Below are positions 1 to 64,000 of a DNA stretch of 64,000 bases, one piece after another. How positions within the stretch are numbered: the stretch's first letter is position 1; each line of letters opens with the position of its first letter. The translations under genes and the position numbers were made by a program. Under the pieces are notes generated by a model. The model searched no databases. It was not told the origin of the DNA and was given only the letters and a program-made list of their open reading frames with translations. Where the stretch lies: the NCBI RefSeq assembly GCF_000016185.1, contig NC_011420.2:1632501-1696500 (forward strand), given 5' to 3'. Source of the stretch: Rhodospirillum centenum SW. Its GTDB lineage: Bacteria > Pseudomonadota > Alphaproteobacteria > Azospirillales > Azospirillaceae.

Positions 1-572
1 AGGTGGACGACCGTATCCGCGCGGCCGGTGGCACGGCGACCCTGATCCCGCAGGATCTCGCCGACCTGGAGAAGCTGGATGTCATCGGCCCGGCCCTGTT
101 CGAGAAGTTCGGACGGCTGGACATCTTCGTCGCCAACGCGGCCCAGCTCGGTTACCACGGCCCGCTGGGCCATGCCGCCCCGAAGGACTGGGACAAGACC
201 TTCACGGTCAACGTCACCGCCAACCACCGGCTGATCCGGACCCTGGACCCGCTGCTGCGGGCCTCCGACGCGGGGCGCGCCATCCTGGTCACCGACCGCG
301 TCGGGCATGTCCCCACCGCCTACTGGAACGCCTATGCGGCATCGAAGGCGGCGGTGGAGATGATGGCCCGTCTCTGGGCGGCGGAGACGCTGCGGACCAA
401 CCTGCGGGTGAACCTGCTGGATCCCGGCCCCGTCGCCACGGCCCTGCGCGGCAAGGCCTTCCCGGGGGAAGAGCCGGCCTCCCAGCGGCAGCCGGCCGAC
501 GTGGCCGCGGCGTTCGTCGATCTGGCGGCCACGGACTGCACGCGCCACGGGGAACTGGTGACCCTCTGCTGA
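1..572 (+). CDS. SDR-family oxidoreductase, C-terminal part (5' end outside the window)
   Basis: This is the C-terminal part of a short-chain dehydrogenase/reductase, about 190 residues visible. The N-terminal Rossmann glycine motif lies before the window. Seen: a VANAAQ stretch (equivalent of the NNAG motif), the NVTAN helix, and the catalytic YxxxK as YAASK. The serine usually found about 13 residues before that tyrosine is not evident; Asp/Thr occupies the place, so activity may be atypical. The PGPVATAL segment is the usual post-catalytic PG motif. The family performs NAD(P)-dependent oxidation or reduction; the substrate cannot be told. The reading frame is open at the left edge. Confidence 0.85.
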   Translation, partial: VDDRIRAAGGTATLIPQDLADLEKLDVIGPALFEKFGRLDIFVANAAQLGYHGPLGHAAPKDWDKTFTVNVTANHRLIRTLDPLLRASDAGRAILVTDRVGHVPTAYWNAYAASKAAVEMMARLWAAETLRTNLRVNLLDPGPVATALRGKAFPGEEPASQRQPADVAAAFVDLAATDCTRHGELVTLC

Positions 573-978
573 TCCAGGACACGGCCGACGGACGGCGGCC
601 GCATATCTGACCTGTCTCGGACTCATGCCTCAGACTCGCCTGTCGGGTCGGAAATGCAAGCAGGCGTGACCGCCGTCACAGATCGGGGGGCGGGGGCATC
701 TTAGGGTGGGGTCGTTGGTTCCTCGCACTTGGGACGGACGGCACTCCCCCCCCTCCCCACTGCCCGCCTGTCCGATCCCATAGGGCCCGCCGTTTCCCCG
801 ACGGCGGGCCCACCTCTTTCCAGGGCCCCCATCCTCCCGTTCCCGTCTGTGCGAAAACCGTCCGCCCTGCGGTCAGGCGCGGGAGCGTTCCCCGGCACGC
901 TTTCCAGGCGGTATCTCCGTAAGGCAGCATGTTTCCAAACAGGGGCCGGGACAACCGGCCACCGGACCGGGAGGAAAC
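573..978. other. Intergenic region between the SDR gene and the GMC oxidoreductase gene
   Basis: No convincing gene is seen in these roughly 400 bases. They hold homopurine/homopyrimidine stretches, a strong hairpin near 783-811 (listed separately), and just before the next gene a GGGAGG ribosome-binding site. Confidence 0.6.
783..811 (+). terminator. Hairpin, probable terminator
   Basis: An 11-bp perfect stem (GGGCCCGCCGT with its complement) closes a 7-nt loop and is followed by ACCTCTTTCC. The tail is pyrimidine-rich rather than a clean T run. It lies 211 nt past the SDR stop, so it may end a long 3' UTR. Confidence 0.45.
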
Positions 979-2601
979 ATGTTCGACTACGTCGTCGTCG
1001 GCGGTGGCTCCGCCGGGTGCGTCATGGCGTCCCGGCTGTCGGAAGACAGGGACGTGAAGGTCTGCCTCCTGGAGGCGGGTCCCCCGGACAAGAGCATGGC
1101 GATCCATGTGCCTGCGGGCATGGTCGCCATGATGCGCAGCAAGGATCTCAACTGGAACTACTCGACGGAGCCGCAGAAGCATCTCGGCGGCCGCCGGCTC
1201 TACTGGCCGCGCGGCAAGACGCTGGGCGGCTCCAGCGCCTGCAACGCGATGATCTACATCCGCGGCCATGCGCGCGACTACGACGAATGGGCCGAGCTGG
1301 GCTGCACCGGCTGGGACCATGCCTCGCTGCTGCCGATGTTCCGCCGGGCGGAGAACAACGAGCGCGGCGGCGACGACCGGCACGGCACCGGCGGGCCATT
1401 GAACGTGGCCGATCTGCGCTACACCAACCCGCTGGCCGAGATGTTCCTGCGCTCCGCCGAGGGGCTGGGCTTCCGGCGCAACGAGGATTTCAACGGCCCC
1501 GAACAGGAGGGGTTCGGCTACTACCAGGTGACCCAGAAGGGCGGCGAGCGGTGCAGCGCGGCCCGCGCTTACCTGCCGCCGGAGGTGCGCGCCCGGCCGA
1601 ACCTGACCATCGTCACCGGCGCCCATGCCACCCGTCTGGTGGTGGAGAACGGCCGCGTCGTGTCGGTGGAATATGTGCGCGACGGCGTGCCCGGCTGCGC
1701 CATGGCCTACACGGAGGTGATCCTCAGTTCCGGGGCGCTGAACACGCCGCATCTGATGCTGCTGTCGGGCATCGGGCCGGGCGACGAGATCCACCGGCAC
1801 GGGCTCAAGGTGGTGCATGAGCTGCCGGGGGTTGGCCGCAATCTCCAGGACCATCTGGACATCCGCCCGATGTACCGGGACGGCACCCGGCACTCCTTCT
1901 CCTGGAAGCTGTCGGCCCTGCCGCGGAATCTGGTGGAGATCGTGCGCTACATGACCAGCCGGCAGGGGATGCTGACGAGCAACTTCGCGGAATCCGGCGG
2001 CTTCGTGAAGAGCGACCCGTCGCTGGAGCGGCCGGACCTCCAGTTCCATTTCCTCGCCTGCATCATCGAGGATCACGGCCGCACCTATGTGACCGAGCAC
2101 GGCTTCTCCCTGCATGTCTGCCAGCTCCGCCCGACCAGCCGCGGACATGTCGGGCTGCGCTCGGCCGACCCGATGGTCGCGCCGCTGCTGGACCCGAACT
2201 ATCTGGCGACGGAGGAGGACCGCGCCGCGCTGCGCATCGGGCTGAAGCTGGCGCGGGAGATTGCCAACACCGGCCCGCTGGCCACCGCCAACCAGGGGGA
2301 GATCGTGCCGGGGCCGGACGTCACCTCGCCGGAGGCGATCGACGAGGCCATCCGACAGCATTCGGAGACGGTCTACCACCCGGTCGGCACCTGCCGCATG
2401 GGCACGGACCCGATGGCGGTGGTGGACCCGGAGCTGCGGGTCCACGGGCTGGACGGGCTGCGGGTGGTGGATGCCTCGATCATGCCGCGGCTGGTCGGCG
2501 GCAACACCAATGCCCCCACGATCATGATCGCGGAGAAGGCGGCCGATCTGATCCGCGGCCGGCGCAACCTGCGGCCGGGCGACCTCCAGGCCGCCGAATA
2601 G
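979..2601 (+). CDS. GMC-family FAD-dependent oxidoreductase (choline/alcohol dehydrogenase-like)
   Basis: A 540-residue flavoprotein of the glucose-methanol-choline family, which oxidises alcohols to aldehydes with FAD. Seen: the N-terminal dinucleotide motif GGGSAGC at about residues 8-14, the first GMC signature around residues 78-100 (RGKTLGGSSACN), the second signature SSGALNTPHLMLLSGIG near residue 251, and the C-terminal catalytic region with YHPVGTCRMG and NTNAPTIMIAEKAA. Length fits BetA/AlkJ-type members (530-560). The ATG is preceded by GGGAGGAAAC, which settles the start. There is no adjacent betB or transporter, so choline is not supported as substrate; a general alcohol dehydrogenase is equally likely. 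Confidence 0.92.
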   Translation: MFDYVVVGGGSAGCVMASRLSEDRDVKVCLLEAGPPDKSMAIHVPAGMVAMMRSKDLNWNYSTEPQKHLGGRRLYWPRGKTLGGSSACNAMIYIRGHARDYDEWAELGCTGWDHASLLPMFRRAENNERGGDDRHGTGGPLNVADLRYTNPLAEMFLRSAEGLGFRRNEDFNGPEQEGFGYYQVTQKGGERCSAARAYLPPEVRARPNLTIVTGAHATRLVVENGRVVSVEYVRDGVPGCAMAYTEVILSSGALNTPHLMLLSGIGPGDEIHRHGLKVVHELPGVGRNLQDHLDIRPMYRDGTRHSFSWKLSALPRNLVEIVRYMTSRQGMLTSNFAESGGFVKSDPSLERPDLQFHFLACIIEDHGRTYVTEHGFSLHVCQLRPTSRGHVGLRSADPMVAPLLDPNYLATEEDRAALRIGLKLAREIANTGPLATANQGEIVPGPDVTSPEAIDEAIRQHSETVYHPVGTCRMGTDPMAVVDPELRVHGLDGLRVVDASIMPRLVGGNTNAPTIMIAEKAADLIRGRRNLRPGDLQAAE

Positions 2602-2638
2602 GCTCCCCGGGCAGCCGCGGCGGAGAGCCTTCCCCGGT

Positions 2639-4021
2639 TCAGTCCTTGCGGTCCGGGGCCTCCGGGTCGGGCGCCTTCGTCCGCATGGTGACGAACTCCT
2701 CCGCCGCCGTGGGGTGCAGCCCGATGGTGCGGTCGAAGACCTGCTTGGTGGCGCCGGCATTCATGGCGACGGCCACGCCCTGGATCATCTCCGGCGTGTC
2801 GGCGCCGACCATGTGGCAGCCGACCACCCGCTGGCTGGCGCGGTCCACCACCAGCTTCATCAGGGTGCGCTGGTCGCGGCCGGTGAGCTGGTGGCGCATC
2901 GGCTTGAAGGTGGTGCGGTAGATGTCCACCGCCCCCAGCCGCTGCCGCGCCTCCTCCTCCGTCAGGCCGCAGGTCGCCACCGGCGGGATGCTGAAGACGG
3001 CGGTCGGGATGTTGTCGTAGCAGACATCGCGCGGGTTGCCGCCGAACAGCGTGTCGGCCAGGGCGTGGCCCTCGGCGATGGCGACGGGGGTCAGGTTCAC
3101 CCGGTTCGTCACGTCGCCCAGCGCATAGATGCTCGGCACGCTGGTGCGGTATCCCCCGTCCACGATGACGGCACCGGCCGCGTCCAGGGCGACGCCCGCC
3201 TCCTCCAGCCCGATGCCCCGGCTCATCGGCCGGCGGCCGATGGCATAGACCACGGCGTCGCACTCGACGGCGCTGCCGTCGGACAGTTCCGCCAGCAGGC
3301 AGTCGCCTGCCTTCTCGACGCGGTCGATCACCGTGTTGAGCCGAAGATCGATGCCGCTCCGGACCAGTTCCTCCGTCAGCACCTCGCGCACGTCGCGGTC
3401 GAAGCCGCGCAGGATCTGCTTGCCGCGGTAGATCTGCGTGACCTTCGCCCCCAACCCGTTGAACATGCAGGCGAATTCGGTAGCGATGTAGCCGCCGCCG
3501 GCGACCACGACGCGCTCCGGGAAGCGCTCCAGATGGAACACCTCGTTGGAGGTGATGCCGTATTCCCGCGCCCCCGGCTCGCCGGGCAGTTCCGGCCAGC
3601 CGCCGGTGGCGACCAGGATGCGCTCGGCCGTCACCCGCTGGCCGGCCACCTCCACCGTGTGCGGGTCCACGATCCGGGCCCGCCCCTCGAACAGGGTCAC
3701 CCCCGCGCCTTCCAGCAGCCGGCGGTAGATGCCGTTCAGCCGCGTGATCTCCCTGTCCTTCGCGGCGATCAGGCGGGGCCAGTCATGCGTGCGCTCCCCC
3801 ACCGTCCAGCCGTAGCCGGCCGCGTCCTCCATGTCGTGGGCGTACTGGGCGGCATAGACCAGCAGCTTCTTCGGCACGCAGCCGACATTGACGCAGGTGC
3901 CGCCGAGCCGGCCCTCCTCGGCGAGCCCGACCCGGGCGCCGTGCTGGCTGGCGATACGGGCAGCGCGGACGCCGCCGGAACCGCCGCCGATGGTGAACAG
4001 GTCGAAATCGTAGGCTGGCAC
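2639..4021 (-). CDS. gor: Glutathione-disulfide reductase
   Basis: A 460-residue class I pyridine-nucleotide disulfide reductase that reduces glutathione disulfide with NADPH in the cytoplasm. Seen: FAD motif GGGSGG near residue 11, redox-active [13 protein letters not shown] near residue 40, second Rossmann motif GGGYIATEF near residue 171 followed by [11 protein letters not shown], whose arginines fit NADPH 2'-phosphate binding, and the C-terminal HPTAAEE with the catalytic His-Glu pair. The spacing CVNVGC is that of glutathione reductase rather than lipoamide dehydrogenase. I chose a GTG start because GGGAGG lies just upstream; an in-frame start 69 nt further out adds a low-complexity tail. 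It converges on the GMC gene 37 nt away. Confidence 0.93.
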
Positions 4022-4196
4022 CGCCGTCCTCCCTCTGCTGCCCGGATCGTCGTCCGCCCCTTGTGCCCCACGCACGGCCCCGGCGTCCACCCCCGCGGCC
4101 AGTCCGCGCGGGCGGGCCGCCGGGAGCGACTGGAGGCTGGCCCGCCCCGGCGAAAGGGCCTATCACCCAGGGGAGAAGGGAAGGAAGGAAACCGGT

Positions 4197-4733
4197 ATGG
4201 CCATCCATATCGCGGGCGATTTCGCCCTCCGCCGCATGCGTCCGGACGATGCGCCGGGGCTGCTGGCCGTGTGCAGCGACCCGATGGTGATGCGCCATGT
4301 CGGCGACGGCACCGTGCTCACCCCGGCCCAGGTGGAGAACTGGATCGCCAACAGTGCGGGCAACTATTCCCGCGTCGGCTATGGCAGCTTCATCGTGGCG
4401 GACCCGGTGGACGACCGGGTGATCGGCTGGGGCGGCTTCGTGCCGCCGGGCCGCGAGACGCTGCCGGAGATCATCTACGGGCTGGCGCGCAACCGCTGGG
4501 GCCGCGGCATCGGCCGCCGGCTGGCCCGGGCGCTGCTGGATTACGGCTTCCGCGAACAGGGCTTCGCCCGGGTGCTGGCGACCGTGGATGCGGGCAACCA
4601 GGCGTCCATCCGCATCCTGGAAGGTGCGGGGATGCGGCACGAGGCGACGAGCCTGGAATCCGGGGTGCCGGTCCGGCGCTACCTGCTGGAGCGCGGGGCC
4701 TGGCTGGCCCCGCGGCCCCAGGCCAGCGCCTGA
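4197..4733 (+). CDS. GNAT-family N-acetyltransferase (RimJ/RimL type)
   Basis: A 178-residue acetyltransferase of the GNAT fold that transfers acetyl from acetyl-CoA to an amine, possibly a protein N-terminus. Seen: the beginning LRRMRPDDAPGLLAVCSDPMVMRHV, typical of RimJ/RimL relatives, motif A as RNRWGRGIGRRLARALLDY around residues 100-118 (pyrophosphate-binding RxxGxG), and the late AGNQASIRILEGAGMRHEA segment characteristic of the subgroup. GAAGGAAGG precedes the ATG. It is divergent from gor, with 175 nt between them. The substrate cannot be assigned. Confidence 0.88.
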   Translation: MAIHIAGDFALRRMRPDDAPGLLAVCSDPMVMRHVGDGTVLTPAQVENWIANSAGNYSRVGYGSFIVADPVDDRVIGWGGFVPPGRETLPEIIYGLARNRWGRGIGRRLARALLDYGFREQGFARVLATVDAGNQASIRILEGAGMRHEATSLESGVPVRRYLLERGAWLAPRPQASA

Positions 4734-4742
4734 CCGGACGGC

Positions 4743-5306
4743 TCAGCCGCCGCCGGGCCGGGCGTCCTTCCCGGCCCCGTCCGTCTGCGCCCCCTGCGTC
4801 TGCGCCCCCTGCGTCTGCGCAGCGTCCTTGCCCTTGCGCGACAGGTCCGCGGCGGGCGAGCCTTCGGGCTGCTCCTGCGTGACCTCCCACATCTCCAGCA
4901 CGGTGCAGCGCTGCCCGTCGATGATCAGCGCGTCGCCGCCATAGCCGCAGAGCTGGCTGCTGCGGGTGACGACGCCGATCGCCGTCTCGTACTTCGGATC
5001 GCCGAAGCAGGCGCCGCTGAAGCGGACCAGATAGCGGTCGCGCACACCGCTGCGGATGATGACATGGTCGCGGTCCACGGGCTGCCAGTCATCCACGTTC
5101 CGGGCCCAGGTGCAGGCGGTTCTGTCTCCCCTGACCCGGACCCCGGCGACCGTGTGGATTGCCCCGCCGGGCGGCCCGTCACCCGATGGCGTCGCGGCCG
5201 GTTGGCCAGGGTCACCCGGCCGGGCCTGGGCAGGCCCGGACAGCAGAAGCGACAGACCGACGGCCAGCACCGACAGGCCGGCGGCCGGGGACAGCAGCAT
5301 TTTCAT
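4743..5306 (-). CDS. Secreted protein of the DUF6491 type
   Basis: A 187-residue exported protein of unknown role. Residues 1-28 form a signal peptide ending in AQA. The middle resembles DUF6491 proteins: a paired-cysteine region with FSGACFGD and SSQLCGYGGDAL, then RCTV. The C-terminal tail is low complexity, with three tandem AQTQG-type units encoded by a 15-bp repeat at about 4781-4815. I chose the ATG at 5306 because GTGAGGG sits before it; the GTG at 5333 has no proper spacing. It follows the response-regulator gene on the same strand with a 112-nt gap. The four cysteines suggest disulfides in the periplasm. Confidence 0.7.
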   Translation of the reverse strand: MKMLLSPAAGLSVLAVGLSLLLSGPAQARPGDPGQPAATPSGDGPPGGAIHTVAGVRVRGDRTACTWARNVDDWQPVDRDHVIIRSGVRDRYLVRFSGACFGDPKYETAIGVVTRSSQLCGYGGDALIIDGQRCTVLEMWEVTQEQPEGSPAADLSRKGKDAAQTQGAQTQGAQTDGAGKDARPGGG

Positions 5307-5418
5307 GGTGCCCTCACGACATCGTTCGAACACCCCCTCACGAGCCGGATTATAGAACGGGGCACCCCGTCTGGCGAGAACCGCCGACGGTCCGGCCGCA
5401 GTCGTCCGCGGCGACGTC

Positions 5419-5865
5419 TCAGGTGGCGAAGGATGTCGGCAGCATCAGCAGCCGCGGCGCCCGCGGGGGAAACCCGGCCGGTTCGTCCGTGTATCCCGTC
5501 CCCAGGCCGAGCCGGTGGCGGAGCATCTCCCGGATGTCCTCCGCGACGAAGGGTTTGCGCACGAGCGGCAGGTCGGCCGTCAGTTCGTCACCGTCCCCGT
5601 CCGGCAGCCAGCCGGAGATCAGCACCACATCCAGCTTGAGCTGGCTGCGGATCTGCCGCGCCGCGTCCAGTCCGTCGGTCCCCTTCGCCAGCCTGACATC
5701 CAGCAGCACGAGGTCGGGACGGAGATGGTCGGCCAGGGCGACGCCGCGCGGGCCGGTCGATGCCAGCCCGACGACCCGGCAGCCCGTCTGGGCGGCGAGA
5801 TTGGACAGTTCCAGCGCCGTGAGCGCGTCGTCCTCGACAATCAGGACCGTCGGCTGCTCGGACAT
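5419..5865 (-). CDS. Single-domain response regulator (receiver only)
   Basis: A 148-residue CheY-like receiver without an output domain. Seen: acidic pair VEDD near residue 12, phospho-acceptor in LLDVRLAKG near residue 56, a conserved ISG in place of the usual Thr/Ser segment near residue 85, and the lysine in RKPF near residue 108. The last 25 residues are unstructured. Such proteins act by phosphorylation-dependent binding to partners or as relay intermediates; no histidine kinase is encoded nearby. GGGAGG precedes the ATG. A stem-loop directly upstream of that site (5882-5915) could affect translation. Confidence 0.88.
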   Translation of the reverse strand: MSEQPTVLIVEDDALTALELSNLAAQTGCRVVGLASTGPRGVALADHLRPDLVLLDVRLAKGTDGLDAARQIRSQLKLDVVLISGWLPDGDGDELTADLPLVRKPFVAEDIREMLRHRLGLGTGYTDEPAGFPPRAPRLLMLPTSFAT

Positions 5866-5881
5866 GGCAATACCTCCCGAG

Positions 5882-5915
5882 GGGTGTCAGCGGGGCGCGC
5901 GGAGGCGCGACACCC
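5882..5915 (-). promoter_or_regulatory. Stem-loop in the leader of the receiver gene
   Basis: GGGTGTC pairs with GACACCC, 3 nt upstream of the GGGAGG ribosome-binding site. The enclosed GC-rich segment can form an inner GCGC stem. A role in translation control is inference. Confidence 0.3.
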
Positions 5916-5969
5916 AGGACAACACCTGTCTCCCCGGAAACGGCCCGCCGCGCGACCTGGGCATTGGGT

Positions 5970-6033
5970 GGAGCACGGAAGGGGTGCTCCCCCGACGGCA
6001 CGCACCCGTCCGCGCCGGGGCGGCGCGGACGGG
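5970..6033 (-). terminator. Double hairpin after the semialdehyde dehydrogenase gene
   Basis: Reading the minus strand past the stop, a 12-bp stem (arms 6022-6033 and 6005-6016) is followed by a 7-bp stem (arms 5984-5990 and 5970-5976). Neither has a T run, so a factor-dependent or RNA-stabilising role is as likely as intrinsic termination. Confidence 0.35.
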
Positions 6034-6038
6034 CTGCT

Positions 6039-7589
6039 TCAGGCGCCGATGCCGCCCATCAGCAGGTATTTGATCTCCAGATACTCGTCGAGCCCGTACT
6101 TCGAGCCCTCGCGGCCCAGCCCGCTCTCCTTCATGCCGCCGAAGGGGGCCACCTCGGTGGAGATGATGCCTTCGTTGATGCCGATGATCCCGTATTCCAG
6201 CGCCTCCGCTACGCGCCAGACGCGGCCCAGGTCGCGGGCATAGAAATAGGCGGCGAGGCCGTATTCGGTGGCGTTGGCGAGGTGGATCGCCTCCGCCTCG
6301 TCCTTGAAGCGGAACAGGGGCGCCACCGGCCCGAACGTCTCCTCCCGCGCCACGGCCATGGCCGGCGTCACGTCGGCCAGCACGGTCGGCTCGAAGAAGC
6401 TGCCGCCCAGCGCATGGCGCCGGCCGCCGGTGACGATCCGCGCGCCCTTCGACACGGCGTCGCGGATGTGCTCCTCCACCTTCTCCACGGCGGCCATGTC
6501 GATCAGCGGGCCCTGCGTCGCCCCGTCCTCCAGGCCGTTCGCCACCTTCAGCCCGCGCACGGCGTCGGCCAGCCTGGCCGCGAAGGCGTCGTAGACGCCG
6601 TCCTGCACCAGCAGGCGGTTGGCACAGACGCAGGTCTGGCCGGTGTTGCGGTACTTGGAAGCGATGGCGCCCTGCACCGCCGCGTCCAGGTCGGCATCGT
6701 CGAACACGATGAAGGGGGCGTTGCCGCCCAGTTCCAGGCTCAGCTTCTTCACCGTGCCGGCGCACTGGGCCATCAGCGTCTTGCCGATCTCCGTCGAGCC
6801 GGTGAAGGACAGCTTGCGCACGGCGGGGTTGGACGTGAACTCGCCGCCGATGGCGCCGGCCGAGCCGGTGACGACGGAGAGAACCCCCGGCGGCACGCCC
6901 GCGCGCTCCGCCAGCACGGCCATGGCGAGCGCGCTGAACGGCGTGTAGCTGGCCGGCTTCACCACCATCGGGCAGCCCGCCGCCAGGGCCGGGCCGGCCT
7001 TGCGGGTGATCATCGCGGCGGGGAAGTTCCAGGGCGTGATGGCCGCGGTGACGCCAACCGGCTCCTTGACGACGACGATGCGCGATCCCGGCCGGTGGGT
7101 CGGGATCACGTCGCCGTAGACGCGCTTCGCCTCTTCCGCGAACCATTCCAGGAAGTTGGCGGCATAGACGATCTCGCCGCGGCTCTCGGCCAGGGGCTTG
7201 CCCTGCTCGGCCGTCATGATGCGCGCCAGATCCTCCTGGTGCGCCAGCATCAGTTCGTACCAGCGGCGCAGCACCTGCGCCCGCTCCTTCGCCGTCTTCG
7301 TCCGCCAGGCCGGCCAGGCGCGCTCCGCCGCCGCGATGGCGCGGCGCGCCTCCGCCGCCCCCATGGCGGGGACGCTGCCCAGGGTGCTGCCGTCGGCGGG
7401 GTTCGTGACGGCGATGGTCTTGCCGGAGTCGGCGCCGATCCACTGCCCGTCCACGAAGCAGTCCTGCCGGAACAGGCCGGGGTCGGAGAGGCCCAGGCGG
7501 GCCGGGGTGCCCGCCGTGGCGGTGTCTCTCGTGGCGGTGTCTCTCGTCGCGGTATCGCTCGTCATGGTGTCGGTCGTCGCGGTGGCCAT
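6039..7589 (-). CDS. gabD: NAD(P)-dependent succinate-semialdehyde dehydrogenase
   Basis: A 516-residue aldehyde dehydrogenase that most resembles GabD, oxidising succinate (or glutarate) semialdehyde to the acid in GABA or polyamine breakdown. Seen: ITPWNFPAAMITRK near residue 170, LELGGNAPFIVFDDADLD with the general-base Glu near residue 275, GQTCVCANR with the nucleophile Cys near residue 309, and EETFGPVAP near residue 405. The ATG at 7589 has an AGGA box. The first 25 residues are five repeats of a pentapeptide around xDTAT and are not part of the enzyme fold. No transaminase gene is adjacent, so the pathway is inferred from family alone. Confidence 0.88.
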   Translation of the reverse strand: MATATTDTMTSDTATRDTATRDTATAGTPARLGLSDPGLFRQDCFVDGQWIGADSGKTIAVTNPADGSTLGSVPAMGAAEARRAIAAAERAWPAWRTKTAKERAQVLRRWYELMLAHQEDLARIMTAEQGKPLAESRGEIVYAANFLEWFAEEAKRVYGDVIPTHRPGSRIVVVKEPVGVTAAITPWNFPAAMITRKAGPALAAGCPMVVKPASYTPFSALAMAVLAERAGVPPGVLSVVTGSAGAIGGEFTSNPAVRKLSFTGSTEIGKTLMAQCAGTVKKLSLELGGNAPFIVFDDADLDAAVQGAIASKYRNTGQTCVCANRLLVQDGVYDAFAARLADAVRGLKVANGLEDGATQGPLIDMAAVEKVEEHIRDAVSKGARIVTGGRRHALGGSFFEPTVLADVTPAMAVAREETFGPVAPLFRFKDEAEAIHLANATEYGLAAYFYARDLGRVWRVAEALEYGIIGINEGIISTEVAPFGGMKESGLGREGSKYGLDEYLEIKYLLMGGIGA

Positions 7590-7590
7590 G
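7516..7590 (-). repeat. Five 15-bp tandem units at the start of the semialdehyde dehydrogenase gene
   Basis: Units start at 7516, 7531, 7546, 7561 and 7576. The first two are identical (GTGGCGGTGTCTCTC on the plus strand) and the others diverge by a few bases. Each unit encodes five residues close to xDTAT, so unit gain or loss keeps the frame. Confidence 0.85.
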
Positions 7591-7737
7591 GCGTTCCTGT
7601 CCCGGCGGGTCTTCTGGCGGCCGCCTCCGGCGGCGGCGTCTTCCACCGACCCTAACAGCCCGCGGCGCCGGATGGGAGCGGCTGCCCGGCCCCCGCGCGC
7701 CGAATTCCGCCCGGTCCTGGTTCGGGGGCGCGCCCCC

Positions 7738-9117
7738 TCAGCCCTTGGCCTTCTCCTTCGCCGCCTTCTCCGCCTGCTTGCGGGCGCGGTAGGAGACGGC
7801 CCAGGCTTCCTTGACCACCTGCCGGGTGCGGCCGAAGGCCAGGGCGTCGGCCGGCACCTCCGTCGTGATGACGGAGCCGCCGGCGATGAAGGCGCCGTCC
7901 CCGATGCGGAGCGGCGCCACCAGCGTGCTGTTGGAGCCGACGAAGACCCCGGCGCCGATGGCGGTACGGTGCTTCAGGAAGCCGTCGTAGTTGCAGGTGA
8001 TGGTGCCGGCGCCGATGTTGCTCTTCGCGCCGACGTCGGTGTCGCCCAGATAGGCCAGATGGTTGGCCTTGGCACCGGGGCCGACGCGGCTGCCCTTCAC
8101 CTCGACGAAGTTGCCGATGTGGGCGCCCTCCCCGATCTCGCTGCCGGGCCGCATCCGGGCGAAGGGGCCGACGATGGCGCCTCTGCGGATGGTGACCCCG
8201 GTCAGGTGGCAGAAGGGCAGGATTTCCACCCCGTCCTCCACCGTGACGCCGGGACCGAAGACGACGTTCTGCCCCACCGTCACGTCGCGGCCCAGCCGGG
8301 TGTCGGCAGCGAACCAGACGGTGGCGGGATCGACCAGCGTCGCCCCGGCCGCCATGGCGGCACGGCGCAGCCGGTCCTGCATGAGTCCCTCCAGCGCCGC
8401 CAGTTCCGCGCGGGAATTGACGCCCAGCGCCTCCTCCGTCGCGCCCTCCACCACGGCGCAGGTCCAGCCGAAGGCGCGCGCCACGGCGACCGCGTCGGTC
8501 AGGTAATACTCGCCCTTGGCGTTCTCGTTGCCGATGCGCTCCATGATGGCGCGCAGCCGGCCCCCGTCGAGCGCCATCAGCCCGGCGTTGCACAGATCCA
8601 GGGCCCGCTCCTCCGGCGTGGCGTCGAGATATTCCACGATGCGGGCGAGGCCGCCGTCGGCGTCCAGCACCAGCCGGCCATAGGCGCCGGGATCGTCCGG
8701 GCGCATCCCCAGCACGACGACGGCCGGATCGGTGCCCGCGGCGCCGACCGGGGTCCGCCGCGCCTCCGCCAGCCGCGCCAGCGTCTCCGCCCGGATCAGC
8801 GGGGTGTCGCCGTAGAGCACCAGCACGTCGCCGTCGAAGCCCTCCAGCAGCGGCAACGCCGCGGCCAGGGCGTCGGCCGTCCCCTGCTGGCGCTGCTGCA
8901 CCACGGTCGGGTGCGGCGCCACCGCCGCGGCGACGCTGTCCATGCCGGGACCGACGACGACGACGATGCGCTCGGGTCCCAGGCTGGCGGCGGCGTCCAC
9001 GACATGGCGCACCATGGGCACCCCGGCCAGGGGATGCAGCACCTTGGGCAGGTCGGATTTCATCCGCGTGCCCTTTCCGGCGGCGAGCACGACGCAGGCG
9101 AGACGGCGGTCGGTCAT
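7738..9117 (-). CDS. glmU: Bifunctional UDP-GlcNAc pyrophosphorylase / glucosamine-1-phosphate N-acetyltransferase
   Basis: A 459-residue enzyme making UDP-N-acetylglucosamine, the precursor of peptidoglycan and lipopolysaccharide, in the cytoplasm. The N-terminal uridyltransferase half begins LAAGKGTRMKSDLPKVLH (residues 9-26). The C-terminal half is a left-handed beta-helix of hexapeptide repeats from about residue 250, including GPFARMRPG, NFVEVK and NHLAYLGD, the acetyltransferase site. Length matches the family (about 455). The start was set by homology and by GAGGAGAACAGG upstream; the open frame continues 78 codons further out as a spurious extension. It is divergent from gph, 184 nt away. 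Confidence 0.96.
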   Translation of the reverse strand: MTDRRLACVVLAAGKGTRMKSDLPKVLHPLAGVPMVRHVVDAAASLGPERIVVVVGPGMDSVAAAVAPHPTVVQQRQQGTADALAAALPLLEGFDGDVLVLYGDTPLIRAETLARLAEARRTPVGAAGTDPAVVVLGMRPDDPGAYGRLVLDADGGLARIVEYLDATPEERALDLCNAGLMALDGGRLRAIMERIGNENAKGEYYLTDAVAVARAFGWTCAVVEGATEEALGVNSRAELAALEGLMQDRLRRAAMAAGATLVDPATVWFAADTRLGRDVTVGQNVVFGPGVTVEDGVEILPFCHLTGVTIRRGAIVGPFARMRPGSEIGEGAHIGNFVEVKGSRVGPGAKANHLAYLGDTDVGAKSNIGAGTITCNYDGFLKHRTAIGAGVFVGSNSTLVAPLRIGDGAFIAGGSVITTEVPADALAFGRTRQVVKEAWAVSYRARKQAEKAAKEKAKG

Positions 9118-9301
9118 CCTGTTCTCCTCGTTCCCCGATCGGAGTGCGAAGGATGCGGACGTGCCTTCGCCCCCGCGGTCCCCTATCTTGCAGTCGGGCG
9201 GGGTCCCGGGAGGCTTGTGCCACAGGCCACCCGGTCCGCCAAATCCAACTTTCGCGCCGGTCCGCTTCCGGACCGGCCCGTTCCGAGAGGGTGTCATCCG
9301 G

Positions 9302-9982
9302 ATGAGAGCCCCGACCCGGTTTCCCGCCCTGCTGTTCGATTTCGACGGCACCCTGATCGACAGCGCACCGGAGATCGGCTTCGCGCTGAACGGCCTGCTG
9401 GCCGAGCGCGGCCGCCCGCCCGTGACGGAGGCGCAGATCCGCCAGTTCGTCGGCGACGGCGCGGCGAAGCTGGTCGAGCGCGGCTTCGCCGCCGGCGGCG
9501 ACCCGCTGCCGGAGGAGGAGCTTCCCGTCGCCGTGCGCCGCTACCTCGCCCTCTATGCCGAGGTGCCGGCCGTTCCCGGCTCGATCTATCCCGGCGTGCC
9601 GGAGACTCTGGAACGGCTGGTCGCGGCCGGCCACCGCCTGGGCCTCTGCACCAACAAGCCGGAGGGGATCAGCCGCACCCTGCTGCGCGACCTGGGGCTG
9701 GGGCCGCGATTCGCTGCCGTGGTCGGCGGCGATACCCTGCCCCGGCGCAAACCGTCGCCCGACCCGCTGCTGCACGCGCTGGAGACGCTGGGCCATGGCG
9801 CCGACCGCGCCGTCATGGTGGGCGACAACGGCAACGACGTGAAGGCGGCCCGAGCCGCCGGGATGCCGGTCATCGCCGTCTCCTACGGCTATCCGCGGAT
9901 GCCGGTGGTGGAGCTGGGGGCGGACCGGGTCATCGACCTGTTTGCGCATCTGCCGGAGGCGCTGGAGAGCCTGGTGGACTGA
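9302..9982 (+). CDS. gph: HAD-family phosphatase, phosphoglycolate phosphatase type
   Basis: A 226-residue haloacid-dehalogenase hydrolase that removes phosphate from 2-phosphoglycolate or a related small phosphoester. Seen: motif I DFDGTLIDS at residues 13-21, the helical cap, motif II near CTNKPEG (residue 115) and motifs III/IV in KPSPDPLLHA and MVGDNGNDVKAA (residues 149-183). Length fits Gph. The ATG was chosen at the start of homology; the box GAGAGGG is rather far upstream. Substrate assignment within this broad family is tentative. Confidence 0.85.
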   Translation: MRAPTRFPALLFDFDGTLIDSAPEIGFALNGLLAERGRPPVTEAQIRQFVGDGAAKLVERGFAAGGDPLPEEELPVAVRRYLALYAEVPAVPGSIYPGVPETLERLVAAGHRLGLCTNKPEGISRTLLRDLGLGPRFAAVVGGDTLPRRKPSPDPLLHALETLGHGADRAVMVGDNGNDVKAARAAGMPVIAVSYGYPRMPVVELGADRVIDLFAHLPEALESLVD

Positions 9983-10039
9983 CCCGCGTTCCTTTCGCGC
10001 CGCGCGCCACCCGGACCGCCTCGGCCGGGGACCTGCGGG

Positions 10040-10915
10040 TCAGAGCGGCGGCAGCCCGGCCGTATCCCCGGGTCCCATCCGCTCCAGTCCGGACAGGTGG
10101 ATCATCACCGTGCCCAGGGGACTCGACGCCTGCAACCGCACCGGCACCGGCGGCCCCTCCGGCACCGGCCGGCCGACCCAGAAGACGGGCGTGGTGTCGC
10201 GCGCCCGGCGGGCATCGTCGTCCCGGTCGCGCCGCTGCGCCTGCCGCTCCTTCCAGCGCCCGGCCAGCGGCTTGAACTCGATGGCGCAGGCCACCGCCTC
10301 GCCGGCAAAACTGGAGATGTCGTTGGCCGGAAGGGTCTCCCGGCCCCGGTCGGCGAAGATGAGATCGTAGCGCTGGCGCCCGTCATAGACGGGCACTGCC
10401 CCGCCGCAGCCCCGCCCCGCCGCCACCGACTCCAGGGCGGCGACGATGGCGGTCATGGGATCGACGGTCGCCGGCCGGAGATGCTCGGGCACGGGTTCAC
10501 GGTCCTCCTCCGGCGGCGGCTCCACCAGGGCCAGCCGGGGCGTGCCGTCCTCGTATTCCAGGACCGTGTTGCGCGCCTTGCTCCGCCAGACGCTGAGAGC
10601 GCGGTATTCCTGAGGCTGCGGCAGCCCCGCCCCGTCCAGGCGGCCGTGCGAGGTGATGTCCGCCCGCCAGTCGGCCACCCGGCCCAGGAAGCCGTCGGTC
10701 GCCGCCCGCATGCCGATCCGGTAGCTGTCCCGCACCAGAGCAAGGTGCGCTTCGGCATCCATGACGTGGATGCCGCCGACATGGACCGCGTAGGACAGCC
10801 GGTAGCCACCCGCCGGTCCGGCCGCCGCCGGATCCTCCACTGCGGCCGGCAGGGCTGCAGGCGGGACGGCCAGAAGCACGGTCAGGGCGGAAACGGCGGT
10901 GCGAAGGGAACGCAT
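10040..10915 (-). CDS. DUF3108 domain-containing exported protein
   Basis: A 291-residue protein with a signal peptide (residues 1-24, cleavage near ALPA-AV). The rest fits DUF3108: it begins with a YRLSYAVHVGGIHVMDAEAHLAL strand pattern, has a central GFLGRVADWRADITSHG segment, and ends with a domain predicted to be beta-rich. DUF3108 proteins are periplasmic and of unknown function; some are thought to bind lipids or envelope material. GGGAGG supports the start. It converges on gph. Confidence 0.8.
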   Translation of the reverse strand: MRSLRTAVSALTVLLAVPPAALPAAVEDPAAAGPAGGYRLSYAVHVGGIHVMDAEAHLALVRDSYRIGMRAATDGFLGRVADWRADITSHGRLDGAGLPQPQEYRALSVWRSKARNTVLEYEDGTPRLALVEPPPEEDREPVPEHLRPATVDPMTAIVAALESVAAGRGCGGAVPVYDGRQRYDLIFADRGRETLPANDISSFAGEAVACAIEFKPLAGRWKERQAQRRDRDDDARRARDTTPVFWVGRPVPEGPPVPVRLQASSPLGTVMIHLSGLERMGPGDTAGLPPL

Positions 10916-11036
10916 GCGGAACCTCCCGGCGGCGATGCAACGAAGATAGGGCCATGGACCGCACCTGCAACGGCGCATCCGGGACGTCCGGCGGGGACCG
11001 ACAACAACGGCTGCGATCAGTGGCTGCGATAAGTGG

Positions 11037-11066
11037 TTGACAGCCCCCGTTCACCCGCCCTATATC
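11037..11066 (+). promoter_or_regulatory. Promoter of tRNA-Val
   Basis: A perfect -35 box TTGACA (11037-11042) and a -10 box TATATC (11061-11066, 18-nt spacer; CTATAT one base earlier gives 17). The tRNA begins 18 nt past the -10 box. It is the best sigma-70-type match noticed in the window. Confidence 0.8.
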
Positions 11067-11083
11067 ACCGGCCCACGACGGAT

Positions 11084-11158
11084 GGGCGCGTAGCTCAGCG
11101 GGAGAGCATCGCCTTCACACGGCGGGGGTCGTAGGTTCAATCCCTACCGCGCCCACCA
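11084..11158 (+). tRNA. tRNA-Val (anticodon CAC)
   Basis: A 75-nt cloverleaf. The acceptor GGGCGCG pairs with CGCGCCC, the D-arm holds TAGCTCAGCGGGAGAGC, the anticodon stem TCGCC/GGCGG encloses TTCACAC with anticodon CAC at 34-36, the T-loop is TTCAATC, and CCA is encoded. It reads GUG codons. Confidence 0.97.
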
Positions 11159-11208
11159 TCCGTCCCCTCCTCCGGACAATCTGTATCTTCCACACCATGG
11201 GCACCCGC

Positions 11209-12711
11209 TCAGGGTGTTGCCTGCCGTGCCGCCACGTCGGTGCGCTCCGGCGTCTCCACCGCGACACTGCGGGGCGGCGGCTCGCCCTGGCCCGGCGGCA
11301 GGGGGCCCCGGCCCGATGCCGGCCCGCTGCCGCCGCGCGGCGCGCTGGGGACGGCATAACGGTCGTTCAGGCGGCGCACCTCGGCGGACACCTCGGCATG
11401 GATCTCGCGCAGGCGCCTGTCCGTGGCCGGCCCCCAGCCGACGGGCGTGCTCCGCGGAATCAGGGGCCGCCGCGTCGCCTCCAGGAAGGCCTCGCGCACC
11501 GACAGCCCGAAGGCGCCCAGCTTCGCCGGCAGCGACCGGGCGATTCGGGACGCCGCCGCGCGGGCGGTGACCACGCGCACGGCCAGCACCAGCAGCAGCA
11601 CGGCCGCGATGGCGATGTAGGGCCACGGCTCCTGTGCCAGCAGCCCGATCCCTCCTGCCCCGACGGCCGCGGCGATGACGGCGGCGACGCCGACGACCAG
11701 AGCCGCCAGCGTGGCGATGCCGGTGGCCCGGCGCCAGCGCCGCAGGGCGTCGGTGAGGCGCGGCACGGCCTCGTCCCGCACGTCCTTTGCAACCGATTCC
11801 AGCCCGCTGGCGACACGGTAGCCGCGGACGGACGGGATCTGCTGGATGCGCAGCCGGATCTCCGCCATGTCGCGGCGACTGATCTCCTGAAGGCGGGGAT
11901 GCACCTCGGCACTGCCGGCGGCCCGCTCGCTGTAGATCGCGTAGAAGCGGCCCCCCGTGATGCCGACCCCGGCCAGCGCCCGCTGCCAGGCGCCCACCAC
12001 CTCCTCAAGATTGTCCTCGCGCGCCGTGGCGTCGATCTGGTTCAGCACGAACAGGAACTTGGTGGCGTCCGGCCGGTCCTTCACGCGCGCCACCAGCTTG
12101 TCCAGCGTGTCGCGCATCACTCCCGGTTCGGGCTTGCGCGCGTCGAAGACGACCAGCGCGAGGTCCGAGAGGTCGAGGATGTGGTCGATCAGGCGCAGGG
12201 TGGAGGCGCGGTATTCGTCGCTGTCGAAGCCCGGGCTGTCCACCAGGATCAGGCCTTTGACCTCTTCCGCCGGCACCGTCTTCAGCGCCAGGAAGCGGTC
12301 CACCATCTTGCCTTCGCCGGGCACCACCTTCTCGATCTCCGCCCCCATCTGGTGGAAGGGGAAGCGCGGGTCCACGTCCAGCGCGGTGCCCGGCAGTTCG
12401 CGCAGTTCGTTGCCGTGACAGATCACGGTGAACTTGTCGTCCACCGCCTGATTGCCGGTCCGCTGCACCGGCTGGCCGAGGAAGTCGTTGAGGATCGTGG
12501 ATTTGCCGGCCGAGTAGAGGCCGACGGCCGAGATCACCGGCCACCAGCCGATGCGGTTCGTCAGCGTCTCCTCCGGGCCGATCAGGCGCAGGCGCCGCAG
12601 CACGGCATCCATGCGGCTGTAGGTCTCGACCAGGGGCACAAGGTCCGGATTCTCGGCCCTCAGATGATCCCGGAGGCTGTCGATGCGCGCGTCCGCGGCG
12701 GTGCGTGCCAT
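11209..12711 (-). CDS. Dynamin-like GTPase with two membrane segments
   Basis: A 500-residue GTP-binding protein. Seen: G1 loop GLYSAGKST near residue 64, a threonine in DKFTVI as likely G2, G3 DSPGFDSD near residue 157, and G4 NQID near residue 224. Two hydrophobic stretches at about residues 345-366 and 374-392 form a membrane hairpin, and the C-terminal 50 residues are disordered and proline-rich. The large spaced G domain followed by helices and a hairpin fits bacterial dynamin-like or EHD-like proteins, which remodel or protect membranes. No partner dynamin is adjacent, so it may act as a homo-oligomer. It starts divergently from the GlsB-like gene. Confidence 0.78.
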   Translation of the reverse strand: MARTAADARIDSLRDHLRAENPDLVPLVETYSRMDAVLRRLRLIGPEETLTNRIGWWPVISAVGLYSAGKSTILNDFLGQPVQRTGNQAVDDKFTVICHGNELRELPGTALDVDPRFPFHQMGAEIEKVVPGEGKMVDRFLALKTVPAEEVKGLILVDSPGFDSDEYRASTLRLIDHILDLSDLALVVFDARKPEPGVMRDTLDKLVARVKDRPDATKFLFVLNQIDATAREDNLEEVVGAWQRALAGVGITGGRFYAIYSERAAGSAEVHPRLQEISRRDMAEIRLRIQQIPSVRGYRVASGLESVAKDVRDEAVPRLTDALRRWRRATGIATLAALVVGVAAVIAAAVGAGGIGLLAQEPWPYIAIAAVLLLVLAVRVVTARAAASRIARSLPAKLGAFGLSVREAFLEATRRPLIPRSTPVGWGPATDRRLREIHAEVSAEVRRLNDRYAVPSAPRGGSGPASGRGPLPPGQGEPPPRSVAVETPERTDVAARQATP

Positions 12712-12848
12712 CAGTTCGGTTCCCCGTCAGTTCGGTTCCGGTCGTGTCGGTTTCCACCCGCTGCATGAACGCCCGGGGCGCGGGATCGTGCCGTGGCCGG
12801 TGCGCGCAAAACGCCGGAAGCCGGTCCGCAGGCCGTCGGGCGCGTGCC

Positions 12849-12874
12849 GGAACCGGCCGGCCCGTGCGGGTGTT
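12849..12874 (+). promoter_or_regulatory. EcfG-type promoter candidate before the GlsB-like gene
   Basis: GGAAC (12849-12853), 17 nt, then TGTT (12871-12874). This fits the alphaproteobacterial general-stress consensus GGAAC-N16/17-cGTT apart from its weakly conserved first base. It lies 48 nt before the start codon. Confidence 0.55.
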
Positions 12875-12921
12875 GCTGCCCCGTGACCGCACTGCGCCAT
12901 GACCCGAAGGGGGAGAACCCG

Positions 12922-13182
12922 ATGGAAATCCTGTGGACCCTGATCATCGGCCTGCTGGCCGGGATCGTCGCCAAGTTCCTGATGCCCGGCCGCGATCCCG
13001 GCGGGTTCATCATCACCACGCTGCTGGGCATCGCCGGCGCCTTCGTCGCCACCTATCTGGGGCAGGCGATCGGCTGGTACAGGGCCGGCGAAGGGGCCGG
13101 ATTCATCGGTGCCGTCGTCGGCGCCGTCATCCTGCTGGCCGTCTACCGCATGGTCGCCGGACGGCGGAGCACGACGGTCTGA
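12922..13182 (+). CDS. GlsB/YeaQ/YmgE-family small membrane protein
   Basis: An 86-residue protein of the transglycosylase-associated family. Three hydrophobic segments are seen: residues 3-20, about 30-47, and 57-77, with the family's glycine-rich GLLAGIVAKFLMPGRDPGGF at the front. Members are stress-induced inner-membrane proteins without a proven activity. AAGGGGGA precedes the ATG. An EcfG-like promoter upstream agrees with stress induction. Confidence 0.87.
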   Translation: MEILWTLIIGLLAGIVAKFLMPGRDPGGFIITTLLGIAGAFVATYLGQAIGWYRAGEGAGFIGAVVGAVILLAVYRMVAGRRSTTV

Positions 13183-13213
13183 GGCGATGACCGCCTGACG
13201 CCACACCCGCGTT

Positions 13214-13744
13214 TCAGCCGCCGTCCGGGGTCTCCGGTTTGGCGCCGATCCGGCGGGACCGCCACTGCCAGGGCGGTTCCACCCGGCCGGCCCACATGCC
13301 CCGGCGGCGGCTGATCGCCTGGGCCTCGATCGCGGCATAGTCCTGGGCGATGCGGCGATAGGCCAGGGCCCAGCCGGCATTCACCATCATGCCCGCCAGA
13401 TCGCGCCCCTCCACCTTGCAGACGCCCAGCTTGGCGGTTCCAACGCTGGGCTTGATCTCACAGCTCACCTCGCGCCCGCCGATCAGACGCTCCAGCGCGA
13501 GCGACGACAGCGCGAAACAGTCGTAGCTCTGGCCGCGGACATTCTCGCAGGTCTGGCCGCGGTCGGGCGCGTCGATCCCGAACAGACGGATCTCCGTGCC
13601 GTTGACGCTGACGGTATCGCCTTCGACCGCCTTGGCCGTGCCGGCCACCGTCTCGGCCCGCGCCGGCCCGCAGGGCAGCGCGCTCCCTGCAAGCACCGCA
13701 CCGGCCAGCAGGGCCGGCACCGCCCTTGCCCGTAGCCCCGTCAT
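13214..13744 (-). CDS. Thermonuclease-family (SNase-like) exported protein
   Basis: A 176-residue protein with a signal peptide (residues 1-30, ending ARA) and a staphylococcal-nuclease-like fold: AKAVEGDTVSVNGTEIRLFGIDAPDRGQ holds the calcium/catalytic Asp and Arg region, and CKVEGRDLAGMMVNAGWALAYRR matches the middle of the family. Cysteines in CENVRGQSYDC may form a disulfide outside the cytoplasm. Its start codon overlaps the stop of the upstream SRAP gene (ATGA), so the two are translationally coupled. Confidence 0.85.
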   Translation of the reverse strand: MTGLRARAVPALLAGAVLAGSALPCGPARAETVAGTAKAVEGDTVSVNGTEIRLFGIDAPDRGQTCENVRGQSYDCFALSSLALERLIGGREVSCEIKPSVGTAKLGVCKVEGRDLAGMMVNAGWALAYRRIAQDYAAIEAQAISRRRGMWAGRVEPPWQWRSRRIGAKPETPDGG

Positions 13745-14544
13745 AGCAGCCGGGGCTCCCGCGGCCCGCCCCCGTCCGGCCCGTCTTCCGCTTCTCTCTC
13801 TTCCGACAGGGGGCGGATGCAGGCGGCATCGTCGTTGCGCACGGCATTGACCCGCGGGGACACGGGCACGGTCCCCAGCAGATCGTCCGCCGCCGGCCGC
13901 AGCAGGGCCAGCGCCTCTCCGACCGGCGTCGCCGGGTCCAGCCAGCGGCCGCGGTCCGCCTCTGCCAGGATGACGGGCATGCGCCCGTGCAGCGGCCGCA
14001 GGGTGGCATTCGCTTCCGTCGTGACGATGGTCGCGGTCAGCAGCGGCGGGTCCAAGGGCAGCTCCCCCTTCGGGCCGTGCCAGCTCTCCCACAGGCCCGC
14101 GAAGGCCAGCAGACCGCCGTCGCGGCGGCGGATGTAGTGCGGCTGTTTCCGCCCCGCCGCGCCCGACCATTCGTAGAAACCGTCCGCCGGGATCAGGCAG
14201 CGCCGATGTTTCAGCGCCTCGCGGAAGGCCGGCTTCTCCGCCAGCGTGTCGGCACGGGCGTTGATCAGGCGGGCGCCGATGCCGGCATCCTTCGCCCAGA
14301 AGGGCACCAGCCCCCAGCGCATGGGAACGAGCCGGGCCGCGGGACGAGGGTCCGCCCCTGGCTTCCCGGTGCCGTTCGCCCCGTCACACCTGTCGCCCTC
14401 CTCCGACGGCGGGCGCGCGCGGATGACGGCGATCTCCTGCGTCGGCGCCACGTTCCAGCGCGGCGCGAGGTTGGGGCGTTCGGGCACGCCGAACAGCCGG
14501 GCCAGTTCGGCCACGGGTGTGGCCATGACGAAGCGTCCGCACAT
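13741..14544 (-). CDS. SOS response-associated peptidase (YedK/HMCES family)
   Basis: A 267-residue SRAP-domain protein that crosslinks to abasic sites in single-stranded DNA and shields them. The N-terminus MCGRF puts the catalytic cysteine at position 2. Also seen are RWNVAPTQ near residue 29, INARADTLAEKPAFREALKHRRCLIPADGFYEW around residues 94-126 with the active-site Glu, and the HGRMPVIL segment near residue 185 holding the conserved His. An extra low-complexity insertion lies around residues 48-70. The fixed M-C start makes the start certain. It is coupled to the downstream nuclease gene. Confidence 0.93.
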   Translation of the reverse strand: MCGRFVMATPVAELARLFGVPERPNLAPRWNVAPTQEIAVIRARPPSEEGDRCDGANGTGKPGADPRPAARLVPMRWGLVPFWAKDAGIGARLINARADTLAEKPAFREALKHRRCLIPADGFYEWSGAAGRKQPHYIRRRDGGLLAFAGLWESWHGPKGELPLDPPLLTATIVTTEANATLRPLHGRMPVILAEADRGRWLDPATPVGEALALLRPAADDLLGTVPVSPRVNAVRNDDAACIRPLSEEREAEDGPDGGGPREPRLL

Positions 14545-14716
14545 GGACGCGATCCTACCAGCCCGTCTGCCGCCCGGCCAGCCGCGGCGGCCCCGTCAAG
14601 CGGCCCCGTCAAAACGCTGGACATGCCGGCGGCGCTGGTGATGCTCGGGAGTCCGCCCGCCGCCGCCCCTGCGGCCGGCGCCGTTGCAGGCCGTTTCTTG
14701 ACAGGCTGACCCGATC

Positions 14717-15538
14717 GTGACGACAGACGTTCCGCCCCCCGCCCGACTTCTCGGTGCCGTCCGCGCCATCGCCGAGAAGGCCGGCCGGGCCATTCTGGAG
14801 GTCTACCGGCGGCGCACGGGCACGGAGGCCGGGGGGGGCACCGGGGACGCGGGAGCCTGGGCCACCGCCACCTGGAAGGCCGACGGCAGCCCGGTGACGG
14901 CCGCCGACAAGGCGGCGGAGGCGGCGATCCTGCCGGCCCTGCGGCAGCTCACGCCCGGCATTCCCGTGGTCTCGGAAGAAGCCTTCGCCGCCGGCGACAT
15001 CCCCGCCGTGGCGGACAGCTTCTGGCTCGTCGATCCGCTGGACGGGACGAAGGAGTTCCTGCGCGGCAACGGGGAATTCACGGTCAACATCGCCCTGATA
15101 CGGGACAGCACGCCCGTGCTGGGCGTCGTGCATGTCCCGGTCGGCGGGGCGACCTACGCGGCGGCCGGGCCGGGCACGGCCGTTCTCGGCCTGCCCGGGC
15201 AGCCGGACGCCGCGATCGCCGTCCGCCCGCCCCCGGCGGAGGGGCTGACCGTGCTGCACTCCCGTTCGCATGCCGATCTGGAGGCCCTGGCCCGTTGCCT
15301 GGAACGCCATGCGGTGCGGGAGAAGCTGGTGCTGGGCAGTTCGCTGAAGTTCTGCCGCATCGCGGAAGGGGTGGCCGACCTCTACCCCCGGCTGGGCGGC
15401 ACGATGGAATGGGACACCGCCGCGGGCCATGCCGTGCTGGCGGCCGCCGGCGGCCGGGTGGAGATGCCCGACGGGAAGCCCCTGACCTACGGCAAGGCGG
15501 GCTTCGCCAACCCGCACTTCCTGGCCCGCGGCGGCTGA
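14717..15538 (+). CDS. cysQ: 3'(2'),5'-bisphosphate nucleotidase
   Basis: A 273-residue inositol-monophosphatase-fold enzyme that dephosphorylates 3'-phosphoadenosine 5'-phosphate, a by-product of sulfate assimilation. Seen: KADGSPVTAADKAAEAAI near residue 55, the metal-binding WLVDPLDGTKEF near residue 103, and the late WDTAAGHAVLAAAGG near residue 231. VVSEEAFAAGD supplies the conserved Glu. Length matches CysQ. The start is a GTG without an obvious strong ribosome-binding site, and other nearby starts are not excluded. Confidence 0.92.
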   Translation: MTTDVPPPARLLGAVRAIAEKAGRAILEVYRRRTGTEAGGGTGDAGAWATATWKADGSPVTAADKAAEAAILPALRQLTPGIPVVSEEAFAAGDIPAVADSFWLVDPLDGTKEFLRGNGEFTVNIALIRDSTPVLGVVHVPVGGATYAAAGPGTAVLGLPGQPDAAIAVRPPPAEGLTVLHSRSHADLEALARCLERHAVREKLVLGSSLKFCRIAEGVADLYPRLGGTMEWDTAAGHAVLAAAGGRVEMPDGKPLTYGKAGFANPHFLARGG

Positions 15539-15676
15539 CCCGGACATGCGGCGGACACATTTGCAACATTTTGTGACGGAGCGGACATTCATTTACCGCT
15601 TTTGATACCGGACTTGGACATACTCTCGAAACCTTGATTTAAGACATTGCGGCTACTGTCCTCACAGGGACGAACA

Positions 15677-15898
15677 ATGGTGGCCGTCATGCAGACCGCT
15701 CAGCTCGACAAGGATCTTCCGACGCCGTTCGGCCGGGTGACCACCGTGCTGATCTGGGTCGTTCTGCTCACCCTCGCCTGGTCGCTGCCGGTGCTGGATT
15801 ACGTCCGCACGGCGCAGGAGCGGCAGAAGGTCGAGTCCGGCTTCTACTATACGCCGAAGATGCCGGCCGAATGGTACGTGCAGCGCAGCGAGCCCTGA
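15677..15898 (+). CDS. Small single-span membrane protein, unknown
   Basis: A 73-residue protein I do not recognise. One hydrophobic segment (about residues 21-40, containing VLIWVVLLTLAWSLPVL) is followed by a basic, tyrosine-containing tail ending in EWYVQRSEP. The ATG at 15677 has AGGGA upstream; an in-frame start 30 nt earlier is possible. The 138 nt before it are noticeably AT-richer than the surroundings (for example ATTTGCAACATTTTGTGAC), as expected of a promoter region. Confidence 0.6.
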   Translation: MVAVMQTAQLDKDLPTPFGRVTTVLIWVVLLTLAWSLPVLDYVRTAQERQKVESGFYYTPKMPAEWYVQRSEP

Positions 15899-15978
15899 CC
15901 GGGGCCGGTCGCGCCGACCGGCGCTCCCGCAGCGGACGGACCGCTTGACGCGACGGGGGCGGCCCCCATCTCCCCCGG

Positions 15979-16803
15979 ATGACGGATGATCTTCCCGGAA
16001 CCCTGTCCGATGCCGCGCTGCGGGTGCTGACCATGTCGGCACCGGCGGAGAAGGTGCGGCTGACCCGCCGTTTCGCCGCCGCCTGGCGGGAGGGGCGGAT
16101 CGGAACGGTCGGGTCGGTGCCGCCGCCCTTGCGCCCGGCCCGGCCGGAGCGTCCGGTCCTGCTGCCGCCGCGGGAGATGCCGCCGCGCCGCAAGGCGCAG
16201 AGCGTTGCCGGGCGGGTCGCCCTGCTGCACGCCCTGGCGCACATCGAACTGAACGCCATCGACCTCGCCTGGGACATCGTCGCCCGCTTCCATGCCCTGC
16301 CGGACGGCGCCCCCCTGCCCCGCGCCTTCTACGACGACTGGGTGGGCGTGGCCGACGACGAGGCGAAGCACCACGCCCTGCTGTCGGAACGGCTGGCCGC
16401 CCTGGGGGCCGCGTATGGCGATCTGCCGGCCCATGACGGGCTGTGGCAGGCGAGCGAGGCGACGGCGGGGGACCTGCCCGCCCGTCTGGCCATCGTGCCG
16501 ATGGTGCTGGAGGCGCGTGGCCTGGACGTCACCCCGGGCATGGTGGAAAGCCTGCGGCGGGCCGGGGACGACGCCTCCGCCGACGTGCTCCGGATCATCC
16601 ATGACGAGGAGATCGGCCATGTCGCCGCCGGGCGGCGCTGGTTCGGGGCCTGTGCCGCGGCACTGGCGCGGGAACCGCAGGCCTTCTGGCAGGATCTGGT
16701 GCGGCGGCATTTCGGAGCCGGGCTGAAGCGGCCCTTCAACGAGCCGAGCCGCAGCCGCGCCGACTTCCCCGCCGACTGGTACGAGCCGCTGGCCGTGGAC
16801 TGA
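15979..16803 (+). CDS. DUF455 family ferritin-like protein
   Basis: A 274-residue protein with the spaced Glu/His pattern of a ferritin-like di-metal site: HALAHIELNAIDLAWD near residue 84, DDEAKHH near residue 124, LEARGLD near residue 175 and HDEEIGHV near residue 210. This matches DUF455, a group related to tRNA- and other di-iron hydroxylases, whose substrate is unknown. The C-terminal FNEPSRSRADFPADWY is typical of the family. The start ATG has no clear ribosome-binding site. Confidence 0.88.
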   Translation: MTDDLPGTLSDAALRVLTMSAPAEKVRLTRRFAAAWREGRIGTVGSVPPPLRPARPERPVLLPPREMPPRRKAQSVAGRVALLHALAHIELNAIDLAWDIVARFHALPDGAPLPRAFYDDWVGVADDEAKHHALLSERLAALGAAYGDLPAHDGLWQASEATAGDLPARLAIVPMVLEARGLDVTPGMVESLRRAGDDASADVLRIIHDEEIGHVAAGRRWFGACAAALAREPQAFWQDLVRRHFGAGLKRPFNEPSRSRADFPADWYEPLAVD

Positions 16804-16935
16804 TCCGCCCCCGCTTCCAGGCGTCTGATACCGAACAGAAACATTACGGGTATTGGGGCATCGGCGCACGTTCGTTACCATCCCTGCGCCGCGCGGTCCG
16901 CGGACCCCCGTTCCAACAGAAGACCAAGGTATCAG

Positions 16936-18798
16936 ATGGCCATCCGCTCCTCCGCCCGTGCCCTGCTGGCCGGTGCCGCCCTGACCGTCCTGCTCGCCCT
17001 CCCGCCGGGTCTGCCCGCCGTCGCCGGGACGGCTGCAACGCCCGCTGCCGCTGCCGCCACGCAGAAGACCGCCGAGGACGCGAAGCTGGACGCCTTCCTG
17101 GAGGACGCCTGGAACCGGGTGCTGGCGCGCAATCCCGACCTGCGGGTGCAGCTCGGCATGAAGGACACGGAGGGGCGCTGGACCCCGGTGTCTGACGCGT
17201 TCGGTGAGGAGAACGAGAAGCTCGCCCGGGGCGATCTGGAGCGGCTGCGCAAGGAGATCGACCGTGACGCGCTCTCCAGCCAGGGCAGGCTGAACTACGA
17301 CCTGTTCACCTATGTCATGGAGGACGGGCTGTCCTATGCGCCCTTCCGCTACGACAGCTACGCCTTCACCCGGCTGGACGGCGGCCACATCTCCATGCCG
17401 TCCTTCCTCATCAGCACGCTCCAGGTCCAGGACAAGGCGGACGCCGAGTCCTACATCCGCCGCCTGCGCGGCATCGGGCAGGTCCTGGCCGACATGGAGG
17501 CGGCGGCGCGGGTCCGGCTTGAGCGGGGCATCGCCCCGCCGGCCTTCAACTTCCCCTCCATCGTCTCGGCCTCGCGCGCCGTGGCGGCCGGCAAGCCCTT
17601 CGACGACGGCCCGAACGAGAGCCCGCTGTGGCTGGACATCCGGGCCAAGGTGGGCGCGCTCTCCCTCGACGAGGCCGAGAAGACGCGCCTGATCGCCGAG
17701 GCGGAAAAGGCCCTGCGCGAGGAGGTGGGGCCCGCCTACCGCCGGTTCGCCGACGCGATGGAGGCGATGGGCGCCAAGGTCAAGGAGAACAACGGCGTCT
17801 GGGCCCTGCCCAAGGGAGCCGAACTGTACCGCGTCGCCGTGCGCTCCAGCACGACGGTGGACATGGACCCGGCCGCCATCCACGAGCTGGGCCTGAAGGA
17901 AGTCGCCCGCATCCAGGACGAGATGCGCGCGATCATGCGCAAGGTCTCCTTCAAGGGCGATCTGAAGGCCTTCTTCGAGTACCTGAAGACCGACCCGCGG
18001 TTCTTCTATCCCGACACCGACGAGGGCCAGAAGGCCTACATGGCGCGCGCCACCGAGGTGATCGGCCGGATGGAGGCACAGCTCGGCCGCTATTTCGGGG
18101 TGCTGCCGAAGGCCCGGATGGAGGTGCGCGCGGTCGAGAAGTTCCGCGAGGAATCCTCGCCCGGCGCCTTCTACCAGCAGCCCTCCCTGGACGGCAGCCG
18201 GCCCGGCATCTTCTACGCCAACATGGCGGACATGAAGGCGCTGCCGAAGTGGGACCTGGAGACGCTGGCCTATCACGAGGGCATCCCCGGCCACCACATG
18301 CAGATCGCCATCGCACAGGAGCTTGAGGGCGTGCCCGCCTTCCGGCGCATCTGGAACACCTCCGCCTATGCCGAGGGCTGGGCGCTCTATGCCGAGCACC
18401 TGGGCAAGGAGATGGGCTTCTTCGAGGACCCCTATTCCGATGCCGGTCGCCTGGGGGCGGAGTTGTTCCGCGCCGTGCGCCTGGTCGTCGATACCGGCCT
18501 GCACACCAAGAAGTGGACCCGTGAGCAGGCCATCGCCTACATGAACGAGAACACCCCGAACGCGGAGATCGACAATACCCGCGAGGTGGAGCGCTACATG
18601 AACTGGCCGGGCCAGGCGCTCAGCTACAAGGTCGGCATGCTGGAGATCCAGCGCCTGCGGGCCAAGGCGGAAGCCACGCTCGGAGACCGTTTCGACATCC
18701 GCGGCTTCCATGACACCGTGCTGGCCAACGGCGCCGTGCCGCTGCCGCTGCTCCAGCAGCTCGTGGATTCCTGGGTCGCCAGCCGGGCCAAGGGCTGA
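16936..18798 (+). CDS. DUF885 family exported metallopeptidase-like protein
   Basis: A 620-residue protein with a signal peptide (first ~35 residues). The zinc-site sequence [10 protein letters not shown] near residue 447 and the downstream [18 protein letters not shown] around residue 477, which supplies the third ligand Glu, are diagnostic of DUF885, a group resembling M32/M2-type peptidases. Members are probably periplasmic peptidases, though activity has rarely been shown. AAGG precedes the ATG. It ends at a strong bidirectional terminator shared with prfB. Confidence 0.88.
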
Positions 18799-18852
18799 AC
18801 GGCCGGTTCCGCCTGGGGCGCACCCTGGGGCGCACCCTGGGACGGACGTGAA

Positions 18853-18886
18853 AAAGGCGGCGGTCCCCCGCGGGACCGCCGCCTTT
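18853..18886. terminator. Bidirectional terminator between the DUF885 gene and prfB
   Basis: A 15-bp perfect stem (AAAGGCGGCGGTCCC with its complement) and a 4-nt loop lie between the two converging genes. The plus-strand tail is TTTCATC and the minus-strand tail is TTTTTCAC, so both directions can terminate. Confidence 0.85.
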
Positions 18887-18919
18887 CATCATCCTGGGGC
18901 CGCAGGGCCGGTGGGGAGG

Positions 18920-20042
18920 TCAGCCCTCCTCCCCGTCCGCGTGGCCCTTGATGCGTTGGGCGAGCGCCGCCTGGAGGAAGCGGTCCAGGTCGCCGTCCAG
19001 CACGCCGCCGGAGTCGCTGGTCTCCACCCCGGTGCGCAGGTCCTTGACCATCTGGTAGGGCTGCAGGACGTAGGAGCGGATCTGGTGGCCCCAGCCGATC
19101 TCCGTCTTCGTCGCCTCCAGGGCCGCGGCCGCCTCCTCGCGCTTGCGCAGCTCCATCTCGTAGATGCGGGCCCGCAGCATGTCCCAGGCCTTGGCCCGGT
19201 TCTTGTGCTGGCTGCGCTCCTGCTGGCAGGCGACGACGATGCCGGTCGGCAGGTGGGTCAGGCGCACCGCCGAGTCGGTCTTGTTGACGTGCTGCCCGCC
19301 GGCACCGGACGAGCGGTAGGTGTCCACCTTCACGTCCTTCTCGTTGATCTCGACGACGATCCTGTCGTCGATCACGGGCGTGACGGAGACGGAGGCGAAG
19401 CTGGTGTGCCGGCGCGCCTGGCTGTCGAACGGGCTGATGCGGACCAGACGGTGGACGCCGGACTCCGTCTTCAGCCAGCCATAGCCGTTGTGGCCCTTGA
19501 TCTGGATGGTGGCGGACTTGATGCCGGCCTCTTCGCCCGGCGTCTCGTCCAGCTCATCGACCTTGTAGCCGTGCTGCTCGGCCCAGCGGGTGTACATGCG
19601 CAGCAGCATGAGCGCCCAGTCCTGGGACTCGGTGCCGCCGGCGCCGGAGTTCACCTCCAGGAAGCAGTCGTTGGCGTCGGCCTCGCCGGAGAGCAGGCTC
19701 TCCAGTTCCATCTTGGCCGCCCGCTCCTTCAGCGCGGCGATCGTCTTCTCGGCGTCGGCGACCATCTCGGCATCGCCTTCGGCCTCGGCCAGCTCGATCA
19801 GCTCAAGGCTGTCACGCAGGTCGCGCTCCAGTTCCCTGGTGCCGGTCAGCGCGTTTTCGAGCTGGGTCTTCTCCCGCATCAGCTTCTGGGCGCGATCGGG
19901 ATCGTTCCAGAGGTTCGGGTCTTCGGTCAGCGCGGTCAGTTCGTCGAGGCGGAAAAGGGATTTATCCCAGTCAAAGATGCCTCCTCAGCAGCGCCAAGGA
20001 CTGGTTCACAGCCTCGGCGACCGCTTGGATCTCGGCCCGCAT
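18920..20042 (-). CDS. prfB: Peptide chain release factor 2, with programmed +1 frameshift
   Basis: RF2 recognises UGA and UAA stop codons and releases the finished protein. The gene is read in two frames: codons 1-23 (20042-19974) end at CTT followed by an in-frame TGA, and after skipping one T the remaining 350 codons start with GAC, giving 373 residues. Seen in the main frame: the SPF stop-codon motif in RISPFDSQ and the catalytic GGQ in [17 protein letters not shown]. The shift site has the standard elements (see separate entry). The gene is autoregulated in bacteria because scarce RF2 favours the shift. Confidence 0.96.
19970..19985 (-). promoter_or_regulatory. prfB +1 recoding site
   Basis: On the minus strand an internal Shine-Dalgarno AGGAGG (19985-19980) is followed by CAT and CTT TGA C. 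The T of TGA is skipped so that GAC is read as Asp. Spacing and slip codon match the classical site. Confidence 0.96.
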
Positions 20043-20144
20043 GGGGGTCTCCTGTCACCAATGGTCCAAATCAGGGGGCCTTAGATAGCGTGCCCTGCCC
20101 GGGATTTGAACCCCTGGTGCCTGCCGCGGCGGAAAAAGGCCCCC

Positions 20145-20180
20145 AAAAGAGAAGAGCGCGGCGCCACCACGGCGCCACGC
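20145..20180 (-). terminator. Terminator of ompW
   Basis: On the minus strand a 10-bp stem (GCGTGGCGCC with GGCGCCGCGC, one G-U pair) with a 5-nt loop is followed by TCTTCTCTTTT. It lies 28 nt past the ompW stop and just before the prfB leader. Confidence 0.75.
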
Positions 20181-20207
20181 CCTCCCCCGTCCGCCTGAAC
20201 CCGGGGA

Positions 20208-20861
20208 TCAGAAGCGGTAGCCGAAGCCCACGCCGATGATCCACGGATCGAGATCGACATCCGCCTTGATGCGGCTGGGCAGGCCGGCATCAATGGAGAC
20301 ATCGGTGCTCAGCCACAGCTTCTTCACGTCCAGGTTCAGCGACCAGCGCTCGTTCAGCGCGAAGTCCACGCCCGCCTGGAGCGCGAAGCCGAAGCTGTTG
20401 TCATAGTCGATGTCGCGCGCCGCGCCCTCATCGACATTGTAGAAGATGGTGTAGTTGACACCCAGGCCGATATAGGGGCTGACCTGCCCCTTGGGGTTGA
20501 AATGGTACTGCGCCGTCAGGGTCGGCGGCAGCAGCCAGACATCGCCCAGATCCACCTTGGCGCCCAGCGGCGTACCCGTGGCGTTCACATTGTGCGGGGT
20601 CGTGCCGAGGATCAGCTCGATGCCGACATTGTCGTTGAGGAAATAGGTGAAATCGAGTTCGGGGACGAAATGGTTGCCGACGTTCGCCTCGCCGGGAATG
20701 CCAGTACCGGCGAGGGACAGCGAGCTGGACTCGTCCGGCACGACGTAGATCCCACGGACCCGGACCAGCAGGTCACCGGCCTCCTTGGCCGAAGCGGCGG
20801 GCACGCCGGCGAGCAACGCGACGGCCGCGCAGGACGCCGCGGTAATGGCCAATCCTCTCAT
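20208..20861 (-). CDS. ompW: OmpW-family outer-membrane beta-barrel
   Basis: A 217-residue outer-membrane protein forming a small 8-stranded barrel. Seen: a signal peptide of 25 residues ending ASA, then the OmpW opening GDLLVRVRGIYVVP, a middle LPPTLTAQYHFNPKGQVSPYIGLGVNYTIFY, and the terminal phenylalanine (GFGYRF) that marks outer-membrane barrels. OmpW proteins form narrow hydrophobic channels and are often induced by low oxygen or stress. A candidate FNR/FixK-type site lies about 110 nt upstream, which agrees with oxygen control. Confidence 0.93.
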   Translation of the reverse strand: MRGLAITAASCAAVALLAGVPAASAKEAGDLLVRVRGIYVVPDESSSLSLAGTGIPGEANVGNHFVPELDFTYFLNDNVGIELILGTTPHNVNATGTPLGAKVDLGDVWLLPPTLTAQYHFNPKGQVSPYIGLGVNYTIFYNVDEGAARDIDYDNSFGFALQAGVDFALNERWSLNLDVKKLWLSTDVSIDAGLPSRIKADVDLDPWIIGVGFGYRF

Positions 20862-20943
20862 ACTCAGCTCTCCTCTGCCGGGGGGCCGCCGGACACCGCA
20901 GTGCGACCCTCTCCCTTGGTTATCTTTTACAAGGAAAGCGTTA

Positions 20944-20965
20944 GGCCGCCCCCCCTGGGGCGGCC
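20944..20965. other. Perfect 9-bp inverted repeat between mrcA and ompW
   Basis: GGCCGCCCC and GGGGCGGCC are separated by 4 nt. No T run follows on the minus strand, so it may be a weak terminator for the upstream PBP gene or an RNA structure near the ompW promoter. Confidence 0.5.
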
Positions 20966-20979
20966 CTGACCTGGATCAA
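20966..20979 (-). promoter_or_regulatory. FNR/FixK-like site upstream of ompW
   Basis: On the minus strand the sequence is TTGATCCAGGTCAG. The first half-site is perfect for TTGAT-N4-ATCAA and the second matches 3 of 5. Its centre is about 112 nt from the ompW start codon. Confidence 0.4.
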
Positions 20980-21079
20980 TTCCAAGATATACCCAAGCGT
21001 ATAGGTCGGTCACCGCTGCAACCCCGCGGAAGCCCGGACGGAACGGGCAGAAAGGCCGCGCAGCAGGACGCGGCAGGCG

Positions 21080-23626
<2,547 letters not shown>

Positions 23627-23776
23627 CGCGTACCACCGCGGAAAGGGGCCTGTACGGGAAAGCCCGTCAGGAACCGGATCGAAGGATGCCGGCGACCGCC
23701 CTGCCCCCCACGGGGGCGGGTCACGGTCGGATCAGCGTAGCAGGATGGGGGGAAATGTGTCGTCCTTAAGACCGGC

Positions 23777-25117
23777 TCAAGACCGTGCCCGTCCGAAATA
23801 GCCATCCACCGCCTGAACGAGCCCGGCGGCAAGACGCTTGCGATGGCTGGCGCTGGTCAGCAGCTTTGCGTCCTTCGCATGCGACAGGTAACCCATCTCG
23901 ATCAGCACGGACGGTACGTCCGGCGCGGTCAGCACCGCGAACCCGGCAGAGCGCAACGGCGACGGCAGCAGCGCCACCTCCCGGCCGAGCCGGTCCACCA
24001 CGAGACCGGCCAGCCGCAGCGACTGGTTACGGGAGTCGCGTTGCGCAAGGTCGATCAGGATGGCCGCGACCTCCGCCGTCTCGGCCGAGAGATCCAGGCC
24101 GACGATGGCGTCGGCGCGGTTCTCGCGCTGGGCCAGCATCTCCGCCTCGCGGTCGGTCGCCTTGTCGGACAGGGTATAGACGGACAGGCCGCGGACACCG
24201 GGGCGGCTGATCGAGTCCGCGTGCAGGGAGATGAAGAGGTCCGCCCCCAGCGAGCGCGCCCGGGCCACCCGGTCGCGCAGCTTGATGAAGACGTCCCGGT
24301 CGCGGGTCAGGGCCACCCGGTAGCGCCCCGTGGCCTGGAGCTGGCGGCGCATCTCCAGCGCTACGGCCAGGGTGATCTCCTTCTCGTGGACGCCGGTGAC
24401 GGCGGTCGCCCCGGGGTCCTGGCCGCCATGACCGGGGTCGAGCACGATCAGGGGAAGCTGCGGCAGGGGCGGCTTGCTGCGCGGTACCGGAAAGCTCCGC
24501 AGGGCGGCGGGCTGCGACGGAGCCGGCGGTGCTGTGGCCGGTGCGGCGGGCGGCGGGGCCGGCGCCCGCAGCGCCACCGGCTGCACCCCGGGCGCCAAGG
24601 GGGACGGCGCCGCGGCCGAGGGCATGGCGGCAGCCTGTGCTGCCAGGAAGCCCAGCGGGTCCATCGGCGCGATGTCCAGCACGAAGCGGGGCGGCCTTCC
24701 GTCCAGCGGGCGCAGCATGTCGGCCCAGAGAACCTTCGCCGGCCCCGACGTCTCCAGCTCAAGCCGGACGCGCCCGCCCGCCTCGCTGCGGCGGACGCCG
24801 CGCACCAGTCCCTTGGGGGCGGGCAGCTCGGGCACCGCCCAGGCGACACCATCGAACTCCACCACCACGCGCCAGGGATCGGCGGCCGTGACGACGCGGA
24901 ATTCCGCCGCCCGGCTGAGATCGATGACGAAGCGCGTCTTGTCGGGATGCAGGCCCAGGCGGGCGTCGGTGGCCAGGGCTGCCGCCCCGGCGGCGGGCAT
25001 CGCAGCGGTCTGAGTCCGCTCCGCCGCGGCCACGGGCGCCACCGGGGACACGACCAGAAGCAGCGCCGCCACGACGGCGGCAGCCCATCCGGACAAGCGT
25101 CTTCCCCAAGCGGCCAC
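23777..25117 (-). CDS. amiC: N-acetylmuramoyl-L-alanine amidase with AMIN domain
   Basis: A 446-residue periplasmic amidase that cuts the bond between muramic acid and the stem peptide during daughter-cell separation. Seen: a signal peptide ending around residue 32, an AMIN targeting domain (about residues 50-160, containing GLHPDKTRFVIDLS), a proline/alanine-rich linker, then the Amidase_3 catalytic domain from residue 222: LDPGHGGQDPG (zinc His), HEKE (zinc Glu), SLHADS (zinc His) and a late IEMGYLSH with the catalytic Glu. The 150-nt gap to the PBP1A gene on the same strand suggests co-expression. Confidence 0.94.
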   Translation of the reverse strand: MAAWGRRLSGWAAAVVAALLLVVSPVAPVAAAERTQTAAMPAAGAAALATDARLGLHPDKTRFVIDLSRAAEFRVVTAADPWRVVVEFDGVAWAVPELPAPKGLVRGVRRSEAGGRVRLELETSGPAKVLWADMLRPLDGRPPRFVLDIAPMDPLGFLAAQAAAMPSAAAPSPLAPGVQPVALRAPAPPPAAPATAPPAPSQPAALRSFPVPRSKPPLPQLPLIVLDPGHGGQDPGATAVTGVHEKEITLAVALEMRRQLQATGRYRVALTRDRDVFIKLRDRVARARSLGADLFISLHADSISRPGVRGLSVYTLSDKATDREAEMLAQRENRADAIVGLDLSAETAEVAAILIDLAQRDSRNQSLRLAGLVVDRLGREVALLPSPLRSAGFAVLTAPDVPSVLIEMGYLSHAKDAKLLTSASHRKRLAAGLVQAVDGYFGRARS

Positions 25118-25733
25118 GTCCCGTCCCTTTCCAGGTCACCCCGTCTTACGGATCATCCTGCCGCCGCCATGCCCCGCCCCTGGCGCAGCGACCGGAGCAG
25201 ACCCGGGTGCAGCCGGCTGCACCCGGTTATAACGTCGGCAAATCAAGGCATTCAAGGCCGATCATCAGAACCCGTCACATGATCCCGGAGGTGTGCCCGC
25301 AGGGCATCAGGCGACGACGGACGGCAGCGGGCGGATGCATCGCCCCGGAATGTTGCAGCCGGGCATCTGTCGAATTCTTTCATTGTGGAATGGGGTAGGG
25401 ACGTTTATCTTCCCAACTGCGACGAACCGTACCCTGCTTCGCCCCTCCCCGGGGCGCCGGCGTCGCCCCCGGATACGCGCGGCTGCCGCACAGACTGCCG
25501 CCCCGCGCCCGCGGGCGTGGCGCTTTCAGAGGTGCGGTGCAGTGAAACCTCGGAGCTGGTTACGGTCCTTGTGGCCGTAGCCCGGCGTCGGTCGCCCGGC
25601 CCGTCCTGGCTGCTTTAGGAGAGCGCCGTTCGACGGCTTCAGGGTCCGATCCGCGTGCTTCGCATGAAACGATGGTGCGCCCATCCATCCGTCTGTCGCG
25701 CGGACCGGGCGGGAGCGCCATGGGGAAGGCGGA
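25118..25733. other. Divergent amiC/rne intergenic region including the long rne leader
   Basis: No gene is supported in these 616 nt. They must hold the promoters of the divergent amiC and rne genes. A sigma-70-like promoter at 25383-25411 would give an rne leader of about 315 nt. The leader is GC-rich and can fold extensively. Long 5' UTRs are known targets of RNase E self-cleavage in other bacteria; autoregulation here is inference. Confidence 0.6.
25383..25411 (+). promoter_or_regulatory. Candidate rne promoter
   Basis: TTGTGG (25383-25388), a 17-nt spacer, and TATCTT (25406-25411). The local sequence is AT-richer than its surroundings. Predicted transcription start is near 25418, over 300 nt before the start codon. 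Confidence 0.45.
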
Positions 25734-28700
25734 ATGGCCAAGCGCATGCTTGTGGACGCCACACACCCGGAGGAGACCCGGGTCGTCGTGGTCAGCGGCA
25801 ACAGGCTGGAGGAACTCGATTTCGAGATCGCCAGCCGGAAGCAACTCAAGGGCAACATCTATCTGGCGAAGGTCATCCGGGTGGAGCCGTCGCTCCAGGC
25901 GGCCTTCGTGGAGTATGGCGGGAACCGGCACGGTTTCCTGGCCTTCTCGGAAATCCACCCGGACTACTACCGTATCCCGGTGGCGGACCGTGAAGCCCTC
26001 CTGCGCGAACAGGAGCGCGAGTACGAGGCCGGCGACCGTGAGCCCGCCTCGGTCGAACAGGTCGAGGATGCCGCCGCCGGTATCGAGGAGACCTCGGCCG
26101 GCGCGGTGCCGGTGGACGAGATCGGCGGCGCCGCCCCCTCCCTGATGGATGAGGGGACCCCGGACGGCAGCAGCGCCGAGGACGGCCCCGAAGGAGAAAG
26201 CCCCCTGTCCGCCGGCGATCCGGAGGATGGCAGCGACTTCGCCGGAGAGGGCGCGGAGGATGCGGGGCCGGACGGCCGCGCGACGGAACTGCGCCACTCC
26301 AACGGCCGTGAAGGCCGGCGCGAGCGCCGCGCCGCCGCCGCGGCCGACGGCGGCGAGACCGTCGAGGAGGATACGGAGGAGGAACGCCGCCGGCGCCCCC
26401 GCCCGCTGAAGTCCTACAAGATCCAGGAGGTGATCAAGCGCCGGCAGATCCTGCTGGTCCAGGTCACCAAGGAGGAGCGCGGCAACAAGGGTGCCGCCCT
26501 GACCACCTACCTGTCGCTGCCCGGCCGCTACTGCGTGCTGATGCCGAACACGCCGCGCGGCGGCGGCATCTCGCGCAAGATCACCAACCCCGCCGACCGC
26601 AAGCGCATGAAGGAGCTGCTGGAGGGCCTGGACGTGCCGCAGGGCATGTCGGTCATCCTGCGCACCGCCGGCATCGAACGCTCCAAGCCGGAGATCAAGC
26701 GCGACCTGGAATACCTGATGCGCCTGTGGGACAGCATCCGGGAGCTGACCCTGCAGTCGGTCGCCCCGGCGCTGATCTACGAGGAGGCGAACCTCATCAA
26801 GCGTTCCATCCGCGACCTCTACGCCTCGGACATCGACGAGGTGATCGTGGAGGGCGAGCAGGGCTACCGCACCGCCAAGGATTTCATGCGGATGCTGATG
26901 CCCAGCCACGCCAAGAAGGTGCAGCCCTACAAGGACGACATCCCCCTGTTCCACCGCTTCCAGGTGGAGGGCGCGATCGAGACCATGTTCGACCCGGTCG
27001 TGCAGTTGCGCTCGGGCGGCTACATCGTCATCAACCAGACCGAGGCGCTGGTCGCCATCGACGTCAACTCGGGCCGCTCCACCAAGGAGCGCAACATCGA
27101 GGAGACGGCGCTGCGCACCAATCTGGAGGCGGCGGAGGAGATCGCCCGCCAGCTCCGCCTGCGCGACCTGGCCGGCCTGATCGTCATCGACTTCATCGAC
27201 ATGGAGGAGGCGCGCAACAACGCCTCCGTCGAGAAGCGGCTGAAGGAGGCGATGAAGGCGGACCGCGCCCGCATCCAGCTCGGCCGCATCTCGCCCTTCG
27301 GCCTGCTGGAGCTGTCGCGCCAGCGCCTGCGCCCGTCGTTGCAGGAGATCAACTTCGAGCGCTGCCCGCACTGCGCCGGCACCGGCCTCGTCCGCTCGGT
27401 GGAGAGCGCCGCCCTGGCCGTGCTGCGCGCCATCGAGGAGGAGGGCATCCGCCGCCGCTCCGCCGAGATCACGGTGACCGCGGCGGCCTCGCTGGTCCTC
27501 TACATCCTGAACCAGAAGCGCGAGAGCCTGACCGCCATCGAACGGCGCTACGGCCTGCGCGTCTATCTGGCCGCCGACGACAGCCTGACCCCGCCGGCCC
27601 ACCGGCTGGAGCGGCTGCGCGCCCGCCAGCCCGGCGACGACCTGCCGGTGGCGCAGACGACGGTCAGTGCCGAGAAGGTCTATGCCGAGACCGACCGGGC
27701 GCTGGAGGTCGAGGAGGCCGAAGAAGCCGAGGAACTGGAGGAGGAGACGGAGGAGAGCGCCGCGACCGCCCCGCAGACCGCCGAGGAGCGGTCGCAGGGT
27801 GACCGCGACAGCCGCCGCCGCCGCCGCCGGCGCCGTCGTCGTCCGGGCGAGGCCCGCTTCGGTGACGCCGAGGCAACCACCCTGCCCGCCGATGCGGAAA
27901 CGGCCGAACGGACCGAGGACGCCGGTGCGGAGGGCGACGAGGACGAGGACGCCGACGACGACGCGGGCGAGGAAGCCGGGGCCGAGGGCTCCGTCTCCGC
28001 AACCGGCGACGACGCCCAGTCCCTGCGCAAGAAGCGCCGCCGCGGCAAGCGGGGCGGCCGCCGCCGGGCGCGTCAGCGGATCGACGGTCTGCCGGAGATC
28101 CCGGGCGAGACCCTGGCCGAAGGCGAGGAAGCCGAGGGCGACGACACCGAGGATGGCGGGGCCGAGGATGGCGGGGCCGGAGAAGCCGCCGAACCGTCCG
28201 GGGCGCTGGCCGTCGCCGGAGAGGGTCCGGCCCTGACCGGGACCGAGACGACTGTCAGCGAACCCGTCGAGCCGTCACCGGACGCCGGAGTCCCGGGCGA
28301 AGCGGTGACGACCGGAACCGTCGTCGCAGCCGCCGAACCGGCGACCGCCGGCACGGAACCGACGGCGAAGCCCAAGCGCAGCCGCGCCCCGCGCAAGAAG
28401 GCCGCGGAAACGCCGGCAGCGGCGGCCGAGGCAACTCCCGTGGCGGAAGCGGCTCCGGCCGAAGCCGCCGAAGCGGAGGAGAAGCCGAAGGCCAAGCGTA
28501 CCCGCGCCCCGCGCAAGAAGACCGCGGAAACGCCGGCGGCGGCGGCCGAGGCAACTCCCGTGGCGGAAGCGGCTCCGGCCGAAGCTGCTGCAGCGGAGGA
28601 GAAGCCGAAGGCCAAGCGTACCCGCGCCCCGCGCAAGAAGACCGCCGCCGCGGAAACGCCGGCAGCGGACACGGTGACGGAAGCGGTCACGGCAGTGGAC

Positions 28701-28841
28701 ACGGACATGGCCACGGCGGTGACGCCGGCCGTGGAGACCCCGGCGGAAACGTCGGCGGCTCCCGCCCCGGTCGAAGCCGCGCCGCAGGCCGTGGTCAACC
28801 CGCCGATCGAAGCGCCGAAGAAGGGCTGGTGGCGCCGCTGA
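25734..28841 (+). CDS. rne: Ribonuclease E
   Basis: A 1035-residue endoribonuclease, the core of RNA decay and of rRNA/tRNA processing. Seen: an N-terminal S1 domain interrupted after HPDYYRIP (near residue 80) by an acidic insertion of about 130 residues, resuming at SYKIQEVIKRRQILLVQVTKEERG; catalytic Asp residues in VAIDVNSG (about 442) and GLIVIDFIDM (about 484); and the zinc-link RCPHCAGTG (about 543). The C-terminal half is disordered, with alternating acidic and arginine-rich blocks and 40-residue tandem repeats ending in RTRAPRKK. This is the region that normally holds RNA-binding and degradosome contacts. GGGGAAGGCGGA precedes the ATG. Confidence 0.96.
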   Translation: MAKRMLVDATHPEETRVVVVSGNRLEELDFEIASRKQLKGNIYLAKVIRVEPSLQAAFVEYGGNRHGFLAFSEIHPDYYRIPVADREALLREQEREYEAGDREPASVEQVEDAAAGIEETSAGAVPVDEIGGAAPSLMDEGTPDGSSAEDGPEGESPLSAGDPEDGSDFAGEGAEDAGPDGRATELRHSNGREGRRERRAAAAADGGETVEEDTEEERRRRPRPLKSYKIQEVIKRRQILLVQVTKEERGNKGAALTTYLSLPGRYCVLMPNTPRGGGISRKITNPADRKRMKELLEGLDVPQGMSVILRTAGIERSKPEIKRDLEYLMRLWDSIRELTLQSVAPALIYEEANLIKRSIRDLYASDIDEVIVEGEQGYRTAKDFMRMLMPSHAKKVQPYKDDIPLFHRFQVEGAIETMFDPVVQLRSGGYIVINQTEALVAIDVNSGRSTKERNIEETALRTNLEAAEEIARQLRLRDLAGLIVIDFIDMEEARNNASVEKRLKEAMKADRARIQLGRISPFGLLELSRQRLRPSLQEINFERCPHCAGTGLVRSVESAALAVLRAIEEEGIRRRSAEITVTAAASLVLYILNQKRESLTAIERRYGLRVYLAADDSLTPPAHRLERLRARQPGDDLPVAQTTVSAEKVYAETDRALEVEEAEEAEELEEETEESAATAPQTAEERSQGDRDSRRRRRRRRRRPGEARFGDAEATTLPADAETAERTEDAGAEGDEDEDADDDAGEEAGAEGSVSATGDDAQSLRKKRRRGKRGGRRRARQRIDGLPEIPGETLAEGEEAEGDDTEDGGAEDGGAGEAAEPSGALAVAGEGPALTGTETTVSEPVEPSPDAGVPGEAVTTGTVVAAAEPATAGTEPTAKPKRSRAPRKKAAETPAAAAEATPVAEAAPAEAAEAEEKPKAKRTRAPRKKTAETPAAAAEATPVAEAAPAEAAAAEEKPKAKRTRAPRKKTAAAETPAADTVTEAVTAVDTDMATAVTPAVETPAETSAAPAPVEAAPQAVVNPPIEAPKKGWWRR
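28383..28675 (+). repeat. 120-bp tandem repeat in the rne C-terminal region
   Basis: Two nearly identical 120-bp units (28383-28502 and 28503-28622) and the start of a third encode a 40-residue block: an RAPRKK-type basic motif, an Ala/Pro/Glu-rich stretch, then EEKPKAKRTR. Differences are mostly single bases, so the duplication is recent or kept by gene conversion. Confidence 0.9.
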
Positions 28842-28872
28842 GGCGCCACCCCACCTTTGCGGACAGCCGTCC

Positions 28873-28917
28873 GGAAAAGGGCAGTGCGGAAACGGGCAGT
28901 ACGGAAACGGGGAGGCT
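28873..28917 (+). repeat. Three 15-bp near-repeats downstream of rne
   Basis: Units starting with GGAAAAGGGCAGTGC, GGAAACGGGCAGTAC and GGAAACGGGGAGGCT follow one another, and the last merges with the left arm of the rne terminator. Confidence 0.75.
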
Positions 28918-28930
28918 CACGCCTCCCCGT
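28904..28930 (+). terminator. rne terminator, left copy (interrupted by the IS)
   Basis: GGGGAGGC-TCAC-GCCTCCCC (28909-28928) is a perfect 8-bp hairpin. Without the IS the flanks would extend the stem to 13 bp, with GAAAC before and GTTTC after. In this copy the right flank is replaced by the IS end. Confidence 0.75.
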
Positions 28931-30460
28931 CAGACTGCTGACAAAGGCCTGGCGTGAGCCGGGCCTTTGTGATTCGATTGGTCATGCTGAGGAAACCGAC
29001 GGCGCAGCAGACTGAAATCGAGATGGTGACGCTCGACGGTCTGGTTCCGCCCGATCACCTGCTTCGCAAGATCGACGCGGTGATCGACTTCTCCTTCATC
29101 CATGATCGCGTGTCCGGGCTTTACTGTCCGGACAACGGCCGTCCGGCCCTTGATCCGGTTGTCATGTTCAAGGCGCTGTTCATCGGCTACCTGTTCGGCA
29201 TCCGCTCCGAACGCCAGCTGGTGCGCGAGATCCAGGTGAACGTGGCGTATCGCTGGTTTCTGGGTCTGCGCCTGACCGATCCGGTGTTCGACGCCTCGAC
29301 GCTGAGCCAGAACCGGCGCCGGCGTTACCGGGACACCTCCGTGGCGCAGGACATCTTCGACCATGTGGTGGAGCAGGCGATCGGCCACGGGCTGGTGGAC
29401 GGCACCGTGCTCTACACCGACAGCACCCACCTCAAGGCCAACGCCAACAAGAACCGCTACGACAAGGCGGTGGTCGCCAAGTCGCGGGCGGATTACTGGG
29501 ACGATCTGGACCGGGCGGTGGAGGCGGACCGCGCCACCCACGGCAAGAAGCCCCTCAAGCCCAAGGACCGGCAGCCGCCCGAGAAGGAGACCAAGATCAG
29601 CCGCACCGATCCGGAGAGCGGCTACATGGTGCGCGATGGCAAGCCCACCGGCTTCTTCTACCTTGATCACCGCACCGTGGATGGGCGCCATGGCATCATC
29701 ACCGACAGCTTCGCCACCCCCGCCAACGTGCACGACAGCATCGTCTATCTCGGCCGGCTCGACCGCCAGCGCGCCCGCTTCGCGCTCGACGTCAAGGCCG
29801 TCGGGCTGGACGCCGGCTATGCCACGGCCGGGATCGCAAAGGGGCTGGAGGACCGCGCCATCCTCGGCGTCACCGGCTACAACCGACCGACACCCCCGGC
29901 CCCGGGGATGATGCCCAAGAGCGCCTTCACCTACGAGCCCGGGACCGACACCTGGTCATGCCCCGGCGGACAGGCCCTCGCCTACGCCACCACCGACCGC
30001 AACGGCTACCGCCACTACAGGAGCGATCCGGCCCTCTGCTTCGCCTGCCCGCTGCTCGCGTCGTGCACCCGCAACCCCAAGGCCGTCCGCACCATCACCC
30101 GCCACCTCTGGGCCGACATCCGCGAGCGCACCGACGCCCACCGCAAGACCCCCTGGGGCAAGGCCATCTACAAGCGACGAAAAGAGACGGTCGAACGCTC
30201 CTTTGCCGACGCCAAACAGCTCTTCGGGCACCGCTACGCACGCTTCCGCGGCCTCCTCGGCGTCACCTGGCAGTGCCTGCTCGCCGCCGCCGCCCAGAAC
30301 ATCAAGAAAATCGCCCTCGCAATCGCCCCGAAGGCAGCCCTCCGGCCAGCCTGAGACAGAAACCTCCCTGTCTGCCCGATCCACCCAACCAGTTTCGACA
30401 GCCGCAATCCCCAAAAATGAAAACCCCGCCGAAAACGACGGGGTTTGTCATCGGTCTGAC
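28929..30460 (+). mobile_element. IS1182-family insertion sequence
   Basis: An intact element of about 1.53 kb. The terminal inverted repeats are imperfect: left GTCAGACTGCTGACAAAG, right end in inverse GTCAGACCGATGACAAA. It is flanked on both sides by the same 20-bp palindrome GGGGAGGCTCACGCCTCCCC, which is either a 20-bp target duplication or 24 bp if ACGGGG...CCCCGT is counted (the ends are ambiguous by 2 nt). Subterminal hairpins at 28941-28970 (13-bp stem, one wobble pair) and 30421-30446 look like transcription terminators that insulate the element. IS1182 elements are known to choose palindromes. Confidence 0.92.
28984..30354 (+). CDS. IS1182-family transposase
   Basis: A 456-residue DDE transposase, apparently complete. 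Seen: the N-terminal domain with PPDHLLRKIDAVIDFSF and the conserved YRWFLGL and STLSQNRRRR; catalytic Asp residues in YTDSTHLKANANK (about residue 150) and GLDAGYAT (about 280); a zinc-like cluster CPGG...CFACPLLASC; and the catalytic Glu in RRKETVERSFADAKQLFGHRYARFRG (about residue 403). I chose the ATG at 28984; an in-frame GTG 30 nt upstream lies inside the subterminal hairpin. No frameshift or stop disrupts it, so the IS may still be active. Confidence 0.94.
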   Translation: MLRKPTAQQTEIEMVTLDGLVPPDHLLRKIDAVIDFSFIHDRVSGLYCPDNGRPALDPVVMFKALFIGYLFGIRSERQLVREIQVNVAYRWFLGLRLTDPVFDASTLSQNRRRRYRDTSVAQDIFDHVVEQAIGHGLVDGTVLYTDSTHLKANANKNRYDKAVVAKSRADYWDDLDRAVEADRATHGKKPLKPKDRQPPEKETKISRTDPESGYMVRDGKPTGFFYLDHRTVDGRHGIITDSFATPANVHDSIVYLGRLDRQRARFALDVKAVGLDAGYATAGIAKGLEDRAILGVTGYNRPTPPAPGMMPKSAFTYEPGTDTWSCPGGQALAYATTDRNGYRHYRSDPALCFACPLLASCTRNPKAVRTITRHLWADIRERTDAHRKTPWGKAIYKRRKETVERSFADAKQLFGHRYARFRGLLGVTWQCLLAAAAQNIKKIALAIAPKAALRPA

Positions 30461-30485
30461 GGGGAGGCTCACGCCTCCCCGTTTC
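30458..30485 (+). terminator. rne terminator, right copy
   Basis: The second copy of the palindrome (30461-30480), followed by GTTTCTG. Joined to the left flank before insertion it would form a GAAACGGGGAGGC/GCCTCCCCGTTTC stem of 13 bp with a TCAC loop. Confidence 0.7.
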
Positions 30486-30540
30486 TGCATTCGGGCACGG
30501 GTTCTGAAAGGGCTGCGTCGGCGGCGACGGTCCGGAAGAA

Positions 30541-31251
30541 TCAGTCGCGGAGCGACCAGCCCATCTCCCAGAAGCCGGCTTCCAGCCGGCAGGCGGCATC
30601 GAAGCCGCGGGCGAGCGACGCGAAGCGTGCCTCCGCCCCCCGCTCGGCCCCGAGCCGGTCGAGCAGCGCGACAGAAGCCGCGGCCACCGCGCGGTATTCC
30701 GGATCGGCATACATGCGGATCCAGTCCGCATAGGGATTGCCGTCCAGCACGGTCGCCGGATCGGCCATCAGGACGGCGGCGATCTCGGCATAGCCGATGA
30801 TGCAGGGGGAAAGGGCGACGTGCAGGTCCAGCAGGTCGCCGCTCATGCCCCGCTCCAGCACGAAGCGGGTGTAGGCCAGCGTCGCCGTCGCCTCGGGCGT
30901 CGCGGCCATCGCCGCCTCGTCAAGGCCCCAGCCCGCGCAATAGCGGACGTGCAGCCCCATCTCCAGGTCCAGGATGGCAGCCATGGAGCGCGACGCGGCC
31001 CGCATGTCCTCCAGCCGGTCGGCCTTGTAGGCGGCCAGGGCATAGGCCCGGGCGAAGTGGATCAGGAACAGGTAGTCCTGCACCAGATAATGGCGGAAGC
31101 TGGCTTCCGGCAGGGAGCCGTCCCCCAGCCCGCGCACGAAGGGATGGCGGACATAGAGATCCCAGGACGGCCGGCAGGCCGCGCGCAGGCGGTCGAACAG
31201 ACCGCCCGGCGTGGCGAGATCGGGCAGGGGCGCGGGCGTTGCGTCCGCCAT
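30541..31251 (-). CDS. tenA: TenA-family thiaminase II-like protein
   Basis: A 236-residue helical protein of the TenA family, which hydrolyses thiamine breakdown products (aminopyrimidine salvage) in the cytoplasm. Seen: the opening helix SWDLYVRHPFVRGLGDGSLPEASFRHYLVQDYLFL, Asp in LDLEMGLH, the nucleophile Cys in LSPCIIGYAEI (about residue 145), and the late catalytic Glu in EAGFWEMGW. It is the last gene of the iron-sulfur cluster group and starts 6 nt past fdx. No thiamine gene is nearby. It ends about 60 nt from the IS-flanking terminator. Confidence 0.9.
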   Translation of the reverse strand: MADATPAPLPDLATPGGLFDRLRAACRPSWDLYVRHPFVRGLGDGSLPEASFRHYLVQDYLFLIHFARAYALAAYKADRLEDMRAASRSMAAILDLEMGLHVRYCAGWGLDEAAMAATPEATATLAYTRFVLERGMSGDLLDLHVALSPCIIGYAEIAAVLMADPATVLDGNPYADWIRMYADPEYRAVAAASVALLDRLGAERGAEARFASLARGFDAACRLEAGFWEMGWSLRD

Positions 31252-31257
31252 GCCGGA

Positions 31258-31578
31258 TCAGCCCTGGCTGCCGCCGGGCAGGCGCACGACCAGCCCGTCC
31301 AGTTCCTCGGTGATGCGGATCTGGCAGCCCAGGCGCGAGGTCTTGGTCAGGCCGAAGGCGAGGTCCAGCATGTCCTCCTCGTCCTCGCTGGCATCGGGCA
31401 GCAGATCGTACCACTGCGGATCGACGATCACATGACAGGTCGAGCAGGCGAGCGAACCCTCGCAGGCGCCTTCGAGGTCGATGTCGTGGCGGCGGGCAAC
31501 TTCCAGGATCGACAGACCAAGCGGGGCTTCGACCTCGCGGCGGGTACCATCGGTTTCGACGAAGACCATCTTCGGCAT
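31258..31578 (-). CDS. fdx: ISC-type [2Fe-2S] ferredoxin
   Basis: A 106-residue ferredoxin of the adrenodoxin/ISC class, an electron donor for Fe-S cluster assembly. Seen: the cluster-binding cysteines in [12 protein letters not shown] (C-x5-C-x2-C, residues 39-48) and the fourth in RLGCQIRI (about residue 85), with an acidic surface segment [16 protein letters not shown] between them, where partners bind. GGGAG precedes the ATG. It lies downstream of hscB with a 123-nt gap. Confidence 0.93.
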
Positions 31579-31701
31579 CGCGCCAAGACTCCCATGACTT
31601 GAACGGGCAAGACTTACAATAGGCGGCGGCGCCGGCCGCGAGCCGCCGATGTTGTTACGTAGGCGCGGGCGTCAAGTCCAGTCCTGCGTGCTGCGGCTCT
31701 G

Positions 31702-32334
31702 TCAGCCGCCCTCCGGCGGCGGGGTCAGATCGCGGCGCCGGCGGCGGGCCGCCTCGGCCGCAGCCTGCAGGCGGCGCAGCCGGCCCAGTTGCACGGCGGC
31801 CTCCTCCCCCTCCTCCCGGCGGAAGGCGGCGGACAGGGCCCGCAGCACCGCCTCCCGCTCCCGCCCGATCTCGGCGGCGGTGCGGTCCAGCGCGGCGGCA
31901 TCGCCGGCCGCGGCCACGGCCTGCGCCCAGGGATCGGACAGCGGCTCCGCCGCGACGGGGACGCCGGCCAGCTTCAGCAGCAGGGCTGCCCGCCGCATCG
32001 GGTCGCGCAGTTCGGCCAGGGCGTCGTCCAGCGCATCGCGGTGGGCCTGCGCCATCGCCTTCTCCCGCGGGCCGCGGCCCTCGAAGCGGGCGGGATCGAG
32101 CACGCGGTGGAAGCCGGCATGCTGGCGCTCCAGTTCCGCCGGCTCCAGGTCGAAGCGCCGCGGCAGGGTCAGCCGGGCAAAGGCGTCCAGAGCCGCGGGC
32201 GGCTGGATCGTGCCGCACTGGTGGCAGAACAGGGCGCGGGGCGACACCGCCCGGCCACACAGCCAGCAGGAACCGAGATCACCGTCGATGGGAGCGGCGC
32301 GGCGGGGACCGCTGCCGGGGGGCGCCTGGGTCAT
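31702..32334 (-). CDS. hscB: HscB-like J-domain co-chaperone with N-terminal zinc ribbon
   Basis: A 210-residue protein resembling HscB/HSC20, which delivers the scaffold IscU to the Hsp70 HscA. Residues 23-43 hold a tetracysteine ribbon, CWLCG and FCHQCGTIQPP, closely like eukaryotic HSC20 and unlike E. coli HscB. The J-like part (residues 48-120) matches HscB in FDLEPAELERQHAGF and ALAELRDPMRRAALLLKLAG, and the C-terminal helical domain follows. The J-domain signature HPD is missing: the aligned place reads LDP (VLDPARF). HPD normally triggers Hsp70 ATP hydrolysis, so this protein may not stimulate a chaperone. No hscA or iscU is adjacent. Confidence 0.8.
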   Translation of the reverse strand: MTQAPPGSGPRRAAPIDGDLGSCWLCGRAVSPRALFCHQCGTIQPPAALDAFARLTLPRRFDLEPAELERQHAGFHRVLDPARFEGRGPREKAMAQAHRDALDDALAELRDPMRRAALLLKLAGVPVAAEPLSDPWAQAVAAAGDAAALDRTAAEIGREREAVLRALSAAFRREEGEEAAVQLGRLRRLQAAAEAARRRRRDLTPPPEGG

Positions 32335-32481
32335 GGATGATGCCGGTCCGAAGGGCGCCGGCGGCCTCCGCCGGCGGATCGTGCGGGTGATACAGGAGCG
32401 GGGGACGGCAACGCAACGACGCGAATCGGCGATGGACCGCCCCTCCTCGTCCGCCCGTCCGACCCGGGCGGCACCCGGACG

Positions 32482-33603
32482 TCAGGCGGTCTGCGCCAGG
32501 ATCGGCTGACGCTGCCGGGCGAGAAGAAGCCACGCCTCCGCAAAGCGGTCCAGGTCCGCCTCCGTCGTCAGCCAGCCGGCGCTGACCCGGATGGCACCGG
32601 CGGCCAGATCGTCCGCCACGCCCATGGCACGCAGCACATGGGAGGCATGGACCTTGCCGCTGGAGCAGGCGGCCCCCGAACTGACGGCGACGCCGGCCAG
32701 ATCGAGCGCCATGAGCTGCGTCTCTGCCGGGACGCCGGGCAGCGCGAGGCAGAGCGTGTTGCCAAGGCGGGGAACCCCGCTCCCGAAGCTCCGCGCCTGC
32801 GGCACCGAAGCCAGCAGCCGCGCCTCCAGCGCATCGCGCCGGCGCGCCAGGGTATCGTAGAAGCCGAGGTCCTGCCCCGCCGCCTGGGCCGCGGCACCGA
32901 AGCCGGCGATGCCGGCCACGTTCTCCGTGCCCGCCCGACGCCGGCGCTCCTGCCCGCCGCCGCGCAGCAGCGGCTCCAGCGGCACGCCGTCGGCCACGAC
33001 CAGGGCGCCGACGCCCTGCGGCCCGCCGAGCTTGTGCGCCGAGAGCGTCAGCAGATGCGCGCCCAGCGTCCGCAGATCGAGCGGCAGGCGCCCCGCCGCC
33101 TGGGCGGCGTCCACATGCAGGAACCCGCCGCGGGCGCGGACCAGGGCGGCGATCTCCCTCACCGGCTGGATCACGCCGGTTTCGTTGTTCGCGGCCTGGA
33201 CGGAGACGAGAACCGGGCCGGGCGCGGCCTCCAGCAGGGCCGCCAGCGCCGCGGGATCGACACGGCCGTCCGCGTCCACCGGGATGCGACCGGCATCGGG
33301 GGCGGCATCGAGGACGGAGACATGCTCCACCGCCGAGACAAGACGGCAGGCGGCAGGCGTGCGCAGGGCCAGGGCATTGGCCTCCGTTCCGCCGCCGGTG
33401 AAGACGACCTGTTCCGGCGAGGCACCGACCAGGGCGGCGACGTGCAGTCGCCCCTCCTCCACCCGGCGGCGGGCCCGCCGGCCGAAGCCGTGGACGGAGG
33501 ACGGATTGCCCGCCTCCTCCAGCGCAGCGAGCATGGCCGCGCGCGCCTCCGGCCGCAGCGGGGCCGTCGCGTTCCAGTCGAGATAGACCCCGGCCGCCAT
33601 CAT
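32482..33603 (-). CDS. Cysteine desulfurase (NifS/IscS family)
   Basis: A 373-residue PLP enzyme that takes sulfur from cysteine for Fe-S clusters and thiolation. Seen: YLDWNATAPLRPEA at the start, the His-containing AVEHVSVL near residue 93, QAANNETGVIQP near residue 137, the PLP lysine in LTLSAHKLGGPQGVG (about residue 192), and the persulfide cysteine in SSGAACSSGKVHASHVLRAMG (about residue 313) on a short class I-type loop. It lies 25 nt after iscR. The length of 373 is shorter than IscS (about 404) and nearer to NifS-like paralogues, so I leave the symbol blank. Confidence 0.9.
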   Translation of the reverse strand: MMAAGVYLDWNATAPLRPEARAAMLAALEEAGNPSSVHGFGRRARRRVEEGRLHVAALVGASPEQVVFTGGGTEANALALRTPAACRLVSAVEHVSVLDAAPDAGRIPVDADGRVDPAALAALLEAAPGPVLVSVQAANNETGVIQPVREIAALVRARGGFLHVDAAQAAGRLPLDLRTLGAHLLTLSAHKLGGPQGVGALVVADGVPLEPLLRGGGQERRRRAGTENVAGIAGFGAAAQAAGQDLGFYDTLARRRDALEARLLASVPQARSFGSGVPRLGNTLCLALPGVPAETQLMALDLAGVAVSSGAACSSGKVHASHVLRAMGVADDLAAGAIRVSAGWLTTEADLDRFAEAWLLLARQRQPILAQTA

Positions 33604-33628
33604 CCGCCCGCGGTTTCCGGCACCCGTC

Positions 33629-34099
33629 CTACTCCGCCGCGACCGGCGCCGGCCGGGCGTCCTGAATCAGCATCTGGCCCGTGCTCAGGATGCGCCGCTC
33701 GACCACGTCGGCCAGCGACACGGAGCTGAGATAGAGGTGGATCTGGTTGCCCAGTTCCTCCCACAGGTCATGAGTCAGGCAGCGGGTCTTATTGGCCCGG
33801 CAGCCGGCCGGCGAATGGGCGGCGCAGCGGGTGGCGCGGATCGGCTCGTCCACCGCCAGGATGATGTCGGAGATGCGCATCGCCTCCGCCGGACTGGCCA
33901 GCAGATAGCCACCGCCGGGCCCGCGCACGCTCTTGACCAGCCCGCCCTTGCGCAGCTTGGCGAAAAGCTGCTCCAGGTAGGAGAGCGAGATTTCCTGCCG
34001 GTCGGCGATCTCCGCCAGGGCCACGGGATGGCCCTTGCTGCTCTTGGCGAGATCGACCATCGCCATGACCGCGTAGCGGCCCTTCGTACTCAGTCTCAT
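33629..34099 (-). CDS. iscR: Rrf2-family iron-sulfur regulator IscR
   Basis: A 156-residue winged-helix repressor that senses Fe-S cluster supply through a [2Fe-2S] centre. Seen: the N-terminal MRLSTKGRYAVMAMVDLA, the recognition region EISLSYLEQLFAKLRKGGLVKSVRGPGGGYLLA, and three cysteines spaced C-x7-C-x6-C around residues 92-107 (RCAAHSPAGCRANKTRC), the cluster ligands. Spacing between the cysteines is wider than in E. coli. It sits second in the cluster, 32 nt after cysE. An IscR-like site overlaps the -35 of the cysE promoter, so autoregulation is likely. Confidence 0.93.
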   Translation of the reverse strand: MRLSTKGRYAVMAMVDLAKSSKGHPVALAEIADRQEISLSYLEQLFAKLRKGGLVKSVRGPGGGYLLASPAEAMRISDIILAVDEPIRATRCAAHSPAGCRANKTRCLTHDLWEELGNQIHLYLSSVSLADVVERRILSTGQMLIQDARPAPVAAE

Positions 34100-34131
34100 C
34101 TTGTCCCTCCGTAACCGTGACGGGTCCGCCG

Positions 34132-34875
34132 TCAGGCCGGGCCCGTGCTTTCGCGGTAAGTCCGGCGGTCTTCGCCGCCGTTGGCAGGAACGGGGTCGGC
34201 GGCGGGATCGTCCTCCGCCAGCCGGTCCCGTTCCAGTTCCTCCACCCGCTGGCGCAGGCCATGGACCTGGTCCAGCAATCCGTTGAGCGCCCGGGCGACC
34301 GGGTCGGGAATGTCACCGCAGGGGGTGCCGTAGGCCAGGAAGTCCTGCGCCACGGCCTTCGCCCGCGGCATCACCTGGCGCGCCGGAATGCCGACGACCG
34401 TCACCCCCGCCGGAACATCGGCGACGACCACGGCGTTGGAACCGATGCGCGCACCGGCGCCGACGGTGATGTTGCCCAGGACCTTGGCGCCCGCGCCGAT
34501 GATCACCCCGTCCTGGATCGTGGGATGGCGCTTGCCCTTCTCCAGCGACGTGCCACCCAGGGTCACGGCATGGTAGAGATGCACATTGTCCCCCACCACC
34601 GCCGTCTCACCGATGACCACGCCCATGCCGTGGTCGATGAAGAAATGCCGGCCGATGCGGGCGCCGGGATGGATTTCGATGCCCGTCAGGAAACGTGCCA
34701 GATGCGAGATGAACCGCCCGAGAAGACGCCACTCCGCCGTCCAGACCCGATGGGCGATGCGATGCAGGAGGATGGCGTGCAGGCCGGGATAGCACAAAGC
34801 GACTTCGAGCCGGGACCGCGCAGCGGGATCACGGGCGATGACGGCATCGATTTCTTCTCGAAGACGCTTGAACAC
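34132..34875 (-). CDS. cysE: Serine O-acetyltransferase
   Basis: A 247-residue enzyme making O-acetylserine, the precursor of cysteine. Seen: the N-terminal helical part [24 protein letters not shown] and the left-handed beta-helix with [33 protein letters not shown] and [22 protein letters not shown], including the catalytic His and Asp. I chose a GTG start at 34875 because GGGAG lies just upstream and homology begins there; the frame stays open further out. It is first in the cluster, so cysteine supply and sulfur transfer are transcribed together. Confidence 0.94.
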
Positions 34876-34971
34876 TGATGCTCCCGCTGTGGTATATTCC
34901 GCGCCCTGACCGGCTCGCCCCAGCGTGCCGCGGATCTGCGGATAGTACGCCTCCGGGCGCCCATGGGCAGC

Positions 34972-35000
34972 GATATATGATGACCTACCAGTATGGTCAA
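34972..35000 (-). promoter_or_regulatory. Promoter of the cysE-iscR cluster
   Basis: On the minus strand TTGACC (35000-34995), a 17-nt spacer, and TATATC (34977-34972). The -35 matches 5 of 6 and the -10 matches 4 of 6 with ideal spacing. The predicted start site is about 90 nt before the cysE start codon. Confidence 0.7.
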
Positions 35001-35004
35001 GTAT
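34980..35004 (-). promoter_or_regulatory. IscR-like operator overlapping the -35 box
   Basis: The minus-strand 25-nt site begins ATACTTGACC and ends GGTAGGTCAT. Its first half fits the type 1 IscR pattern ATASYYGAC well and its second half poorly. It also contains TGACC-N9-GGTCA as an inverted repeat. Overlap with the -35 would give repression, as known for iscR promoters elsewhere. Confidence 0.5.
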
Positions 35005-35104
35005 TCCCCCGTGAGAATCTCGCCGCCGCCGCCCGTCCGGAGAATGGAATTTCGGCATTCCGCCGTGCGAGCATTGGAAAAGCACTGAACCGGGACCGGT
35101 AACA

Positions 35105-35767
35105 ATGCCTGACGTCATCATCAACGGGCCGGCCGGCCGGCTTGAGGGTCGCTATACGCACGGCAAGACGCCGAATGCGCCGATCGCTCTGCTGCTGCAT
35201 CCGCACCCGCAGCACGGCGGGACGATGAACAACCGCGTCGTCTACACGCTCTTCCATGCCTTCGCCAAACGGGGCTTCTCCGCCCTGCGCTTCAACTTCC
35301 GCGGGGTGGGCCGCAGCCAGGGCAGCTACGACCGCGGCGAAGGCGAGCTGTCGGATGCCGCGTCGGCGCTGGACTGGTTGCAGACCTACAACGCCAACGC
35401 CAGCGCCTGCTGGATCGGCGGCTTCTCCTTCGGGGCCTGGATCGGCATGCAGCTCCTGATGCGCCGGCCGGAGATCGACGGTTTCATCTCCGTCGCGCCG
35501 CCCGCCAACATGTTCGACTTCAGCTTCCTGGCCCCCTGCCCCGCCTCGGGCCTGATCATCCATGGCGAGCGGGACGAGCTGGTGCCGGAAGCCTCGGTGG
35601 CACGGCTGGTCACCAAGCTGTCGCATCAGCGCGACATCCGGATCGACTACCGCAAGGTCCCGTCGGCCAACCACTTCTTCGCCAACCAGGCAGACGAGCT
35701 GACCCGGCTGGTGGACGACTATCTGGACACGACCCTGGACCGCCGGATGCCGGCGGTCGCGGAGTAA
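35105..35767 (+). CDS. Alpha/beta-fold hydrolase
   Basis: A 220-residue protein with the dienelactone-hydrolase-like layout often annotated as alpha/beta hydrolase. Seen: [15 protein letters not shown] near residue 36 (oxyanion region), [12 protein letters not shown] near residue 63, the nucleophile elbow GGFSFGAW near residue 106, Asp in HGERDELVP near residue 158, and His in NHFFANQ near residue 190. Substrate unknown; esterase or thioesterase activity is possible. It is divergent from the cysE cluster. Its last codons lie in a 25-bp direct repeat. Confidence 0.87.
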
Positions 35768-35795
35768 GGCACCGCCGGATGCCGGCGGTCGCGGA
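35739..35795 (+). repeat. 25-bp perfect direct repeat spanning the hydrolase stop codon
   Basis: The 25-bp unit occurs at 35739-35763 and 35771-35795, period 32. Each copy contains the hairpin CCGCCGG-ATG-CCGGCGG. The second copy lies after the TAA stop and repeats the coding end RMPAVAE. Confidence 0.9.
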
Positions 35796-35800
35796 ACAGG

Positions 35801-36889
35801 TCAGCCCCGGTCCGGGGCGGGATGGAACCGGCCGCCGGACAGCGGCCGGGGAACCCCCGTCGTTCCCGGCAGGGACAGCGCGAGCCCCAGGCCCGCCCGC
35901 ACGGCCAGATAGGCGAAGGCCTCCGCCTCCAGCGCGTCGCCGTTCCAGCCCACGGCCTCCACCGGCTCCACCGGCACGCCCAGCCGTGCGGCCAGCATCG
36001 CCATGAGGGTGGCGTTGTGCCGCCCGCCCCCCGTTACCAGCCAGCGCGCCGGCGGCGCCGGCAGGTGCGCCAGGGCGGCGTCCACCGCCGCGGCGGTGAA
36101 GGCGGTCAGGGTCGCCGCGCCGTCGGCGGGCGACAGCCCCTCCAGCGCCGCGAGGTCCCAGGCGTCGCGGTCCAGCGACTTCGGCGCGGGCCGGGAGAAA
36201 TAGGGGGTGCCCATCAGCCGCGACAGAACCGCATCGGCCACCTGCCCGGTCGCCGCGACGGCGCCGCCGGCATCCAGCGCACGGCCGGTCCGGGCCAGCA
36301 TCCAGTCGTCCAGGAGCGCGTTGCCCGGCCCGGTGTCGAAGGCCAGCACCTCCTCCTCCCCCCGCCCCAGCCAGGTGACGTTCGCCACACCGCCCAGATT
36401 GAGCACCGCCAGCGGCCGCTCCAGCCCCGCCGCCCGCGCCCGGTGGTAGAGCGGCGCCAGCGGCGCCCCCTGCCCGCCGGCCGCCACGTCCGCACCGCGG
36501 AAGTCGTTCACGACGGGGATGCCGGTCAGCGCCGCCAGCCGGGCGCCGTCGCCGATCTGCCAGGTGGTCCCCTGCTCCGGCGCGTGCAGGATCGTCTGGC
36601 CGTGGAAGCCGATCAGATCGACCTGCCCGGGCAGCAGTCCCGCCTCGTCCAGCAGGGCCTGGACCGCCGCGGCATGCAGGTCGGTCAGCTCCCGCTCCAC
36701 CGCTTCCACGTCACCGCGGCCGCCCAGGGTGCCGCGCAGGCGCTCCCGGAAGCCGGGCTCGTAGGGCAGGCTCAGGAACAGGCCGGGGCGCACCCGGTCC
36801 TCCCCGTCCGTGGAGAGCAGGGCGGCATCGATGCCGTCGAGGGAGGTGCCGCTCATCAGGCCGATGGCGGTGGCGCTGGGACCGGGCAT
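35801..36889 (-). CDS. anmK: Anhydro-N-acetylmuramic acid kinase
   Basis: A 362-residue kinase that opens and phosphorylates anhydro-MurNAc from peptidoglycan turnover to MurNAc-6-phosphate. Seen: GLMSGTSLDGIDAAL near residue 10 (phosphate loop), IGFHGQTILH near residue 92 with the sugar-contacting residues, NLGGVANVTWL near residue 170, FDTGPGNALLDDW near residue 188 (catalytic Asp), and VTGGGRHN near residue 290. The frame runs 51 codons further upstream, but homology and the divergent tyrS promoter region place the start here. It fits the other cell-wall genes in the window. Confidence 0.95.
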   Translation of the reverse strand: MPGPSATAIGLMSGTSLDGIDAALLSTDGEDRVRPGLFLSLPYEPGFRERLRGTLGGRGDVEAVERELTDLHAAAVQALLDEAGLLPGQVDLIGFHGQTILHAPEQGTTWQIGDGARLAALTGIPVVNDFRGADVAAGGQGAPLAPLYHRARAAGLERPLAVLNLGGVANVTWLGRGEEEVLAFDTGPGNALLDDWMLARTGRALDAGGAVAATGQVADAVLSRLMGTPYFSRPAPKSLDRDAWDLAALEGLSPADGAATLTAFTAAAVDAALAHLPAPPARWLVTGGGRHNATLMAMLAARLGVPVEPVEAVGWNGDALEAEAFAYLAVRAGLGLALSLPGTTGVPRPLSGGRFHPAPDRG

Positions 36890-36992
36890 GGCTGCCTGAC
36901 GCTGTGAGGGTGCGAGCGATATTGGTCGCCCTTTCCGACCTGTGCTAACACGCGGCGTCAATCCCTTCCATTCAACAAATCCAGGTAAGGCC

Positions 36993-38255
36993 ATGAACAC
37001 GCCCGTCCCGGCTTCGGTGAAGTCCGACTTCCTCCGGATCATGCTGGAGCGCGGCTATTATCATCAGGCGACGGATCTGGAGGCGCTGGACAAGGCGCTG
37101 CTGGCGGGCGGGCTGGTCGGCTACAACGGCTACGACGCCACCGCCGACAGCCTGCATGTCGGCCATCTGCTGCCGACCATGATCCAGCGCTGGCTCCAGA
37201 AGACCGGCGGCCGGCCGATCCTGCTGATGGGCGGCGGCACGACCCGGATCGGCGACCCCTCCGGCCGTGACGAGACGCGCCAGCTTCTGACCGACGAGGT
37301 CATCGCGGCCAACATCGCCGGCATCCGGACCGTGTTTGACCGGCTGTTCGACTTCGGCCCGTCCGGCGCCAGGCTGGTGAACAATGCCGAGTGGCTGGAC
37401 CGGCTGGAGTACATCTCCTTCCTGCGCGACATCGGCCGGCACTTCACCATCAACCGCATGCTGACCTTCGACAGCGTGCGGCTGCGGCTGGACCGCGAGC
37501 AGCCGCTGACCTTCCTGGAGTTCAACTACATGATCCTCCAGGCCTACGACTTCGTGGAGCTGAGCCGGCGCTACGGCTGCGTCTTGCAGACCGGCGGTTC
37601 CGACCAGTGGGGCAACATCGTCAACGGCGTCGATCTGGGCCGCCGCATCGCCAACCGCGACCTGTTCGGCCTGACCTGCCCGCTGCTGACCACGGCCAGC
37701 GGCGCCAAGATGGGCAAGACGGCCGCCGGCGCCGTCTGGCTGAACCGCGAGCGGCTGTCCGACTGGGACTTCTGGCAGTACTGGCGCAACACGGAGGATG
37801 CGGACGTGGGCCGCTTCCTCAAGCTGTTCACCGAGCTGCCGCTGGACGAGATCGCCCGGCTGGAGGCGCTCCAGGGCGCCGAGATCAACGAGGCGAAGAA
37901 GATCCTGGCGACCGAGGTGACGCGGCTGGTGCGCGGCGACGAGGCCGCCGACGCCGCGGCGGAGACGGCGCGGCGCACCTTCGAGCAGGGGGCCCTGGCC
38001 GAGGGGCTGCCGACGGTCGAGCTGCCGGCGGACGAGCTGGCGGCCGGGGTCGCGGTCTATGGGCTGCTGGCGAAGGCCGGTCTCGTCGCCTCCAACGGCG
38101 AGGCGCGGCGACAGATCAAGCAGGCCGCCGTGCGCGTCAACGACCAGCCGGTGACGGACGAGTTCGCCAAGGTCGGCAGCGGCGACCTGACGGCCGACGG
38201 CGTGATCAAGCTGTCGGTCGGCAGGAAGCGCCATGCGCTGGTGAAGCCGGCCTGA
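36993..38255 (+). CDS. tyrS: Tyrosyl-tRNA synthetase
   Basis: A 420-residue class I synthetase charging tRNA-Tyr. Seen: the HIGH-type motif in LHVGHLLP near residue 51, tyrosine-binding YMILQAYDF and [12 protein letters not shown] (residues 177-212), the KMSKS-type loop as KMGKT near residue 236, and a C-terminal S4 RNA-binding domain (about residues 355-415, [18 protein letters not shown]). AGGTAAGG precedes the ATG. It is divergent from anmK with a 103-nt gap and converges on the AsmA-like gene. Confidence 0.97.
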
Positions 38256-38268
38256 CCGCGAACGGCCG

Positions 38269-41200
38269 TCACTTCGGCGGGGTGGCCCCGGACCGGGGCG
38301 CCCCGCCGTCGCCTGCCTTCTGCGACTCCTGCTTCGACGGCTCCGTATCCTCCCCCGCCGGCTCGGGCAGGAAGAACAGGTTGCGCAGGAAGCCCGGCGC
38401 CAGAACGGCCAGCGGGTTGACCCCGATCTGCGGATCGCCCAGCTGCCCCTTGACCGAATAGGTGGCGGCGAACAGTCCCTGCCCCTCGCCGCCGACCAGC
38501 AGGCCGCCGACCAGCGGGATGGCGCCGATCAGCCGGTTGACGGTGGAGAAGGGCACGATCGTGCCCTGCAACGCGGCGACCCCGTCCTTGATGTCGATGT
38601 CTCCCTCCAGGGTCAGCCCCACGGCCGAGCCCGAGGTCCGCACCTCGCGGAAGCTGATCCCGCGCCGGTGCCAGCGGAAATCCCCGACCAGCCGGCTGAA
38701 GGAGATCGGCTGGCCGCCCAGGAAGTCGGCGAAGCCCCGCGGCGAGGCGGCGGAGAGCAGCCGGGCCAGCACCGGGGCGTCCTTCACCTCGTAGTCGCGC
38801 AGGTCGATCCGGCCGGCCACCGTCTCCCGCGCATCGCCCGGCGCGCTGTGCCCGGTCACGCTCAGGGTGCCGCCGCGGATCTGGGAGAGGATGCCCAGCT
38901 CCCGCAGGGCGGCGCCGGCATCGTCGCTGTCCATTGCCAGGACCAGCCTGTCCCCTTCCGGCGAATAGCGGACCTTCAACGAGCCGGTGTCGCTGACCCG
39001 GGCATCCAGCACGGCGCTGCGCCAGCCCGCCTCCGTCCGGCTGGCGCTGCCCTTCGCGGCGCGCAGGGCCTGCCCCTCGTCACCCATGACGATGCGGTCC
39101 AGGTCGAAGGTGATGTCCAGGGGACGGACCGGCTCCGCCCCGTCGTCGCCGGCCGCCCCCTCCTTGTCGTCCTCCCGCAGCGGTCGGGCGTCGAAGCTGC
39201 GGCCGCGCAGGTCGATGGCAAGCCCGTCCTTCGGCCGCCCCTCCAGCACCAGCCGGGCATCGGTCTCGCCCAGCCGGAAGGTGTCGAGCGCCAGCCGCGC
39301 GATGCCGTAATCCTGGGGCCGCAGGTCCAGCCGGCCGGCGGCGGCCAGCTCCGCCGTCTGCACCGTCAGGCGCGGCAGGTGGACCGGCTTGCCGCCGACG
39401 AACTCCACCCGCAGGGCGCCGCGCCCCGGCAGCCCGGCGGGCTTGCGCCAGTGCAGCGGGTCGATGCGCAGGACGGACTCCGTCAGGTCCAGGTCCGCCA
39501 CGATGGATTCGGCGCCCCGGTCCGTCTTCTCATAGGTCATGTCCACGGCGGCCGGGCCGTTGAGCCATTCCGGAAAGTCGAGCCCGAGGGCGGCGCGGCC
39601 GCCATCGTCAGGCGCCGCCTTGATGCGGACGCGGGTGCCGACCGGCGCCGCCTTCGGAAAGAACTCCTGCCATTCGATGGCGGAGGGAACGCCGTTCAGC
39701 AGCGCCGTCCCGGCGAGGCGGAGGTCCTTGGGCGTGACGACGATGTCGAACCGCCCCTCGGTCCCGGTGATGTCCGGCACGATCCCGGCGACCTTGACGC
39801 CGGCCAGGGTGCCGGAGGTCTGCATGCTCACCTCCTCCCACTCCAGGTCGCCCAGCAGCGGGAAGTCGAAGCGCAGGCGCAGGTCGGCCGTGCCGCCCAC
39901 GGAGCGGGGATCGAGGTTCACCTTCTGCGCATACCGGAGCGGTTCGTGGTCCAGCACCTCCAGCGCAGAGGACACCGGACCCGAGACGGCCACGTCGATG
40001 TCGATGAATTCCGGATCGCCCTCCAGGTTGTAGATCTGGAGGGTCGAGGGGCCGAGCGTCATGTCCTTCAGCCGGCCGGAGCCGAGCCGGATGTCGAAGG
40101 CCCTGCCGTCGAACACCGCCGTGCCGGAGACGCCCGTCACCGGCGGCAGCGTCTCCATGTAGCGCACGTCGAAGCCGGAAAAGGCGAACCGGCCCTGCAT
40201 CCGGGTCGGTTCCAGCGCCGCCGGATCGTCGGCGGGGGCCGTGGCCTCCAGTTCGAACTCCGTGCGGTCGTAGCTGCCACGGGTCAGGTTCTCCACCATC
40301 CAGCTCCGCGCCTTCGGCTTCAGCGACGGCGGCCAGTAGCGGGCCAGATCCTCGGCGGTGAGCTTCACCAGTTCCGTCCGCAGCGTCAGGGTCAGCGCCT
40401 CGTCGCCGCGGCGGACGCTGCCGGCCGCCGTCAGCTTCGGACGGCCGAGGTCCAGCTCGAAGCGGTCCACGTCAAGCCGCCGGCCACCTTCCAGCAGGCG
40501 GCCGAGAAGCTGCACATGGTCGAAGGCGAGCGGGGCCGGAAGCTGGTCGGGCAGGATCAGGCGCCCGGCCCCGCCGGTGAGGGCGAGGCTGACATGCAGC
40601 GGCTTGAGATCGGCGGAGAAGGCGGCCGCGGCCGTGCCGGAGAAGCTGACGTCGAGCGCCTGCAAGGGCTCCAGCACCGGGGCGATCTGCGCGAAGTCGG
40701 CCGGACGCACGGCGTCGAACCGGCTCTGCATCTCCAGATGGCCGTCGGCGAAGGTATAGGCGATGGCGACCTGGAGGTGGTTCGTGCGCCCCGACAGCTC
40801 CAGGTCCAGGCCGGCATCGCCCGTGATCCCGCCCGCGTCGCGCAGCAGCGAGAGGTCCAGCCGCGGGGCGGACCAGGTGAGGTTGCGGCGCTGGTCCTCC
40901 ACCTGGAGCCGCGCCTCGCTGATGCGCAGCTCGGTGATCGCCCCCAGCGGATCGAGCAGGTCGGGCGGCCGGCGCAGACTCGCCAGCAGTTCGGCCGCGA
41001 TCGCCTCCCCCGCCCCCTCCTCGGCCGCCGGGTCCTCGTTCCGGATGTCCAGGGAGAAGCTTCCGTCCTCGGCCCGCAGCACCTTCAGCCAGGGCCGCAC
41101 CAGCTCGAACCGGGTCAGGGCGGCACGGCCGCGGAGTGCCGCCGGCAGGGAGAACTGGAGCTTCAGCTCCGGCAGGCTGGCAACGGCGCTGCCCGAACGG

Positions 41201-41451
41201 CCGTAGGCGACGACATCGACGGCCTTCACCTCCAGCGGCGCGCCGAAGCCGGCCCAGCTCAGCACGGTGCTGCCGATCTCGGTACGGACGGGCGCGTTCT
41301 CGTTCAACGCCTGTTCGAGATACGGCGTCAGGGCCGCGACCTCCAGCGGCCCCTGGGTCAGGCGCCAGCCCACCAGCCCGACCCCCAGCATCAGGACCAG
41401 CAGCAGTCCGGCCGCGATCTCCAGGACGACGAGCGAAAAGTGGCGGATCAT
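38269..41451 (-). CDS. AsmA/YhdP-like large inner-membrane protein (DUF3971)
   Basis: A protein of 1060 residues with one N-terminal membrane helix (residues 7-28) and a very long periplasmic part, the layout of AsmA-like bridge proteins that carry phospholipid across the periplasm. Seen: repeated beta-strand units such as TRFELVRPWLKVLRAEDGSFSLD, a DUF3971-like middle (VTGVSGTAVFDGRAFDIRLGSGRLKDMTLG), and an AsmA-type C-terminus with LEGDIDIKDGVAALQGTIVPFSTVNRLIGAIPLVGGLLVGG. YhdP is a little longer (about 1270). The start ATG has no clear ribosome-binding site. It is divergent from glnE by 105 nt. Lipid transport is inferred from family. Confidence 0.82.
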   Translation of the reverse strand: MIRHFSLVVLEIAAGLLLVLMLGVGLVGWRLTQGPLEVAALTPYLEQALNENAPVRTEIGSTVLSWAGFGAPLEVKAVDVVAYGRSGSAVASLPELKLQFSLPAALRGRAALTRFELVRPWLKVLRAEDGSFSLDIRNEDPAAEEGAGEAIAAELLASLRRPPDLLDPLGAITELRISEARLQVEDQRRNLTWSAPRLDLSLLRDAGGITGDAGLDLELSGRTNHLQVAIAYTFADGHLEMQSRFDAVRPADFAQIAPVLEPLQALDVSFSGTAAAAFSADLKPLHVSLALTGGAGRLILPDQLPAPLAFDHVQLLGRLLEGGRRLDVDRFELDLGRPKLTAAGSVRRGDEALTLTLRTELVKLTAEDLARYWPPSLKPKARSWMVENLTRGSYDRTEFELEATAPADDPAALEPTRMQGRFAFSGFDVRYMETLPPVTGVSGTAVFDGRAFDIRLGSGRLKDMTLGPSTLQIYNLEGDPEFIDIDVAVSGPVSSALEVLDHEPLRYAQKVNLDPRSVGGTADLRLRFDFPLLGDLEWEEVSMQTSGTLAGVKVAGIVPDITGTEGRFDIVVTPKDLRLAGTALLNGVPSAIEWQEFFPKAAPVGTRVRIKAAPDDGGRAALGLDFPEWLNGPAAVDMTYEKTDRGAESIVADLDLTESVLRIDPLHWRKPAGLPGRGALRVEFVGGKPVHLPRLTVQTAELAAAGRLDLRPQDYGIARLALDTFRLGETDARLVLEGRPKDGLAIDLRGRSFDARPLREDDKEGAAGDDGAEPVRPLDITFDLDRIVMGDEGQALRAAKGSASRTEAGWRSAVLDARVSDTGSLKVRYSPEGDRLVLAMDSDDAGAALRELGILSQIRGGTLSVTGHSAPGDARETVAGRIDLRDYEVKDAPVLARLLSAASPRGFADFLGGQPISFSRLVGDFRWHRRGISFREVRTSGSAVGLTLEGDIDIKDGVAALQGTIVPFSTVNRLIGAIPLVGGLLVGGEGQGLFAATYSVKGQLGDPQIGVNPLAVLAPGFLRNLFFLPEPAGEDTEPSKQESQKAGDGGAPRSGATPPK

Positions 41452-41556
41452 CCGGTGGAACCCGTCAGTCCGGAGGGAGGGGCGGACTTGACCTCTGCGG
41501 CGGCAGGGGCGCACCCTCCCGCGGCCCCATCGCTGGCATAGCCCGGTCCGCCGCCC

Positions 41557-44500
41557 ATGTTCAATGCCGATTCCTTCCCCAGGCCCGCCGATCCGCAGCT
41601 TGCCGCCGTCGGCCTCGAACGCTGGTTCGAGGCGGCGGAGTCCGCCGGAGCCGAGGCGGTGGCCTTTGCACGCGGGCTGGCGGAGACGCCTGACGGGGCC
41701 GCGCTGCTGGCCGCCGTGCTGGGCAACAGCCCCTATCTGGGCCAGGCGCTGGTGCGGGAGCAGGCGTTCCTGAAGGAGCTTCTGGAGAGCGGCTGCGATG
41801 CCGCGTTCGCCGGTCTGCTGCGCGACCTGTGGGACGGCTACGCGGACGGGACGGACACCGACCGGCTGATGCGCGGGCTGCGCATCGCCAAGCGCCGGGC
41901 CGCCCTGCTGATCGGCATCGCGGACATCGCCGGGCTGTGGCCGCTGGAGCGGGTGACCGGCGCCCTGAGCGAGCTTGCGGAGACCTCCCTGCACCTCGCC
42001 TGCCGGCTGCTGCTGCGGCAGGCGGCGGCGTCGGGCCGGATGACCCTGCCCCACCCGGACGACCCGGAGCGCGGGTCCGGCCTGATCGTGCTGGCCATGG
42101 GCAAGTTCGGGGCGAAGGAGCTGAACTACTCCAGCGACATCGACCTGATCGTCCTCTACGACGACGGGGTGACGCCCGTGCCCGAAGAGGAGATGACCCG
42201 CACCTTCGTCCGGCTGGCGCGCGAACTGGTGCGGATCATGGAGGAGCGCACGGCGGACGGCTACGTCTTCCGCACCGACCTGCGGCTGCGCCCCGACCCC
42301 GGCGCGACACCGCTGGCGGTCAGCGTTTCCGCGGCGGAGAGCTATTACGGCAGCCTGGGCCAGAACTGGGAGCGGGCGGCGATGATCAAGGCGCGGCCCG
42401 TGGCGGGCGACGCCGAGGCCGCCGAAGGCTTCATGCAGATCATCCGGCATTTCGTCTGGCGCCGCAGCCTGGACTTCGCCGCCATCCAGGACATCCACTC
42501 GATCAAGCGCCAGATCGGCAGCCACAAGGGCCACCGCCAGAAGACGGTCAACGGCCACAACATCAAGATCGGCCGCGGCGGCATCCGCGAGATCGAGTTC
42601 TTCGCCCAGACCCAGCAGCTCATCTTCGGCGGGCGCGACCCGTCGCTGCGGGTGCCGGCCACGGTGGCCGCCCTGCACGCGCTGGTCGCCGCCGGCCGCG
42701 CCGGGCCGCGGGTCGCGGAGGAACTGGAGGAGGCCTACCGCTTCCTGCGCCGGGTCGAGCACCGGGTGCAGATGCTGGAGGACCAGCAGACACACGAACT
42801 GCCGAAGAGCGACGAGGGCGTGGCCCGGCTGGCGGTCTTCCTGGGCTACGACGATCCGCAGCGGTTCCGCACCGACCTGCTGGAGACGCTGGGCCGGGTG
42901 GAGGACCACTATGCCCGGCTGTTCGAGGAGGCGCCGCCGCTCTCCGGCCCCGGCAATCTGGTCTTCACCGGCACCGAGGACGATCCCGAAACGATCCAGA
43001 CCCTGCGGAACCTGGGCTACCAGAACCCGTCCGCCGTGGCGGCGCAGGTGCGGGCCTGGCACCATGGACGCTACCGCGCCACCCGCAGCACCCGGGCGCG
43101 CGAGCTGCTGACCGAGTTGATCCCGACCCTGCTGGCGGCGTTCGGCACCACGCCCCATCCCGATCAGGCGTTCCTGAGCTTCGACGAGTTCCTGGCGAAG
43201 CTGCCGGCGGGGGTGCAGCTCTTCACCCTGTTCTACGCCAACCCGCGCCTGCTGGAGCTGACGGCGGAGATCATGGGCACCGCCCCGCGACTGGCGGAGC
43301 AGCTCGCCCGCCGGCCGGTGGTGCTGGACGCCGTGCTGACGCCCGGCTTCTTCGATCCCCTGCCCGGCCGGGAGGAGCTTGAGGCGTCAGCCACGGCGAC
43401 GCTGGCGGAGGCGCGCGACTTCGAGGACGTGCTGACCCTGACCCGCTGCTGGACGAACGACCAGCGCTTCCGCGCCGGCGTCCACATCCTGCGCAACATC
43501 AGCGATGCCGACCGCTGCGGCCCGTTCCTGACCGCCGTGGCGGAGATCGGGCTGGCCCGCATCCAGGCCGCGGTGGAGGAGGATTTCGCCCGCCGCTACG
43601 GCCGCTTCCCCGGGGCGGGATTCTGTCTGGTCGCCATGGGCCGGCTGGGGTCGGGAACCCTGTCGCTGCGCTCGGACCTGGACATCATCACGGTCTACGA
43701 CGTCCCGCCCGCCGGCGACGACGGCCCGCCCCTGTCGGACGGACCGAAGCCGCTCACGCCCACCGACTACTTCATCAAGCTGACGCAGCGGCTGGTCAGC
43801 GCCATCACCGCACCGACGGGCGAGGGCCAGCTCTACGACGTGGACATGCGGCTGCGGCCCAGCGGCAATTCCGGGCCGCTGGCGGTGAGCTTCGAGGCCT
43901 TCGGCCGCTACCAGCGCGAAAGCGCCTGGACCTGGGAGCACATGGCCCTGACCCGCGCCCGCGTGCTGACCGGCCCGGCGGAGCTGCGCGACCGGCTGGA
44001 GGGCACCGTCCGCGCGGTGCTGACGGCGCCGCGCGACCCCGACCGGCTGCTGGCCGACGTGGCGGGCATGCGCGCCCGCATCGACCAGCAGCACCATACG
44101 GACGACATCTGGGATGTGAAGTATGTCCGCGGCGGGATGATCGACATCCAGTTCATCGCCCAGTACCTGGCCCTGCGCCATGCCGCGGAGCGTCCCGAGG
44201 TACCGCACCCGAACACGACGGAACTGCTCGGCCGGCTGGCCGACAGCGGACACCTGGACCGGCCGACGGCGGACGCGCTGATCCGCACCATGCGGCTGTG
44301 GCGCCGGGTGCAGGGCTTCCTGCGGCTGACGACGGAGGGCCGGTTCCGCGCGGCGGAGGCACCGGCGGGCCTGCGCGCGGCGCTGGCGCGGGCGATCCTG
44401 AACGACCGGGGCGGCGATCCGACGGCGGCCGGGTCGGAGAGTGCGGAATCCACCGGGCAGGCGGCCGTTGACTTCGCGGCGGTCGAAACCAACCTCAGAC

Positions 44501-44604
44501 GCGCCGCCGCGGAGGTCTACGGACACTTCCGGCGCATCGTCGAAGATCCCGCCGCCGCCCTCACCCCGGCGGCCGCCCGCAACGAGGAGACAAGCCCGCC
44601 ATGA
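41557..44604 (+). CDS. glnE: Glutamine synthetase adenylyltransferase / adenylyl-removing enzyme
   Basis: A 1015-residue bifunctional regulator of glutamine synthetase, adding and removing AMP in response to PII. Two nucleotidyltransferase domains are visible: the N-terminal adenylyl-removing domain with GKFGAKELNYSSDIDLIVLYDD near residue 180 and the C-terminal adenylylating domain with GRLGSGTLSLRSDLDIITVYD near residue 700, each with the GS-x9-DxD pattern. Helical PII-responsive segments lie between them. Length is in the family range (about 950-1000). Its stop overlaps the start of bcp (ATGA). Confidence 0.96.
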   Translation: MFNADSFPRPADPQLAAVGLERWFEAAESAGAEAVAFARGLAETPDGAALLAAVLGNSPYLGQALVREQAFLKELLESGCDAAFAGLLRDLWDGYADGTDTDRLMRGLRIAKRRAALLIGIADIAGLWPLERVTGALSELAETSLHLACRLLLRQAAASGRMTLPHPDDPERGSGLIVLAMGKFGAKELNYSSDIDLIVLYDDGVTPVPEEEMTRTFVRLARELVRIMEERTADGYVFRTDLRLRPDPGATPLAVSVSAAESYYGSLGQNWERAAMIKARPVAGDAEAAEGFMQIIRHFVWRRSLDFAAIQDIHSIKRQIGSHKGHRQKTVNGHNIKIGRGGIREIEFFAQTQQLIFGGRDPSLRVPATVAALHALVAAGRAGPRVAEELEEAYRFLRRVEHRVQMLEDQQTHELPKSDEGVARLAVFLGYDDPQRFRTDLLETLGRVEDHYARLFEEAPPLSGPGNLVFTGTEDDPETIQTLRNLGYQNPSAVAAQVRAWHHGRYRATRSTRARELLTELIPTLLAAFGTTPHPDQAFLSFDEFLAKLPAGVQLFTLFYANPRLLELTAEIMGTAPRLAEQLARRPVVLDAVLTPGFFDPLPGREELEASATATLAEARDFEDVLTLTRCWTNDQRFRAGVHILRNISDADRCGPFLTAVAEIGLARIQAAVEEDFARRYGRFPGAGFCLVAMGRLGSGTLSLRSDLDIITVYDVPPAGDDGPPLSDGPKPLTPTDYFIKLTQRLVSAITAPTGEGQLYDVDMRLRPSGNSGPLAVSFEAFGRYQRESAWTWEHMALTRARVLTGPAELRDRLEGTVRAVLTAPRDPDRLLADVAGMRARIDQQHHTDDIWDVKYVRGGMIDIQFIAQYLALRHAAERPEVPHPNTTELLGRLADSGHLDRPTADALIRTMRLWRRVQGFLRLTTEGRFRAAEAPAGLRAALARAILNDRGGDPTAAGSESAESTGQAAVDFAAVETNLRRAAAEVYGHFRRIVEDPAAALTPAAARNEETSPP

Positions 44605-45080
44605 CCGTGGCCGAGAAGACTGTCGATGTCGGTTCCCCCGCCCCCGACTTCACCCTGCCGACGGACGGGGGCGGCTCGGTGACGCTCTCGCAGCTCCGCG
44701 GCCGGACCGTCGTCGTCTACTTCTACCCGAAGGACGACACGTCGGGCTGCACCAAGGAGGCCTGCGGCTTCGGGGAGGCGATGCCCGACTTCGGCAAGGT
44801 GGACGCCGTCATCATCGGCATCTCCAAGGATTCCGTCGCCAGCCATGACAGGTTCAAGGCCAAGTACAGCCTGCCCTTCATCCTGGCGTCCGACGAGGGC
44901 TCGGACGTGACCGAGCGCTACGGCGCCTGGGTCCAGAAGAGCATGTACGGCCGCACCTACATGGGCATCGACCGCTCCACCTTCCTGATCGACAAGGAAG
45001 GCGTGGTCCGCGCCGTCTGGCGCAAGGTCAAGGTGCCCGGCCATGTCGAGGCCGTGCTGGCCGCGGCCAAGGGGCTCTGA
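44601..45080 (+). CDS. bcp: Thioredoxin-dependent thiol peroxidase (Bcp/PrxQ)
   Basis: A 159-residue peroxiredoxin that reduces hydroperoxides. Seen: the active site YFYPKDDTSGCTKEACGF with the peroxidatic Cys (about residue 50) and the resolving Cys five residues later, the PrxQ alpha2 type, plus the conserved Arg in RSTFLIDKEG. It overlaps glnE by 4 nt and is therefore co-translated, an arrangement recurrent in alphaproteobacteria. Confidence 0.95.
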   Translation: MTVAEKTVDVGSPAPDFTLPTDGGGSVTLSQLRGRTVVVYFYPKDDTSGCTKEACGFGEAMPDFGKVDAVIIGISKDSVASHDRFKAKYSLPFILASDEGSDVTERYGAWVQKSMYGRTYMGIDRSTFLIDKEGVVRAVWRKVKVPGHVEAVLAAAKGL

Positions 45081-45120
45081 CCCGGCCCTTTCAGGAAGAA
45101 GCCTGTCAGGAGGACCCCTG

Positions 45121-46407
45121 TCAGGAAGCGGCGTCTGCCGGGGGCGGGGTGTCGTGTGGCCGTGCCTCCGGGGGCCGGTCCGCCCGGCGCTGCCCCAGCG
45201 CCACGACACCGGCCGCCGGAGTGGCGGGGGTATCCTCCACCACACCACCCGGAGCCTTGCCCGGAGCACTGTCCGGAGTAATGCCCGGAGCACCGCCCGG
45301 GGGGGCGCCGAGCAGATCGTCCAGCGACAGGTCCTTGTCCACCGGCACCCCGCCGGCCTGGGCCTGCCGCAGCAGGGCGATGGCGTCCAGCAGCGTCTTG
45401 CGCCCGAAGAGTTGCAGGATGTCGATGGCGAGCGCCACCTTGCGGGCGGTCCCCCCGGTCCCGAGCCGTGCCACGAGGCTTGATGCCGCCGCCCCCAGAC
45501 GCCCCGTCTCCGACGACGGCGGCCGGCGCAGGCCGACCAGGGTCACGGCGATATCCAGCAGCTCCGCCACATCCTCGTCCGGCATCTGCGCGATGGTGTT
45601 GACGATCCGCATCTCCCCCTTCGAGGGGCGGGCGAGGTCCGGCTTCAGCGCCTCCACCATCCGGCGCAGCACGTCCTCTCCCAGCAGGCGGAGCAGCAGC
45701 AGACCCAGATTGTAGGTCTTGATCTCCTCCTCCACCTGCTCCTGGGCAAGGGTGGCGATGTCCTTGGCGATCCCTGTCTGTTCCTCCAGGCTGACATTCT
45801 GCATGAGCTGGAAGGCATGCAGCGGCAGCAGCGAGCGCGCATGTTCGAAGCGCACGTCGCGCATGATCTCCATCACCAGGGTGGAGCGGGACGTCGCCAG
45901 CAGCCGGTCGCAGGCACGGTCGGCCGCGGACAGCACCGCCTGGAGCAGGGCCGCCGGGCCGACCGCCACATCCGTCTCCCCCAGCCGGACGGTGAACAGC
46001 GCGCTGCGGAAGAAGGCCATGCTGCCCAGCGCCGCCACCAGCACCTGGGACAGCGCCTGCGGCAGGGCACCGTCCGCGAACAGGTCGTTCAGCCGGATCA
46101 GGCCGAAGGCCGCCGCCGCGGCGGTGCCGTTGACGACGATGTAGAGCCATCCCGGCTTCGTGCGCAGCGGGGCCAGCGGGTTGTCGCGGTAACGGGAGAT
46201 CAGTTCGGTCAGGCCGACGAAGCTGCCCAGCCCGGCGGAGACGAGATAGAGTGCGGCCGTCGTCCCCTGCGGGTGCAGAACCGACAGGGCCAGCGCACCG
46301 GCATAGAGGACGCCGACCTGGATCAGCGTGGTCGCGGTCATCGGGCGGTCCCCCGCGCCGGGCGCGGAAGCTGCCGACCCTGCACTGCTCTGCCCGTCGG
46401 CCGGCAT
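45121..46407 (-). CDS. Uncharacterised protein with four membrane segments and a helical cytoplasmic domain
   Basis: A 428-residue protein I do not recognise. Hydrophobic segments lie at about residues 26-44, 48-68, 84-104 and 118-140, followed by a long helical region with RFEHARSLLPLHAFQLMQNVSLEEQTGIAKDIA and a repeated pattern of leucine/isoleucine heptads, then a Pro/Gly-rich tail (APGGAPG units) and a disordered end. GGGAGGGAGG precedes the ATG; a second in-frame ATG 66 nt in would remove only the disordered front. It is the last of a minus-strand set with a small winged-helix-like protein and a ParA ATPase. The histidine and glutamate content gives no known motif. Confidence 0.6.
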   Translation of the reverse strand: MPADGQSSAGSAASAPGAGDRPMTATTLIQVGVLYAGALALSVLHPQGTTAALYLVSAGLGSFVGLTELISRYRDNPLAPLRTKPGWLYIVVNGTAAAAAFGLIRLNDLFADGALPQALSQVLVAALGSMAFFRSALFTVRLGETDVAVGPAALLQAVLSAADRACDRLLATSRSTLVMEIMRDVRFEHARSLLPLHAFQLMQNVSLEEQTGIAKDIATLAQEQVEEEIKTYNLGLLLLRLLGEDVLRRMVEALKPDLARPSKGEMRIVNTIAQMPDEDVAELLDIAVTLVGLRRPPSSETGRLGAAASSLVARLGTGGTARKVALAIDILQLFGRKTLLDAIALLRQAQAGGVPVDKDLSLDDLLGAPPGGAPGITPDSAPGKAPGGVVEDTPATPAAGVVALGQRRADRPPEARPHDTPPPADAAS

Positions 46408-46459
46408 GCCTCCCTCCCCGGCAGGGCCGGAGCCGCGGACATGGCGGCGGCAGAGCCGG

Positions 46460-46759
46460 TCAGTCCTCGAAGGCCTCGGCGTAACCCTTGGATGTCAGCC
46501 CGACCAGATATTGCCCGTTGGACTGGCGCAGGTCGATGGCTTTCTTCGCGCGGAGGTCGTTGACGGTCTTCACCACGACCTCGGGATCCAGGTCCACCCG
46601 CCCGGGCAGGTCCACCACCGGCACGAACCCGTCCGTCAGCGCGCCCAGCACCCTGCGCGTCACCGGGTCCTTGCCGGGAGCCGGGGCGCTTTTCTGCATC
46701 GCGTCGATCACGAGGGAAAGCCCGCTGAGCGGGCTGCCGGAACCGGGACTGTTCGCCAT
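46460..46759 (-). CDS. Small winged-helix-like protein
   Basis: A 99-residue protein. The sequence DPVTRRVLGALTDGFVPVVDLPGRVDLDPEVVVKTVNDLRAKKAIDLRQSNGQYLVGLTSKGYAEAFED reads as a helix-turn-helix with a wing, the layout of MarR/ArsR-like DNA-binding modules, but no family can be named. The N-terminus is Ser/Gly-rich. GGAGATGG precedes the ATG. It sits between the orphan ParA gene and the four-segment membrane protein. Confidence 0.65.
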   Translation of the reverse strand: MANSPGSGSPLSGLSLVIDAMQKSAPAPGKDPVTRRVLGALTDGFVPVVDLPGRVDLDPEVVVKTVNDLRAKKAIDLRQSNGQYLVGLTSKGYAEAFED

Positions 46760-46886
46760 GCACCATCTCCATCCGCTCTGAGCGGGGATGATACCCCAAG
46801 CCGGGAGCGGGCTCCACCGGCATCGGTGGGACACGGCCCGCCTTGCGCCCTCAGGTGGTGATCGCCCGGACCGGGGCCAAGAGGGC

Positions 46887-47525
46887 TCAGCCGGCGCGGC
46901 GCAGGATCTCCGCCGCCAAATCCTCGATCTCCTCCACGCCCTTGGCGCGGCGGTCCGTCTCCATCAGGGTCAGCCCCTCCAGGATGGCGCCGGCGAAGCC
47001 GATGCGGTTGCCGATCGCGGCGTCGGCCACCGGCACGCCCAGCTCCTGCGCCCGCGCCGCCACCGCATCGACCAGCTTCCCGCGCGACGGCACCCGGTTC
47101 AGCACCAGCAGGGCCGGCCGCTTCTCCGCCCGCGCGACCTCCAGCGTCGGCCGCGTGGCCCAGAGATCCATGGGGCTGGGCTGCACCGGCACGACCACCA
47201 GCCCGGCGGCGCGGATGGCGATGCGCGCCTCCGTCTCCGCGTGCGGCGGGCTGTCGATCACGACCATGTCGTGCTCGCGCGCCAGCCGCTCCACCTCCTT
47301 CTGCACCCGCCAGCCGGAGACCTGCACATGCGTCAGGGCGGGACCGCTTCCGTTCAGGGCGGCGGCGCGGAGCCGCGCCCATTCGCTGAGGCTGCCCTGC
47401 GGGTCGATGTCCACCGTCGCCACCCGCCGGCCGGCAAGGCTCCAGGCGACGGCGAGGTGGATCGCCAGCGTCGTCTTTCCGGCGCCGCCCTTCTGCTGTG
47501 CGATGGTGACGACCCGCCCCGCCAT
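46887..47525 (-). CDS. Orphan ParA/MinD-family ATPase
   Basis: A 212-residue ATPase with the deviant Walker A motif QQKGGAGKTTLAIHLA near residue 10 (signature lysine present), Walker A' DIDPQGSLSEW near residue 39, and Walker B VVIDSPPH near residue 88. Such proteins position DNA, chemoreceptor arrays or other cargo. No parB or centromere-like repeat is near it, so it is not chromosome partitioning parA. A cargo-positioning or chemotaxis role is possible, but nothing adjacent proves it. Confidence 0.87.
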   Translation of the reverse strand: MAGRVVTIAQQKGGAGKTTLAIHLAVAWSLAGRRVATVDIDPQGSLSEWARLRAAALNGSGPALTHVQVSGWRVQKEVERLAREHDMVVIDSPPHAETEARIAIRAAGLVVVPVQPSPMDLWATRPTLEVARAEKRPALLVLNRVPSRGKLVDAVAARAQELGVPVADAAIGNRIGFAGAILEGLTLMETDRRAKGVEEIEDLAAEILRRAG

Positions 47526-47733
47526 GCCCCTCTCCCGCGCTCCGCGCGCCCAGCCTGCCGCGCCCTGCCTGCCGCTGGGGGGCGAGTGTGCGCCGGCCCG
47601 GCTGCAACGGCAAGTGTGCGGCGCACAAGAGCCCGCACACCGACCCGATGGCCCGCACCCGTTGGACAGTCCCCGCCCCGGGCGCTAGAACACCGGGGCC
47701 GGCCTTCCTGCCCGCTTCCCCGAGGACCAGCCC

Positions 47734-48714
47734 GTGAGCACCCCCCGCCCGCCCGAGATGTTGCAGCCCACCGCGGCGGCCCAGGCCCGGGCCGCGCAGG
47801 CGCTGGCCGAGGGCGGGCTGGTCGCCTTCCCGACGGAGACGGTTTATGGACTGGGGGCGGATGCCGGCAACGACCGCGCCGTCGCCTCCATCTTCGAGGC
47901 GAAGGGCCGGCCGCACTTCAATCCGCTGATCGTGCATGTCCCCGACGACGGCGCCGCCGGACGGCTGGTGACGGTGGACGAGCGGGCGCGCCACGCCATG
48001 GAGATGTGGTGGCCCGGCCCCCTGACCCTGGTGCTGCCGCGCCGGCCGGATGCGCCCCTGTCGCTGCTGGTCAGCGCCGGGCTGGACACGGTGGCGGTGC
48101 GCTGCCCCGGCCATCCGGTGGCGCGCGCCCTGCTGGCCGCGGCCGGGCGGCCGGTGGCGGCGCCGAGCGCCAACCGTTCCGGCCATGTCAGCCCGACGAC
48201 GCCGCTGCATGTGGCGGAGGAGTTCCCCGACGGCGCCGGCGGAAAGCTGCGCCTGATCCTCGCCGGCGGCCGCTGCCCCATCGGGCTGGAATCCACGGTG
48301 CTGGACCTGACGGGGGAGCGGCCGCTGCTGCTGCGCCCCGGCTCGGTGACGCGGGAGGAACTGGAGGCCGTGCTGGGTCCGGTGGACCGGGCCACGGCGG
48401 CGGACGGGGTGAAGGCGCCCGGCATGCTGACCAGCCACTACGCCCCCGCCCTGCCCGTCCGCCTGGAGGCGGCGGCGCCGGAGCCGGACGAGGCGTTCCT
48501 CGCCTTCGGTCCCGACCAGTTCATCCGCGGCGGGCGGGAGCGGCTGAACCTCTCCCCCACCGGCGACCTGCACGAGGCCGCCGCCAACCTGTTCGCCATG
48601 CTGCGGGCGCTGGACAAGCCCGGCGCCCGCGGCATCGCCGTGATGCCGGTCCCGGAGACGGGGCTGGGTGCCGCGATCAACGACCGGCTGCGCCGGGCCG
48701 CCGCCCCGCGCTGA
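47734..48714 (+). CDS. Threonylcarbamoyl-AMP synthase (Sua5 type)
   Basis: A 326-residue enzyme that makes threonylcarbamoyl-AMP for t6A modification of tRNA. Seen: the YrdC domain with FPTETVYGLGADA near residue 32, KGRPHFNPLIVHV near residue 56, WWPGPLTLVL near residue 90 and PSANRSGHVSPTT near residue 145, then an extra C-terminal domain after LTSHYAP (residue 232) that marks the longer Sua5 form rather than TsaC. GTG start with GAGGA upstream. The FAD-linked dehydrogenase gene follows 38 nt downstream. Confidence 0.94.
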   Translation: MSTPRPPEMLQPTAAAQARAAQALAEGGLVAFPTETVYGLGADAGNDRAVASIFEAKGRPHFNPLIVHVPDDGAAGRLVTVDERARHAMEMWWPGPLTLVLPRRPDAPLSLLVSAGLDTVAVRCPGHPVARALLAAAGRPVAAPSANRSGHVSPTTPLHVAEEFPDGAGGKLRLILAGGRCPIGLESTVLDLTGERPLLLRPGSVTREELEAVLGPVDRATAADGVKAPGMLTSHYAPALPVRLEAAAPEPDEAFLAFGPDQFIRGGRERLNLSPTGDLHEAAANLFAMLRALDKPGARGIAVMPVPETGLGAAINDRLRRAAAPR

Positions 48715-48752
48715 GCGTTCCTTCCCGTCCCGCGACCGCAGGGCCCGCCGCC

Positions 48753-50174
48753 ATGACCGACACCGCCTCCGCCCTCGCCCGACTGACTGACCGGCTGGGG
48801 CCGGCGGCCGTGCTGACCGGGGCGGAGGCGATGGCGCCCTATGCCTTCGACTGGCGCGGCATCGAGGAGAGCCATCCGCTCGCCGTGCTGCGCCCGGCCG
48901 CGACGGAGCAGGTGGCGACCTGCGTCGCGCTCTGCGCCGACGCCGGTCTGGCCGTGATTCCGCAGGGCGGCAACACGGGGCTGGTGGGGGGCACCGTCGC
49001 CCGCCGCGAGCGGCCGGCCGTGCTGCTGAATCTGGGCCGCATGGACCGCATCCGCGACGTGGACGCGCTGGACTTCACCCTGGTGGCGGAGGCCGGCTGC
49101 ACACTGGCAGCGGTGCAGACGGCGGCGGAAGCGGCGGACCGGCTGTTCCCCCTGAGCCTGGGCTCGGAGGGAACCTGCACCCTGGGCGGGGTGCTGTCCA
49201 CCAATGCCGGCGGCATCCTGACCGTCCGCTACGGCAACGCCCGCGACCTGGTGCTGGGGCTGGAGGTAGTGCTGCCCGACGGCCGCGTCTGGAACGGCCT
49301 GCGCCGGCTGCGCAAGGACAACACCGGCTACGACCTGAAGCACCTGTTCCTGGGAGCGGAGGGGACGCTGGGCATCGTCACGGCGGCGAGCGTGAAGCTG
49401 TTCCCCCGTCCGCGGCAGGTGGAGACGGCCTTCGCCGCCGTGCCGGACCCGGACGCCGCCATCGACCTGCTGGCGCGGCTGCGCGCCGCCGCGGGCGAGG
49501 CGGTGACGGCGTTCGAGCTGATGCCGCGCTTCGCCATCGACGGCGCCGCCGCCTTTCTGGACCGGCGCTTCGACCCGCTGGCCGCCCCGGCACCCTGGTA
49601 CGTGCTGCTGGAACTGGGCGGCGGCATGCCCGGCCGCGCCCTGCGCGAAGCCGCGGAGGAGGCGCTGGCCGAGGCCGCGGTGGCCGGCACGGTGCTGGAC
49701 GCGACCTTCGCCGAGACGGGGGAGCGGCGGCGCCAGCTCTGGGCCATCCGCGAGGGGCTGCCGGAGATCGGCCGGAAGCTGGGTGGCGTCGTCCACCACG
49801 ACGTCTCCGTCCCGGTCAGCCGCATTCCCGCCCTGATCGCCCGCGGCACGGCGGCGCTGGAGGCCCTGATCCCCGGCGTCCGCCCCTACCCGTTCGGCCA
49901 TGCCGGAGACGGCAACATCCATTTCAACGTGGGCCGTCCGGAGACGATGCCCGGCAAGGATTTCCTGGCCCGTGCCACCGAGGTGACGGCGCTGGTCCAC
50001 GGCATCGTGCGGGAGCTGGGCGGATCGTTCAGCGCCGAGCACGGCATCGGCGGCCGCAAGGCGGCGGAGCTGGCCGCCACCAAGGACCCGGTGGAACTGG
50101 ACCTGATGCGCCGGATCAAGCGGACGCTGGACCCGGACGACCTGCTGAACCCGGGCAAGGTGCTGCCACCCTGA
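48753..50174 (+). CDS. FAD-linked D-2-hydroxyacid dehydrogenase (GlcD/D-lactate type)
   Basis: A 473-residue flavoprotein of the FAD-binding-4/FAD-oxidase-C family. Seen: PQGGNTGLVGGT near residue 71, the FAD contact LGSEGTCTLGGVLSTNAGG near residue 135, and C-terminal HAGDGNIHFNV near residue 387 with HGIGGRKAAEL. This is the layout of D-2-hydroxyglutarate, D-lactate or glycolate dehydrogenases. The subfamily cannot be fixed from sequence alone. It lies just after the Sua5-type gene and converges on the SLT-like gene. Confidence 0.9.
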   Translation: MTDTASALARLTDRLGPAAVLTGAEAMAPYAFDWRGIEESHPLAVLRPAATEQVATCVALCADAGLAVIPQGGNTGLVGGTVARRERPAVLLNLGRMDRIRDVDALDFTLVAEAGCTLAAVQTAAEAADRLFPLSLGSEGTCTLGGVLSTNAGGILTVRYGNARDLVLGLEVVLPDGRVWNGLRRLRKDNTGYDLKHLFLGAEGTLGIVTAASVKLFPRPRQVETAFAAVPDPDAAIDLLARLRAAAGEAVTAFELMPRFAIDGAAAFLDRRFDPLAAPAPWYVLLELGGGMPGRALREAAEEALAEAAVAGTVLDATFAETGERRRQLWAIREGLPEIGRKLGGVVHHDVSVPVSRIPALIARGTAALEALIPGVRPYPFGHAGDGNIHFNVGRPETMPGKDFLARATEVTALVHGIVRELGGSFSAEHGIGGRKAAELAATKDPVELDLMRRIKRTLDPDDLLNPGKVLPP

Positions 50175-50192
50175 CCGGGACCGGCAGCGCCG

Positions 50193-51113
50193 TCAGGCCG
50201 GCACGGCGCCGGCCAGCACGTTGGGCGTCCGCCGGTTCTCCTCGTCCTCGTTTCCGTCACCGTTGCGGCCGGCACCGCCTCGCGTGCCCTTCTCTCCGTC
50301 CGTCGTCGGCGGCAGCAGGGCGCTGAGCTGCATCACCGTGAAGGTCGAGATCGGTTCCCGGGCCGAGCCGGTGGAGCGGGAGGACAGCCAGGGCTGGGAG
50401 GTCGTGTCCTCCGCCAGGCGGGTGCCGAACACGCTGTCGGAGGCCACCTGCGTGCCGCCGCCGAAGCGCCGGTCGAAACGGTCGTAGATCTGCTGCAGCG
50501 AGCGCGCCTGACCGTTCTCGTCGTAGAAGACGCTGCGGTTCGCCCGCGCCGCCTCCGGCAGCAGCTTCGCCGCCGGCTGGGACGGGTCCTTCTCCATCGC
50601 GGACAGGAATTTGCCGGCACCGCCGGCCCCCAGGAAATGGGCGAGATAGAGGTCGGTGTTGTCCACCGGCCGGTCGAGGTCCGCCTCCAGCGAGCGGCGG
50701 TTGTCGTTCGCCAGTTCGCCCGCCAGCAGGGCGGAGACCTTCGGGTCCTTGCGCAGATCCAGGATCTCCTGCTTCAGCGCGGGATCGGCGACGTAGGGAT
50801 CGCCCGAGGCGTCGCGCCGGACGGCGCTGGCATAGCGGCCCAGCCCGTGCTTGGCGCCGTGCTGCTCCACCATGTCGAGCCAGGTCCTGTCGACGAACTG
50901 GTAGAGGCCGGTGGCGCTGCTGGTCCTGGCCTTCACGTCGGTCCGGTAGCCGCTCTCCACGGCAGCTTTTTCCATGAGGTAGGAAAAATCGACCCCTGTC
51001 CGGGCGCTGGCCTGCTGCACGGCCGCCAGGACCCGGACCGACGCGCCGGACTGCGCCGGGCGGCTGCCGGACTGGAGTTCCCCAGGGCGGGCGATGGAAA
51101 GGGTGCTGGTCAC
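50193..51113 (-). CDS. Lytic-transglycosylase-like (SLT fold) protein
   Basis: A protein of about 306 residues. The N-terminal half has a lysozyme-like SLT pattern: KAAVESGYRTDVKA with the catalytic Glu, then ATGLYQFVDRTWLDM. The middle, LYLAHFLGAGGAGKFLSAM, continues the fold. The C-terminal 90 residues are disordered and charged. No signal peptide is evident, so export (for example with flagella) or internal use is uncertain. I chose a GTG start at 51113 because GAGAGG is well placed; ATGs at 51131 and 51221 are alternatives. Confidence 0.75.
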   Translation of the reverse strand: MTSTLSIARPGELQSGSRPAQSGASVRVLAAVQQASARTGVDFSYLMEKAAVESGYRTDVKARTSSATGLYQFVDRTWLDMVEQHGAKHGLGRYASAVRRDASGDPYVADPALKQEILDLRKDPKVSALLAGELANDNRRSLEADLDRPVDNTDLYLAHFLGAGGAGKFLSAMEKDPSQPAAKLLPEAARANRSVFYDENGQARSLQQIYDRFDRRFGGGTQVASDSVFGTRLAEDTTSQPWLSSRSTGSAREPISTFTVMQLSALLPPTTDGEKGTRGGAGRNGDGNEDEENRRTPNVLAGAVPA

Positions 51114-51337
51114 GGTCTGCCTCTCTGGCATCGGTCTGCCGAAAGGGGAAGCAACCGGCGTGCCAACCGCCATCGGCCCCGCTGCCCGCGCCCCCTTGCC
51201 CGGCGGCGGGCTTCCGGCCATGTTAGCCGGCGACAGGGCGGGCCGGTCCCGCCCGACGAGAATGTGCCGTGTACCGGCCGGTCACCGCCGGGCCCCTTGC
51301 AGTCGGCCCGGCCATCCTTGGGAGGACGCCTGCAACC

Positions 51338-53134
51338 ATGATCCCGTACAACGCACCGATCCAGGACATCCGCTTCACCCTGAACCATGTGGTGGACCTG
51401 CCCGCCGTTGCCGCCCTGCCGGGCTACGAGGCGGCCTCGCCCGACCTGGTGGACGCGGTGCTGGAGGAGGCCGGGAAGCTGGCCCGCGACGTGCTGGCGC
51501 CGATCAACTGGCAGGGCGACCAGGAAGGGGCCGTGCTGGACAACGGCGTCGTCCGCACCCCGACCGGGTTCAAGGAGGCGTACAGGGCCTATGCCGAGGG
51601 CGGCTGGAACAGCGTGCCCTTCGATCCGGAGCATGGCGGCCAGGGCCTGCCCTGGACGCTGGCCATGCCGATCCAGGAGATGTGGAACGCCGCCAACATG
51701 AGCTTCGCCCTCTGCCCCATGCTGAACCAGGGGGCGGTGGAGCTGCTGACCGAACACGGCAGCGAGGAGCAGAAACGGCTCTATCTGGAGAAGATGATCT
51801 CCGGCGAGTGGACCGGCACCATGAACCTGACCGAGCCGCAGGCCGGGTCGGACGTGGGCGCCGTGCGCAGCCGGGCCGTGCCGGCCGGTGACGGGACCTA
51901 CCGCATCACCGGGCAGAAGATCTTCATCACCTACGGCGAGCACGATTTCACGTCGAACATCATCCACATGGTGCTGGCGCGCACGCCGGACGCGCCGCCG
52001 GGCGTGAAGGGCATCAGCCTGTTCATCGTGCCGAAGTTCCTGGTGAACCCCGACGGATCGCCGGGCGCGCGCAACGACCTGCGCTGCGCCGGGCTGGAGC
52101 ACAAGCTGGGCATCCACGCCTCCCCCACCGCGGTGATGGCGTTCGGTGACAACGGCGGCGCCACGGGCTTCCTGATCGGGGAGGAGAACCGCGGCATCGA
52201 GTACATGTTCACGATGATGAACAACGCCCGCCTGGGCGTGGGCGTGCAGGGCGTCGGCATCGCCGAGCGCGCCTACCAGCAGGCCCGCGACTACGCGAAA
52301 ACGCGCGTGCAGTCGCGCGCGCTGACCGGCCGCGATCCGGGCCCGGTCGCCATCATCAACCACCCCGACGTGCGCCGCATGCTGCTGACCGCCAAGTCGC
52401 AGATCGAGGCGGCACGGGCGCTCTCCTACCTCACCGCGTCGGCCTTCGACCGGGCCAAGCGCCACCCCGACGCCGAGGAACGGCGCCGGGCCAAGGCGCT
52501 GAACGACCTGCTGACCCCGATCACCAAGGCGTGGTGCACCGACCTGGGCGTGGAATCCGCCTCGCTGGGCGTGCAGGTCCATGGCGGCATGGGCTTCATC
52601 GAAGAGACGGGCGCCGCGCAGCACCTGCGCGATGCCCGCATCGCCCCGATCTACGAGGGCACGAACGGCATCCAGGCGAACGATCTGGTCTTCCGCAAGG
52701 TGGCGCGCGACGGCGGCGAGACCGCCCTGCGCCTGCTGGCGGAGATCAGGGACACGGCCGCCGCCGCCAAGGACCGGCCGGGCGACGACATGGCGGTGAT
52801 CGGCGGCAATCTGGCGGACGCCGCGGCCGCGCTGGAGCAGGCGACCTCCTGGGTGGTGGAGACGGCGAAGAGCGATCCCGCCGCGGTGGCCGCGGGGGCC
52901 GTGCCCTATCTGAGGATGTCCGGCATCGTCATCGGCGGCTGGCTGTCGGCCAAGGCGGCGATCGCGGCGCAGGCCCTGATGGCGGCGCCGGGCGAGGACC
53001 GGCGTTTCCTGGACGGCAAGCTGATCACCACCCGTTTCTATGCCGACCAGATCCTGCCGCAGGTCCACGGCCTGCTGAAGCCGATCGTCGAGGGCCACCG
53101 GGCCGTCATGGCGCTGGACGCCGAGCAGTTCTGA
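51338..53134 (+). CDS. Acyl-CoA dehydrogenase, long form with C-terminal extension
   Basis: A 598-residue FAD-dependent acyl-CoA dehydrogenase. Seen: the central NLTEPQAGSDVGAVRSRA (FAD-binding, near residue 166), QKIFITYGEHDF, LGVGVQGVGIAERAYQQA, and PIYEGTNGIQANDLV with the catalytic base region near residue 440. The extra C-terminal domain of about 120 residues makes it like the DmdC/3-methylmercaptopropionyl-CoA dehydrogenase group, which acts on various short acyl-CoAs. GGAGGA precedes the ATG. No beta-oxidation partners are adjacent. An 11-bp hairpin follows the stop. Confidence 0.92.
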   Translation: MIPYNAPIQDIRFTLNHVVDLPAVAALPGYEAASPDLVDAVLEEAGKLARDVLAPINWQGDQEGAVLDNGVVRTPTGFKEAYRAYAEGGWNSVPFDPEHGGQGLPWTLAMPIQEMWNAANMSFALCPMLNQGAVELLTEHGSEEQKRLYLEKMISGEWTGTMNLTEPQAGSDVGAVRSRAVPAGDGTYRITGQKIFITYGEHDFTSNIIHMVLARTPDAPPGVKGISLFIVPKFLVNPDGSPGARNDLRCAGLEHKLGIHASPTAVMAFGDNGGATGFLIGEENRGIEYMFTMMNNARLGVGVQGVGIAERAYQQARDYAKTRVQSRALTGRDPGPVAIINHPDVRRMLLTAKSQIEAARALSYLTASAFDRAKRHPDAEERRRAKALNDLLTPITKAWCTDLGVESASLGVQVHGGMGFIEETGAAQHLRDARIAPIYEGTNGIQANDLVFRKVARDGGETALRLLAEIRDTAAAAKDRPGDDMAVIGGNLADAAAALEQATSWVVETAKSDPAAVAAGAVPYLRMSGIVIGGWLSAKAAIAAQALMAAPGEDRRFLDGKLITTRFYADQILPQVHGLLKPIVEGHRAVMALDAEQF

Positions 53135-53144
53135 GACCGGAACA

Positions 53145-53172
53145 CCGGGTCCCGCCGATGCGCGGGACCCGG
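53145..53172 (+). terminator. Hairpin after the acyl-CoA dehydrogenase gene
   Basis: CCGGGTCCCGC and its complement form a perfect 11-bp stem with a 6-nt loop, 11 nt past the stop. No T run follows, so intrinsic termination is uncertain. Confidence 0.4.
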
Positions 53173-53270
53173 AGCCCCGCCGCGACACGGAGCCCTGCAC
53201 CGGACCGCGCCGGGGTTGCGTTTACCAATGCTTGAGGCATCATCGGCGGCCCCGCCTGGGGTCAACGCCT

Positions 53271-54989
53271 GTGACCGGACGCACGTCCGCCCTCCTTCTC
53301 CTCTTCTGCCTGCTGCTGCCCGGACCCGTCCGGGCCTCACCGCCCCCGCCCGAGCCGACGGGACGGCCGGACGCCGTGCTGCCGACGGACGCCAGCGGCT
53401 GGCTGGCGCTTGAGACGGGGCGCGAGGGGGCGACCGTGAGCGCGGGGATACGCCCCCTGCCCGGGCTGCTTCTCGGTCTGCGGCAGTCGCCCGACGGGGA
53501 GGCCGGAACCGACATCACCTGGCAAGTCCTGCCGGCCGGACACACGACGCCCTCGCTCCTGGCCGGGGTCCGCGGGCTGGGTGGCGACGACACGGACCGC
53601 GCCGGTTTCCTGGCGACGGGACACGGGATCGGTCCGCTGGACCTGACCCTCGGCGCCGCCTGGACGGACAGCGCCGTCCGGCCCTACGGCACCCTGCGCT
53701 GGGCTCCGGCGACGGGCGACCTCGCCCTGTCGGCCGAGGCGGGGCGGGTCGGTCGGCTGCGGCGGCCCCGCCTCGCGGCGCAGTGGCAGGCGCTGCCCTG
53801 GCTGACGCTGGGCGCCGGCATGGAAGCCGGAAGCGGCCCGTTCCTGACCCTGCGCCTCACGGCCACGGATGCGACCCTGCCCCGCCCGCCGGCCCGGGCG
53901 GCACGCCTCGCGGTCACGGCCCCTGGCCGGGCCGTGATGGATGTCCCGGAGGAGGCGGAGACGGCCGCGGTGGCGGGCCATGCGGCACGGATCGCGGGCG
54001 CCGATGCGACCGGCCGGGTGCGCGTGGACCTGACCGCCGGCGGCCTGCCCGGTGCCCGGCTGGATCTGCCGGCCGCCGACCTGGAGCGGGCGCTCCAGGG
54101 CCGCGGCAGCGTGGACGAGATCGCCCGGCGGGCGCGGCTGGGCGCGGCGGAAGGACCGCCGCCCCGCCCGCCGCTCCTGCGCCCCCGCCTGGACCTGCTG
54201 CTGGAGCAGGGACCGTTGCCGACGGATCAGGGCTGGGGCCGGCGCCTGAGCGCTGACATGGGTGCGCTGCTGCGCCCGCTGCCGGGACTGCGGCTGGAGG
54301 GGAGCGCACGCCTGACCCTGACGGCATCGCACGGCGACATGCCGGAGGACGGCAACGCCCCGGACCGGGGCCGTGCCGATGCGGCGGCCTTCGCCGCGCG
54401 GCGTCTGTCACCGTCACGGCTGATGGCGTCCTGGGCGCTCGCTCCCGCCCCCGGCTGGTCCGTGCTGGCGGAAGCGGGCCTGCTGGAGGAGATGTATGGC
54501 GGGGCCGGTGGCGAGGTGATGCTGCGCCCGCCGCTGGCCCGCTGGCGGCTGGGCGCGGAGCTGCACCAGGTCTGGAAGCGCGAGCCGGAGGCCCTGCGCT
54601 TCCTGCCCCGGGGCGGTGTCACCACCGGCTTCGTCACCACTGGCTACGACCTGCCGGGCACCAATGCGGAGGTTGCCCTCCGGGCCGGCCGGTATCTGGA
54701 CGGCGGCTGGGGGGCTGCGCTGGCACTGGAGCGGCGGCTCGGCAGCGGGGCAAGCCTGTCCGGAGAGGTCGGACTTGCCGGCGGCGTCACCGTCGCGCTG
54801 GGCCTGACGCTGCCGCTGGGTGCCGTGGCCGAGCCCGTCGAAGGGCGGGCGGCCCTGAGCCTGCACCCGCTGGCCCGCAGGGCGGGGCAGCGGCTGGACC
54901 GCCGCGGCGGGCTGGCCGCCCTGACCGATCCGGCCGGCGCAGGCCGGCTGACGCGCGGCTGGCGGCACCTGCTGGACGGGGTGTCCTGA
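53271..54989 (+). CDS. YjbH-like outer-membrane beta-barrel protein
   Basis: A 572-residue exported protein. The signal peptide (ALLLLFCLLLPGPVRAS) is cleaved near residue 22. The rest alternates beta strands, and the C-terminal part matches the YjbH pattern (WSVLAEAGLLEEMYGGAGGEVMLRP, GAELHQVWKRE and TNAEVALRAGRYLDGGWGAALALER), a family linked to exopolysaccharide production. It is shorter than YjbH (about 700), and no yjbEFG neighbours are present. The start is uncertain: GTG at 53271 was chosen, TTG at 53232 is possible. Confidence 0.75.
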   Translation: MTGRTSALLLLFCLLLPGPVRASPPPPEPTGRPDAVLPTDASGWLALETGREGATVSAGIRPLPGLLLGLRQSPDGEAGTDITWQVLPAGHTTPSLLAGVRGLGGDDTDRAGFLATGHGIGPLDLTLGAAWTDSAVRPYGTLRWAPATGDLALSAEAGRVGRLRRPRLAAQWQALPWLTLGAGMEAGSGPFLTLRLTATDATLPRPPARAARLAVTAPGRAVMDVPEEAETAAVAGHAARIAGADATGRVRVDLTAGGLPGARLDLPAADLERALQGRGSVDEIARRARLGAAEGPPPRPPLLRPRLDLLLEQGPLPTDQGWGRRLSADMGALLRPLPGLRLEGSARLTLTASHGDMPEDGNAPDRGRADAAAFAARRLSPSRLMASWALAPAPGWSVLAEAGLLEEMYGGAGGEVMLRPPLARWRLGAELHQVWKREPEALRFLPRGGVTTGFVTTGYDLPGTNAEVALRAGRYLDGGWGAALALERRLGSGASLSGEVGLAGGVTVALGLTLPLGAVAEPVEGRAALSLHPLARRAGQRLDRRGGLAALTDPAGAGRLTRGWRHLLDGVS

Positions 54990-55005
54990 GAGCCGGACCC
55001 GGCCG

Positions 55006-55476
55006 TCAGCGGCGGGCGACGATGGTCCCGCTGGCCGGGTCCAGCACCACGGTCACCTCCTGCCCGTCGCCGTCCACCGCCTCGGCGACGTAGCTCTCCC
55101 CCTCCCGGCGGAACGCGCGCACGTCGGAGAAGCCGAGCTGGCTGAAGCGGTTCAGCAACGTGGTCTGCATCACGGAGAGGCGGCGCTGGGCCGGTCCAAG
55201 GCGAGCGTCGTCCACCTCGTCGATCTCGACCAGCACCTCCGTGCCGCCAGTGGCGGGAGCCTCCGCCGCGTCCATCCCGCTCCCGGCCCCGCTCCCAGCG
55301 GCGGGATCGCCCGGGTCAGGCGCCCTGCCCTGCTGCCCCGGCTGCTGGACCGAAGGTTCCTGGGCCGGCCAGCCCCCCGGACCGCCGGAAGCACCCGTAT
55401 CCTGCTCCTGCGCCAGCGCCGGCGCGCTTCCCAGCAGCAGGGCCGCCGCCAGTGCGGTCATGGTGCTCGTCCTCAT
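55006..55476 (-). CDS. Exported protein with PepSY-like C-terminal domain
   Basis: A 156-residue protein: a signal peptide (residues 1-22, ALA), a long Gly/Pro/Gln/Asp-rich linker, then from about residue 90 RLSVMQTTLLNRFSQLGFSDVRAFRREGESYVAEAVDGDGQEVTVVLDPASGTIV, which resembles a PepSY domain (alpha, then four beta strands). PepSY modules often inhibit proteases or bind ligands in the envelope. GAGGGA precedes the ATG. An EcfG-like promoter lies about 40 nt upstream. The gene converges on the YjbH-like gene. Confidence 0.75.
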   Translation of the reverse strand: MRTSTMTALAAALLLGSAPALAQEQDTGASGGPGGWPAQEPSVQQPGQQGRAPDPGDPAAGSGAGSGMDAAEAPATGGTEVLVEIDEVDDARLGPAQRRLSVMQTTLLNRFSQLGFSDVRAFRREGESYVAEAVDGDGQEVTVVLDPASGTIVARR

Positions 55477-55513
55477 GGATCGTCCCTCGTCCGTTACGGC
55501 TGATGCCGGCACA

Positions 55514-55539
55514 AACACGGGGGGCGGGCGCCGCGTTCC
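55514..55539 (-). promoter_or_regulatory. EcfG-type promoter candidate before the PepSY-like gene
   Basis: On the minus strand GGAAC (55539-55535), 17 nt, then TGTT (55517-55514). It fits the general-stress consensus apart from the first base of cGTT. The gene starts about 38 nt downstream. Confidence 0.5.
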
Positions 55540-55671
55540 CGCACCTCTCCCCACCCTCTCCCCTTGCGGACGAAGGACATAGGACCATTTGGGGAGACGT
55601 ATCACCCTGACCCGCACGCTAGGGTCCGGGGTACAGCGGACCGGGGGTGGGGACGGCCGCAGGAGACGAGC

Positions 55672-55878
55672 ATGAGCGAGACGACGACCCTTGAACTCCG
55701 GGAACTGGCCAGCAGGATCGCCACGTCCTACACGAAGGCGAATCCGACCCCCGTCCAGGCTCTGCCGGAGGTTATCCAGCTTGCCTATCAGGGACTGCTG
55801 AGCTGCACACGCCCACCCGCCCCGCCGCCGCAGGCCCCGGCCCGCAAGCGGCGTGGCCGGCGTAGCCGCGACACCTGA
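55672..55878 (+). CDS. Short MucR N-domain-like protein
   Basis: A 68-residue protein. Residues 5-45 (LELRELASRIATSYTKANPTPVQALPEVIQLAYQGLL) match the N-terminal oligomerisation part of MucR/Ros regulators, with the NPxP and LPxxI positions. The zinc-finger DNA-binding part is absent; instead it ends in a proline-rich linker and a basic tail, KRRGRRSRDT. AGGAGACGAGC precedes the ATG, so it looks expressed rather than a fragment. It might modulate a full-length MucR by mixing oligomers; that is inference. Confidence 0.7.
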   Translation: MSETTTLELRELASRIATSYTKANPTPVQALPEVIQLAYQGLLSCTRPPAPPPQAPARKRRGRRSRDT

Positions 55879-55955
55879 TCCCCCGCGACCTGGCCCGGGT
55901 GCCTGAGCCGGTTCTGCCGCACTCCATCCGGTTGCCTGGCCCCCTCCTTTCCGGC

Positions 55956-55989
55956 CCGCAAGCCCCGCTCCTGTGCCCGGGGCTTGCGG
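55956..55989 (+). other. 12-bp hairpin between the MucR-like and DUF1328 genes
   Basis: CCGCAAGCCCCG and its complement enclose a 10-nt loop. No T run follows. It lies before the EcfG-like promoter and could end the upstream transcript. Confidence 0.4.
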
Positions 55990-56027
55990 CCGCACCCGAC
56001 CGGACGGTCCCGTGCCGCCCGGAAAGG

Positions 56028-56053
56028 GGAACTTTTGTCCTCGCGCCCTCGTT
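56028..56053 (+). promoter_or_regulatory. EcfG-type promoter candidate before the DUF1328 gene
   Basis: GGAAC (56028-56032), 17 nt, then CGTT (56050-56053), a full match to the general-stress consensus. The start codon is 66 nt downstream. Confidence 0.7.
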
Positions 56054-56119
56054 ATCCGCTCGAACAAGGCCCGACACCCCGAAGGGATCGGCGGGCCTGC
56101 GCGAGATTCGGAGGACGCG

Positions 56120-56284
56120 ATGCTCTATTGGGCCCTGATCTTCTTTGTCGTCGCCCTGGTTGCGGGCGTACTCGGATTCGGCGGTATTTCCTCGGCATCG
56201 GCCGGAATCGCCCAGATTCTGTTCTTCATCTTCCTGGTGATCTTCGTCGTGTCCCTGATCATGGGACTGGTCAGGCGCCGCTGA
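56120..56284 (+). CDS. DUF1328 small membrane protein
   Basis: A 54-residue protein with two membrane segments (about residues 2-20 and 29-50), the exact layout of DUF1328: [20 protein letters not shown], a [12 protein letters not shown] turn, and a second helix ending in GLVRRR. Members are stress-induced inner-membrane proteins of unknown action. GGAGGACGCG precedes the ATG. It is followed by a terminator and preceded by an EcfG-like promoter, so it is probably a one-gene unit. Confidence 0.92.
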
Positions 56285-56350
56285 CGACGCTGCCGTCCCG
56301 GCAGGCCCGTGGGCGGAACAGCCTTCCAGGCGAGGTAGCCTCCACTGCAA

Positions 56351-56385
56351 GGGCGGCTCCGGTCCGGAGCCGCCCTCTCTTTGTC
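56351..56385 (+). terminator. Terminator of the DUF1328 gene
   Basis: A 10-bp stem, GGGCGGCTCC with GGAGCCGCCC, and a 5-nt loop, followed by TCTCTTTGTC. It is on the plus strand. Confidence 0.75.
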
Positions 56386-56426
56386 CGGTCGCCGCGTCTT
56401 GTCCGGTCACCGCCGCCCGGGGACCG

Positions 56427-56879
56427 TCAGTTCCCGAACACGGCCATGCCGGTACCGAGCCGGTGCAGCACCAGCATGCCCAGAAGCGCCGTCCCGACCG
56501 ACGCCGCCAGGGCCGCCGACCACAGGCCGATCCGGCGGGTCGCACCGGCATGGACCGGGGCGGCGGGCGCCAGTGGGGTCCGGTGGCGGGCATCGCGCAC
56601 CCGGACAAGGAGCATTTCCGGAATCGGTTCGTCCAGCACGGGATCGTAGAGCGCGTGCAGCCCGTCGATCTGGGCGCGGTAGGCCACCGCCCGGGTCGCC
56701 ATGTCCGGCAGCGAGGCCAGCCGGAGACCCAGCCGTGCCGCCGCCGACGGGGACAGCGCGCCATCAATCCAGGCGTTGAGGTCATCCTGGAGGCTGTCGG
56801 CACCGCCGGCGCCCCCCGCCACGATCTTCAGCCCGGGACCACGGCAGTCTTCCGGCGCGTCAGGCCGTCTCGCGTTCAT
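56427..56879 (-). CDS. Anti-sigma factor partner of the ECF sigma
   Basis: A 150-residue membrane protein. Residues 30-75 (DDLNAWIDGALSPSAAARLGLRLASLP) resemble the N-terminal sigma-binding helices of class I anti-sigma factors, though without the zinc His/Cys motif. A membrane helix lies near the end (about residues 125-145, IGLWSAALAASVGTALLGMLVL). Its start overlaps the 3' end of the sigma gene by 20 nt, so it is co-translated. Because the fold is not zinc-dependent, signal release probably involves proteolysis; this is inference. Confidence 0.75.
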   Translation of the reverse strand: MNARRPDAPEDCRGPGLKIVAGGAGGADSLQDDLNAWIDGALSPSAAARLGLRLASLPDMATRAVAYRAQIDGLHALYDPVLDEPIPEMLLVRVRDARHRTPLAPAAPVHAGATRRIGLWSAALAASVGTALLGMLVLHRLGTGMAVFGN

Positions 56880-57492
56880 GCACCGGCTCGTAGGCGGCGT
56901 CCGCACCGCCATCCATCAGGATGCGCAGAGCCCGCCGGCCCCGCGAGAGGCGTGACTTCACCGTCCCGATGGAGACCTGGAGGATGTCCGCCGCCTCGGC
57001 GTAGCTGATGCCTTCCAGCCCGATCAGCAGCACCACCTCGCGCTGTTCGGTCGGCAGCCGGTCCAGCGCCCGCCGCAGGTCGCGCAGTTCCAGCCGCACG
57101 ACCTGGGAGCCATGGCTGCCGCCGAGACCCGCCTGGACCTCGCTGTCGATGTCCACGAAGGTCTGCTGCCGGCGGATGCCGTTGATGTGCAGGTTGCGCA
57201 GGATGGTGAACAGCCAGGCGCGGAGGTTCGTGCCCGGCTGCCAGAGATGCAGGCGGCTCAAGGCCCGCTCCAGGCATTCCTGCACCAGATCGTCCGCCAG
57301 CGCCGCGTCGCGCACCATGGCGCGGGCGAAGCGGCGCAGGCGCGGGATTTCCTGTTCTATCTGGGCGATGACCTCGGCATCGGAGCTGCTGCTGCGAGGC
57401 GGGACCGCATCCGTCCGTGCGACGGCCGCTGCCGCCGCCGTGCCTTCGGCCGGGTGAGTCCGGTCCGTCCGGACCGGCAGGTCACCTTCCAT
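56860..57492 (-). CDS. ECF-type RNA polymerase sigma factor
   Basis: A 210-residue sigma factor. A disordered N-terminus (about 40 residues) precedes sigma-2 (RRFARAMVRDAALADDLVQECLERALSRLHLW) and sigma-4 (LPTEQREVVLLIGLEGISYAEAADILQVSIGTVKSRLSRGRRAL). It begins GTG-ATG; the ATG at 57492 or the GTG at 57495 may be used. A 19-bp tandem duplication upstream carries a second copy of the ribosome-binding site and start (see separate entries). I did not find a full GGAAC-type promoter of its own in the 390 nt upstream. The target regulon is unknown. Confidence 0.92.
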   Translation of the reverse strand: MEGDLPVRTDRTHPAEGTAAAAAVARTDAVPPRSSSSDAEVIAQIEQEIPRLRRFARAMVRDAALADDLVQECLERALSRLHLWQPGTNLRAWLFTILRNLHINGIRRQQTFVDIDSEVQAGLGGSHGSQVVRLELRDLRRALDRLPTEQREVVLLIGLEGISYAEAADILQVSIGTVKSRLSRGRRALRILMDGGADAAYEPVHERETA

Positions 57493-57511
57493 CACGGTTC
57501 TCCCTGGCCAT
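57482..57511 (-). CDS. Nine-codon upstream ORF overlapping the sigma start
   Basis: In the duplicated copy of the start region, ATG at 57511 reads M-A-R-E-N-R-D-G-R and stops at 57482, overlapping the start of the sigma gene in another frame. It has its own AGGGAG site. It was too short for usual gene finding. Function as a translation brake is inference. Confidence 0.4.
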   Translation of the reverse strand: MARENRDGR

Positions 57512-57526
57512 CACGGTTCTCCCTGG
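57489..57526 (-). repeat. 19-bp perfect tandem duplication of the sigma ribosome-binding site and start
   Basis: The unit CCAGGGAGAACCGTGATGG occurs at 57526-57508 and 57507-57489 on the minus strand. Each copy contains AGGGAG and GTGATG. As 19 is not a multiple of three, the two starts are in different frames. Confidence 0.92.
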
Positions 57527-57914
57527 ATCGCTCGTGGGTCGCTCTGTCTGTCCCCGGGACATACGGGGCACTGGAAGTATGGACAGCGCTGACAATGATT
57601 GCGCGGTCTAAAAAGGTCCGCACCCCGTCAAATCGGGGGGGCTTGAATAGCCAGATGTTCCCGGAAGCGTCTCCGGTCAATATTCGTAAAAAGTGTTATG
57701 GCATCGGGCCTAGTTCCGGGTATCGGCCGGACTGCCATCCCTGCTATGACCTCCGGGCCCCCGGAACCTTCGGTCTACCGACACATTCGATCCATACCCC
57801 CTGGATTTAACGGGGCTTCGGATAGACTCTTCGGTTATGGCGTCTGGCCCACTTGGTCATGTGGGGGCCGCATGCTAAGCCGACCCCGGGGCTGACCAGA
57901 AGAGAACGGGGACC
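57527..57914. other. Intergenic region between the ECF sigma gene and the lytic transglycosylase gene
   Basis: No gene is seen. The segment is AT-richer than the genes around it and holds runs such as CTAAAAAGG and CGTAAAAAGTG. It must carry the promoters of the two divergent genes, but I could not assign -35/-10 pairs with confidence. Confidence 0.5.
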
Positions 57915-58817
57915 ATGCGACGCTTGCGCCGTTATTTGTCTCTCGCCGCGATTACTTTTGTCACAGCGTCTCCGGCCGCCGCGGGGGGATCGCCCGACGC
58001 GCAGTACGGGCTGGCGAAACGCTACGAGCGGGCCGACGGGGTGGAGAAGGACACCGCCGCCGCCCTGGACCTCTATTGCGCGGCAGCGCGGCAGGGGCAT
58101 GCCGACGCCGCCTTCGCCGTGGGCTGGATGTACCTGACCGGGACCGAGGTCGCGGCCGACCGCGCCGTCGCCGCCGCGTGGTTCCGCAAGGCTGCGGCCG
58201 CCGGCCATGCCAGTGCCCGGCGGATGGCGGACCGCATGGGCGATGTGCGCCGCGCCCCGGCCGTCTGCCACGGCGCGGAGCTGGCACGGGCGGAGCATCG
58301 GGCACCGGCGCACCTGGTCCGTCTGATCGACCGCATGGCGCCGCGCTACGGGCTGGACCCGGCGCTGGTGTTCGCTGTCGTCGCCATCGAATCCGGCTTC
58401 CGCACGGATGCCGTCTCGCCGCGCGACGCCATGGGGTTGATGCAGCTCACCCGCGATACCGCCGACCGCTTCGGCGTCGGCGACCCCATGGACCCGGCGG
58501 AGAACCTGAAGGGCGGCATGCGCTACCTGCGCTGGCTGCTTGGGCATTTTGACGGCGACGTGACGCTGGCCCTGGCCGCCTACAACGCCGGCGAAGGGGC
58601 CGTGCTGCGCCACAAGGGTATCCCGCCCTACAAGGAGACCCGGGCCTATGTCGAGAAGATCCGGCGCTACTACCGGGAGGACCGCCACCCGGTGGCACCG
58701 CTGGACGGCCCGGCGGGAGGCACCCCGCACCGACAGCGGCCGGCCGGCATCCTGGTGGTGGATTCCGGTGCCCCGGCCGTGACGACGGACCGGCAGGTCG
58801 CACAGAAGGCCGACTGA
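57915..58817 (+). CDS. Lytic transglycosylase with N-terminal Sel1 repeats
   Basis: A 300-residue exported protein. A signal peptide (residues 1-23, AAA) is followed by two Sel1-type repeats (AQYGLAKRYERADG..., AAFAVGWMYLTG...), then an SLT lysozyme-like domain: RYGLDPALVFAVVAIESGFRTDAVSPRDAMGLMQLT with the catalytic Glu near residue 159, and the NAGEGAV segment. Such proteins cleave peptidoglycan, with Sel1 repeats for binding partners. ACGGGGACC precedes the ATG. Confidence 0.88.
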   Translation: MRRLRRYLSLAAITFVTASPAAAGGSPDAQYGLAKRYERADGVEKDTAAALDLYCAAARQGHADAAFAVGWMYLTGTEVAADRAVAAAWFRKAAAAGHASARRMADRMGDVRRAPAVCHGAELARAEHRAPAHLVRLIDRMAPRYGLDPALVFAVVAIESGFRTDAVSPRDAMGLMQLTRDTADRFGVGDPMDPAENLKGGMRYLRWLLGHFDGDVTLALAAYNAGEGAVLRHKGIPPYKETRAYVEKIRRYYREDRHPVAPLDGPAGGTPHRQRPAGILVVDSGAPAVTTDRQVAQKAD

Positions 58818-58844
58818 CGCGCCAGGACCGCCCGCCCGGCCCGC

Positions 58845-60068
58845 CTACTCGAAGCGCAGCGCCTCGATCGGGTCCATGCGGGCGGCGCGGCGGGCCGGCC
58901 AGAAGCCGAAGAAGATGCCGATGCCGGCGGAGATGCCGACGCTGAGCAGGATGACGTCCGGCTGGATCAGGACGGGGAAGTGGATCAGCCTGGCGATGGC
59001 GATGGACAGGCCGATGCCGAGCGCGATGCCGATGGCCCCGCCGATCAGGCAGAGCGTCACCGCCTCCACCAGGAACTGCAGCAGGATGTCCCGCGGCCGT
59101 GCCCCGACGGCGAGGCGCAGCCCGATCTCCCGCGTCCGCTCCGTCACCGACACCAGCATGATGTTCATGATGCCGATGCCGCCCACCAGCAGCGAGATGG
59201 AGGCGACGGCCGCCACCAGCAGGCTCATGGTCCGCGCCGTCTCCGCGAAGGTGGTGAGGAACTCCGTCATGTTCCGCACCTCGAAGGACTCGCGCGAATC
59301 GGCCGGCACGCGCATGCGCTGGCGCAGCAGCGCCGTGATCTCCGCCCGCGCCGGCTCCAGCCGCTCGGCCGTGTCGGTCTTCACCATGATGAGGTCCACC
59401 CGGCGCGGCTGCGAGCGGCTGTTGCCCAGGACCTTGCGGGCGGTGGAGAGCGGGATCATCACGATGCGGTCCTGGTCCTGGCCGAAGGTGGTCTGGCCCT
59501 TGGACCGGAGTGTGCCGATGACGGTGACGGGCATGCGGTTGACCCGGATCGACTGCCCCACCGGATCGGAATCGCCGAACAGCTCCGTCGCCACCGTCCG
59601 GCCGATCAGGGCCACCTGCCCGGCGGTGCGCACCTCCGACGGGGAGAAGCTGCGGCCCGCCTCGATCTCCCACTCGCGGACCGCCAGATAGTCGATCGTC
59701 ACCCCCTCCAGGCGGCCGTAGGAGTTGAAGCGGCCGGCGATGTACTGGCCGCTGCCGGTGCGCGAGGGGGCGACATACATCACGCCCGGCACCTCCCGCG
59801 CGATGGCCTCGGCATCGTCCTCCGACAGGCTCTCGGAGCCCTGCATCATGACGCCGCCCGCGCGCCGCGCGCCGGGCGTCACCATCAGCAGGTTGGCACC
59901 GATGGAGGAGACCTGCTGCTGCACCTGCTCGCTGGCGCCGGAGCCGACCGCCACCATGGTGATGACGGCGGACACGCCGATCACGATGCCCAGCACGGTC
60001 AGGAGGCTGCGCAGGGTGTTGGCCCGGATGGCGGACAGAGCGATGACGATCCCGTCGCGCAGCCTCAT
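58845..60068 (-). CDS. MacB-type ABC transporter permease
   Basis: A 407-residue membrane protein of the MacB/FtsX class: an N-terminal membrane helix (around residues 18-40), a large periplasmic domain (about residues 45-280), and three C-terminal helices ending in RMDPIEALRFE, the typical coupling-tail motif. It moves peptides, lipids or drugs with an ATPase and a periplasmic adaptor. It overlaps the ATPase gene by 4 nt (ATGA). Substrate unknown. Confidence 0.9.
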   Translation of the reverse strand: MRLRDGIVIALSAIRANTLRSLLTVLGIVIGVSAVITMVAVGSGASEQVQQQVSSIGANLLMVTPGARRAGGVMMQGSESLSEDDAEAIAREVPGVMYVAPSRTGSGQYIAGRFNSYGRLEGVTIDYLAVREWEIEAGRSFSPSEVRTAGQVALIGRTVATELFGDSDPVGQSIRVNRMPVTVIGTLRSKGQTTFGQDQDRIVMIPLSTARKVLGNSRSQPRRVDLIMVKTDTAERLEPARAEITALLRQRMRVPADSRESFEVRNMTEFLTTFAETARTMSLLVAAVASISLLVGGIGIMNIMLVSVTERTREIGLRLAVGARPRDILLQFLVEAVTLCLIGGAIGIALGIGLSIAIARLIHFPVLIQPDVILLSVGISAGIGIFFGFWPARRAARMDPIEALRFE

Positions 60069-60823
60069 GGCGCGGCCTCCTCTTCCTCGGCGGGCGGCAG
60101 GGCGGCGAGTTCCGCCGCGAGATCGCGCGGCCGCTCGTTGCGGCGGTCGGAGACGATGCGGCCGTCGCGGAAAGTCAGCACCCGCCCGGCCGCCGCCGCC
60201 ACCTCCGGATCGTGCGTCACCACCATCAGGGTGATGCCCTGGCGGTTCAGGCGCTGGAACAGCTCCAGCACCTCCATGCCGGTGCGGCTGTCGAGCGCCC
60301 CGGTCGGCTCGTCCGCCAGCAGGATGGCGGGATCGTTCACCAGCGCGCGGGCGATGGCGACACGCTGCTGCTGGCCGCCGGAAAGCTGCGAGGGCTGGTG
60401 GTCCATGCGGCTGGCCAGCCCGACCAGTTCCAGGCAGCGCCGGGCGCGGTCGGAACGGTCGGCCACCGGCAGCGGCGCGTACATCAGCGGCATCATCACG
60501 TTGGCCAGGGCCGAGGTGCGGCGCAGCAGGTTGAACTGCTGGAAGACGAAGCCGATGCGGCGCGAGCGGATCTCCGACAGCCGGTCGGCGGAAAGGTGGG
60601 AGACATCCTCCCCGTCGATCTCGATGCTGCCGGCGCTGGGGGTGTCCAGGCAGCCGACCATGTTCATCAGGGTGGACTTGCCGGACCCCGACGGCCCCAT
60701 GACGGCGACGAACTCACCCCGCTCCAGTTCCAGCGTCACGTCGCGCAGGGCATGCACGACACCGCCGCCGAGCGCGTAGTCCTTGGCCAGACCGCAGCAG
60801 CGGATGATCGGGCGCGCCGGCAT
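60065..60823 (-). CDS. MacB-type ABC transporter ATP-binding protein
   Basis: A 252-residue ATPase. Seen: Walker A GPSGSGKSTLMN near residue 43, Q-loop FVFQQFNLL, signature LSGGQQQRVAIARAL near residue 145, Walker B LLADEPTGALDS, and the H-loop THDPEV. This is the LolD/MacB class. It lies 2 nt from the adaptor gene and overlaps the permease gene, so all three form one operon. Confidence 0.94.
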   Translation of the reverse strand: MPARPIIRCCGLAKDYALGGGVVHALRDVTLELERGEFVAVMGPSGSGKSTLMNMVGCLDTPSAGSIEIDGEDVSHLSADRLSEIRSRRIGFVFQQFNLLRRTSALANVMMPLMYAPLPVADRSDRARRCLELVGLASRMDHQPSQLSGGQQQRVAIARALVNDPAILLADEPTGALDSRTGMEVLELFQRLNRQGITLMVVTHDPEVAAAAGRVLTFRDGRIVSDRRNERPRDLAAELAALPPAEEEEAAP

Positions 60824-60825
60824 GC

Positions 60826-62091
60826 TCAGAACCTCAGCCCGGCGGGACGCTGGTCGGCCCCCTGCCGGTCGGCCCGGACGATCAGCCGGTCGCCGGGCTT
60901 CAGCGGCCCGTCCAGCACCTCCGCCCAGTCGGCGTTGCCGAGACCCAGCCGGACCCGGACCGGCTGCGGCTGACCGTTCTCGCCCAGGGTCCAGACCGTG
61001 GCCACCTGGGGATCGGTCTCGGCCAGCCGTCCCATGGCCCCGCCGGTGGCACCACCGGCGGGTGCGCCGGAAGGGCGGGCCGCCACCCCGTCCTCCGCCC
61101 TCGGGCGGAAGCGCAGCGCCTGGGCCGGGACCCGCACCGCCCGCTCCTTCTCCCCGACGACGATGTCCAGCTTGGCCGTCAGCCCCGGCAGCAGACGTTC
61201 GTCCGGATTAGGGGCGGAGACGAGGACGGTGTAGGTGATGACGTTCTGGACTTCCTTCGGCGATTTCTGGATCTGCGTCACCCGGCCCTGGAAAGTGCGG
61301 CCGGGAAAGGCATCGACGCTGAAGCGCGCCGTCTGGCCGACGGCGACGCGGCCGATGTCCGCCTCATCCACCCGCGCCTGCACCTCCATCTCCGTCAGGT
61401 TCGTCACCAGCTCGAACAGGGTCGGCGCCTGGAGGCTGGCGGCGACGGTCTGGCCCGGCTCCACCTCGCGCTTGATGACGACGCCGGTGATCGGCGCCCG
61501 GATGCAGGTGCGTTCCAGGTCGATCTCCGCCTGGTTCAGGGTCGCCTCCTGCTGCAACACCGCGGCCCGCGCATTCACGAGCTGGGCGCGGGCGAGGTCC
61601 AGGCCGACATCTGCCGTGTCGAGCCGCGTCCGGGCGATGTCGTAGTCCCGTTCCGAGAGATTGCCGCCCTTGCGCAGCGCCTCGCGCCGGCGGAAGTCGC
61701 GGCGGGCATCCTCCAGTTCCACCTCGGCGCGGCGCACCTGCGCCTCGGCCTCCGTGACCCGGGCCCGGGCCACGGCCAGCAGCGCCTGGTTCTGGCGCAC
61801 CCGCGCCTCATAGGTCTTGGGGTCGAGCCGGGCCAGCACGTCGCCCTCCCGGACGACGCTGTTGAAGTCCACCAGCACCTCGCTGATCTGGCCGGAGAGC
61901 TGGGAGCCGACGATGACGCTGGCCGCCGGCTGCACCGTGCCGGAGGTGGACACGGCCGAGACGATCGGCCCTTCCGCCACCTCGGCGAAGCTGTAGACGG
62001 TGCCCGGCGCGGCGCCGGGCGTGAAGGCGAACCACAGGGCGACCGCCCCGGCCAGGCCGGCGGCGACAAGGACGAGTCTGGACCGCTGCAC
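60826..62091 (-). CDS. MacA-type periplasmic adaptor protein
   Basis: A 421-residue membrane-fusion protein. An N-terminal helix (residues 5-25) is followed by the lipoyl half-motif GTVQPAASVIVGSQLSGQISEVLVDFNSVVREGDVLARLDPKTYEARV, a helical hairpin (about residues 95-170), and the second lipoyl part CIRAPITGVVIKREVEPGQTVAA, then a beta-barrel domain. It links the inner-membrane MacB-type pump to an outer-membrane channel. It heads the operon with the ATPase and permease. Confidence 0.92.
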   Translation of the reverse strand: MQRSRLVLVAAGLAGAVALWFAFTPGAAPGTVYSFAEVAEGPIVSAVSTSGTVQPAASVIVGSQLSGQISEVLVDFNSVVREGDVLARLDPKTYEARVRQNQALLAVARARVTEAEAQVRRAEVELEDARRDFRRREALRKGGNLSERDYDIARTRLDTADVGLDLARAQLVNARAAVLQQEATLNQAEIDLERTCIRAPITGVVIKREVEPGQTVAASLQAPTLFELVTNLTEMEVQARVDEADIGRVAVGQTARFSVDAFPGRTFQGRVTQIQKSPKEVQNVITYTVLVSAPNPDERLLPGLTAKLDIVVGEKERAVRVPAQALRFRPRAEDGVAARPSGAPAGGATGGAMGRLAETDPQVATVWTLGENGQPQPVRVRLGLGNADWAEVLDGPLKPGDRLIVRADRQGADQRPAGLRF

Positions 62092-62390
62092 GCGACATCC
62101 CCCGGCATAGGACGATCGGCACCCCGCCGGGGCCGCTCCGGCCCGAAGGTGTAGCAGGGACTGATGCCGAAATCACGTCAGCCCGACCGGGATGACATGC
62201 TGGAAGATGGTACGCGGGAAATCCGGACACCCTGCGCGGCGATGCCGCAGGGCGGGACAACCGGACCGACGATGCCATGCGGACGCTGGCAGCCAGACCT
62301 GAATCCGGAAAGACCATCACACAGGCCCTGCGGGGAGAGCAGGCCGAGGACAGAAAAAATCAACGCGGTATAGGAGGGAAATTCTGTTCG

Positions 62391-62466
62391 TGGTGCCCAG
62401 GGGCGGAATCGAACCACCGACACGGGGATTTTCAGTCCCCTGCTCTACCAGCTGAGCTACCTGGGC
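62391..62466 (-). tRNA. tRNA-Phe (anticodon GAA)
   Basis: A 76-nt cloverleaf on the minus strand. The acceptor GCCCAGG pairs with CCTGGGC, the D-arm is GCTCAGCTGGTAGAGC, the anticodon stem GGGGA/TCCCC encloses CTGAAAA with anticodon GAA, the T-loop is TTCGATT, and CCA is encoded. Confidence 0.98.
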
Positions 62467-62830
62467 CCACCACGAACGGAGGGTGGCAGCGGCCTGTCCG
62501 GACGTACCGGAGCGTTGCCGTGCCGCGCCGTTTCCGGCGCCTCGGCGGCTGCGCTTGTGGGCGCCGTCGGCCGAGGCCGCTGCATATAGACAAGTTCCCG
62601 GAGGCTGTCCAGCGGTTTCGAACACACCGCCCGCACGTTTTTTCCACGCCCCCTTCGACCCGGGCGGAAGCGGGCCGGACAGCCCCCCGGCCTCTCCCGC
62701 ACCGCCACGCCGGTCCGGGCCATCCCGAGCGCCGGCACCCCGGGGGAGAGCTTAAACGATGCCGGACAACGGCACCGGATTCGGGCCCCGCGGCGGGAAG
62801 GCCGGACCTGAGTCCGGGCGGAAGGAGGGG
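62467..62830. other. Region between yacG and tRNA-Phe
   Basis: No gene is seen in these 364 nt. The only clear element is the tRNA-Phe promoter candidate at 62583-62611. The rest is GC-rich and featureless to me. Confidence 0.6.
62583..62611 (-). promoter_or_regulatory. Candidate tRNA-Phe promoter
   Basis: On the minus strand TGGACA (62611-62606), a 17-nt spacer, and TATATG (62588-62583). The -35 matches 5 of 6 bases. The predicted transcript would carry about 110 nt before the mature tRNA. Confidence 0.5.
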
Positions 62831-63052
62831 TCAGGAAGATGGCGGCGGCGCATCCGTGTCGGGGAAGGCGTCCTCGTCCCGGTCCACCACGGGAACGCGG
62901 TAGACCCCGCCCAGCCAGCGGGACAGGTCCACGTCGGCGCAGCGGCGGGAGCAGAAGGGTTTGAGCGCCGGGTCGGCGGGGCGGCCGCAGACGGGGCAGG
63001 CGGCACGCCGACGCTGGCGGGCGTCGGTCAGGTTCACGGGATCGTCGGGCAT
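62831..63052 (-). CDS. yacG: DNA gyrase inhibitor YacG
   Basis: A 73-residue zinc protein that binds GyrB and blocks DNA binding of gyrase. Seen: the four-cysteine site CPVCGRP and FCSRRCADVDL, and the C-terminal WLGGVYRVP tail. The disordered end is usual. It lies 65 nt after the RNase E/G gene on the same strand; this pairing is common in alphaproteobacteria. Confidence 0.92.
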   Translation of the reverse strand: MPDDPVNLTDARQRRRAACPVCGRPADPALKPFCSRRCADVDLSRWLGGVYRVPVVDRDEDAFPDTDAPPPSS

Positions 63053-63117
63053 CGGTCGGGACGTATCGTCTTCCGGGGCGGAACAGCGGACGTGAAGGAG
63101 ATGCTGGAAAGGCGGGG

Positions 63118-64000
63118 TCAGTCCAGCCCGTCCAGCAGATCGGCCACGGGAGGGCCGCGGCGGGACCGGGTCATCTCCATCAGGCCCAGCTTGGACAGAC
63201 CATAGACATGGGTGCCCGCCGGGTCCTCGGAAACCGCCTGCGTCAGCGTCAGCAGAAGGTGTTCGCGGTCGGCGGCGGCGGCCATGTTGACGAAGTCCAC
63301 CACGACGATGCCGCCGACATTGCGCAGCCGGAGCTGGCGCGCGATCTCCCGCGCCGCCTCCAGGTTCGTGGACAGGGGGTTGCCGCGCTCCCCGCCGTTG
63401 ACGTCGATGACGGTCAGCGCCTCCGTCCGCTCGATCACGAGCGAGCCGCCCTGCGCCAGCGGCACCCGCCGCTCCGCCAGGGCCGCGATGGCGCCGGCGA
63501 GGTCGCCCTCTTCGAACAGGGAGAGACGGGCGACATGCGGCCGCACCAGCGGCTCCAGGTCAGGGGCGCGGTCGCGGCACCAGCGGCGGACCTCCGCCAG
63601 CGCCTCCGCCCCCTCCACCCGGATGGCGTCGAAACCGGCGCCGCCGAACTCCAGCAGCGCCCGCACAGGCGCCGTGGGCGCGGGCAGCAGCAGCGCCGGC
63701 GCCCCCGCCCCGTCGGCGGCCCGCGCCGCCTGCCGCCAGTCGGCCCAGAGCGACTCCGCCTCCAGCGCCAGCAGCCCGGGGTCGGCGCTGGCGGCGTCGG
63801 CGCGGACGATCCAGCCGCCCTCCGCCGGCAGCAGGTCGCGCAGGGTGGCCTGCACCCGCGCCCGCTCCGGCCCGCGACCCAGACGGCGCGACAGATGGAG
63901 ACCCGAACCCAGCGGGGCATGGACGAGGAAGCGGCCGGGCAGCGTCACGTCCATGGTGAGGACCGCCCCCTTGTCGCCATGGGCATCGGCCTTCACCTGC
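63118..64000 (-). CDS. RNase E/G-family ribonuclease, C-terminal part (5' end outside the window)
   Basis: About 294 residues of a ribonuclease of the RNase E/G family; the gene continues past the right edge. Seen: the S1-domain end VKADAHGDKGAVLTMDVTLPGRFLVHAPL, catalytic Asp residues in LTVIDVNGGERG and IVVVDFVNM, and the late GLSKLGLMEMTRSRRGP. It ends before any zinc-link cysteines, unlike RNase E, so it is the shorter RNase G-like paralogue of rne found 35 kb away. The visible part is cut at the N-terminus by the window. Confidence 0.93.
   Translation of the reverse strand, partial: QVKADAHGDKGAVLTMDVTLPGRFLVHAPLGSGLHLSRRLGRGPERARVQATLRDLLPAEGGWIVRADAASADPGLLALEAESLWADWRQAARAADGAGAPALLLPAPTAPVRALLEFGGAGFDAIRVEGAEALAEVRRWCRDRAPDLEPLVRPHVARLSLFEEGDLAGAIAALAERRVPLAQGGSLVIERTEALTVIDVNGGERGNPLSTNLEAAREIARQLRLRNVGGIVVVDFVNMAAAADREHLLLTLTQAVSEDPAGTHVYGLSKLGLMEMTRSRRGPPVADLLDGLD

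Follow-up and report, generated by a model that had tools for sequence, protein, structure and literature searches.

The analysed window, a 64 000-nucleotide stretch of the Rhodospirillum centenum SW genome, encodes on its reverse strand (positions 31702–32334) a 210-residue homologue of HscB that carries a tetracysteine motif and lacks the HPD tripeptide; we call it HscB*. The description draws on the open reading frame, PDB matches, a phylogenetic tree and a predicted model. Overall, we consider it likely that HscB* is a descendant of HscB that has come off Hsp70 and IscU and is kept as a tetracysteine adaptor of a desulfurase or ferredoxin. With the function set aside, this account becomes highly likely, and it then includes the reading that the constrained part of the protein is its zinc-ribbon head with four cysteines, carried by a J/three-helix body. 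Very probably HscB* left Hsp70 and IscU in a switch from the ISC to the SUF system and was kept for a role based on its tetracysteine. Its lineage has no iscS, iscU or hscA and has SUF in their place; HscB* itself has lost the HPD signature for Hsp70 and the positions known to bind IscU, and was retained in a remnant operon, iscR–nifS2–hscB*–fdx. Comparison of sequences establishes that HscB* is homologous to HscB, that these losses occurred and coincide with the loss of ISC and the presence of SUF, and also the single origin, the selection and the collinear remnant.

The best PDB sequence match of the window protein (phmmer) is human HSCB (3bvo_A, E = 1.3e-12); the same kind of search matches it to the HscB of Vibrio cholerae (4it5, E = 2.7e-7) and of Escherichia coli (1fpo_A, E = 0.0018). 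By its sequence, it is a genuine HscB homologue. It falls under every HscB cut-off of the Pfam and NCBIfam profiles; among nine other HPD-less proteins, the HSCB_C profile is above cut-off in three (L010, L017 and L167) and the DnaJ profile in one (L133). A model was predicted by AlphaFold2 from three sequences (mean pLDDT 79.1, pTM 0.67). It has six PDB structure matches at E ≤ 0.001, every one an HscB, and Jac1 chains come next (E about 0.1). Superposition of the model gives Z 13.7 for E. coli HscB (model residues 50–206) and Z 13.3 for human HSCB (residues 21–203, the cysteine head among them). In this predicted model HscB* has the HscB fold, composed of a J part and a three-helix body. The first-pass annotation had placed an HscB-like homologue at 31702–32334, and both the matches and the tree agree that this is an alphaproteobacterial HscB relative. 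HscB* falls outside the definition of the HscB co-chaperone: HPD, IscU patch, HscA and IscU are all missing.

At the HPD site (residues 80–82; 32089–32097, reverse strand), phmmer aligns the E. coli tripeptide to D80-P81-A82; the proline is retained, and the histidine and the aspartate are lost. The annotation was right that HPD is absent, but its replacement, LDP, is one residue off the aligned DPA. Among 120 alphaproteobacterial loci, 83 have HPD (HPD+) and 37, the window included, do not. The latter carry DPE (11 loci), APE (6), DPQ (5), DPA (4), APA (3), DPD (2) or one of six single forms. A local oddity or a sequencing error, which the annotation had named as a refuting case, is ruled out by the 37 loci in the same state. 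These 37 comprise 30 loci of the window's family (f1) and seven others, a truncated copy in genome G010 being counted apart; 92 of the 114 genomes with a match were examined, 18 weak ones and G144, G282, G392 and G348 being left out. Four J-domain positions conserved in the HPD+ proteins (in 52 or more of the 60 or 61 rows) are lost in HscB*: Q76, H80, D82 and N103. Tyr72, fixed in HPD+ proteins, persists in 11 of 25 HscB*.

The place of the IscU-binding helix (residues about 134–140; 31915–31935, reverse strand) is shortened in the alignment, where the ISC-type homologue of locus L043 has LLIEAMELREEL. The helix is gapped, in at least 4 of its 12 columns, in 36 of the 37 HPD-less proteins versus none of the 83 HPD+ proteins. 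In the C-terminal region, L134, E138, Y188 and K191 are conserved in HPD+ proteins and lost in HscB*. We read the first three from the alignment as E. coli L92, E100 and F153; according to the accessible part of PMC3040723, L92 and F153 belong to the three residues of E. coli HscB that contact IscU most strongly. The IscU-binding patch (E. coli L92, L96 and F153) is thus not kept in HscB*.

The whole-genome search for hscA and iscU that the first-pass annotation had suggested found neither. HscA elsewhere in the window genome is ruled out, as the only full-length Hsp70 scores 639.8 against the HscA cut-off of 708.55; this protein, adjoining a dnaJ ORF, is read as DnaK. IscU is likewise ruled out, the two NifU_N matches being NifU (TIGR02000) and SufU (TIGR01994), both above cut-off; in other f1 genomes NifU is taken from frame length alone. 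In the five HPD-less genomes outside f1, neither the IscU nor the HscA equivalog is above cut-off, versus both in each of two controls. Across 59 relatives, HscA is above cut-off in two, neither belonging to f1. Outside f1, four of the five HPD-less genomes also contain ORFs of 854–927 residues that are Hsp70-like only in their N-terminal stretch (G148:C33, G251:C4, G339:C1 and G414:C6).

The loss of HPD runs parallel to the loss of ISC and the presence of SUF. The fetched locus contains iscU or hscA in 82 of 83 HPD+ cases versus 0 of 37 HPD-less ones; for L005–L034 the flank reaches no further than about 1.5 kb, and not that far where a contig ends, so the absence there rests on the genome searches. 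In f1, 31 of the 35 genomes encode an HscB* relative, the window and the truncated G010 copy counted, and the remaining four gave only weak profile matches (best E 0.0135 to 0.15). SufBD is found in all 35 f1 genomes versus none of eight ISC genomes with an HPD+ HscB, and outside f1 in 5/5 HPD-less versus 0/61 HPD+ genomes, 61 of 74 of the latter having been surveyed. In total, SUF is present in 36 of 36 tested HscB* genomes (31 in f1, five elsewhere) versus 0 of 69 genomes with the HPD form, leaving out two MAGs (L167 and L168). That ISC and SUF are mutually exclusive in Alphaproteobacteria was already known (PMC10631705, accessible part). Since the tree (see below) traces the loss of HPD to a single event, the split of 37 to 83 is a count of sequences and not of independent losses, and its coincidence with the loss of ISC happened once in evolution rather than 37 times. 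Locus L150 (G355) has an HPD+ tetracysteine HscB; isc neighbours are absent to a distance of about 6 kb, and its genome has no SufBD, so it may be a split ISC locus.

As the annotation had noted, no hscA or iscU stands beside hscB*. It had overlooked the ISC-type genes that adjoin hscB* on the same strand: an iscR-type Rrf2 regulator (33629–34099; TIGR02010 191.3 bits, cut-off 207.55); nifS2 (32482–33603), for a NifS/IscS-family cysteine desulfurase and comparable to the additional desulfurase gene that alphaproteobacterial isc operons carry; an ISC-type [2Fe–2S] ferredoxin gene (31258–31578; TIGR02007 below cut-off); and tenA, of the thiaminase II family (30541–31251), which ends the collinear block. 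A cysE-type serine O-acetyltransferase gene, also on the reverse strand (34132–35124), probably has its true start inside the listed ORF. In genome G035 (locus L043) the order is cysE–iscR–nifS2–iscS–iscU–hscB–hscA–fdx–tenA, with IscS, IscU, HscB (TIGR00714) and HscA all above their equivalog cut-offs. The window order, cysE–iscR–nifS2–hscB*–fdx–tenA, is collinear with it, and L043 without iscS, iscU, hscA and the intervening sequence gives the window arrangement. Gene order and sequence thereby establish the window operon as the remnant of an intact ISC operon.

The divergent neighbour, an alpha/beta hydrolase gene (35105–35767, forward strand), was rejected as a special partner of HscB* because intact isc loci are flanked by a hydrolase too. 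It also occurs at L133 (5121–5783), L168 (6557–7225) and L043 (1–591); in L133 and L168 it adjoins although no iscR or nifS2 was found beside hscB*. At G002:C22:80818–83027, two NifS-type desulfurase genes stand in tandem where relatives have nifS2 and hscB*.

The maximum-likelihood tree was built with the columns for HPD and the IscU helix masked. Its rows are 18 of the 30 f1 loci, the seven other HPD-less loci and 61 of the 83 HPD+ loci, namely those with all four cysteines and a score over 100. The HPD-less sequences, 25 in all, come out as a single clade (100/100, in a bootstrap that had not settled), nested among HPD+ alphaproteobacterial HscBs. The tree establishes a single origin of the HPD loss inside Alphaproteobacteria. 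Across 14 pairs of HscB*, dN/dS is 0.05–0.41, and these ratios establish purifying selection. The four cysteines, G41, Q44, F52 and R83 are fixed in 25/25 HscB*; R172 is found in 24/25 and D150 in 22/25. G41, D150 and R172 are newly conserved in HscB*. Mean identity in the J-domain is alike (0.46 in HscB* versus 0.45 in HPD+), and it is lowest in the C-terminal region (0.30 versus 0.33). In G010 (L170) a stop directly behind the J region cuts the copy short, and AGD stands at the HPD place; four other genomes of the same genus (L011, L019, L020 and L024) have full-length HscB*. Because it is missing from four of the 35 f1 genomes and truncated in G010, HscB* is dispensable; on these comparisons it is nonetheless a maintained protein.

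The tetracysteine pattern seen earlier is present as CxxC...CxxC N-terminal to the J-domain: C23, C26, C37 and C40, in a zinc-ribbon-like CWLC..CHQCG (32215–32268, reverse strand). All four cysteines occur in 37/37 HPD-less loci versus 64/83 HPD+ loci, and mean identity of the ribbon is 0.59 in HscB* versus 0.46 in HPD+ HscB. The four cysteines would bind metal, by analogy with human HSCB, whose tetracysteine is named as a metal-binding domain in a title cited by PMC9596805 (accessible part).

The first-pass annotation had offered two readings, and neither holds well. One was that the protein keeps only a scaffold-binding role; in that case its partner would be IscU-like, either NifU or SufU, and Hsp70 would have no part. 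The window genome does encode both scaffolds, which favours it. However, the main IscU contacts are lost with L134 and Y188, the binding helix is shortened, the window genome has no IscU, and the five HPD-less genomes outside f1 have none above cut-off; we regard this reading as very unlikely. The other was that the protein marks a branch near the origin of the mitochondrial protein, which the annotation supported with a eukaryote-type zinc ribbon. Human HSCB is indeed the best PDB sequence match, and forcing HscB* together with human HSCB and Jac1 costs 17 log units at p = 0.087 in the AU test, a result that disfavours mitochondrial kinship without rejecting it. The tree nevertheless sets human HSCB and Jac1 outside the starred fork (95/94) that contains HscB*, nested as it is in alphaproteobacterial HPD+ HscBs, and human HSCB has HPD and, opposite the IscU helix in the alignment, the stretch LIEIMEINE. 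The tetracysteine is not specific to eukaryotes; being common in HPD+ alphaproteobacterial HscBs, it is no sign of mitochondrial kinship. That HscB* marks the branch that gave rise to mitochondrial HSCB is extremely improbable.

The annotation had also proposed that Hsp70 stimulation was lost, and this is supported: with H80 and D82 replaced and Q76 and N103 not kept, HscB* very probably no longer stimulates Hsp70. According to the accessible passages of a review (PMC13254874), even a change of D to N or of H to Q ends stimulation. These changes weigh heavily against the opposite reading, a co-chaperone now of DnaK that is active without HPD, which we find highly improbable even though the genome has one full-length Hsp70, the predicted model keeps the J fold and Tyr72 persists in part of the clade. 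The same passages report that HPE is tolerated in DjlB/DjlC and that a designed J-domain analogue, discussed around an HPD-less viral protein, stimulates Hsc70. It is also conceivable that the use of HscB ended with ISC and that HscB* is a slowly disappearing relic, the HPD change being simple relaxation. The four f1 genomes without it, the truncated copy of G010 and the weakly conserved C-terminal region fit such decay. Against it stand the four cysteines in every one of the 37 loci, the low dN/dS ratios, the newly conserved G41, D150 and R172, and a ribbon conserved more strongly than that of HPD+ proteins; we consider decay unlikely.

In the preferred account, a descendant of HscB released from Hsp70 and IscU, the present job would be that of a small tetracysteine adaptor in sulfur/Fe–S traffic, docking on a cysteine desulfurase and/or an ISC-type ferredoxin, with NifS2 as the first candidate. 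A desulfurase/ferredoxin dock is the likeliest choice because nifS2 neighbours hscB* in 32 of the 37 HPD-less loci and because E. coli HscB binds IscS, at the site that ferredoxin and frataxin also use (PMC5037179, accessible part). For its contact with IscS, E. coli HscB employs acidic residues. A genome survey at 1e-30 did not uphold NifS2 as an obligate partner: G148 and G251 have HscB* and no NifS2 at that threshold, and three f1 genomes (G002, G007 and G009) have NifS2 without HscB*. In view of these mismatches, this specific function is put forward only tentatively. The best ferredoxin scores are 52 bits in G148, 50 in G251 and 86 in the window genome, and the cut-off of the ISC ferredoxin family was passed by none of 10 genomes. 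A broader formulation, to which we give not quite even weight, is that of a new Hsp70-free family derived from HscB, whose tetracysteine head would have turned into the working part once SUF had replaced ISC, as an adaptor or a sulfur/metal relay for desulfurase, ferredoxin or SUF. If the account is true, HscB* is a natural J-protein retained after both its chaperone and its client were lost.

HscB* and human HSCB/HSC20 (3bvo) agree in their tetracysteine head, J-type fold and C-terminal helices and in the sequence of these parts, but the human protein keeps HPD and the IscU-helix stretch, and HscB* has neither. The ISC-type HscB of L043 has the same operon place, a CWxC..CxxC head, a common ancestry and 31 per cent identity to the window protein; unlike HscB*, it has HPD, the IscU helix and iscS, iscU and hscA alongside. 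E. coli HscB (1fpo) resembles the predicted model in its J and C-terminal fold (Z as above), whereas its chain opens directly with the J-domain, lacks a tetracysteine head and carries HPD. Having a recognizable J-domain in which HPD is non-conservatively replaced, HscB* would fall under the pseudo-JDPs (type IV J-proteins, e.g. Pam16) as defined by sequence in the accessible passages of PMC13254874; it differs from Pam16-type proteins in belonging to another lineage and in that HPD was lost along with the complete ISC client system.

ISC genes that outlive ISC, and HscB without HscA, have precedents in the accessible parts of two papers: Mycobacterium tuberculosis has SUF and an ISC operon reduced to iscS (PMC10848736), and two genomes with HscB and without HscA are cited in PMC9596805. 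Those passages, unlike the present case, are silent on HPD or tetracysteine. Prokaryotic hscB is accompanied by hscA in 328 of 330 genomes according to PMC13254874 (accessible part), where it is also called enigmatic whether departures from HPD are accidental or selected. In a literature search that had most subscription journals outside its reach, we recognized no paper describing an HPD-less tetracysteine HscB clade. HscB* provides a clear case of HPD departure, with an identifiable setting (ISC loss), an intact relative operon and ongoing selection. It makes it possible to study directly how the HSCB tetracysteine functions in the absence of Hsp70 and scaffold, a matter that bears on human HSCB too. 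It is also a warning that similarity to HscB is no proof of the presence of ISC.

Genome G077 (C52 and C97) has two IscU and two HscA genes above cut-off, apparently a duplicated isc operon. In the window, a 466-residue ORF on the forward strand (28954–30354), which we take to resemble an insertion-sequence transposase, lies between a ribonuclease E-type ORF (25734–28841) and tenA.
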